Made by a program: the position numbers and the translations under genes | Origin: a bacterium | GTDB taxonomy: Bacteria; Bdellovibrionota_C; UBA2361; SZUA-149; JAEUWB01 | Direction of reading: 5' to 3' | Assembly: GCA_016786595.1 (NCBI GenBank) | Contig: JAEUWB010000034.1 | Coordinates: 1-35,988 of the forward strand | Length of the DNA: 35,988 nucleotides | In this document: positions 1 through 35,988 of the stretch, piece after piece | Position numbering within the stretch: position 1 is the stretch's first letter | How the letters are laid out: each line of letters begins with the position of its first letter | The notes under the pieces: model-generated | Seen by the model: the letters and a program-made list of their open reading frames with translations, nothing else | Databases searched by the model: none | Told to the model about the DNA's origin: nothing

Positions 1-309
1 CAAAGGGCTATTAGCAGCATTGCAAATCAAAACAACATCAACTGGATCAAATAGTAGGTGAATAAAACTAAAAGCTGAGTGTGAGATTGTTTCTAAGTAT
101 TTATGATAAACTGCTGGGAGTCTGATAATCTGTGCGCCACGGTAATGTCGTAGGTCTTTTGGTATGTAGCGACTCCGTGCATAGACCCTGACTGTGTGTC
201 CCGCTTCAACCAGTCGAGCGCTTAATTCCTCAGCAAATGTTTCGAATCCGCCGTAGCGGGCAGGAATGCCTCGTGTGCCGCAGATTGCTATCTTTAGGTT
301 TCTACTCAA
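1..309 (-). CDS. Glycosyltransferase, DUF1972/GT4-type N-terminal part (partial)
   Basis: This reads leftward off the window edge, so only about 103 N-terminal residues are visible. The translation begins MSRNLKIAICGTRGIPARYG and continues GFETFAEELSARL. That glycine-rich start is the hallmark of DUF1972-containing, RfaB/WcaL-like GT4 glycosyltransferases, where it forms the first beta-alpha unit of the acceptor-side Rossmann domain. Such enzymes usually add a sugar to a surface polysaccharide or lipid-linked oligosaccharide at the cytoplasmic face of the membrane. The start is set by an in-frame TAG three codons upstream, which leaves the TTG at 309 as the only sensible initiator; no strong ribosome site is seen. 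The sugar and acceptor cannot be inferred. Confidence 0.8.
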   Translation of the reverse strand, partial: MSRNLKIAICGTRGIPARYGGFETFAEELSARLVEAGHTVRVYARSRYIPKDLRHYRGAQIIRLPAVYHKYLETISHSAFSFIHLLFDPVDVVLICNAANSPL

Positions 310-434
310 CTTATTCTACTTAATCGATAAATTCTTATGATTTTGCCTTACATATCATTTTCTTGCCTAAGATGGCAGCAGAGAGTTAACATATACGGCG
401 TTTATAGCCTTATATTTATTTTGGAGTTTTCACT

Positions 435-1196
435 ATGAAAAAAACAGCATTAATTGCTCTAGGAACCTTCGCACTATTTGCGCAAGGCGCACTAGCAATT
501 GACCAAGCAGAATTTAACAAAGCCATGGATTCTTATCTAGCTGTAGATGGAAACATGGAAAAAATCGGCTCTGCGTTTGAACGTTATCTACAAAAACGTC
601 GCACTGAAGAAATGAAAAAACAAGCGCAGCAAGAGCAAAATGACATGGAGTCGCAATTTAAAAATCCGACGAAAGTCGACGTTGGTAGTTCTCCGGTCAG
701 GGGAAATCCAAACGCTAAAATTACGATTGTCGAATTTTCAGATTTCCAATGCCCCTACTGCTCGCGCGGTGCTAGCACGATGGAGCAACTGCTTAAAGAT
801 TATCCGAATGATGTGAAAGTTGCATTCAAAAATTTACCTTTAGAGTTCCATGATCAAGCGAAGCCTGCGGCGAAAGCAGCGCTGGCAGCGAAGGAGCAGG
901 GCAAATTCTGGGAGATGCATGACGTATTGTTTCAGAACCAGCGTGAGCTTGGAAAAACTGCCTGGGAAGATCTTGCTAAGAAAGTTGCTGGCTTAGATGC
1001 AGCAAAATTCGCTGCCGATCTTAAGGCAAACGACAAGAAGTATGATGAGATGATTCTTGCTGACATGAAGTTAGCTGAATCGCTTGGCGTTGAAGGAACT
1101 CCTGGGTTTTTTGTAAATGGAGTCCAAGTGCGTGGTGCTCGTGATGCTAACTACTTTAAAGGCATCATTGAACGCTGGAAGAAAGAGGGGAAATAG
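435..1196 (+). CDS. Periplasmic DsbA-like thioredoxin-fold oxidoreductase
   Basis: This is a 253-residue secreted thiol-disulfide oxidoreductase. A Sec signal peptide covers about residues 1-21 (two Lys, a hydrophobic core, then ALA before IDQ). A Lys/Gln-rich, probably helical stretch (about 40-75) follows. The DsbA/Thioredoxin_4 domain starts near residue 82, with the active-site CPYC at C106-C109 after the family motif EFSDFQCPYC and the cis-proline loop at T222-P223 (GTPGFFVNG). Both redox cysteines are intact. The helical N-terminal extension is like that of stand-alone DsbA-like proteins with a dimerising stalk (inference). GGAG about 10 bases upstream supports the ATG. A strong terminator follows, so it is probably monocistronic. 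Partner proteins are not visible. Confidence 0.9.
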   Translation: MKKTALIALGTFALFAQGALAIDQAEFNKAMDSYLAVDGNMEKIGSAFERYLQKRRTEEMKKQAQQEQNDMESQFKNPTKVDVGSSPVRGNPNAKITIVEFSDFQCPYCSRGASTMEQLLKDYPNDVKVAFKNLPLEFHDQAKPAAKAALAAKEQGKFWEMHDVLFQNQRELGKTAWEDLAKKVAGLDAAKFAADLKANDKKYDEMILADMKLAESLGVEGTPGFFVNGVQVRGARDANYFKGIIERWKKEGK

Positions 1197-1210
1197 CTAA
1201 TATTTCCACA

Positions 1211-1240
1211 GGGGCCCCGCCCTCCGGGGCCCCCTCTCTT
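1211..1240 (+). terminator. GC-rich intrinsic terminator after the DsbA-like gene
   Basis: A perfect 9-bp stem (1211-1219 with 1225-1233, GGGGCCCCG/CGGGGCCCC) with a 5-base loop begins 15 bases after the stop. It is followed by a pyrimidine run (ctctctt) instead of a clean T tract. The stem is very stable, but the tail is weak, so termination may be partly factor-dependent. Confidence 0.7.
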
Positions 1241-1469
1241 GGAGCAGGGTTACATCGCTGAAATAACTACTGCAAAAGAAAAAACCCATTTCTCCATACA
1301 TCCCTTGTCAGACAAAAATAACTTTACGGCTTCGTTACAACGCAAAAACCAAGCCCCCTGAGCTAAAATGCAGTCAAACCAGAACCCTCCGTACATACTT
1401 CTACATCAAGCTGAGCAATTAGCTTGTCAAAGAAGTTATAATTTGAAATTTAATCGTTATTGCTAATTG

Positions 1470-2441
1470 CTAAACTAGTCGGAAAGGCAACAATGCGCTA
1501 GCTAGCAACAACCCGCCAGGAGCAAAGAAGCCTGGTGGAGGCTTGACAGAAAAATCCCCATTTTTCCATGCACTAAATGCCGAGCGAGCTAGTTGCGCAT
1601 GATCCTTAAACCAAGAAATGAAAGATCTCCTTAGCGGGACGTCTGAAGCTAGGCAAATCACTTTTAAACCTTTGCGCTCAGATTTGTATATTTTACTAGG
1701 AGGTTGAAGCTTCAAAGCATGAGCTCCAATAACCTGGCGTTTTCTATTCATTCGATAGCCATGCTCTTTGTCCTTAATTATTTTCAGGAGCTCTTCTGTA
1801 TACGATTCTGAAGAAGCATTAGAATTGAAACACTGGAGTAATGCCCAGGGGGTTACAATAAGGGGGTATTCCCTTCCGTCAGATTCAAGTAAAACTTTAG
1901 CTAGTTCTTTTTGCTCATCTAAACTCAAAGCCCTAGGCGGCAAAGCGGGGATAGAGTCTCTAGAGATTTTTTTACAGATTTTAGTCATTCCTCCGTTGAG
2001 TAATGCTTGGTAACTGGAGACTCCTGGATATTCTGAAGCTTTATCTACAAGACTTGCCTCAACTGGGTTAAGATAAAGATAAGCTATGCGCTCAAGTAGC
2101 TTATTTGATTCAAGGATCACCAGAGAGTCATACCCTGAAAGCCAAACACTTCTTTGCCTTCTTCCCAGTAACCTATTAATCGCATGCGCAAGCTCGCACT
2201 TAAGATAACGCATAAATCGAGGAATATCCTCCGGATTATGCACTATCGCAATTAAGTGAAAATGATTGCCCATGAATAGATAGTGGCAAATTGTGACTTG
2301 AAATTGATTGCTAGCAGCAGCAAGAATTCCTTCAATAATTACATTTAGATATGCAGCAACTGATAGTGGCAGCCCCTCTTGGATGCTGCTGCATAACTCA
2401 ATTGCAGTATTGTTAAAAAAGCACTTAGGATTACGTGGCAT
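1470..2441 (-). CDS. REP-associated-type tyrosine (Y1/HUH) transposase
   Basis: This is a 323-residue single-strand DNA transposase of the IS200-like superfamily. The HUH motif is H60-F61-H62 in YLFMGNHFHLI. The downstream helix region (RIAYLYLNPVEASLV, 118-132) carries the candidate nucleophile at Y121 or Y123 and the NPV signature typical of RAYT proteins. The conserved segment after it (EYPGVSSY) is also present. A long C-terminal part (about 150-323) ends in a PPGFF/APGG-rich tail. I recognise this form from chromosomal, domesticated-looking transposases, not from classical IS200. No terminal inverted repeats or target duplications were found. A REP-like hairpin lies about 90 bases upstream of its start (2531-2555) and related copies lie near 7.4-7.6 kb, which fits a RAYT/REP pair. 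Confidence 0.85.
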   Translation of the reverse strand: MPRNPKCFFNNTAIELCSSIQEGLPLSVAAYLNVIIEGILAAASNQFQVTICHYLFMGNHFHLIAIVHNPEDIPRFMRYLKCELAHAINRLLGRRQRSVWLSGYDSLVILESNKLLERIAYLYLNPVEASLVDKASEYPGVSSYQALLNGGMTKICKKISRDSIPALPPRALSLDEQKELAKVLLESDGREYPLIVTPWALLQCFNSNASSESYTEELLKIIKDKEHGYRMNRKRQVIGAHALKLQPPSKIYKSERKGLKVICLASDVPLRRSFISWFKDHAQLARSAFSAWKNGDFSVKPPPGFFAPGGLLLASALLPFRLV

Positions 2442-2530
2442 AGATTGGCCTCCACTAGGTTGAAAGTTAATAAAAATTCTTACCTAGTATTTTCGGCCGA
2501 AATGTATTCGATGTTGCGTGGTGGAAAGAG

Positions 2531-2555
2531 AAAAAGTTACCCCGTACCAGTTTAG
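2531..2555. repeat. REP-like hairpin repeat, copy 1
   Basis: The core reads AAAAAGTTACCCCGTACC, then AGTTTAGGGG. CCCC (2540-2543) can pair with GGGG (2555-2558) around the GTACC loop. On the minus strand this is a small hairpin followed by TAACTTTTTC, immediately after the stop of the receiver-LpxC gene, so it could also serve as that operon's terminator. Near-identical cores occur at 7357-7375 (inverted), 7514-7540 and 7543-7570. Confidence 0.55.
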
Positions 2556-2560
2556 GGGGA

Positions 2561-3868
2561 CTAGGAGGAAGCTAAATTCCAGATATTTTTCAGAAGTGAA
2601 ATGTTATCAGAATGCCCCGTCATTTTCGCCCGAACCCTTCCACGGATCGGACGCCCCGTTAAAAAGATATCACCAATAATATCAAGAATCTTGTGACGAG
2701 CAAGCTCATCCGGAAAACGTAACTCCGTATTAATGATATTATCCGAGCCAATCAAAATAAAATTATTAAACCGCCCACCCGCCGCAAGCCCAGCACGCTG
2801 CAAACGCTCAATGTCTTTAACAAAACCAAACGTCCGCGCCGGCGCAATCTTTTCCTTAAAAGCAGCAACAGAATCAAACACAAACTCCACCGACTGATGT
2901 CCCACAGGATCCGGATAATTCAATTCATAATTTACTGAAAACTTCTCAGCCGGCTCAATCGTAATCGTTTCCGCACAGCCAGCACTCGCCACAAAACTAA
3001 TTGATTTCGTCGGCGCAAGCTCATACCAGTCCCCACCCTGCTCCTGAATACCGATTTCTTCAATAACTTTACAAAAATCAATTGCCGAGCCATCCAAGAT
3101 CGGCACTTCGTCATTACACTTAATCAGTAAATTAGAAATACGATACGCATGCAACGCAGCCAGCAAATGCTCAATCGTCGCCACCGAAATGTCATCGTGC
3201 CGAATCGAAGTCGCAAAAGCCGTCGAATCTACAAAATCAACAAACGCCGGAACCGTCCGCGTAGTCCCAATTTTTCCAAAATGTATGCCCGAATCCTTAG
3301 GCAAAGGCTCCAAACTCAATCCACTCTTTTGCCCAGAATGCAATCCCAAACCATAAAGCACAGTGCTTTTCTTCAAGCTGCGCTGTCCAAGATTCTTCCC
3401 CGGCAGGTTCTTAGAAAGCATGCCAAAATGAGAAAAATGTGAACTCGCCTGGGAATGCTCGATCACACTATCATCCCCACTCTCAAGCAATTTCAACGCG
3501 CGACTTGCAGACTGAAGAATGCCATCAATATTGAGTGGCTTTTCAATAAAGTCAAAAGCACCACGCTTTGTCGCATCCAACGCATTTTGAATCGTGGCAT
3601 GACCCGAAATCATAATTACTTGGATTTTTGCATTCGACTCTCGCACACGATCAAGCGTATCTAAACCATCAAGTCCCGGCATCCAAATGTCTAAAAACAT
3701 TAAATCCGGTTTAAAGCCAGGAATCTCTGCCAAGGCCGCCGTGCCACTCGTTACAGTTTTTGTTTCACAGTTTTCATCACGCAAGACCTGCTCTAACGAC
3801 TCACAAATCGTGCGCTCGTCATCGACAATTAAAATCCGTGGCTTACGATTAAAAACCTGTAAAGACAT
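2561..3868 (-). CDS. lpxC: NtrX-like receiver domain fused to LpxC deacetylase
   Basis: A single 435-residue frame holds two complete modules. Residues about 9-128 are a CheY-like receiver of the NtrX/AtoC kind: acidic pair D16-D17, phosphoacceptor D60 in LDIWMPGLDG, S88 in MISGHAT and K110 in FIEKP. A Ser/His-rich linker (about 129-160) leads to LpxC (about 162-435), the UDP-3-O-acyl-GlcNAc deacetylase that commits lipid A synthesis. LpxC residues are intact: E233-H234, H392 and D396 (RHKILDIIGD), and H419 (GHSDN), with the spacing of E. coli E78/H79, H238, D242 and H265. LpxC alone is normally about 305 residues. A GGGAAG site within the end of purA sits 8-13 bases before the ATG, and purA stops 5 bases upstream, so the two are co-transcribed. 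No ribosome site precedes the internal Met150, so the fusion is probably made as one protein. Phospho-control of LpxC is inferred. Confidence 0.92.
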   Translation of the reverse strand: MSLQVFNRKPRILIVDDERTICESLEQVLRDENCETKTVTSGTAALAEIPGFKPDLMFLDIWMPGLDGLDTLDRVRESNAKIQVIMISGHATIQNALDATKRGAFDFIEKPLNIDGILQSASRALKLLESGDDSVIEHSQASSHFSHFGMLSKNLPGKNLGQRSLKKSTVLYGLGLHSGQKSGLSLEPLPKDSGIHFGKIGTTRTVPAFVDFVDSTAFATSIRHDDISVATIEHLLAALHAYRISNLLIKCNDEVPILDGSAIDFCKVIEEIGIQEQGGDWYELAPTKSISFVASAGCAETITIEPAEKFSVNYELNYPDPVGHQSVEFVFDSVAAFKEKIAPARTFGFVKDIERLQRAGLAAGGRFNNFILIGSDNIINTELRFPDELARHKILDIIGDIFLTGRPIRGRVRAKMTGHSDNISLLKNIWNLASS

Positions 3869-3873
3869 AGCAA

Positions 3874-5193
<1,320 letters not shown>

Positions 5194-5526
5194 CTACTTT
5201 GAAGTCACACGGTTGGCATCTAGTTCGCCATCTTGATATTTCTGCACAACTTGTGAGTTAAGCTCGATATAATCTTTCCATTTTTCGGGCACGTCGCCAT
5301 CTTCATAAATTGCATCAACTGGACATTCTGGTTCACAAGCCCCGCAGTGAATACACTCATCTGGGTGAATCACGAGCATGCCGATATCGCCGGACTTTTG
5401 TGGGTCGCGCCCAGCTTTAGTATTTAAATTTGCATCAGGGTTATTATAAAAACAGTCCACCGGGCAGACTTCTACGCATGAGCGGTCTTTTGTTCCAATA
5501 CACGGTTCTGTAACAACGTAAGCCAT
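5194..5526 (-). CDS. fdxA: FdxA-type seven-iron ferredoxin
   Basis: This is a 110-residue electron carrier. The start [20 protein letters not shown] is characteristic of FdxA. Eight cysteines are visible: C9, C17, C21, C25 and C58, C61, C64, C68. In this family they hold one [3Fe-4S] and one [4Fe-4S] cluster, with C17 next to the 3Fe site. A longer-than-usual Asn/Asp/Lys-rich insertion (about 28-50) separates the two cysteine groups. A strong GAGGAG ribosome site precedes the ATG. tRNA-Cys lies 65 bases upstream in the same orientation, so they may share a promoter. The redox partner is unknown. Confidence 0.95.
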
Positions 5527-5591
5527 TACTGCTCTCCTCTAAAAAATATGACTGTGTAATTTCCCGGCAGCTGGATTGCCAGCGGATCACT

Positions 5592-5665
<74 letters not shown>

Positions 5666-5680
5666 TCAAATGCGGCCTCA

Positions 5681-5708
5681 AGAGATAATCCAATCAGAGA
5701 TAATCCAA
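5681..5708. repeat. 13-base direct repeat upstream of tRNA-Cys
   Basis: AGAGATAATCCAA occurs at 5681-5693 and again at 5696-5708, separated by two bases. It is 16-43 bases from the tRNA 5' end, so it overlaps the likely tRNA promoter region. It could be a duplicated promoter element (GATTATC on the minus strand resembles a -10 box) or replication slippage. Confidence 0.6.
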
Positions 5709-6070
5709 GATAGGCGCGTGGATAATTACGGTAAACATTTAGCGGGCTTAAAGCTCAAGGTCAAGTTTTAATAGGTTTTGGCTCAAGAAGCGCTCTCTTG
5801 TATAGAAAAACAAGGATTAGATAATGAAAAGGTGGGCGGCTTAGGATTTTTATAGCCTTTATTTTGCGCTGGAGGAGAGCCGTGCGCAAAAAAACCGCCA
5901 ACCTTGACTTTCCGGAAGAAAGGAGAGAATCACCTCCGTTGCCGCTCAAAAGCGGACTTTAGGATTTGGCCTTGCAACAAAGTTTCGAGTTAGGGGACCA
6001 AGACCAGGAGTCCCCTCACTACGAATGAAGATCAATTGCATGTTGTCATACCTCTGGGTCCGTCTTGACC

Positions 6071-6184
6071 CTAGTTGATCGTCTCGCTCGTCTTCGCGTA
6101 GTTGGTGTTGCCGGTATTCGCCGCCATCGTCATCCTCGTGCAGGGAAGCACCGGATGACCGCGACCGTAATTGTTTCGTTTCAT
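6071..6184 (-). CDS. Possible 37-residue small protein
   Basis: A short frame, MKRNNYGRGHPVLPCT..., begins at an ATG with GAGG spaced six bases upstream and ends with TAG. It lies about 50 bases downstream (minus strand) of the nested inverted repeat at 6237-6300. A second short frame (6041 to 5946, MQLIFIRSEGTPG...) with its own AGAGG follows. I recognise neither product, and the only support is the ribosome site and start spacing, so this may be chance. A longer GTG-initiated frame in another phase covers the same bases but is compositionally odd (runs of Asp, Glu and Arg). Confidence 0.2.
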   Translation of the reverse strand: MKRNNYGRGHPVLPCTRMTMAANTGNTNYAKTSETIN

Positions 6185-6236
6185 AGATTACCTCGAATTC
6201 CTGAGACCATGCTCGCCCGAAGGCATTCACATGTTT

Positions 6237-6300
6237 CACTCAGGATTTGAATGCCCGATCTGCATAGTTATTATGCAGATAGAAACTCAAATCCTGAGTG
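6237..6300. repeat. Nested perfect inverted repeat (cruciform-like)
   Basis: The outer arms are a perfect 14-bp inverted repeat: CACTCAGGATTTGA (6237-6250) and TCAAATCCTGAGTG (6287-6300). Inside lies a second perfect 9-bp pair, ATCTGCATA (6258-6266) and TATGCAGAT (6272-6280), around a 5-base loop. The interior arms are offset by 6-7 unpaired bases on each side, giving a stem / internal loop / stem shape on either strand. There is no T run, so it does not look like a simple terminator. Confidence 0.8.
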
Positions 6301-6557
6301 CTGAATTCAAGAGGGAACTCAAAAAACCTTAAAAATCCTGAGCCTACCCAAAAGAAATAATTTACAAAGAGCAATGTTGAAAGATCCAACAATAGTGAAG
6401 CATTACTCTCGCTTTAAGCTTCATGCAATAGTCAGATTGTAATTCTGGGAAATTTAGTGTATAAATATGACCCTAAATTGTAGTCTGGGTAGAAGAGATT
6501 GGATTACCACTTTTTGCATAGATAGTTTTGTAAAAGCGAATTATTGATGATTGGAAA

Positions 6558-6644
6558 GATCTCCTGTTGAAGAATCATTTGGAGATCCATTCGACTCCTC
6601 TAATGCTCATTACCATTCGCATTACAGTCGCTCAGGATGACAAG
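6558..6644. repeat. Degenerate copy of a common palindromic intergenic repeat
   Basis: GGAGATCCATTCGACT ... CGCTCAGGATGACAAG matches the widespread bacterial intergenic element I know as GGAGATCCTTCGACT-CGCTCAGGATGACA. Here its two halves are separated by about 30 extra bases (roughly 6599-6628). A flanking inverted pair GATCTCC (6558-6564) / GGAGATC (6581-6587) is also present. Identification rests on recall of the motif. Only one copy is seen in the window. Confidence 0.5.
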
Positions 6645-6710
6645 TCTGAAAGTATTTTACAAGATTCCATGCAACAAGTGGTGAGGGAAAATAAGGTTTT
6701 ATTGCCCCGA

Positions 6711-6761
6711 TGTGGTGAGGTCTAGGCTGGATCTACATGATCAAGCTTGGACCTCGCCATA
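6711..6761 (+). promoter_or_regulatory. Long leader hairpin abutting the ribosome site of the 6776 gene
   Basis: As RNA, 6711-6733 pairs with 6739-6761 over 23 positions with four G-U pairs and one mismatch, closing on a 5-base loop (6734-6738). The ribosome site GAGGAG begins at the next base (6762), and the ATG is at 6776. The position is that of a translational control element or a protein/sRNA target, or it could be an imperfect DNA operator. The fold was worked out by hand. Confidence 0.6.
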
Positions 6762-6775
6762 GAGGAGAACAAATC

Positions 6776-7264
6776 ATGAATACACTTCCATCATTTCTTT
6801 ATCTCATAGCCCTACACGCCGTCCGAAATCCTAACGACGACATCTACTATCGAGGCACTTTGAGTGCGGCAATCGTAATCGACTGCCAAGCGCTCGATAA
6901 TGCAACCGAGAACATTGTCCGAGATGCATTCAGAGGACTCGACTTAGGCCAAGCCGCGATCAACTTCCTTAGTGGGAAACAACCAACAGTTGTCTTGATT
7001 GCGCTACTGAAAAAGCAGGGCGCGAGGCCGCAGAGCGCAGAAAAGTTTGCTCGTCTTTTGCTAGATCTCGGGATGCAACTTAAGGAGACTGGCTTCCTTG
7101 TTGGCTTTGTTGAAGGTCCGATTTCTACAGATCGAGTTTCCTTCAGACTTTTCAATCCACTACCAGAAAATCAATCTGGAGTGTGGAGCGTTGCTGTTGG
7201 TCTGCCAAAACAGAAACAGGGGGGGGGAACTACATCCCGAAAAAGGGACGCAGTTAAAGCTTGA
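6776..7264 (+). CDS. Unknown 162-residue protein with a G9 tract near its end
   Basis: I do not recognise this family. The start at 6776 is chosen because GAGGAG sits eight bases before the ATG; a longer in-frame start at 6737 has no ribosome site and lies inside the leader hairpin. The product is mixed alpha/beta looking, with hydrophobic runs (FLYLIALHAV, AAIVIDC, VVLIALLKK, ETGFLVGFVEG) and no signal peptide or clear membrane segment. Nine consecutive Gs at 7219-7227 code for the Gly-rich turn before the last dozen residues. Loss of one G would replace the last dozen residues with a longer, acidic-aromatic tail ending at 7313 (ending FFELWF). The tract may be a slippage switch or a base-calling error. 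It stands alone, facing the AcrVA2-like gene across REP-like repeats. Confidence 0.6.
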   Translation: MNTLPSFLYLIALHAVRNPNDDIYYRGTLSAAIVIDCQALDNATENIVRDAFRGLDLGQAAINFLSGKQPTVVLIALLKKQGARPQSAEKFARLLLDLGMQLKETGFLVGFVEGPISTDRVSFRLFNPLPENQSGVWSVAVGLPKQKQGGGTTSRKRDAVKA

Positions 7265-7287
7265 AGACGAAAAACTTTCAAGCGGGC

Positions 7288-7321
7288 GAGGGTTTTTCGA
7301 ACTTTGGTTTTAAAAACCCTC
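7288..7321 (+). terminator. Possible terminator of the 6776 gene
   Basis: A perfect 10-bp stem GAGGGTTTTT (7288-7297) / AAAAACCCTC (7312-7321) has a 14-base loop. It follows the stop at 7264 by 23 bases. It is followed by C-rich sequence with no T run, so termination strength is doubtful. The alternative longer reading frame created by a one-base slip in the G tract would end inside this stem (7313). Confidence 0.45.
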
Positions 7322-7330
7322 CCCACCCTT

Positions 7331-7358
7331 TCATTCATTTATGGTCATTCATTTATGG
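7331..7358. repeat. Perfect 14-base tandem duplication
   Basis: TCATTCATTTATGG is present twice head to tail (7331-7344 and 7345-7358), running directly into the inverted REP-like copy at 7357-7375. It looks like slippage or a duplication at the edge of the REP-like element. Confidence 0.85.
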
Positions 7359-7375
7359 TACGGGGTTACTTTTTT
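7357..7375 (-). repeat. REP-like repeat, inverted copy
   Basis: On the plus strand this reads GGTACGGGGTTACTTTTT. Its complement, AAAAAGTAACCCCGTACC, matches the copies at 2531 and 7514. With the direct copy at 7514 it forms a head-to-head pair about 140 bases apart, the arrangement seen in BIME-like REP clusters. Confidence 0.6.
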
Positions 7376-7513
7376 AGGCCTAGAACGCGTAGATAAAAGA
7401 TACCTCCACCTATATTATCGTCCAGATCTACCTATTTGTGACCGCTGCGATGAAATATTTTTTGCTGTTATGCATAGCAGTCACCTTGCGCGGTGACTTG
7501 CGCCATAACCGGG

Positions 7514-7570
7514 AAAAGTAACCCCGTACCATTCCGGGGTTCACCCCGTACCATTCCGGGTTCCGGGGTT
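7514..7570 (+). repeat. Two tandem REP-like repeat units
   Basis: Unit one (7514-7540) is AAAAGTAACCCCGTACCATT then CCGGGGT. Unit two (7543-7570) repeats ACCCCGTACCATTCCGGG and adds TTCCGGGGTT. Each has ACCCC able to pair with GGGGT around a ten-base loop or longer. They resemble copy 1 beside the transposase at 2.5 kb, including the A-run flank of unit one. Confidence 0.65.
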
Positions 7571-7635
7571 GCTGATTTAAAGATAAAAAAGATGACTTTT
7601 CGCATTAACCAAATAATACTTGCGGAGAAGATCAA

Positions 7636-7680
7636 CAAAAAATTTGGTGGAGGTGCAAAGCTTTCGCTGCACACCTCCAC
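7636..7680 (-). terminator. Intrinsic terminator of the AcrVA2-like gene
   Basis: On the minus strand a perfect 9-bp stem (7672-7680 with 7647-7655, GTGGAGGTG/CACCTCCAC) is followed by CAAATTTTTTG. The stem begins 31 bases after the stop at 7712. Stem plus T run is the canonical form, and it isolates this gene from the repeats to its left. Confidence 0.8.
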
Positions 7681-7711
7681 ACGACCCGATTACGATCCCG
7701 CTCAACCTTTG

Positions 7712-8740
7712 TCAGACATCCAGATGAACCTTAATCCGCATATCGTCGATCTGAGCCTCCCGTTTGCCAACCCAGACTGGAGCAATCCAATCTCGCTTGC
7801 CGCATTTATTCACAAAACACGGATTCGAGTAGAATCGCCAATGTCCTCGCCGCGTGTGCGGTTTGACCGTTGCACAACCATTTCTCGACTGCTTGTCTTG
7901 ATTCAGCAAATCATGGACCCACCGCGCAGAAGCTGCTCGATAGATTGTCCGCGAGTCTGCTCTTGGAACAATCTTGCTGGGTTTATTCAGCCTTGAACGA
8001 TCAAGCAGCCGCTGAGGCGTAATCGAAAAGATCAGTGACCCCTGGTCCATGATCCCTTCAATCAGGCCAACCAAGATGTTGAACACCAGAGTGTCTGCTT
8101 CTTTTTCTTGGCAAACGATCTTATCTGCCGATAGCAGCAACGTTTCAGTCCGATCAAGTTCGATAGTCTTCGACTTTTTGTAGAATCGCCCCGCACTAAT
8201 CCGCCGGATTTTTGCGACGCAATGCCCGCCAGCGGAATCAAGTTCCGCCCGCGCTGCAAAAATCTCAAAGTAAACAACGTCTTTATCACGCGTGCCTGAC
8301 GTCGCTTCTTCTCGAAAGAGCTTAATTCCTTCTGCTTGCTCTACGTCTCCACACCGCTTGCATCCAGATTCCTGGGAGCGAAGCGTGTGTAGATGTATAA
8401 CCAAGCGCTCTTCGTAAAGACCGAAATTCGTTGCTTTTTCAGCCACAAGAATGACCTTAAAACCATCGTCAAACGCGCACACGCGGTACGGTTGATGAAA
8501 CTCCACCATCGTTTGGCCGAGTTTTTCACGAGAAGGAGCAAACGCGTCCACGTTCATTTCCTCTGAAACGTCGAAAAGGGAGGCTGCGCGAAGCAATGTG
8601 GCAAGATTCGGGTATCCCGTCAGTGCCTTGACCTCCATGTCAAGTCGTAGCCTTTCGGCTGATGTCAATTGCGCCCAAGTGTCTGCCAGGGCACATAGTG
8701 CGTTAAACGCGAGAAAGAGATTCCCGGATTTGAGTGCCAT
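7712..8740 (-). CDS. AcrVA2-like C-terminal-motif protein, function unknown
   Basis: This is about 342 residues from the ATG at 8740; a TTG at 8842 would add 34 Cys/Ser-rich residues that look unconvincing. Neither start has a strong ribosome site. Features, numbered from the longer form: a helical N-terminal region (about 35-95), a segment FHQPYRVCAFDDG (about 115-127), a C161-x2-C164 pair, a helix-rich stretch near 235-270, and a C-terminal block KPHTRRGHWRFY (327-338) followed by RDWIAPVWVG. The PH-x-RRGHW block followed by a Trp-Pro-Val strand recalls the end of anti-CRISPR AcrVA2 and of many uncharacterised plasmid and phage proteins. That is recall of a motif, not a search. AcrVA2 lowers Cas12a levels; no cas gene is in this window. 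The region is more GC-rich than the neighbouring repeats and looks acquired. Confidence 0.65.
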   Translation of the reverse strand: MALKSGNLFLAFNALCALADTWAQLTSAERLRLDMEVKALTGYPNLATLLRAASLFDVSEEMNVDAFAPSREKLGQTMVEFHQPYRVCAFDDGFKVILVAEKATNFGLYEERLVIHLHTLRSQESGCKRCGDVEQAEGIKLFREEATSGTRDKDVVYFEIFAARAELDSAGGHCVAKIRRISAGRFYKKSKTIELDRTETLLLSADKIVCQEKEADTLVFNILVGLIEGIMDQGSLIFSITPQRLLDRSRLNKPSKIVPRADSRTIYRAASARWVHDLLNQDKQSRNGCATVKPHTRRGHWRFYSNPCFVNKCGKRDWIAPVWVGKREAQIDDMRIKVHLDV

Positions 8741-9084
8741 TTTCTTTGATTTACCCTCTGTGGAGACTGAAGCCGCTGAGCTACAAGTGTTAGCGCACAA
8801 ACGCCAGGCACAAGTAGCAGTGCTTAGTTTCAAAACCTTCAATACGAAAAGTCATCCTCCAAGCAAGGAATCTACCTCCCGCGGAAGATGAACAAAATCA
8901 CTTACACTTATTTGAATTTTGAAAGAACCTGCTTATAAGTAGCGCCTAGCTACTTAGCTCCTAGACCTCTAGCATAAATAAAACCACTTCTCAATTTGCT
9001 ACGATTTGCTATATCCAAAAGACAACATCTTACGAATCCTCCCACTGCAGTAGCATTTATTGCCTCCACAAACCTTCTTGCTGA

Positions 9085-9655
9085 TGCCAAAGTCGCGATC
9101 TAGTCCTTGCAAAAATCCAGCCAGAATTGCCGTTATATTTAGGTGTCTTCGACGACAATGAAAACTCCTCGCTCGACAGAAATGCTAAGTACATCAGTAT
9201 TAAAGATCTAGACATTCCCAGGCCGAATCGTTTTTCTGCTGGTATAAAATTTCTGATGCTGGCTACGAGGCAGCCAGTGCACAACAGTATTGTTATGATC
9301 ATTTCGATAATGGCAATAAACTCACCCGTTCGATCTCAAGCCGTATTGGAATTTAGGTCAAACCGACCTCAATACTTACCAGCGATTCGGGAATCCCTTA
9401 CATAGCGTGCATGAAAATTCAGAGGAAAGATCTTTTTACAATTGGCTTCATGGCTCAGTCGAAAGAGAACATGAATTAATCGCCCCGCGCGCACAAAATG
9501 ACGATCGAGACATTTCTCAGATTTGGCATGCAGTCTATAATGCCCGGCCAGACCTGCAAGCTGCATTTCCTGACATCTTCAGTCACGATAGAGCCAGGTT
9601 TTTGAGTGGACCGAACGACTTGGCAAACAAGAATACCATTGCGAATAGCGCTTAA
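9085..9655 (+). pseudogene. Frameshifted, internally deleted glycosyltransferase remnant
   Basis: Pieces in different frames line up with one polysaccharide glycosyltransferase family I recognise. Frame 1 (9085 to about 9245) gives PLYLGVFDDNENSSLDRNAK, like the DD-x-ENS-x-LDR segment that follows the GT core. Frame 3 (about 9189-9352) gives CYDHFDNGNKLTRSISSR, like the FDNG motif. Frame 2 (about 9341-9655) gives YQRFGNPLHS, EERSFYNWLHG and ARPDLQAAFPDIFSHDRARF, the RFGDP / FFxWLN / ARPDLQAAFPD series. The order is right, but the frame changes at least twice and the spacing between the first two pieces is too short, so an internal deletion is likely. No piece has a sensible start. It lies tail to tail with a glycosyltransferase gene, suggesting an eroded surface-polysaccharide locus. 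Confidence 0.65.
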
Positions 9656-9662
9656 GATTTCG

Positions 9663-11300
9663 TCAATATCTCATCACTGCTGCAACACCAGATTTAATGC
9701 TGCGCACAATCTTTCTTAGTGTTTTCGAACTGCGTAAAGGGTCTAAGTCGATAATTTCTGGCTGATAAATAGCATCTCGGTCATGAAAGAGGTCGGCAAT
9801 CGGAACACCTTGGTCCATTAACTCACTTAACTCTAGCTCCTCCACTGAGCGTCCACGAGAAATTGATTCATAATGGGTTGCCTCCGCAAAAGGATTAAGA
9901 ATTACCATTTTCCCTGAATCCCAAACTTTCTTACCGAATAAGGCATCACCAAAGCCATTTGGACAATTCCACTCATCAAGTCCACCAACAGCTTCAAAAA
10001 CGGAGCGCTTAACCAATGCCATCGCTAACGCAACCGCGTTGACCTTACGTATCTGGCGCACCGCTTCATTTGCTTGCGCGATATTTGCTGGACGCACACT
10101 AGCAAAACGAATACCGCCACTTTGGATACGGCCATCTGGGTAATAAAGTAATCCCCCAACCAGGCCTACGCCTGGTTGCTCTGCCCAAGACAAAAGTTTT
10201 TCAACCGTAGACTCGCCTCGCAGCTCTACATCATTATTCATGAATAAGATGTAATCACTTTTAGTTAAGCTCGCACCGAAATTATTCACCGCAGCATAGT
10301 TAAAATACGTTGGTCGTGAGATGACTTCTACCTGACTTACAGCTTTAAACGCCTCAGATATTTTTTTACGTTCCTCAACTTGCGAATTATTATCAATCAG
10401 AGATATTCGCATATCTTTAAAAAGTTGATCCCGCATTAAAGATTGCACACAGCGGATCGTCAACGTCGCCTGATCCTTGAAAGGAATCACAACTTGAATT
10501 GAAGCTGGTTGTGGACTAAATTTTATATCAATCGCCCCTTGAACATAATTAACTGCAGTTGGTTTTAAGCCTAAAAGCTTAAGACGTTCCTGTGCAAGGT
10601 AAACGCGCTCACTTGCAGCTAATTCAGGCGCACTCCCAGAGCAAACAGTTAGCGCCAAGGGAATGTGCTTAAATGTTTGCGGGGCCGCTGTTAGCGCTAA
10701 AAACGCAAGCTGCTCAAAGAGTGCGCTAGGACTTAAATCTTTAAGCGAAGGATGTGTCAGTATTTTCTTCAGCAATGTTGTTGGCAGAGATAAGGCCCCG
10801 CCAATCACGTTTGTAGAAATAAAATGAACTTCATCAATTTGTGGTGATACACGACGGTACTGCCGTGCACGATAGCGTTTAGACTGCTTTAAATCTGCCT
10901 CGACGATCAGTTCATTTGCAAACCATGATTTACCCGGATTTTCACTAATTTTTTTAGCGAAAATAAATAACGCCTGAGGATGAAGCCAGCGATTTTCCGC
11001 AACAATTACCGTGTAGTCCGATTTCAACTCAGCGGTTTGGGCCAAATCAGAAGCGCCGCTGCATTGTAGCTCTGTTACTGCCTGATAACTTTGTGTCTTA
11101 AGATTAACAGCAAAATTCTCCGCCATACGCCCCAAACCGAGCACAGCAATCGTTGGAAATTTTCCAAAATCGCGCGCGAAGTCGCTCTGCCATTTAAGTG
11201 TCTGCTCCAGAGCCAGGTTATCATAAACCGCATAGGGCAATAATTGAAATGGAATTGCTGCAAGTGTAGAGCTTGTAAAATCTGTACGTCCGTTGATCAT
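9663..11300 (-). CDS. GT2-family glycosyltransferase with a reduced first GT domain
   Basis: This is a 545-residue cytoplasmic or membrane-associated glycosyltransferase. The GT-A domain spans about 268-480: the start IQVVIPFKDQATLTIRCVQSL, IDNNS, NYAAVNN, the metal-binding NND at 355-357 (FMNNDVEL), GLVGGLLYYPDG and GGLDE. Residues about 50-260 resemble the back half of another GT2 domain (WLHPQALFIFAKKI, FISTNVIGGALSLPTTLL, HIPLALTVCSGS), as in two-domain rhamnosyl-type transferases, but the donor-binding front half of that domain is missing. This looks like an N-terminally truncated or streamlined tandem GT2. Its ATG overlaps the stop of cmoB by four bases (ATGA), so translation is coupled. 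Donor and acceptor are unknown. Confidence 0.85.
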   Translation of the reverse strand: MINGRTDFTSSTLAAIPFQLLPYAVYDNLALEQTLKWQSDFARDFGKFPTIAVLGLGRMAENFAVNLKTQSYQAVTELQCSGASDLAQTAELKSDYTVIVAENRWLHPQALFIFAKKISENPGKSWFANELIVEADLKQSKRYRARQYRRVSPQIDEVHFISTNVIGGALSLPTTLLKKILTHPSLKDLSPSALFEQLAFLALTAAPQTFKHIPLALTVCSGSAPELAASERVYLAQERLKLLGLKPTAVNYVQGAIDIKFSPQPASIQVVIPFKDQATLTIRCVQSLMRDQLFKDMRISLIDNNSQVEERKKISEAFKAVSQVEVISRPTYFNYAAVNNFGASLTKSDYILFMNNDVELRGESTVEKLLSWAEQPGVGLVGGLLYYPDGRIQSGGIRFASVRPANIAQANEAVRQIRKVNAVALAMALVKRSVFEAVGGLDEWNCPNGFGDALFGKKVWDSGKMVILNPFAEATHYESISRGRSVEELELSELMDQGVPIADLFHDRDAIYQPEIIDLDPLRSSKTLRKIVRSIKSGVAAVMRY

Positions 11301-12253
11301 ATGCCTTTTTTAGCCCGAACTAATGCCCGTAATGGAGCCGGATAGCCCTCGACCGTTTTACTTGGATCGTTTGCATCAAGAAAGTCGCTTAAGCTTTCTC
11401 CAGGAGAAAAGGGAGTTTGGCGTTGTTCGACGCTCGAGGTCTGATCGATTGAAAGCACTTCTACTGCCGTAAACTTGAGCCAATTCAGCCAAGCCTGCAA
11501 ACAAGAAATTGTCGGTAAAAAATATACATTCGGCGCTTTAGCGTGTCGATCTAAGGGGCAAAGCGCAACAAGCTCTGCGCCTGGTATAATTTGAGTTTCC
11601 AAGTAAAGCACTCCATCCGATTTTAAGTGATCGCGAATTAATTGCAGAGAATTAATTGGATCGCGACGATGATAGAGGACTCCCATGCAAAAAATTGTGT
11701 CAAATGCTCGCCCTGCTGAAAGTTCAGCAATGTTCTCAATTCCAAGTTGTTTAAATTGCAGGCGCGGTTCAGGCATTAAAACTTGTAAAAAGTCTGCTTG
11801 CAGGACAAATTTCTCGTAAGGATCAATTGCTACGACTTCTCGTGGGCCATGTTCAAGCATGCGCCAAGCATAATAGCTATTGCCTGCTCCGATATCGAGC
11901 ACACGCTGATTTAATATATCTGCTTGATTGTTCTGCTTTAAGACGGCCTCGACTCGACTCCACTTGAGATCGCTACGCCACTCCGTATCAATCAGTAAAT
12001 CCTCAATTTGAATTGGGCCTTTACGCCAGGGGATTAATTCCCAGACAATGGCCTGAATTATTTCACGCTGACGCTCGGTTAGTGGACGTTGCGGCCTAAA
12101 GCAGATACACCCCGATGCTTGCTCGTAACGAAATTCCGGCAAGCCGCTCAGCACAAGCTCATTACGTAGCGTAAAGTAATTGAGCCATTGCGGCTTACCT
12201 TCAAGCCGGGAAGTAATTTTAGTATTAATTCTTTCTGACAATTTCGTGGTCAT
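11297..12253 (-). CDS. cmoB: tRNA U34 carboxymethyltransferase CmoB
   Basis: About 318 residues, matching CmoB, which transfers a carboxymethyl group from carboxy-S-adenosylmethionine to 5-hydroxyuridine at tRNA position 34. Visible family blocks: PWRKGP and DTEWRSDLKWSRV (the Lys, Trp and Lys that bind the cofactor), VLDIGAGNSYYAWRML (nucleotide loop), FCMGVLYHRRDP (Met and Tyr of the pocket), APNVYFLP, SLSDFLD and EGYPAPLRA with the conserved Arg near the C terminus. All the cofactor residues I remember are kept, so it should be a true CmoB, not a generic DUF1698 methyltransferase. The start is uncertain: the ATG at 12253 follows GGATAGGGCAA, while ATGs at 12292 and 12289 would add 12-13 residues. 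CmoA, which makes the cofactor, is not in the window. Coupling to a glycosyltransferase is unusual. Confidence 0.9.
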   Translation of the reverse strand: MTTKLSERINTKITSRLEGKPQWLNYFTLRNELVLSGLPEFRYEQASGCICFRPQRPLTERQREIIQAIVWELIPWRKGPIQIEDLLIDTEWRSDLKWSRVEAVLKQNNQADILNQRVLDIGAGNSYYAWRMLEHGPREVVAIDPYEKFVLQADFLQVLMPEPRLQFKQLGIENIAELSAGRAFDTIFCMGVLYHRRDPINSLQLIRDHLKSDGVLYLETQIIPGAELVALCPLDRHAKAPNVYFLPTISCLQAWLNWLKFTAVEVLSIDQTSSVEQRQTPFSPGESLSDFLDANDPSKTVEGYPAPLRALVRAKKGI

Positions 12254-12324
12254 TTGCCCTATCCAGAGTTGAGCAGATACGATAGCCATCACTATAACTC
12301 TCTGCTATACTGTTCAACTGTTAT

Positions 12325-13068
12325 ATGTTTATTAAGGCACACATTTATAAAATCGTCTCTGTTGCAGTCTGCATCCTCGCTTTTGTATGGGGTTATCGTG
12401 GCGAGGCAATTTCGACATATCTCTCAGAGAATTTCAAAACCACAGCAGGAAAAAATTTGCCAGACGCAGCTGTTACCGCTCCTGCAGCAGCAATTAGCTC
12501 TGATCCAACAAGCTCCGATGAGCCTCAAGCTTCAGCATTCGCAACACCAAGCGCTCAGCTGCCTGCGAGAATGCAAGCTGCTCAAAGTGGCGCAGCTCCA
12601 AACCCAGTGCAAACTGGAAGTCCCTATGATCAATTAGCAGCACCTGCTGGCCCAAATTTACCGGCAGGCCAGGCACCAAACAATGCCACCACAGCTTCGG
12701 CGATCTCAACTCCTACTTTTGGCGGAACGATGGATGCGATTACCCAAGATCGAGTTGGACAAGCGCAAATCAAGCAGCGCGCGCTTTATTTTGAAAAGCT
12801 CTCTGAGCAGATGAAGCAAATGCAAGGCAACCCACAAGCCCAGCCTGCAAATAAAAAACAGGATCAAAAAGATGGAGCAGCTAAGCCTGCAATCAATTCC
12901 GGTGAAGGAAAGTCTGGTAACAATCATCCAGCCGTAAATGATGCAAATTCAAATAACAGTGACGCCACTTCTGACGACAGCGACGCTACCGAACCAGATA
13001 AAGAAGAAGATGACGCGTCAATGGACGAACTGGAAGATGCTCTGGACGAGCTTGATACTGCCCCTTAG
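12325..13068 (+). CDS. Membrane-anchored or secreted Ala/Pro-rich, acidic-tailed protein
   Basis: This is a 247-residue protein that I do not recognise. One hydrophobic segment (about 9-24, YKIVSVAVCILAFVWGY) is followed by a long low-complexity region rich in Ala, Pro, Gln, Ser and Asn. A short predicted helix (about 140-170, KQRALYFEKLSEQMKQMQG) comes next. The tail is strongly acidic (Asp/Glu/Ser from about 200, ending DELEDALDELDTAP). The layout suggests an anchored periplasmic or surface protein with a disordered body. It is divergent from cmoB (distance about 70 bases). Its stop codon overlaps the stop of the converging membrane-protein gene by three bases. Confidence 0.75.
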   Translation: MFIKAHIYKIVSVAVCILAFVWGYRGEAISTYLSENFKTTAGKNLPDAAVTAPAAAISSDPTSSDEPQASAFATPSAQLPARMQAAQSGAAPNPVQTGSPYDQLAAPAGPNLPAGQAPNNATTASAISTPTFGGTMDAITQDRVGQAQIKQRALYFEKLSEQMKQMQGNPQAQPANKKQDQKDGAAKPAINSGEGKSGNNHPAVNDANSNNSDATSDDSDATEPDKEEDDASMDELEDALDELDTAP

Positions 13069-14591
13069 GGAAGCTCTCGCCAAACAGACGCTTTCTTGTC
13101 CTCATAAACCTTCTCAAACCCAGTCAAACCAAGTGTGCTAAGTTTACGATGCGCTGGACTGAGGCGGTCTAAAAGTAAAAAAGTGAACTTATTTTCAGCT
13201 ATTTTTTCCAGCCAATTTCCCTTAGCCTGATTAATTTGCAGAAAGAGCCGGTAACGTTCTTCCCCAATCAATTGATTACGATCGTCAATAAAAGGTTGAA
13301 AGCCGCGCCAAATTAAATACCCACCGTAGTCGGGATGATTAAATAATCGCTCAGGTTTTTGCTTAAGCACATATTCAATTGCCCGGGCGGGATAAAAGGC
13401 ATCAAGCGGATTTACTTGCTCAGTTCGCTGATGACAGCTCAGGCACTGCGGCAAATACAGTCCCAAGAGCGCCAACAGCGATAGTAAAGCTTTAGAACCG
13501 CACTCTTCTTTTGCATTAATAGATCTAAAAGCACTGGTAATGAGCGGGAGTTTGCGATTTAGTGTTTTAGTAAAAACAGAGCCGATCGAAATTCCACTAC
13601 GAATCATCACTGGCGCAAACGCAAAAATGAAATACGGAATAAAACGTCGATGATTAAGTGCTTCCCACAACAGGGGTGAGCATAAAACCAGATCAAAGCT
13701 CGTTAGCAACTTGCAGCGCGGAGTAAGTAGTAACGCCAGCGCAAAAAACCCAAGTGCAGCATAAAAAATAGTGAAACTCGATTCACTCATTCTTGGCGCA
13801 AGCCATTCTTGGTTGAGCTTAGTAAAAAAGTCACTCTGGACCAGCTTAAAAGCTGTCAGATGAAGATCAAGGCCATATGGAGTAACGAAAGTGGCAAGTA
13901 GTGCAATCCCAAGCAGTAGAGATGAGGCCTTGGCGGCTTCGAAATCACGATTTAGAATTCGTGAAATTAAAGCTGCAAGAATAATAAGGAACCCCAAGGC
14001 AAAACTTGGATGTAAATTAGCCCAGAGAGTAAAAAGCAAGAATGTGCTCACTCCCTGGCAGAGTAGCTTTAGTTTCATGCCACTAGGTCGCAGGGCAAGG
14101 CGCGGGGCAAATAACTGATAGCAGCAGGCAAAACAAAGGAACGAAAAAACCACCGGGCGAACAAACCAGCTCATCGAGGCTTGCGCCGCCACAAGCAACA
14201 AGACAAAGCCAATTAAGATATAATTTCGGGTTTCACGGACTAGTATTTTTTGCAAAATAAATACAAAGCTACAAATCACTACAAAGTGCGCAACAATCTT
14301 CACTGCCGAGAACCCTGCAACTGAGTAGCAAAGCCAAAGTAAAATATCGGAAAGCCATTGGTCAATAATCCAGGGAGCATTAACTGCTGGATTCAAAAAA
14401 GGATCAGTTGCCGGCAAGCTCTGCGTCTGCCAAATCAACTCCCCTGTTTTTAAATGCCAGCCCAAACCAGGATCGCCAAACCACCCAAGCTTTAGCTTAA
14501 ATGCAGCAAGTATCACTAATGCGCCTACAATATCGAGGAAACCAATGCGTCGCGGAATTTTAAGATATTTTACTAAGTTTACTTGATCCAT
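13065..14591 (-). CDS. Polytopic membrane protein, possible glycosyltransferase C-like fold
   Basis: This is a 508-residue protein with roughly nine to eleven hydrophobic spans. A conserved-looking N-terminal loop after the first span (DPGLGWHLKTGELI, SLPATDPF, then APWIIDQWLSDI) is typical of an uncharacterised family of large integral membrane proteins related in layout to GT-C/oligosaccharyltransferase-like enzymes. The acidic residue near DPFLN could be the metal or catalytic site by analogy. A C-terminal soluble piece contains NHPDYGGYLIWRGFQPFIDDRNQ, also familiar from that family. Its activity is unproven. It converges on the acidic-tailed gene and diverges from the terB-like operon. 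Confidence 0.8.
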   Translation of the reverse strand: MDQVNLVKYLKIPRRIGFLDIVGALVILAAFKLKLGWFGDPGLGWHLKTGELIWQTQSLPATDPFLNPAVNAPWIIDQWLSDILLWLCYSVAGFSAVKIVAHFVVICSFVFILQKILVRETRNYILIGFVLLLVAAQASMSWFVRPVVFSFLCFACCYQLFAPRLALRPSGMKLKLLCQGVSTFLLFTLWANLHPSFALGFLIILAALISRILNRDFEAAKASSLLLGIALLATFVTPYGLDLHLTAFKLVQSDFFTKLNQEWLAPRMSESSFTIFYAALGFFALALLLTPRCKLLTSFDLVLCSPLLWEALNHRRFIPYFIFAFAPVMIRSGISIGSVFTKTLNRKLPLITSAFRSINAKEECGSKALLSLLALLGLYLPQCLSCHQRTEQVNPLDAFYPARAIEYVLKQKPERLFNHPDYGGYLIWRGFQPFIDDRNQLIGEERYRLFLQINQAKGNWLEKIAENKFTFLLLDRLSPAHRKLSTLGLTGFEKVYEDKKASVWRELP

Positions 14592-14642
14592 AATTAAGCT
14601 CAGGTATTATAACCTTGCTAAAAAATAAGGTATACGAAAAAG

Positions 14643-15110
14643 ATGCAGGCATTAATCAATAAGCTCAAAACATTTTTTCAGCGCCCAGAAAAGAGCATTC
14701 AAAAGCTAGCTGGTGACTCTAAACAGCAAGTTGAGCTGGCTGCTGCAGTGTTATTATTACAAATCGCTGGCGCAGACGGTGACTATGACCCCGAGGAAAC
14801 AAAGCGTATCTATGCGGTGATCGAAAAAACGTTTGCACTTAGTCATCCAGCTGCCGAAGCCATGCTCAGCAAGGCTGATAAGATTCGCTCGAATCGTGAA
14901 CAACTTGATCAATTTTTTACTGATATTAATGCTAATCTAAATGCAAAAGAAAAAGAATTTATCTATATGCTTGTATGGAAAGTAGTTCTTGCCGACAAAA
15001 AAGTTGATAAACTGGAGAAGCGTTTTGCTACTCAAGTTCGCTATCGCCTGCAATTAAGCGACGAGGCAGAGGCACGTGCACGCAAGCGGGCAGAATCTGA
15101 GAAATTATAA
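14643..15110 (+). CDS. TerB-like tellurite-resistance-domain protein
   Basis: This is a 155-residue all-helical cytoplasmic protein. The TerB-type core runs about 25-140: LAAAVLLLQIAGADGDYDPEE (with the conserved Asp pair after the first helix), LNAKEKEFIYMLVWKVVLADKKVDKLE and a closing FATQVRYRLQLS. TerB-like domains bind metal ions and are often linked to membrane stress, but single-domain versions like this one are of unknown role. It is the first gene of a tight operon: the next ATG follows after two bases. No other ter genes are present, so tellurite resistance should not be assumed. Confidence 0.85.
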   Translation: MQALINKLKTFFQRPEKSIQKLAGDSKQQVELAAAVLLLQIAGADGDYDPEETKRIYAVIEKTFALSHPAAEAMLSKADKIRSNREQLDQFFTDINANLNAKEKEFIYMLVWKVVLADKKVDKLEKRFATQVRYRLQLSDEAEARARKRAESEKL

Positions 15111-15112
15111 CC

Positions 15113-15754
15113 ATGGCTCTCAAAAACGCTAAAGCTTTCTTCCCGACATATATTTACAAAACTAAGCTGCTCCGTTCAAAGGCTTCAGCTTTTAACGCGG
15201 AGCTCTTAGCTGAGTGCTTACAGCTACGCCTTGATGATAGCGCTGGTGTTAAATGGTCTAAACAAAATTATATCGGCGGATATACCTCCTACGCCTCAAT
15301 GCCGCTGATACATAAAATGTCTTCGACCTTTGAGCGTCTTGAGCGTGAAATTTCAAAACACGTCGCAAGTTTTTGTAAGACATTGGAATTTGATTTGCGC
15401 GACGACCAAACAGGTCCAGGCAAATTAACAATGGGTGATTGCTGGGTTAACATCATGCCTGCGCAAGTTTCACATAGCTTTCACATCCATCCACAGTCAG
15501 TGATTAGTGGCACCTATTATGTGGCTGTGCCAAAAGGCGCGGCTGGAATTCGCTTTGAAGACCCGCGAATTAATAATTTTATGGCAGCTCCATTACGCAA
15601 GAAAAATTGCCGTCCTGAAAATCAAAATCACGTCACATTAATCCCGCAAGCTAGTGATTTAATTCTTTTTGAAAGTTGGCTGCGACATGAAGTCCCGGCA
15701 AGTAGCTGCGACAAAGAACGCATTAGCATCAGTTTTAATTATAATTGGGTTTAA
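15113..15754 (+). CDS. Putative 2-oxoglutarate/Fe(II) oxygenase (TIGR02466-like)
   Basis: This 213-residue protein matches the 2OG-FeII_Oxy_5 pattern. It has GDCWVNIMPAQVSHSFHIHP with candidate iron ligands H124 and H126, SGTYYVAVP, IRFEDPR, then LILFESWLRHEVP with the distal His H192, and ERISISFNYNW with R203 for the 2-oxoglutarate carboxylate. The core jelly-roll elements are complete. Family members have mostly unknown substrates. It starts two bases after the terB-like stop and ends one base before the dapD start, so all three genes are almost certainly co-translated. Confidence 0.88.
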   Translation: MALKNAKAFFPTYIYKTKLLRSKASAFNAELLAECLQLRLDDSAGVKWSKQNYIGGYTSYASMPLIHKMSSTFERLEREISKHVASFCKTLEFDLRDDQTGPGKLTMGDCWVNIMPAQVSHSFHIHPQSVISGTYYVAVPKGAAGIRFEDPRINNFMAAPLRKKNCRPENQNHVTLIPQASDLILFESWLRHEVPASSCDKERISISFNYNWV

Positions 15755-15755
15755 T

Positions 15756-16757
15756 ATGAAATCAACCTTTCCGCTTGCAGGTATTGGCATAGTAAAGCGT
15801 GGAAGCGCTGATCAGATTCTCGAAATTTATTTTCCAGAAATCTGGCACAGTGCCACGGCTGAAAAATATTTGGCTTTGCTCGACTTAGATCCAAAGCAAT
15901 CGAAAGAGATCGAACACTTTAAACCTACCCAGCTTAAGTCAAGTGAAAGCGAGTTTTTGCGTGAATTAAAGGCAGCTACTGTTGAATTTATTTTTATAAA
16001 CCTGACCCAAGACCAGCCAGTCACTAGCATTGCACAAGCCTATCTAAAGCTCAGCGCGATTTCGCGGCAGCTTTTTAAACCTAATCAACTCAACCTCGAT
16101 GGCTTATTCGCTGTGCTACCTACCGTCGCCTGGACGAATCAAGGCCCGATTGAAGTCAATCAGATTAATCAAGCCATACTAAAGGCACGCTTAAATCATC
16201 AGCACTTAACTGTTTATAGTGTCGATAAATTTCCTCCTTTGACTGCTCACTATATCCCTGGAGGTGTGCGAATTGCCGATGCTGCACGCGTGCGACTAGG
16301 TGCGTATCTGGGCAAGGGCACAACTGTAATGCATGAAGGTTTTGTGAATTTTAATGCCGGAACAGAGGGCCCAAATATGGTTGAGGGGCGAATTTCAGCC
16401 GGAGTTTTTCTTGGCAAGGGCACAGATTTAGGCGGTGGCGCTTCTACGATGGGAACGCTTTCTGGTGGGAATAATATTCGAATTTCGTTGGGGGACGACT
16501 GTTTAATTGGTGCAAATTCAGGTTGTGGTGTGCCGCTGGGAAATAACTGCACAATTGAAGCTGGTCTTTATTTAACGGCGGGGATGAAGGTGAAAGTCAT
16601 GGACCGTGCTGGCGAAGAAATTCAAACTGTTCGTGCGCGTGATTTGGCGGGCGTATCTGGACTTCTTTTCCGCCGTAATTCTGAGACAGGCGCTGTTGAA
16701 GCTCTCCCCCGCTCCACAGAATTTTCTTTAAACGAAATCCTACATCTGAACGACTAA
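15756..16757 (+). CDS. dapD: Tetrahydrodipicolinate N-succinyltransferase
   Basis: A 333-residue product of the longer DapD class, which uses succinyl-CoA to acylate tetrahydrodipicolinate in the lysine/diaminopimelate pathway. The C-terminal half is a left-handed beta-helix of hexapeptide turns (from about 185: IPGGVRIADAARVRLGAYLG, GTTVMHEGFVNFNAG, MVEGRISAGVFLGKGTDLGG). It continues through the conserved GGNNIRISLGDDCLIGANSG. The start at 15756 is chosen because it follows the previous stop by one base; an upstream in-frame ATG lies inside the oxygenase gene. It is the last gene of the terB-like/oxygenase operon. The pathway's entry enzyme, LysC, is encoded at 24-25 kb. Confidence 0.95.
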   Translation: MKSTFPLAGIGIVKRGSADQILEIYFPEIWHSATAEKYLALLDLDPKQSKEIEHFKPTQLKSSESEFLRELKAATVEFIFINLTQDQPVTSIAQAYLKLSAISRQLFKPNQLNLDGLFAVLPTVAWTNQGPIEVNQINQAILKARLNHQHLTVYSVDKFPPLTAHYIPGGVRIADAARVRLGAYLGKGTTVMHEGFVNFNAGTEGPNMVEGRISAGVFLGKGTDLGGGASTMGTLSGGNNIRISLGDDCLIGANSGCGVPLGNNCTIEAGLYLTAGMKVKVMDRAGEEIQTVRARDLAGVSGLLFRRNSETGAVEALPRSTEFSLNEILHLND

Positions 16758-16818
16758 AGTATTTTCAGAACCTGACAACAATAACTATGCGTAACTCAGA
16801 TCGTGACCTAGCTGATTA

Positions 16819-18993
16819 CTAACTTGTAGCAGGCGTCTCAAGACTTGCAGCACCGGTTGCATTTACCTCATTGAGCTTCACATCTAGACTAAATCTTGCG
16901 CCAAACTGTGCTGCCAAATCGGATAGTTTCTTGCGAACATTGTCTTCGCCAAGCTTGTTGATGTAGTAGAAAATCCCCCCACGAAATGGCGGAAAACCAA
17001 AGCCCATCACGCTGGCCAAATCAATTTGCCCTTGAGCGTCACTACTAGGCGCACCAGCGACTCCTTCTTCATAAGCACGAATCGATTCTGCAATCAAAGC
17101 ATAGACAAGGCGATCCTGAATCTGCTGTCGGTCGGCTAGACTGGATTGCTTGCGCGGACCTAAGCCAAGTGTCGTATAAACTCCGCCGTCTGGCTCAGCG
17201 CGTTCACCATCAGTATAGCGATAAAAACCGCTGGCATTTTTCTTGCCCAGTTTCCCTTGCGCAACAAGCTTCGCAGAATAGTCCGGTCCAACAAAGCGCT
17301 CCCCATAACTATCGCTCAAAATCTTGGCAACGTGCTGCGCAACATCAAGTCCGATTTCATCAAGCAGCCGCAGCGGCCCCATCGGCAAACCAAAACTCAG
17401 TGCGGCGTGATCAATATCTTCAATGCTAAAGCCTTGACTTAAAAGTGTCGCAGCCTCAACTAAGTATGGCGCAAGCACTCGATTCACTAAAAATCCTGGA
17501 ACCTCCTCGACCACAACGACTTGCTTGCCGATTTTCGTGGCCAAGGCTGCAGTCAGAGCAATTGTGCGATTATTTGTCGATTGCGGAGCCACAACCTCAA
17601 CTAAAGGCATTTTCTCTGCGGGATTAAAAAAATGCATGCCAATCACACGCTCAGGTTTTAATACTCCCTGTGCAAGCGCACTAATCGGCAGTGAAGAAGT
17701 ATTACTCGCTATTACTGCCGTATCGTCCATCACGGCTGAGAGCGAGCGTAGTAATTCTTGCTTAATCTTATAATCTTCAACCACCGCCTCAACTACGATT
17801 TGAACTTTACTTAAATCAGCAATTTTTTCTACAACCATCAAGCGCGACATGACTTCCGGAACTTGCGCTTCGCGACCTTTTAACCGCCTTTCAACGATTG
17901 TTTGCACACGAGCCTGAGCGCTTTTACGTGCTTGCTCGAGTGCATCAAAAACAAGCACTCGATAGCCCTTCAACAAATAGCTCGCCGCAATCCCCAAACC
18001 CATCACCCCACAACCGACAACACCAAGAGGTTCGTTAGTGACAAGTTCTTGTGCTTTTTTCCAACGTTTCGCGGATTCTTCAGTTAATAAGAAGACATGA
18101 ATGAGTGACTTAGATTCAGGACTAATCACCAATTCAGCAACAGCTTTAATTTCCTGCTTAAGTCCTTGCTCAAGAGAAACTCCTAGTCCAGAAATAACTG
18201 TCTCTAAAGCTTTAATTGGCGCGGGGTAAAATCCGCGTGTTGTTTTCAGTAAATTTGATTCAACTTGTTTGCGAACAAGATTTCGGCCAAGTGAAGTAAA
18301 GGTAAAGAATTTAGTCTTTAGGGGCAGTGCCTGGCGCGAACGTTTTGCCATGAAATCTTTAGCGATTTTCAAAAGCTGCTCATATGCTTGCGCACTCTCC
18401 TCTTTTGAGCGCGGGCGAATCACGGCATCTACAAGTCCGTATTTCCGTGCACGATCAGCTGAGTATAAATCTCCCTTGAGGATCACTTCTAAGGCGCGAG
18501 GTAATCCGATCAAGCGTGGTAAACGCTGACTGCCCCCAAAACCTGGGAAGATCCCGAGCTTAATCTCGGGTAATCCAATCTTTGTTTGTGGCAAATCAAA
18601 TGCAAGGCGATAGTCGCAGGCTAATGCTAATTCAAAGGCACCCCCTGCACACGGCCCCCCGATTACCGCAGCAGTTGGAAAAGGCAATTTTGAAAATTTA
18701 TCAATTACCCCTTGACCATAAGCTCCAAGCTTCTGTGCAAGATTGATCTCAGTTACGGTTTTAATTTCATGAATATTTGCCCCAGCACAGAAATGCTCAG
18801 GCGTTGGCCCAAGAATCAGCAAACCTGCAATGTCAGAAATAGTTGAGATTTCTGATACGATCTTCTCTAAGCTAGACATATACTGACTGGAAAGCGTAAC
18901 AACACGGTCCTGTGGACTGCCCAGATAAAGATAAATAAACTTATCTTTACGTTCGTAATGCGGCTTTGCGATAGCTTCAGTATTCTCGTGCAT
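16819..18993 (-). CDS. fadJ: Bifunctional enoyl-CoA hydratase / 3-hydroxyacyl-CoA dehydrogenase
   Basis: This 724-residue protein is the alpha subunit of a fatty-acid beta-oxidation complex. The N-terminal crotonase domain (about 15-200) shows HFCAGANIHEI and GGPCAGGAFELALACDYR for the oxyanion hole, and KIGLPEIKLGIFPGFGGSQR with the catalytic Glu region. The NAD-binding dehydrogenase domain begins near 325 (LGVVGCGVMGLGIAASYLLKG), followed by ASNTSSLPI, HFFNPAEKMPLVEV with the catalytic His, and GFLVNRVLAPY. The C-terminal dehydrogenase helices include GFPPFRGG. The FadJ/FadB/HadH-alpha distinction is not secure. The beta thiolase subunit (FadI/FadA) is not adjacent, so it must lie elsewhere or a stand-alone thiolase is used. 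It has no co-directional neighbour nearby. Confidence 0.9.
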   Translation of the reverse strand: MHENTEAIAKPHYERKDKFIYLYLGSPQDRVVTLSSQYMSSLEKIVSEISTISDIAGLLILGPTPEHFCAGANIHEIKTVTEINLAQKLGAYGQGVIDKFSKLPFPTAAVIGGPCAGGAFELALACDYRLAFDLPQTKIGLPEIKLGIFPGFGGSQRLPRLIGLPRALEVILKGDLYSADRARKYGLVDAVIRPRSKEESAQAYEQLLKIAKDFMAKRSRQALPLKTKFFTFTSLGRNLVRKQVESNLLKTTRGFYPAPIKALETVISGLGVSLEQGLKQEIKAVAELVISPESKSLIHVFLLTEESAKRWKKAQELVTNEPLGVVGCGVMGLGIAASYLLKGYRVLVFDALEQARKSAQARVQTIVERRLKGREAQVPEVMSRLMVVEKIADLSKVQIVVEAVVEDYKIKQELLRSLSAVMDDTAVIASNTSSLPISALAQGVLKPERVIGMHFFNPAEKMPLVEVVAPQSTNNRTIALTAALATKIGKQVVVVEEVPGFLVNRVLAPYLVEAATLLSQGFSIEDIDHAALSFGLPMGPLRLLDEIGLDVAQHVAKILSDSYGERFVGPDYSAKLVAQGKLGKKNASGFYRYTDGERAEPDGGVYTTLGLGPRKQSSLADRQQIQDRLVYALIAESIRAYEEGVAGAPSSDAQGQIDLASVMGFGFPPFRGGIFYYINKLGEDNVRKKLSDLAAQFGARFSLDVKLNEVNATGAASLETPATS

Positions 18994-19023
18994 AATTAAA
19001 TATCTTCTACGTCTAAGATTCTA

Positions 19024-19051
19024 TTGCAGACAGTTTGGAGTCGACTATAAT
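19024..19051 (+). promoter_or_regulatory. Predicted sigma-70 promoter of the TIMP-like gene
   Basis: TTGCAG (19024-19029), a 16-base spacer and a perfect TATAAT (19046-19051) precede the ATG at 19090. The -10 box sits at the centre of a small imperfect palindrome (ACTAT-A-ATAGT flanked by GGAG and CTCC), which could be an operator. Confidence 0.6.
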
Positions 19052-19089
19052 AGTCTCCAAGCTGTTTGCCAAAAGACTTTTACATACAT

Positions 19090-19509
19090 ATGAAAACTTA
19101 TTTTAAATTTTTATCGCTATTTTCAACAGTCATTTTAATCCCTAATCTCGCTTTATCCGAGTGCCAATGTCCCGAAAAACCAAGTCTTACGCAAGCTGTT
19201 AAGGACGCCAGCGTTGTTTTTGCTGGACGTGTTACTAATATTCGGAAAAGTGCCCTACGCCAAGGGCAACTCGAGGTCAGATTTAGTATTCTCAAGTACC
19301 TTTCAGGTGATATTGACGGGAATAAGCCAGAATTAGTTGTCGTTTTTACGCCTGAGGAACTCGGCACATGTGGGCTTAAATTCGTTTCGGAGCAAGATTA
19401 TTTGGTCTTTGCTAGCGGAAACCCGGCAAATCTTAAAACAACAAGCTGCACCCGCACAGCCGCGCTAGATATCTCGCAAGAGGACGTTAAGGCCCTTGAG
19501 GCTAGGTAG
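19090..19509 (+). CDS. Secreted TIMP/NTR-like domain protein
   Basis: This is a 139-residue exported protein. A signal peptide covers about residues 1-23 (MKTYFKFLSLFSTVILIPNL, then ALS). The mature start ECQCPEKPSLTQAVKDASVV is the pattern of bacterial netrin/TIMP-like OB-fold proteins: CxC, then an alpha helix, then VFAGRVTNI. Four Cys remain: the CxC pair and two later ones (in GTCGLKF and TTSCTRT), allowing the two disulfides typical of the fold. Animal TIMPs inhibit metalloproteases through an N-terminal Cys. Here the predicted cleavage leaves a Glu before it, so inhibition is doubtful. The ATG at 19090 is preferred over one 8 codons upstream because it begins exactly at the signal peptide. 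A long inverted repeat follows two bases after the stop. Confidence 0.82.
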   Translation: MKTYFKFLSLFSTVILIPNLALSECQCPEKPSLTQAVKDASVVFAGRVTNIRKSALRQGQLEVRFSILKYLSGDIDGNKPELVVVFTPEELGTCGLKFVSEQDYLVFASGNPANLKTTSCTRTAALDISQEDVKALEAR

Positions 19510-19510
19510 T

Positions 19511-19579
19511 CCTTATAGTAGGTTGCATAACTTAGCTTACAAATGAGCACGGTTGTAAGTTATGCAAGCTACTATAAGG
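19511..19579. repeat. Long inverted repeat directly after the TIMP-like gene
   Basis: The 24-base arms at 19511-19534 and 19556-19579 are complementary with one mismatch (CCTTATAGTAG-g/c-TTGCATAACTTA). An inner pair CTTACAA (19536-19542) / TTGTAAG (19553-19559) offers an alternative fold with a five-base bulge. There is no T tail. The sub-motif GCATAACTTA recurs at 19636-19645. It could be a processed hairpin, a MITE-like remnant or a strong 3' end structure. Confidence 0.8.
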
Positions 19580-19686
19580 CCGACCGGAGGAAGGCAAAAC
19601 AACAAATAGTGCGCCACAGATCCTCCGCATTGTAAGCATAACTTATGCGGCGCTCTATACCACCTCTACACTTGATAAGCCCCAAT

Positions 19687-19821
19687 CTTAGGCTTGAACT
19701 TATCCTTAACCTTCCCCTTTTTCAATTGGGTCACGTCCTGAATAGAGTCCACACCTAATTTTATAAGGGGAAGGCAAAGGATAAGGGGACGGTTAAGGGG
19801 AAGTATAAGTTTAAGCCTAAG
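19687..19821. repeat. Imperfect large inverted repeat with purine-rich direct repeats
   Basis: The left arm (19687-19722, CTTAGGCTTGAACTTATCCT...) has two partly overlapping complements on the right. 19765-19785 (AAGGGGAAGGCAAAGGATAA) matches 19 of 21 positions of the inner left arm. 19783-19821 (ending AAGTTTAAGCCTAAG) matches the whole arm with a three-base insertion. The two can compete, giving alternative stems of about 21 and 36 bp. It occupies most of the 360-base gap between the TIMP-like gene and metK, and no coding frame is seen there. Confidence 0.65.
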
Positions 19822-19823
19822 TC

Positions 19824-19850
19824 GGCCGAGACATTTTTCATGTCTCGGCC
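19824..19850 (-). terminator. Probable metK terminator hairpin
   Basis: A perfect 11-bp stem GGCCGAGACAT (19824-19834) / ATGTCTCGGCC (19840-19850) with a five-base loop lies 18 bases past the metK stop. On the minus strand it is followed by GACTTA, not a T run; on the plus strand it is followed by TTATT. It may act in both directions. Confidence 0.6.
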
Positions 19851-19868
19851 TTATTAAGCAAATTACTA

Positions 19869-21038
19869 CTAGACTAGTTTTTTCAACTTCTCAGCCAGAT
19901 CAGTCTTCTCCCATGAGAAACTTCCGTCAGCTTGCGGTTCACGACCAAAGTGGCCGTAGACTGCAGTCTTACGGTAAATTGGCTTTTTAAGACCAAGCGC
20001 TGCAATGATGCCCTTCGGAGAAAAATCAAAAGCTTCATTTACTGCCTTAACAATTTTTTCCTCGGCTACTTGCGCTGTGCCAAAAGTATCAACGAAAACA
20101 GACACTGGTTTAGCAACTCCAATTGCATAAGCAAGTTGAATTTCACATTTCTTTGCCAACCCCGCAGCGACAATATTTTTTGCTACATAGCGCGCACCGT
20201 AAGCTGCAGAGCGGTCTACTTTTGTTGGGTCTTTACCAGAAAAAGCTCCTCCGCCATGGCGACCATAGCCACCGTAGGTATCAACAATAATTTTACGGCC
20301 CGTCAATCCACAGTCAGCATGTGGTCCACCGACAACGAAGCGGCCCGTTGGATTGATATAAAATTTAGTATCTTTGCTTAAATACTTATCAGGAATGGTC
20401 TCTTTCACCACACGTTTAATTACAAAATCAGAAAGGTCTTTGTGGCTAATTTCTGGCGTATGTTGCGTTGATACTACCACTGTGTCGATCATCGTGGGCA
20501 CACCATTCTCGTAACGCACTGTGACTTGCGATTTTGCATCTGGGCGCAAAAAATCAACTTCATTTGCATGGCGCACATCGGCAAGTGTTCTGAGCAACTT
20601 GTGGCTCATTGCAATTGGCATGGGCATAAGTTCTGGGGTTTCGTCACAAGCAAAGCCGAACATTAAACCCTGGTCACCTGCGCCTTGTTCATTAAATGCC
20701 CCTTGGTTTTCGTTTACACCTTGGGCAATGTCAGGAGACTGCTGTGTAACGTGCGTTAAGATCGCAGCTGTTTCGGCATCACAACCACATTCCTTCGAGA
20801 CATAACCAATTTCCTTGAGCACAGTGCGTGCGGTTTGATCGAAATTAATCCAACCTTCAGTTGTAATTTCACCAGCAATCAAAACCATTCCGGTTTTAAT
20901 TAAAGTTTCACAAGCGACACGACTATTTGGGTCCTGTTTAAGTAAGGTATCGAGCACTGCATCGCTGATTTGATCTGCAACTTTATCAGGATGCCCCTCA
21001 GAAACTGACTCCGAAGTAAATACTAGGCTTTTAGACAT
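19869..21038 (-). CDS. metK: S-adenosylmethionine synthetase
   Basis: This 389-residue cytoplasmic enzyme makes SAM from methionine and ATP. Conserved blocks are [20 protein letters not shown] (with the ATP-binding His), [15 protein letters not shown], the [20 protein letters not shown] segment and [19 protein letters not shown]. The start at 21038 is chosen because AAGAAGGA lies about ten bases upstream and the family begins just before FTSES. A longer frame from 21086 adds a Lys-rich leader without a ribosome site. I looked for a SAM riboswitch in the 130 bases to rapZ and saw none. It is the last gene of the leftward array. Confidence 0.97.
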
Positions 21039-21167
21039 AACTTTCTTGTCCTTCTTAATAATTGTTTTTTTAGGATTTTTTGCCATTGAGGACTGAGGGT
21101 TCCTCGATATTTAAAGTCTTGTAACTAAAAATACCGAACTCTGCAAGAGGCAATGTTTCTATGAATT

Positions 21168-22046
21168 TTATGCCTTAATATCACGGTGCATAATTTGAAG
21201 GATTTTGAAATTATGCTCGTAAAGCAACTGTGCCAGCGTCTCGGTTAATGCTACTGAGCGGTGCTGACCTCCGGTACATCCCAAGCCAATCCTTAGATAG
21301 CGCTTACCCTCCTGACGGTAACGAGGAATTAGAAAGGCAAGAAAATCAAGGTAGCGCTTCAAAAATTCCTGAGCATCGGGCACAGCTAATACATAATTCG
21401 CAACTTCTGCATTCCGTCCGTCAAGCTCGCGTAGCTCAGGAACGAAATGTGGATTGGGTAAAAATCTCACATCAAGCATCAAGTCTAAGTCCTGAGGAAT
21501 GCCGTGCTTAAATCCAAAGGAGACAAGGGTGATTTCTGGTCGCGTTTCTGCATCCCTGGTGTCCTCAGCAAATAGTGACTCGATGTGATTACGTAGTTGA
21601 TGTGGAGAGAATGAGCTCGTATCAACCACGCGGTCAGCAATCGAGCGAAAGTCGGCAAGTAATTCGCGTTCGCGCTGAATTGCGCTGGGGATACAATCGC
21701 AACACTCTGATTCAATCAAGGGATGTGGTCTACGAGTTTCTTGAAATCTTCGACATATTACATCGTCATGGGCATCGAGAAAAATTACTTCCGTAACTGC
21801 GCCCCGGGCGCGGATTGACTCAAGTGCGGTTTTGAGAATTTTCAATTCAATTGCGGTGCGCGAATCAAGCAATAAGGCAAAATGCCCTTGAATCGAATTG
21901 GTAAGATAATGTTGAACGAAGTCCTGAAATAAAGGACCCGGTAAATTATCCACACATGAATAACCCAGGTCCTCGAGTGTATGTAATGCCGTGGTCTTAC
22001 CCGATCCGGAGAGACCACTGAGCAGTATTAATTCTGGTTTAGGCAT
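21168..22046 (-). CDS. rapZ: RapZ/YvcJ-family nucleotide-binding RNase adapter
   Basis: A 292-residue protein with a Walker A loop GLSGSGKTTALHTLEDLGY at its start, the VDNLPGPL block typical of the family, and a C-terminal RapZ domain ending with LRIGLGCTGGQHRSVALTE. In E. coli RapZ guides RNase E to the GlmZ sRNA and so controls GlcN6P supply for LPS and peptidoglycan; YvcJ in Gram-positives has other roles. Its ATG overlaps the hpf stop by eight bases (ATGCCTAA), implying translational coupling. The rpoN-hpf-rapZ order is the classic proteobacterial rpoN neighbourhood, although no PTS-Ntr genes are present here. Confidence 0.95.
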   Translation of the reverse strand: MPKPELILLSGLSGSGKTTALHTLEDLGYSCVDNLPGPLFQDFVQHYLTNSIQGHFALLLDSRTAIELKILKTALESIRARGAVTEVIFLDAHDDVICRRFQETRRPHPLIESECCDCIPSAIQRERELLADFRSIADRVVDTSSFSPHQLRNHIESLFAEDTRDAETRPEITLVSFGFKHGIPQDLDLMLDVRFLPNPHFVPELRELDGRNAEVANYVLAVPDAQEFLKRYLDFLAFLIPRYRQEGKRYLRIGLGCTGGQHRSVALTETLAQLLYEHNFKILQIMHRDIKA

Positions 22047-22380
22047 CAGCAACAGTTACTTGCACATGGCGATGACTCTGCATGCGCTCTTTTTCCTTAC
22101 GTAATTGCGTAGAAACCATATCTACGGCTTTATCAATTGCCGAATATAAGTCACTAGTTGTTGCCTTACAAGAATGATCGTGCCCACGTGTATGGAAAAT
22201 CACTTCGGCCGTATGGTCTCGTTTCTCCACGGAGAGAATAATATGCACATTCGCCTCACCACTAATAAATCTCTCAAATCTGCTTTTTACTTTTTCCGAT
22301 GCATAACTTTTAAGTGCTTCTGTTGATTCGGTATGGCGGAAAGTTACGGAAGTATTGATTAATGGATTTGGTCGAGACAT
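22039..22380 (-). CDS. hpf: Ribosome hibernation-promoting factor (short HPF/YfiA type)
   Basis: This 113-residue protein has the beta-alpha-beta-beta-beta-alpha HPF fold: the NTSVTFRHTESTEALKSYAS helix, VHIILSVEKRDHTAEVIFHT strands, DLYSAIDKAVDMVSTQLRK helix and a basic tail KERMQSHRH. It binds the small ribosomal subunit during stationary phase. It lacks the C-terminal dimerisation domain of long HPF. A strong AGGAGGA ribosome site lies upstream. It is located between rpoN and rapZ with an eight-base overlap into rapZ. Confidence 0.95.
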   Translation of the reverse strand: MSRPNPLINTSVTFRHTESTEALKSYASEKVKSRFERFISGEANVHIILSVEKRDHTAEVIFHTRGHDHSCKATTSDLYSAIDKAVDMVSTQLRKEKERMQSHRHVQVTVADA

Positions 22381-22447
22381 GATTACATCCTCCTACTCTT
22401 ATTAATATCTACAGTCTACCACAGGTTTACCGGTCCAGAGCAAATAT

Positions 22448-23848
22448 TTAACTATTTTTTTTACGCTTAGAGGAAGGCAAAATATTCATCATTTCTCGAT
22501 ACTTCGCAACCGTCCGTCGCGCGACGCTAATGCCTTGTTGCCCTAAAATTCCTACCAAATCTTGATCGCTATATGGATTTGCTGGTGCTTCAGCCCGAAT
22601 GATTGTTCTAATTTTTTCCTTAACTGATTCTGAAGAGATATCTCCCCCGAAACTACGCAGACCCGAAGAGAAGAAATATTTTAACTCAAATACTCCATGC
22701 GGAGTGTGCACAAATTTATTGGTCGTGATTCGACTGATTGTTGATTCGTGCAAACTCAATTCCTGTGCGACATCTTTCAAAACCAGTGGTTTCAAGGCCG
22801 AAATTCCTTGATCGAGAAAATCATTCTGAAAGCGCATGATGCTTTCCGTTGCGCGCAAGAGAGTTTTCTTACGTTGCTGAATTGATTTAATTAGCCATGT
22901 TGCTGATTTGATTTTTTGTTCGAGAAAAAGCTTTTCCTCGGGGCTGGCCTGCTCGACTTGTTTTAATAGATCTTGATAGCTGTCGCTGAGGCGAATTTGA
23001 GGAATGCCCGTGTCATTTAAGGTAATTTCACACTGTCCGTTAATCTTGCTCACGTAAACATCCGGAGTAATATAAATTGGCGTTTCTTCATAAAAAATTC
23101 GTCCCGGCCAGGGATCAAAATGGCGGATCGCTTGCAGCGCAGCTTCCACTGCCTCGGCGGTGGTATTTTCCAGTGCGGCAATTTTAGCGAAATCCATGTT
23201 GCTGATGTCTTCTAGATATACGTCAACAACGCGATAAACTAAATCGTTGATATGCCCATAGGCAATTGCCTGTAAGAGCAAGCACTCACGCAAATCACGT
23301 GCAGCAATACCGGGTGGGTCGAGGTCTTGCAGATATTCAAGTAAAGTGTGCGCCTCTTCAGGGGCTGCGCCGCATTCATGCGCAATTGTTTCGAGATCGC
23401 CCTCAAAGTACCCGTCACTATTTAAGTTTGCCAGTAATTGTTCGAGAATTTGCTTCTCGAGAGTTGTAAATTCTTCACTACGAATTTGCTGTAAGAGGTG
23501 ATCAATTAATCCAGATTCTGGACAGGCCACATTATTTAGTGAAAAATCCTCGCCTTCATCATCAAAATCTTTGCGCTTGTTTCCACGGAAGCGATCAGCA
23601 TTGACACCCGTCTCGAGACGATCCCAGGAAGAATATTCTCTTAATTCGCGTTGATATGCCTCGAGCAGATCTTTACTATTTTGCGCTGCAGGAACTTCCT
23701 CAAGCACTGGATTCTCTAAGAGCGCCTCTTCAATCGCTTGAGCGTATTCCATACGCCCGAGCTGCAAGAGTTTAATTGATTGCTGTAATTCTGGTGTTAA
23801 AACCAGATTTTGTGTCAGTTTTTGTGATAATTTAAGACCAACAGACAT
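22448..23848 (-). CDS. rpoN: RNA polymerase sigma-54 factor
   Basis: This is a full-length 466-residue sigma-54. Region I at the N terminus (SQKLTQNLVLTPELQQSIKL) contacts activators and the -12 fork. An acidic linker (about 55-115) leads to the core-binding domain. The helix-turn-helix around 365-385 (ELSLHESTISRITTNKFVHT) and the RpoN box ARRTVAKYRE near the C terminus read the -12 and -24 elements. A matching -24/-12 promoter stands before the minor-pilin operon at 33253-33268. The ribosome site is weak, and the 266 bases upstream contain several hairpins. Confidence 0.98.
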   Translation of the reverse strand: MSVGLKLSQKLTQNLVLTPELQQSIKLLQLGRMEYAQAIEEALLENPVLEEVPAAQNSKDLLEAYQRELREYSSWDRLETGVNADRFRGNKRKDFDDEGEDFSLNNVACPESGLIDHLLQQIRSEEFTTLEKQILEQLLANLNSDGYFEGDLETIAHECGAAPEEAHTLLEYLQDLDPPGIAARDLRECLLLQAIAYGHINDLVYRVVDVYLEDISNMDFAKIAALENTTAEAVEAALQAIRHFDPWPGRIFYEETPIYITPDVYVSKINGQCEITLNDTGIPQIRLSDSYQDLLKQVEQASPEEKLFLEQKIKSATWLIKSIQQRKKTLLRATESIMRFQNDFLDQGISALKPLVLKDVAQELSLHESTISRITTNKFVHTPHGVFELKYFFSSGLRSFGGDISSESVKEKIRTIIRAEAPANPYSDQDLVGILGQQGISVARRTVAKYREMMNILPSSKRKKNS

Positions 23849-23929
23849 TAGTAAATCTTTAAAACGCTTAACAAATTAGCATCTATAGATACTATCGGCA
23901 TAGTTCTTGCTAAACAAAAGATTTAATAA

Positions 23930-24070
23930 ACTTCTTTCGAATAGGATTTTAACAACAGCTTAAGATCTTGATATGATTTAATAAATAAGGAAATTCTTTA
24001 AAAATTTCCAATCTTTTCTCGAAAGAAGTCTGTTTTACTTTTTTGTCCATTTTTCTTGCGAAAAATGGAC
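23930..24070. repeat. Hairpin cluster between lysC and rpoN
   Basis: Three inverted repeats are nested or adjacent. ACTTCTTTCGA (23930-23940) / TCGAAAGAAGT (24019-24029) encloses GGAAATT (23989-23995) / AATTTCC (24003-24009). Next to them is a perfect 11-bp hairpin GTCCATTTTTC (24045-24055) / GAAAAATGGAC (24060-24070) with a TTGC loop. None has a clean T tail in the lysC direction. They lie in the rpoN leader if rpoN is read through from lysC. Confidence 0.6.
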
Positions 24071-24114
24071 CATTAAATTTCCACTGTAATTGTAGGAGTT
24101 TATCACCTACAGTT

Positions 24115-25347
24115 TTACGCTTCCTTACGCTCGATAAAGTATTCATGCAGTGAGCGCACAGCAAGTTCGGCATATTTCTGCTGAATTGCAACAGCAGTCA
24201 TAATTTCTGAAGTTGTTACTAAGTCGATATTAATCCCTTCACGTCCAAGGATCTCAAAAATTTGAGCGGCCACTCCAGCATGGGCCTTCATGCCTTCACC
24301 GACAACAGAGACTTTGGCAATACTACGATCAAGTTCAATACTTGCTTCCGGAAATTCTGTCTTGATCACCGCCAGCAAAGCCTCGTATGCAATCACAGCT
24401 TGATCGTCATCAACTGTAAAGCTCACAGTAGCCTTAGCGCCAAATCCCTGGTTTTGCACAATCATGTCTACGTTAATTCCATTTTGTGCGATGTGCGAAA
24501 ACAATTTCGACATGCTACCGGGTCGGTCAGCAATATTTCTTAAGGTAATTTTTGCTTGGTCATTTCGACAGGTAATTCCAGAGACTACTGCATCTTCCAT
24601 ACCAGGGTATTCCTCAACTATTTCTGTGCCTTGATTGTGATTAAAACTTGAAGCAACCAGTAGCGGCACTCGATACTTCATGGCAAGTCTAACGCTACGA
24701 GCTTGCAGCACTTTAGCTCCGCTGCCTGCAAGTTCGAGCATTTCTTGATAGGTCAAACGTTCCAATTTACGCGCGCACTTACAAAGCGAAGGTTGCGCTG
24801 TGTAAACACCGTCGATGTCTGTGTAAATAATACATTGCTTAGCTTTAAGCGCAGCTGCCAGAGCAACTGCTGTTGCATCTGAACCACCGCGCCCGAGCGT
24901 AGTGTAATTACCTGCAGTATCAGTACCTTGAAAGCCTGCAACAACGGGAATCACTCCAGCATCAAGCAAGGCTTCGAGCTTTGTTGTCTCAATCTGGTCA
25001 ATTAATTCATTACCATAGACGTTTGTTGTTAAAATTCGCACTTGTGGAGCCAACAAAGAGATACTTTCCAAGCCTTCGCGCTCGATCGCCATTGCTGTGA
25101 GGGCAGTTGTGACCTGTTCACCCGTAGCAAGCAATTGATGATATTCACGATCGATTTTTTGCTGTTTGCGAACTTTACGCGCTAACTCTACGAGCTTATC
25201 TGTTTCTCCACTCATTGCAGAAACGACAACTACAATCCTCGGATTGCCTGCTCTGCGGTGTTTCGCGACTCGCCTAGCAACTTCGCCAATGCGCTCAGTT
25301 GAGCCAACTGATGTTCCACCAAATTTTAATACAATCAGATCAGACAT
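24115..25347 (-). CDS. lysC: Aspartokinase
   Basis: This 410-residue kinase phosphorylates aspartate, the entry to lysine, threonine and methionine synthesis. It shows LIVLKFGGTSVGS at the start, VVVSAMSGETD, TLGRGGSDATAVALAAALKA, IYTDIDGVYTAQP, and two C-terminal ACT domains (about 265-335 and 345-405) with NIADRPGSMSKLFSHIAQNG and MKAHAGVAAQIFEILGREGI, for feedback control by amino acids. The ATG at 25347 is preferred to a TTG two codons upstream; neither has a strong ribosome site. It sits between lptB and rpoN. No lysine riboswitch was seen in the 133-base gap upstream. Confidence 0.97.
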   Translation of the reverse strand: MSDLIVLKFGGTSVGSTERIGEVARRVAKHRRAGNPRIVVVVSAMSGETDKLVELARKVRKQQKIDREYHQLLATGEQVTTALTAMAIEREGLESISLLAPQVRILTTNVYGNELIDQIETTKLEALLDAGVIPVVAGFQGTDTAGNYTTLGRGGSDATAVALAAALKAKQCIIYTDIDGVYTAQPSLCKCARKLERLTYQEMLELAGSGAKVLQARSVRLAMKYRVPLLVASSFNHNQGTEIVEEYPGMEDAVVSGITCRNDQAKITLRNIADRPGSMSKLFSHIAQNGINVDMIVQNQGFGAKATVSFTVDDDQAVIAYEALLAVIKTEFPEASIELDRSIAKVSVVGEGMKAHAGVAAQIFEILGREGINIDLVTTSEIMTAVAIQQKYAELAVRSLHEYFIERKEA

Positions 25348-25480
25348 GATCAAGTCATTAACACAGCGGTAAAACTAATCAAAGTGCGGCCTGATTTGCT
25401 GATTACCACGGACGCTACTTGTTCTAGTCAAAACTACAGCTCATTTCACTGCAAATTAGATCTCAGGCATTGGCAGAGCA

Positions 25481-26266
25481 TCAATAATCGAATGACTCGC
25501 CTAGGTAGAATTTTCGTGCAATCGCAGATTGCGAAATATGTTCGGGCGTTCCCGATTCAATCACCTTCCCTTCGCTTACAATATAAGCGCGGTCGCAAAT
25601 ATTCAGTGTTTCGCGCACATTGTGATCGGTAATTAAAATGCCGATTCCCTTTTGCTGCACTTGCCGAATTAGTTTCTGCAAGTCTTCAACAGCAATTGGG
25701 TCAATGCCTGCAAATGGCTCATCCAGCAACATAAAAGATGGGTCGCAAGCTAAGGCACGAGCAATTTCCGTGCGTCGCCTTTCACCACCAGAGAGTGAGT
25801 AAGCGCGCGTGTTCGCCACGCGCGTGAGATTCAATTCCTCTAGTAACTCTTCAACACGCTTAAGTTGCATTGTCGACTTACCTGCATACTGGGGCAAGAT
25901 TTCAAGCACGGCTAAGATATTTTCCCGCACCGTTAACTTACGAAAAACAGATGCTTCCTGAGGCAAGTAGCCAATCCCCAAACGCGCGCGCTGATACATC
26001 GGCATCAGCGTCACATCAGTGCCATTAAAATATACTGTCCCACCATCGGGTCGCACCAAGCCGACAATCATGTAAAAGGAAGTCGTCTTACCGGCACCAT
26101 TGGGGCCGAGCAGTCCAACCACTTCCGCTTTAGCAACCGCTAGGTCAACGCCATTAACGACACGTCTGCCACTATATTCCTTGACCAAGCCTTCGCAAAT
26201 AATTCGACCTTCTGCGCGGTCGTGCGCATGCAACTCGATTGTCTCTTTTTGCATTTCTTGACTCAT
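25481..26266 (-). CDS. lptB: LPS export ABC transporter ATPase LptB
   Basis: This 261-residue ATPase powers the LptB2FGC complex that extracts LPS from the inner membrane. It has Walker A GLLGPNGAGKTTSFYMIVGL, a Q-loop in GYLPQEASVFRKLTV, the signature LSGGERRRTEIARAL, Walker B FMLLDEPFAGIDP and the switch His in ITDHNVRETL. The short extra N-terminal piece (about 20 residues before GLVKEY) is unremarkable. Its ATG overlaps the lptA stop by one base (TAATG). LptF and LptG are not in the window. Confidence 0.97.
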   Translation of the reverse strand: MSQEMQKETIELHAHDRAEGRIICEGLVKEYSGRRVVNGVDLAVAKAEVVGLLGPNGAGKTTSFYMIVGLVRPDGGTVYFNGTDVTLMPMYQRARLGIGYLPQEASVFRKLTVRENILAVLEILPQYAGKSTMQLKRVEELLEELNLTRVANTRAYSLSGGERRRTEIARALACDPSFMLLDEPFAGIDPIAVEDLQKLIRQVQQKGIGILITDHNVRETLNICDRAYIVSEGKVIESGTPEHISQSAIARKFYLGESFDY

Positions 26267-26826
26267 TAATGCTTTACTTTGCTACTTGCTTTTTGAGAAT
26301 CGTTAAGTTCTTGATGATTAATAATTTTAACACGAACCTCTCCCTCTGCCTCACTGCGATCCTCGTTCACATAAAGTGTGATTTTAGCAGCAGCTAGAGC
26401 ATTTTGTTTATTCACGACCTCAGGATTCTGGGTCAAGACAACGGTTGCCTTTTTTGGATCATATACAGCATGCTGCGATGTCGCGCGCATATCTTCACCA
26501 CGGATAATCACCACATTTCCCAGACAAAGCAACTCCGTTAACTGATTGCTTTGATCATAAGTGCCAATCATTTTATCGGCATCGATTTTCAGAATGTCGC
26601 GAATCATTTTCACATTCCCAGCATAAACAAATTGACGAGTTTTATCATCAACTTGGAGAGTATTTGAAGTAATTGTGACAGGCGCATCCTTTGCACCAGA
26701 GTTTTTAAGTCCCTCAAAAACACCTTTTGTCGGCTGGTTGGGTTTGTCTGTGGCCTTTGCTTGCCCAAGTAGTTCAGTGCTTAAAGTCAAAAACATTATG
26801 CAGCTAATTATTAAATTCTTGATCAT
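26266..26826 (-). CDS. lptA: LPS transport periplasmic protein LptA (OstA-like)
   Basis: A 186-residue protein with a signal peptide over about 1-26 (hydrophobic IISCIMFLTLSTELLG, then QAKA). It has one OstA/LptA beta-jellyroll domain (about 48-150), containing VTITSNTLQVDDKTRQFVYA, KMIRDILKIDADKM and AVYDPKKATVVLTQNPEVV. It is expected to polymerise with LptC and LptD as the periplasmic bridge for LPS. It lies between lptC (55 bases upstream) and lptB (one-base overlap), the standard order. Confidence 0.93.
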   Translation of the reverse strand: MIKNLIISCIMFLTLSTELLGQAKATDKPNQPTKGVFEGLKNSGAKDAPVTITSNTLQVDDKTRQFVYAGNVKMIRDILKIDADKMIGTYDQSNQLTELLCLGNVVIIRGEDMRATSQHAVYDPKKATVVLTQNPEVVNKQNALAAAKITLYVNEDRSEAEGEVRVKIINHQELNDSQKASSKVKH

Positions 26827-26881
26827 GTCTATTCACGCCTAAATTATGCGCTTTAAATTATGTTTTTCTAGAAGCATCCAC

Positions 26882-27478
26882 CTATTGAGTGCTTACCTTT
26901 GAAATAAATTGCGAATTTACCGTGCTACTAATCTCAATTAACCGATTAGCTACCTCGACTGTCATTCCAATACCATTAATCGTATAACCCTGGCCAACTA
27001 TCTTCACCGGACCAGCGGCGCTAATCTTATCTTGATCAGCATCATAGACCGCAAGATCTGTATAAATTTTGGTGCTTTCATCAATCCCGATAACTACGTC
27101 CCCTTGAACGTCAGCGGAAACGATTGCTTCACCACGTAAATATAGTTTTCCACTTGTCGATGTCACAGTGACAATACTTCCATCCGGACGATACATTTTC
27201 ATAGTTGAGTTTGCTAGCCGTGCTTGATTCTCGGTGCTGTAATACTTAGCCTCAACTGCGCGGACTTCCCAGACGCGACGCCCTTTCTTCACAGCCACTC
27301 TTTCAAAATCCTGAATGTGTAACTCAGAGGTTGTTTGTGGTGAGCTGTTGTTATTTGTATTTATCTTAGTGCCCATTTTTTCCGCGGAACGAAGATATGC
27401 CGTACTCAGCACAAAAATGACGAAAGCCGCAGTCAAAAGCGCAACAATTGCTTGTGCTGGTGAGCGAAAATAATACAC
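26882..27478 (-). CDS. lptC: LPS export protein LptC
   Basis: A 198-residue bitopic protein. One N-terminal membrane helix (about 9-28, QAIVALLTAAFVIFVLSTAY) precedes a periplasmic LptC beta-jellyroll (about 50-190) with WEVRAVEAKYYSTENQARL, MYRPDGSIVTVTSTSGKL and a YTDLAVYDADQDKISAAGPV repeat unit shared with LptA. It receives LPS from LptFG and passes it to LptA. It starts 12 bases after kdsA ends. No kdsC or kdsD lies between them as in several relatives. Confidence 0.93.
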   Translation of the reverse strand: MYYFRSPAQAIVALLTAAFVIFVLSTAYLRSAEKMGTKINTNNNSSPQTTSELHIQDFERVAVKKGRRVWEVRAVEAKYYSTENQARLANSTMKMYRPDGSIVTVTSTSGKLYLRGEAIVSADVQGDVVIGIDESTKIYTDLAVYDADQDKISAAGPVKIVGQGYTINGIGMTVEVANRLIEISSTVNSQFISKVSTQ

Positions 27479-27490
27479 AAATCTTACTCT

Positions 27491-28339
27491 TTACTCTTTA
27501 AGTGAATCCTGGCGGAGCTTCCAAATTGGCAGCAGTTCATCAAGCAGTGCTGGTAGTTTATTCAAAGGGAACTGACTCATTGAATCCGAAAGTGCCTTGT
27601 CCGGGTTTTCGTGACACTCAATAAAAAGGGCATCAATCCCAACCGCCACTCCTGCTCGGGCTAAAGCAGGGATTTGCGTGCGGTCTCCTCCCGAAACTCC
27701 GTTGACTCCGCCAAGGCGCTGCACTGAGTGCGAGGCATCGAGCACAACCGGAGAACCAAAGGAGCGCATCGTTTGTAGCCCACGCATATCAACAATTAAA
27801 TCGCGATAACCAAATGATGTTCCTCGCTCACAACAGATTACTTGTTTATTTCCCGTAGCTTTAATCTTATCGATCACAAAAGGCATATCGTCAGGACTTA
27901 AGAATTGCCCTTTCTTGACCATCACAGGGAGCGCAGATCTACCTGCAGCTGCCAGTAAATCTGTCTGGCGACAAAGAAAAGCAGGAATTTGCAATAAATC
28001 TACTACTTTTGCCGCAGCCTGAACTTCTTCCGGACTATGCACATCGGTTATAATCGGCACAGCGAATTCTCGGCGTAAGGCCGCTAAGATCTCTAGTCCT
28101 TGATCGAGCCCCAAGCCGCGGAAGCTTTTACTCGATGTGCGGTTGGCCTTATCGTATGAAGATTTATAAATCAGTTTGACGCCAGCCTGTTGAGTAATTT
28201 TTAAAATCTGCTCAGCATGCTTGAAGGCATGTTCACGGGACTCAATCACACAGGGGCCTGCAATCAGAACAAACTCTTGACCACCGCCGATTTGTGCATG
28301 CGTGACTTGCTTATCTTTACCGACAATAACAGTTTTCAT
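27491..28339 (-). CDS. kdsA: KDO-8-phosphate synthase
   Basis: This 282-residue TIM-barrel aldolase condenses phosphoenolpyruvate with arabinose-5-phosphate. The family blocks are FVLIAGPCVIESREHAF, YKSSYDKANRTSSKSFRG, PIITDVHSPEE, LQIPAFLCRQTDLL, KKGQFLSPDDM, CERGTSFGYRDLIVDMR, VVLDASHSVQRLGG and ALFIECHENPDKALSDS. It keeps the Cys of AGPC that in metal-dependent KdsA helps bind the metal. It lies eight bases after pyrG and 12 bases before lptC. Confidence 0.97.
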   Translation of the reverse strand: MKTVIVGKDKQVTHAQIGGGQEFVLIAGPCVIESREHAFKHAEQILKITQQAGVKLIYKSSYDKANRTSSKSFRGLGLDQGLEILAALRREFAVPIITDVHSPEEVQAAAKVVDLLQIPAFLCRQTDLLAAAGRSALPVMVKKGQFLSPDDMPFVIDKIKATGNKQVICCERGTSFGYRDLIVDMRGLQTMRSFGSPVVLDASHSVQRLGGVNGVSGGDRTQIPALARAGVAVGIDALFIECHENPDKALSDSMSQFPLNKLPALLDELLPIWKLRQDSLKE

Positions 28340-28347
28340 TGAGACAT

Positions 28348-30069
<1,722 letters not shown>

Positions 30070-30177
30070 CTATTATTTCTTGCTAACCCACTAAAGCTAA
30101 GTTCCAAATCGAAACCAGGCAAGAGAATTAACTATAGAAAACTAAAAAACTTTTTTGATGACTTTTAACTACTTAAC

Positions 30178-30969
30178 TTACTTCAGGCCGAGGGCAACCT
30201 CGCGCGCTCGTTGAAGATCTTGAGGCGTGTCGACCTCAACAAAATTACGAGCTTCATCATGGGAAAGTATATATACACCAATACTGTGACCATTTTCAAG
30301 TACTCTCAATTGCTCAAGCATTTCGATGCGTTCTAATAGCGCTTGCTTGCTTGTTGCAAAGGTAGTCAGTGACTCCGGTGTATACGCATAAAGCCCGATA
30401 TGCCTGTAGCCCAGCACCCCATTAGGATAAATCACTCCATCACGGCTGTGCGGTATTGGCGCGCGCGAAAAATATAGTGCTTGGCCCGCGGGACTCAGCG
30501 CAACCTTCACAACTGTAGAAGCAGCAAATTGATCTTGGTCCATAATCGGGACAGCAATAGTTGTCATCGAGAATTGGTCATAATTTTCCTTAAGGACCTG
30601 GATCACTCCATTAATTGCCGCAACGCTGATAAATGGCATGTCGCCTTGAATATTTAAAATTATTTGGAAGTCTTTCCCTGTAGGGTCGATTCTCTGCCAA
30701 GCTTGATAAACGCGATCTGTTCCAGACGGAGCATCTGCCGAAGTCATGATTACTTCAGCACCAAAACTTGTAGCAACTTGAGAAATTTCAGCTGAATCGG
30801 TAGCCAACACTACGCGCTGTAAAGACGAGACTTGTGCTGCCTGCTGCCAGACATGCTGAATCAAAGACTTGCCATCAATCTCTTGGAGTGGCTTGCGACC
30901 GAGGCGCGTTGAACCCAAGCGCGCTGGAATTACTGCTAAAACATTATAGTTGACTGACTCTGCACCCAT
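30178..30969 (-). CDS. kdsB: CMP-KDO synthetase
   Basis: This 263-residue cytidylyltransferase activates KDO for transfer to lipid A. It has VIPARLGSTRLGRKPLQEIDG (CTP loop), VVLATDSAEISQVA, GTDRVYQAW, the ILNIQGDMPFI metal site, YFSRAPIPHSRDG, the HIGLYAYTPESLT motif and ERIEMLEQLRVLENGHSIGV. A short N-terminal extension of about seven residues precedes the first strand. It is separated from pyrG by 135 bases and from the upstream membrane protein by 58. Confidence 0.97.
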   Translation of the reverse strand: MGAESVNYNVLAVIPARLGSTRLGRKPLQEIDGKSLIQHVWQQAAQVSSLQRVVLATDSAEISQVATSFGAEVIMTSADAPSGTDRVYQAWQRIDPTGKDFQIILNIQGDMPFISVAAINGVIQVLKENYDQFSMTTIAVPIMDQDQFAASTVVKVALSPAGQALYFSRAPIPHSRDGVIYPNGVLGYRHIGLYAYTPESLTTFATSKQALLERIEMLEQLRVLENGHSIGVYILSHDEARNFVEVDTPQDLQRAREVALGLK

Positions 30970-31027
30970 GCCTCTGATTTAGACCATACAAGTAAATTAG
31001 CCAAGATCGAACTTAATCAGAGTTTCC

Positions 31028-31816
31028 CTAGTTTCCCATGCGGTCTTGGAATATACGTTTACGACGAGTCGACCCATCCAGTGCTTTGAACAAAGCTCCG
31101 CGGAAAACTAAAAAGCCAAAAAATAAAAAGCAAAGCAGCACTGAATACAACAACCGCAAAACTAGATTTAAATCAGCACCAAGATAGGCATAGTCAAGCA
31201 ATAACACTTCGAGATAGGTAATTGGATTCCCTTGAATAAATTGCACTTTAAAAAGTAGCTGATCATGCCAGATTAGCGGAGCAACGATAATCAGATGCGG
31301 CACCAGCCATTCAGGCCAGTTTTCTCGCATAAAATGCAAGCTGTGCCGTAGCGAATTAATCCCGTCTTCAGTTGCTAAATAGATACTTTCCAGTACCGGA
31401 TTAAAGAGCAAGGTCAAGGCTGCGCCAAGCAGGATCCTTAGATTCATTGCCGAAACTGGCAGCGCGCGATTAAGTAATTCGTTAATAATAAAAAAAATAA
31501 AAGTCACGGTCAGCACTGCTGGAAATAAGAAAAAGAATCTACGTCGAATGATTTCTAATCCTGTTTTTTCAGCACGCACACCAGCTTCCAGGCACGGCAA
31601 GAGCAAGGTAATCAGCGCCGCGAAAACAAAACCCAATACAAAACCACCAACGATGCCAAAATTGCTCATCAAGTTAGCGACAAATGGGAACGCAAAGAGG
31701 AGTAAGAACATTACCAATGGAATCTTCCAGAGTAGCATGGTCGCAACTTGAGCTCTTTTCAGGGCCCGCAAATACATCGCGATATCAACACGAATGATTT
31801 CCGTAAGCTTAAGCAT
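31028..31816 (-). CDS. Uncharacterised membrane protein coupled to pcnB
   Basis: A 262-residue protein with about five to six hydrophobic spans (near 28-50, 54-75, 92-112, 125-140, 172-186 and 215-240) and a basic C-terminal tail (STRRKRIFQDR). I do not recognise the family; the general look is of a multi-pass integral membrane protein without a catalytic motif. Its ATG overlaps the pcnB stop by eight bases (ATGCTTAA), so translation is likely coupled. Confidence 0.8.
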   Translation of the reverse strand: MLKLTEIIRVDIAMYLRALKRAQVATMLLWKIPLVMFLLLFAFPFVANLMSNFGIVGGFVLGFVFAALITLLLPCLEAGVRAEKTGLEIIRRRFFFLFPAVLTVTFIFFIINELLNRALPVSAMNLRILLGAALTLLFNPVLESIYLATEDGINSLRHSLHFMRENWPEWLVPHLIIVAPLIWHDQLLFKVQFIQGNPITYLEVLLLDYAYLGADLNLVLRLLYSVLLCFLFFGFLVFRGALFKALDGSTRRKRIFQDRMGN

Positions 31817-33122
31817 GTGGTTTCCTTCTCCGCCGCCTTCTGAGCGGAGCAGTTTTCTGCACTATTAAATCTACTGCGCGGGGTGGCGCTAAGGCCGCGT
31901 CAACAAGATGGACAAGTAAGCGCGCCCGCGGAGAACGCGGCAACATGGACTGCTCATACAAAAATAAATAGCGCTTCTTCAAGCACTCGGTAATTTCTTC
32001 ACGCTCATTACGGGTAATCCCAATACGAGAATAAAGGCCTTTCAAGACTAGCTGCACCTCTTCATCAAGCTCTCGACTGTCTAATTCAAGGTGAAAGTCT
32101 GGATTATAATGAAGCTCGCGCTCGCGAGGATGCGGAGCTTGCTCGAATAGTTGCATTAATAAGTCTGAGGGCTCAGCCCCAAGAATCCGTCTTAAAGTTT
32201 CACGATCGACACTGCCAATTGCTAGGGCTGCCAATAAAATCCCCGCGGAAAGCACATAACCTTCACCGATCAGGGTATCCACACGGTGCAAAACCTCTTC
32301 CGTGATGTGCCATTGTGCCTTACCTCGACCGGCCCAAAAATCTTCTAATCCGGGTAATAAGTGATCCAGTAACCCGACAACACGCATTAATCTGAACGAT
32401 GCACAACTTGCTCCACCATTTAATTCACGCAGGAATTCCTCGTGGATTCGTGCGGTCGCGCTTAAAGTAATCAACTGCACTGAGCCAAGTAGGGCATCGT
32501 AAGTTTCTGCCTCAATCACAAAGCCCGTGCGTGCAGTGTGACGAATTGCGCGAATCATGCGCACCGGGTCTTCATTAAAACGTTGGCCGGGATTGCCAAT
32601 CATGCGAATTACACCGCGTTCTAGATCCTCAAGCCCTCCGACATAATCAATGACCGATCGGGTCTCGGGGTCGTAAAAAAGACCATTAATCGTCAAATCC
32701 CGCCTCAGTGCATCGGATTCAGCCGTGCCATAGGTATTATCAGTACGAGTTAGGTGCACTGTTTTTTTTTGAGTTTCTACTACTTCATCGCTACCCTCAG
32801 AATCAAGCTTAGCTTCCGACCGAAATGTGGAAACCTCCAATATTTTTTGTCCCGGGAAGAACACATGATTTAGCGGAAAGCGCCTGCCGATAATACGGCT
32901 ATTTCTGAATAACTTACGCACTTCCTCAGTTGTTGCACTAGTTCCGATATCGAAATCTTTAGGAGTTTTGCCTAAAAGCAGATCGCGCACTCCACCACCA
33001 ACCAAATACGCAATGTGTCCGTGACGATGTAGACGAGAAATTACCTTCAAGGCATCTTCGTCGATATTTCGATGTGATAGTTGATGCTCTTTTCGGGAGA
33101 CGATCAGTGGGGTTTCAGTCAT
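31809..33122 (-). CDS. pcnB: Poly(A) polymerase I / CCA-type nucleotidyltransferase
   Basis: This 437-residue enzyme adds 3' poly(A) tails to RNA to promote decay. It has the nucleotidyltransferase motif AYLVGGGVRDLLLGKTPKDF with the DxD that follows (DFDIGT), RKLFRNSRIIGRRFPLNHVF, the RRDLTINGLFYDPE block, GNPGQRFNEDPVRMIRAIR, and a strongly basic tail RRRRRRKPHA typical of PcnB and unlike CCA-adding enzymes. This supports PcnB over Cca. The ATG at 33122 is chosen over a TTG two codons upstream. It heads the leftward array, divergent from the minor-pilin operon. Confidence 0.93.
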   Translation of the reverse strand: MTETPLIVSRKEHQLSHRNIDEDALKVISRLHRHGHIAYLVGGGVRDLLLGKTPKDFDIGTSATTEEVRKLFRNSRIIGRRFPLNHVFFPGQKILEVSTFRSEAKLDSEGSDEVVETQKKTVHLTRTDNTYGTAESDALRRDLTINGLFYDPETRSVIDYVGGLEDLERGVIRMIGNPGQRFNEDPVRMIRAIRHTARTGFVIEAETYDALLGSVQLITLSATARIHEEFLRELNGGASCASFRLMRVVGLLDHLLPGLEDFWAGRGKAQWHITEEVLHRVDTLIGEGYVLSAGILLAALAIGSVDRETLRRILGAEPSDLLMQLFEQAPHPRERELHYNPDFHLELDSRELDEEVQLVLKGLYSRIGITRNEREEITECLKKRYLFLYEQSMLPRSPRARLLVHLVDAALAPPRAVDLIVQKTAPLRRRRRRKPHA

Positions 33123-33252
33123 GAACAATCTTGTATTTACTACGAAAAAATTACACGGCGATTAGTTGTTATTACTCACTAGAGTAACAGTTTCACTCCA
33201 ATCTCAACAGATCTTAACTCTTTAACCCAGCCACAGGAGAGTATCAATTACT

Positions 33253-33268
33253 TGGCACAATACTTGCT
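33253..33268 (+). promoter_or_regulatory. Sigma-54 (-24/-12) promoter of the minor-pilin operon
   Basis: TGGCAC (33253-33258), five bases, then TTGCT (33264-33268) keeps the invariant GG and GC exactly ten bases apart (33254-33255 and 33266-33267), as in the consensus TGGCAC-N5-TTGCW. Transcription would begin near 33279, giving a leader of roughly 95 bases before the ATG at 33373. rpoN itself lies at 22.4-23.8 kb. A PilR-type activator is expected but none is encoded here. Confidence 0.8.
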
Positions 33269-33286
33269 ATTTTCTAGGCAAGTTCG

Positions 33287-33307
33287 GGCTAAGAGATTCT
33301 CTTAGCC
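33287..33307 (+). promoter_or_regulatory. Perfect 5'-UTR hairpin of the minor-pilin operon
   Basis: A perfect 9-bp stem GGCTAAGAG (33287-33295) / CTCTTAGCC (33299-33307) closes on a three-base loop, starting about eight bases after the predicted sigma-54 start site. It lacks a following T run. It may protect the mRNA 5' end or bind a regulator. Confidence 0.65.
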
Positions 33308-33372
33308 TTAACCAATTTAGATTAGACCTGATACTAAACGCAGTAAATTAAAAGAGTCGAGGTAAATAATCT

Positions 33373-33825
33373 ATGGGGCCTAAATCGAAAACTTATCGAT
33401 CTCAGTGTGGCTTTGGTTTAGCAGAGATGATGGTTGTACTCTGCATTACAACCCTTGCACTAGGTTTTGCAATTTCCAATGCCCGTAATTTGGAAAATCC
33501 AACTGACGTAGGCGCGCAGACAACACTAGCATTTTTTAAGCAGCTGCGAGCCAAAGCAGTTAACTCAACCCAAGCCTATACGATCAGTCCAGCCAACGGC
33601 TATCGACTGCAGGTCGCTTCAGCTCGAACCTGCAATGAAACTCCAACAGTTGAGCAAGGTGTCTATCTCGAACTTCCGCGGGATACTCGCTTCAGTTCGC
33701 AATCCTGGTCTGTTTGCTTTAGCTCACGCGGGCTCCCGCAAACAGCAGAAACTGTGCAAATCACTCATCAGGGGATGACCAAGCAAGTTGAAGTTCTACT
33801 TGGTGGAGCGATACGTTCGCTATGA
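33373..33825 (+). CDS. Type IV pilus minor pilin, FimT/GspH-like
   Basis: This 150-residue prepilin has the leader MGPKSKTYRSQCG followed by the cleavage and hydrophobic motif FGLAEMMVVLCITTLALGFA, with Glu at mature position 5. The helix N-terminus is followed by a small GspH/FimT-like globular domain with Cys residues that could pair (near RTCNETP and WSVCFSS). It would prime pilus assembly at the inner membrane. GAGG about ten bases before the ATG supports the start. It is the first gene of the sigma-54 driven operon. Its stop overlaps the pilV start by four bases. Confidence 0.88.
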   Translation: MGPKSKTYRSQCGFGLAEMMVVLCITTLALGFAISNARNLENPTDVGAQTTLAFFKQLRAKAVNSTQAYTISPANGYRLQVASARTCNETPTVEQGVYLELPRDTRFSSQSWSVCFSSRGLPQTAETVQITHQGMTKQVEVLLGGAIRSL

Positions 33826-34217
33826 ATTTGAAATTAAGAAGATCACAACATGGCACTTCATTAATCGAAGTTATGGTCTCGCTGAGCATTATGTCGATTG
33901 TGATGGGCACAATGACACCAGCTTATGTAAAATTCATGAAGCTAAATAACTACGGTGAAACTTATGCAGGTGCTGTAGCGGCAGCACAGAAAAAGTTAGA
34001 TAATTTGCGTTTTCTAAACCCCAGCACCTTGCCGACAACGGGAAGTACTGGACCAGAAGCAATTAACGCCGGCGAAAGAAGCTATCAGGTTACAACGTTT
34101 TATTGTCGCGATAATTCCCTTTGCACTTCAACTGAAGTGCGACATTTAACTGTCGAAGTCACTTACAAAAATGAGCTCTTATTCACAGCGAGCACGGTTT
34201 ATGCCCGACTTAATTAA
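33822..34217 (+). CDS. Type IV pilus minor pilin, PilV/GspI-like
   Basis: This 131-residue prepilin has the leader MNLKLRRSQHG, then TSLIEVMVSLSIMSIVMGTM with Glu at mature position 5. The short globular part carries two Cys (FYCRDNSLC), a likely disulfide loop as in PilV-type pilins. The ATG overlaps the preceding stop (ATGA). Family assignment to PilV rests on order in the operon and the IEVMVSL pattern, so GspI-like is possible. Confidence 0.8.
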   Translation: MNLKLRRSQHGTSLIEVMVSLSIMSIVMGTMTPAYVKFMKLNNYGETYAGAVAAAQKKLDNLRFLNPSTLPTTGSTGPEAINAGERSYQVTTFYCRDNSLCTSTEVRHLTVEVTYKNELLFTASTVYARLN

Positions 34218-35106
34218 ACTCAGCATAAATTCTCGTGGCTTTACAATCATGGAAGTGATGCTTTCATCATTTCTCGGCTTAGTAGTACTCAGTGTCTCGT
34301 TTGGATCACTAATCAGTAATCGAGGAATTTTTAGGTTTGACTTACAGCGCTCGGCGATGAATCAGAATTTACGTGGTTCTCTAGATTTTGTCGGCACAAT
34401 GGTTCGCGAAGCTGGGGAAAATTTACCCAGCAATGTCCCTGCTGTCGAAATTATTGATGGCAATACAAATCCGGATCAGATGATCCTACGCAGAAATCTA
34501 ATTGATCAAGTTCTTAAAGTCTGCCAAGAAATAGAAAGTGGTTCTGCGACAAATCGAATTTATTTTGCGCTCAACGGTTCACCAGACACAGGCTGTATTC
34601 GCGCAAATAATTTAAGCATCTATGACGCCTGGCGAAGCTACCGACTCGCTCACGGTGGGACAGTTAAGGCTTTTCTGTATAATATCGTGACTCACGAAGG
34701 TGAGTTTGTTGACTATTCGAGTGAAACAGATACTGGAGCTGATCTCTATATTCAAAAAGATTCTGGCACTTTTCTCTACGATTACCCGGTCAATGCAGCC
34801 GCAGTCTATATTATCGAAGAGTGGCACTTTCGCATTGGCTCTTACCTCGGTCAGCCCAATTACTTACAAGTCATAGAAAACGGCGATATGGATAATATTC
34901 TAAATGTAATGTTTGGCATTCAAGAATTTAATGTGACAGCAATTTTGCAGGACAACACCACCCAAAGCAGCTTTGACCGTACAAATAATTGGAAGCTCTT
35001 GCGTGGCATTCGCATTCGACTTGGTGCACAGACGCAAACAAAATTAAAAAATGTCTCAAGTCAGCTTGAGGCTGAATACTTCCCTCGAAACATTCTCTCT
35101 GACTAA
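34201..35106 (+). CDS. Type IV pilus minor pilin, PilW/GspJ-like
   Basis: About 301 residues from the ATG at 34201, giving a 13-residue leader MPDLIKLSINSRG before FTIMEVMLSSFLGLVVLSVS with Glu at mature position 5. An upstream ATG at 34171 would add ten residues and lies deeper in pilV; neither has a clear ribosome site, so translation is probably coupled. The large C-terminal domain contains FVGTMVREAGENLP, the segment usual in PilW, and a C-terminal RGIRIRLGAQTQTKLKNVSS strand that is also PilW-like. It overlaps pilV by 17 bases. Confidence 0.82.
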   Translation: MPDLIKLSINSRGFTIMEVMLSSFLGLVVLSVSFGSLISNRGIFRFDLQRSAMNQNLRGSLDFVGTMVREAGENLPSNVPAVEIIDGNTNPDQMILRRNLIDQVLKVCQEIESGSATNRIYFALNGSPDTGCIRANNLSIYDAWRSYRLAHGGTVKAFLYNIVTHEGEFVDYSSETDTGADLYIQKDSGTFLYDYPVNAAAVYIIEEWHFRIGSYLGQPNYLQVIENGDMDNILNVMFGIQEFNVTAILQDNTTQSSFDRTNNWKLLRGIRIRLGAQTQTKLKNVSSQLEAEYFPRNILSD

Positions 35107-35112
35107 GGAAAT

Positions 35113-35988
35113 ATGCTACAGCGAAAACAAACTCAAGGCGGTTTTATTCTGGTCAGCACCTTAATGGTGATGTCTATTCTACTAACATTACTTGGAGCGT
35201 ATTTTTTTACGACCAACATTGAGCTCGTTAACGCGCGCTACCTTGGCCAGAATACTAAAGGGTTCTACGCCGCAGAAGCTGGACTTAATTTGCGTGCCGA
35301 GCATATCCGCGCACTTTTCCAAGGCTACAACCGCCCCACGGGCACAAGTCCAAATGCCACCGATCCCTGCGCAACAGGTAATGTAGGGGCAGGTGATTTT
35401 GCTTGTGTTTCCAACACAATCGAGCGCCATTCAGCAACTACATATGTCACCGAAGATCCGGGCAATCCTGTTTTAATTACGATTCCACCTGGTGAGCGCT
35501 TTCAGAATCTGAGCGCTCAGGAATATCGCTACGCAGTAAATTCTATCGGTAAAAGCCCAGACGATCGCACAGAAGCCCAGTTAGAATTACGTTTTAAGAG
35601 TAGGCTTGTTCCGATGTTTCAGTTTGCAGTTTTTTACAATAAGGACTTAGAAATCCTACCGGGCCCTTCGATGCAACTCAATGGCCCAGTGCACACCAAT
35701 GGCGACATTTATTTAAACACCAATACTCTTGACCCGGGTCTAAGAATTGACGGTCAGGTAACAACCGCTAAAGATGTCTACCGCGGAAGAAAGGATCAAG
35801 ATTTGTGTTTAACAAATAAAGTCCAGGTTAAAGACCCCTTAAATTATCGGCGCTTAATCGCAAGCTGCAGCACCCGCCGCCTAGTGCAAACTGCAGAATT
35901 AACCCCCTGGAATGGCATGATTCAGAATCATGTCTCCGAAGTTACAGTCCCCGACCCAGAAGAGTTCGATCCCACAGCAGGAGCAACA
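35113..35988 (+). CDS. Minor pilin PilX-like, cut by the window end
   Basis: The frame is open from the ATG at 35113 to the last base (292 codons seen). The start MLQRKQTQGGFILVSTLMVM and the hydrophobic SILLTLLGAYFFTT stretch fit the PilX N-terminal pattern. The usual Glu at mature position 5 is replaced by Ser. The FYAAEAGLNL motif just after the helix is characteristic of PilX proteins. AAGGAA lies six bases upstream, just after the pilW stop. In such operons pilY1 normally follows; it would lie beyond the window. Confidence 0.8.
   Translation, partial: MLQRKQTQGGFILVSTLMVMSILLTLLGAYFFTTNIELVNARYLGQNTKGFYAAEAGLNLRAEHIRALFQGYNRPTGTSPNATDPCATGNVGAGDFACVSNTIERHSATTYVTEDPGNPVLITIPPGERFQNLSAQEYRYAVNSIGKSPDDRTEAQLELRFKSRLVPMFQFAVFYNKDLEILPGPSMQLNGPVHTNGDIYLNTNTLDPGLRIDGQVTTAKDVYRGRKDQDLCLTNKVQVKDPLNYRRLIASCSTRRLVQTAELTPWNGMIQNHVSEVTVPDPEEFDPTAGAT

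What the first reader, a model, noticed from the sequence alone, without database searches (positions are those of the whole stretch)
2561..3868. NtrX-like phospho-receiver fused to a complete LpxC deacetylase
The frame is continuous. The receiver keeps its acidic pair, phosphoacceptor D60, S88 and K110. LpxC keeps all zinc and catalytic residues at E. coli-like spacing (234/392/396/419 against 79/238/242/265). In E. coli LpxC is controlled by FtsH proteolysis; a receiver on its N terminus would instead allow direct control by a histidine kinase. I do not know of a described phospho-controlled LpxC. What is seen is the fusion; the regulation is inferred.
Basis: partly seen in the sequence, partly recalled or inferred. 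Interest (0 to 1): 0.8.

Follow-up and report, generated by a model that had tools for sequence, protein, structure and literature searches.

The report
Signal-receiver fused to lipid-A enzyme LpxC
In several bacterial phyla the enzyme that commits the cell to making its outer-membrane lipopolysaccharide is permanently joined to the phosphate-accepting half of the NtrY-NtrX signalling system, so a membrane sensor can probably switch the enzyme directly instead of through gene regulation.

Summary
The fusion is real. Window 3868-2561 (minus strand) encodes 435 aa: an NtrX-type receiver (12-119), a flexible linker, and a complete LpxC (162-430). It is the genome's only LpxC. It is not an assembly error: the same fusion is found in about 130 genomes of at least five phyla, and the fused LpxCs form one clade (100/98 support). 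Its receiver is that of NtrX. In 17 genomes (12 families) the fusion gene lies directly downstream of the kinase gene ntrY, where unfused lineages carry full NtrX; two of those lineages even have separate lpxC in the ntrYX operon. Many relatives keep the NtrX AAA domain between receiver and LpxC, always without the sigma-54 loop GAFTGA; in others, the window's phylum included, it is lost. Receiver and LpxC catalytic residues stay essentially invariant. The window genome has one NtrY, with no NtrX beside it. Best reading: NtrY phosphorylates Asp60 and thereby controls LpxC post-translationally. The fusion, its origin and the kinase pairing rest on sequence evidence; phosphotransfer and the direction of the effect are inferred. 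A 2025 review and nine literature searches showed no description of it. Known elsewhere: NtrYX and another two-component regulator affect lpxC transcription.

The parts
2561..3868 (-). Receiver-LpxC fusion gene, 435 aa, ATG at 3868
   Evidence: only LpxC of the genome
3512..3835 (-). NtrX-type receiver domain, residues 12-119 (D16, D17, D60, S88, K110; NtrX-type W62, H90, I93, E109)
   Evidence: Pfam Response_reg 103 bits; NtrX model the best receiver model; residue comparison
3689..3691 (-). codon of the predicted phospho-acceptor D60
   Evidence: invariant in 92 of 92 rows (91 distinct fused proteins plus the window protein)
3386..3511 (-). linker, residues 120-161; 132-154 predicted disordered; place of the AAA domain in other phyla
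   Evidence: AF2 pLDDT about 31; domain maps of relatives
2579..3385 (-). LpxC deacetylase domain, residues 162-430, all zinc and catalytic residues kept
   Evidence: Pfam LpxC 256 bits; TIGR00325 above cut-off; invariant active site
3874..5175 (-). purA (adenylosuccinate synthetase), directly upstream, 5 bases between its stop and the ATG of the fusion; same neighbour in most of the phylum
   Evidence: Pfam; neighbourhoods; sequence
5194..5526 (-). 4Fe-4S ferredoxin, first gene of the apparent operon
   Evidence: Pfam

Best explanation
[quoted passage not shown] In the common ancestor of the fused lineages ntrX, lying downstream of ntrY, was fused to lpxC. The sigma-54 contact loop was lost, and in several lineages, the window's among them, the whole AAA domain disappeared, leaving receiver-linker-LpxC. 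The membrane kinase NtrY (in this genome at G000:C11:45710-47938, with no response regulator beside it) is the likely phosphate donor to Asp60. Phosphorylation would then change LpxC output post-translationally, through receiver dimerisation or docking at the membrane kinase across a flexible linker, or by changing activity or stability. Shown: fusion, single clade, NtrX ancestry, conservation of both active sites, pairing with ntrY. Inferred: phosphotransfer, physical mode of control, and its sign. My guess is that phosphorylated receiver lowers LpxC output, by analogy with NtrYX lowering lpxC transcript in Rhodobacter (PMC7240162).
For: Fusion in one frame in 36 of 40 LpxC-bearing genomes of the window's phylum, the other 4 cut at contig ends; also in a 77-genome phylum, a 24-genome phylum, a 4-genome phylum and eight further families. 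LpxC tree: 47 fused against 29 unfused, one clade, 100/98, 100% of bootstrap trees. Receiver: 48% mean identity to ntrY-linked NtrX against 35% to NtrC-family paralogs; NtrX-type W62, H90, I93, E109 kept; receiver tree puts paralogs apart, 79/88. D60 92/92, S88 91/92 (one T), K110 91/92 (one R), LpxC catalytic residues 92/92. NtrY in 51 of 54 fused genomes tested. ntrY directly upstream of the fusion in 17 genomes of 12 families (gap -62 to +276 bases) and full NtrX in that place in 9 unfused genomes. Unfused lpxC in the ntrYX operon in G177 and G205. None of 48 AAA-bearing forms has GAFTGA, against 8 of 10 unfused NtrX with GAFTGA or GSFTGA. The window genome's NtrY has HAMP, HisKA and HATPase domains.
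Against: No biochemistry. G215, G352, G015 and G080 carry the fusion without a recognisable NtrY, though G015 and G080 are incomplete assemblies. In the window's phylum ntrY and the fusion are unlinked, so the pairing there rests on ancestry. The disordered linker gives no picture of an allosteric contact. Receiver residues are conserved in most response regulators, so conservation shows phospho-competence, not an effect on LpxC. The receiver tree rests on 122 columns and is only moderately supported.
Confidence: 0.72

Rival explanations
1. Feedback in the other direction: LpxC, or its substrate load, is the sensor and the receiver acts as a phosphate sink or competitor at NtrY, so the fusion controls the kinase rather than the enzyme.
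For: The receiver is kept as an NtrY partner by position, and the long flexible linker does not suggest tight allostery.
Against: In the window genome no separate NtrX lies beside NtrY and none reaches the NtrX cut-off, so no other output of NtrY is visible.
Confidence: 0.08
2. The receiver is only an anchor or stabiliser: its fold holds LpxC at the membrane kinase or protects it from proteolysis, and phosphorylation is a relic.
For: LpxC in other bacteria is controlled through its amount and location (review PMC12444477). The fused LpxCs end 13-32 residues after the last zinc ligand, too short for the E. coli C-terminal degron.
Against: D60, S88 and K110 are essentially invariant in 91 proteins across at least five phyla although the AAA domain was lost repeatedly; a mere anchor would be expected to lose them somewhere.
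Confidence: 0.1
3. The controlling kinase is not NtrY but another kinase (for example the kinase next to an HDOD-type gene, divergent from the fusion in family f13), or small phosphodonors.
For: An HDOD-type gene and a kinase of about 430 aa lie beside the fusion in L004, L184, L187, L193 and L194. Fourteen other HATPase matches occur in the window genome, not all of them necessarily histidine kinases.
Against: That neighbour is confined to one family; ntrY is the neighbour in 12 families of several phyla and is nearly always present.
Confidence: 0.09
4. Assembly or frameshift artefact joining two genes.
For: Draft assembly of 60 contigs; nothing else.
Against: Same junction in about 130 genomes, single clade.
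Confidence: 0.01

Closest known systems
NtrX (NtrYX two-component system, NtrC family)
   Same: Receiver sequence type, gene place directly after ntrY, and (in other phyla) an AAA domain between receiver and output.
   Different: Output is LpxC instead of a DNA-binding HTH; GAFTGA absent in all 48 AAA-bearing fusions; no AAA at all in the window protein.
LpxC (UDP-3-O-acyl-N-acetylglucosamine deacetylase)
   Same: Whole catalytic domain, all zinc and catalytic residues, above the TIGR00325 cut-off.
   Different: N-terminal receiver; only 16 residues after the last zinc His in the window protein, so no E. coli-type FtsH degron tail; a separate clade.
Response regulators with enzymatic output (CheB, PleD, RpfG types; from my own knowledge)
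   Same: Receiver fused to an enzyme, presumably switched by phosphorylation.
   Different: The enzyme is an essential lipid A biosynthetic enzyme, not a signalling or second-messenger enzyme.
Transcriptional control of lpxC by two-component systems (NtrYX in Rhodobacter, PMC7240162; NtrYX and ChvGI in Caulobacter, reviewed in PMC12444477; DVU2934 in Desulfovibrio, PMC3333781)
   Same: Two-component signalling, in two cases the same NtrY-NtrX pair, affects LpxC.
   Different: There it acts on lpxC transcription, in Rhodobacter probably indirectly (no NtrX site at lpxC); here regulator and enzyme are one polypeptide.
LpxC-FabZ fusion (PRK13188 type)
   Same: LpxC as part of a two-domain protein.
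   Different: Partner is a C-terminal dehydratase; the window protein matches only the LpxC half, 193 against a cut-off of 465 bits.

Membership tests
LpxC deacetylases | Full LpxC domain with H, H, D zinc ligands and catalytic E/H | tested here: met
   Pfam 1-267/268 and TIGR00325 above cut-off; H234, H392, D396, E233, H419 invariant in 92 rows
LpxC deacetylases | Deacetylase activity on UDP-3-O-acyl-GlcNAc | not testable with these tools
   Only LpxC of the genome, which also carries kdsA, kdsB and lptABC, so it is probably the working enzyme
Response regulators | Receiver with acidic pair, phospho-acceptor Asp, Ser/Thr and Lys | tested here: met
   D16, D17, D60, S88, K110
Response regulators | Phosphorylation by a histidine kinase changes output | not testable with these tools
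   needs phosphotransfer and enzyme assays
NtrX | NtrX-type receiver | tested here: met
   best NCBIfam receiver model; W62, H90, I93, E109 and 48% mean identity of the fused receivers to NtrX
NtrX | AAA domain and C-terminal Fis-type HTH | tested here: not met
   absent in the window protein; so it is derived from NtrX but is not an NtrX
NtrX | Gene directly after ntrY | tested here: not met
   not so in the window genome (L156), though so in 17 relatives
NtrYX two-component system | NtrY kinase (NtrY_N, HAMP, HisKA, HATPase) | tested here: met
   one in the window genome, P0002
FtsH/LapB-controlled LpxC (E. coli type) | C-terminal degron tail beyond the catalytic domain | tested here: not met
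   13-32 residues after the last zinc His in 91 proteins, 16 in the window protein; E. coli has about 40 (own knowledge)

The most novel reading that the evidence does not exclude
In at least five phyla lipid A synthesis is switched directly by two-component phosphorylation of its committed enzyme: NtrY senses the state of the envelope and phosphorylates an NtrX receiver that is part of LpxC. This would make the link between NtrYX and LpxC, seen only as transcription effects in alphaproteobacteria, an old and central function of the system.
Probability: 0.55. Interest if true: 0.9.

Novelty: new variant of a known kind. Interest (0 to 1): 0.82.

Why it matters
[quoted passage not shown] Its known controls are proteolysis (FtsH/LapB in enterobacteria) and transcription. 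A conserved receiver on LpxC, with an identifiable kinase, would be a further and direct mode, and it makes two open questions testable with purified proteins: what NtrY senses, and how bacteria without the FtsH-LapB-LpxC tail adjust LPS. The repeated loss of the AAA domain between two retained domains is also a clear natural experiment in how a transcription factor became an enzyme regulator.

Tried and rejected
Assembly error: rejected by conservation. Later re-splitting in relatives: every receiver-less LpxC of the clade (L069, L075, L119, L121) and the partial G023, G031 frames are cut at contig ends. Second, unfused LpxC in the genome: none. LpxC-FabZ: partner differs. Internal restart giving free LpxC: only 14 of 43 AAA-less forms have a Met between the domains (GTG and TTG not checked), so not conserved. 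Fused AAA as a live sigma-54 activator: no GAFTGA in 48 of 48. A separate NtrX elsewhere in the genomes: no protein reached the NCBIfam NtrX cut-off, and the best-scoring NtrC-family proteins group with paralogs; but I did not score the ntrY-linked NtrX of unfused lineages against that cut-off, so it is weak evidence. G313 and G189 long LpxC frames: no receiver match, they fall with the unfused.

Full report
What is there. The frame 2561-3868 lies on the minus strand and encodes 435 residues without a stop. Pfam finds a receiver at 12-119 and a complete LpxC at 162-430. The gene starts 5 bases after the stop of purA, behind a ferredoxin gene, and looks like the last gene of that operon. It is the only LpxC in a 2.58-Mb genome that is 96.8% complete. 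The same window carries kdsB, kdsA, lptC, lptA, lptB and rpoN, so the organism very probably makes Kdo-bearing LPS and needs LpxC. AlphaFold2 on six sequences gives confident receiver and LpxC folds and a disordered linker at 132-154; Foldseek matches solved LpxC structures.

It is conserved, not an artefact. In the window's phylum (46 genomes held) 40 have an LpxC; in 36 receiver and LpxC are in one frame, and in the other 4 the frame is cut at a contig end, with the missing receiver half seen on another contig in G012, G031 and G038. A survey of 383 genomes of some 330 genera found the same clade of LpxC far outside that phylum. In a second phylum (77 genomes) 62 of 65 LpxCs lie in frames of 460-797 aa; all 40 fused proteins I read there have an N-terminal receiver (the receiver-less L119 and L121 are cut at contig ends), and most also have a domain of about 240-340 aa that matches the NtrC-type AAA domain between receiver and LpxC. 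A third phylum (24 genomes, about 20 fused) and a fourth (4 of 4) show frames of the AAA-bearing size, and eight more families (f114, f126, f224, f62, f79, f104, f169, f118) lie outside these four phyla.

Single origin, NtrX ancestry. In an LpxC tree 47 fused sequences stand against 29 unfused ones as one clade with 100/98 support, in 100% of bootstrap trees. AAA-less forms are scattered within it (6 changes), which fits repeated loss of the AAA domain: all of the window's phylum, G124/G125, G080, G215/G352, G349, and a 60-aa AAA remnant in G058. The fused receivers are 48% identical on average to NtrX receivers that follow ntrY, against 35% to NtrC-family paralogs, and keep W62, H90, I93 and E109, which are 90-100% in NtrX and rare in paralogs. 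A receiver tree separates paralogs from fused plus NtrX with moderate support (79/88, few columns). None of 48 AAA-bearing fusions has GAFTGA, while 8 of 10 unfused ntrY-linked NtrX have GAFTGA or GSFTGA; 43 of 48 keep a Walker A motif.

The kinase. NtrY_N (PF19312) occurs in 36 of 38 genomes of the first two phyla and 12 of 16 fused genomes outside; protein searches add G006 (in broken frames), G151 and G349, making 51 of 54. In 17 genomes of 12 families ntrY is directly upstream of the fusion, often after a DUF4390-like gene; in unfused lineages the same place after ntrY is held by full-length NtrX (9 genomes), and in G177 and G205 a separate lpxC lies just upstream of ntrY-ntrX. In the window genome NtrY (743 aa; NtrY_N, HAMP, HisKA, HATPase) follows ruvA-ruvB and has no response regulator next to it. 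By descent its partner is the receiver on LpxC.

Selection on both halves. In 92 rows (91 distinct fused proteins and the window protein) D60 is invariant, S88 is 91 (one T), K110 is 91 (one R), and the LpxC residues E233, H234, T346, H392, K393, D396, D400 and H419 are invariant. What is variable is the region between: present, degenerate or lost. This pattern is what one expects if the useful unit is 'phospho-receiver plus LpxC'.

How it probably works. NtrY phosphorylates D60; the phosphorylated receiver alters LpxC output. The linker (28-61 residues between domain matches when AAA is absent) argues for control by dimerisation, docking or access rather than a rigid allosteric contact. The proteins end 13-32 residues after the last zinc ligand, so the E. 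coli C-terminal FtsH degron is missing, in line with a different control. The sign is not known; in Rhodobacter loss of NtrYX raises lpxC transcript 8.8-fold and LPS (PMC7240162), which makes 'NtrY signal lowers LPS synthesis' the first guess.

Relation to what is known. A 2025 review of lipid A regulation has no receiver or fusion (PMC12444477). It reports transcriptional effects of NtrYX and ChvGI on lpxC; DVU2934 of Desulfovibrio vulgaris targets lpxC (PMC3333781). Full-text searches for LpxC with receiver, response regulator, output domain, fusion or NtrC gave nothing on the fusion. The library is open-access only, and domain databases may list the architecture without comment. It is therefore a new variant of a known kind: an enzyme-output response regulator, with an output that as far as I could find has not been described.

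Noticed in passing
window 21168-30969, minus strand: Run of envelope and regulatory genes: kdsB, pyrG, kdsA, lptC, lptA, lptB, an aspartate-kinase-like gene, rpoN, hpf, rapZ (Pfam). RapZ and LPS genes in one stretch.
   Followed up: no
window 1470-2441, minus strand: IS200-like Y1 transposase (PF01797, weak match) directly downstream of the fusion gene.
   Followed up: no
L004 116-2493, L184, L187, L193, L194: In family f13 of the phylum an HDOD-type protein and a histidine kinase of about 430 aa lie divergently beside the receiver-LpxC gene; a second kinase candidate there.
   Followed up: partly
L236 (G177), L237 (G205): Separate lpxC in one operon with ntrY-ntrX (and a DUF4390-like gene in G205): functional link of lpxC and ntrYX without fusion.
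   Followed up: partly
L217 (G215), L218 (G352): Two single-contig genomes with the AAA-less fusion next to mutS, without recognisable NtrY; K110 is R in G215. Possible case of a changed kinase or lost signalling.
   Followed up: no
L168, L169, L211-L213, L222, L226, L227: A gene of roughly 200-290 aa (labelled DUF4390 by me from memory, not by Pfam) lies directly upstream of ntrY in many phyla, with fused and with unfused LpxC; possible partner of the sensor.
   Followed up: no
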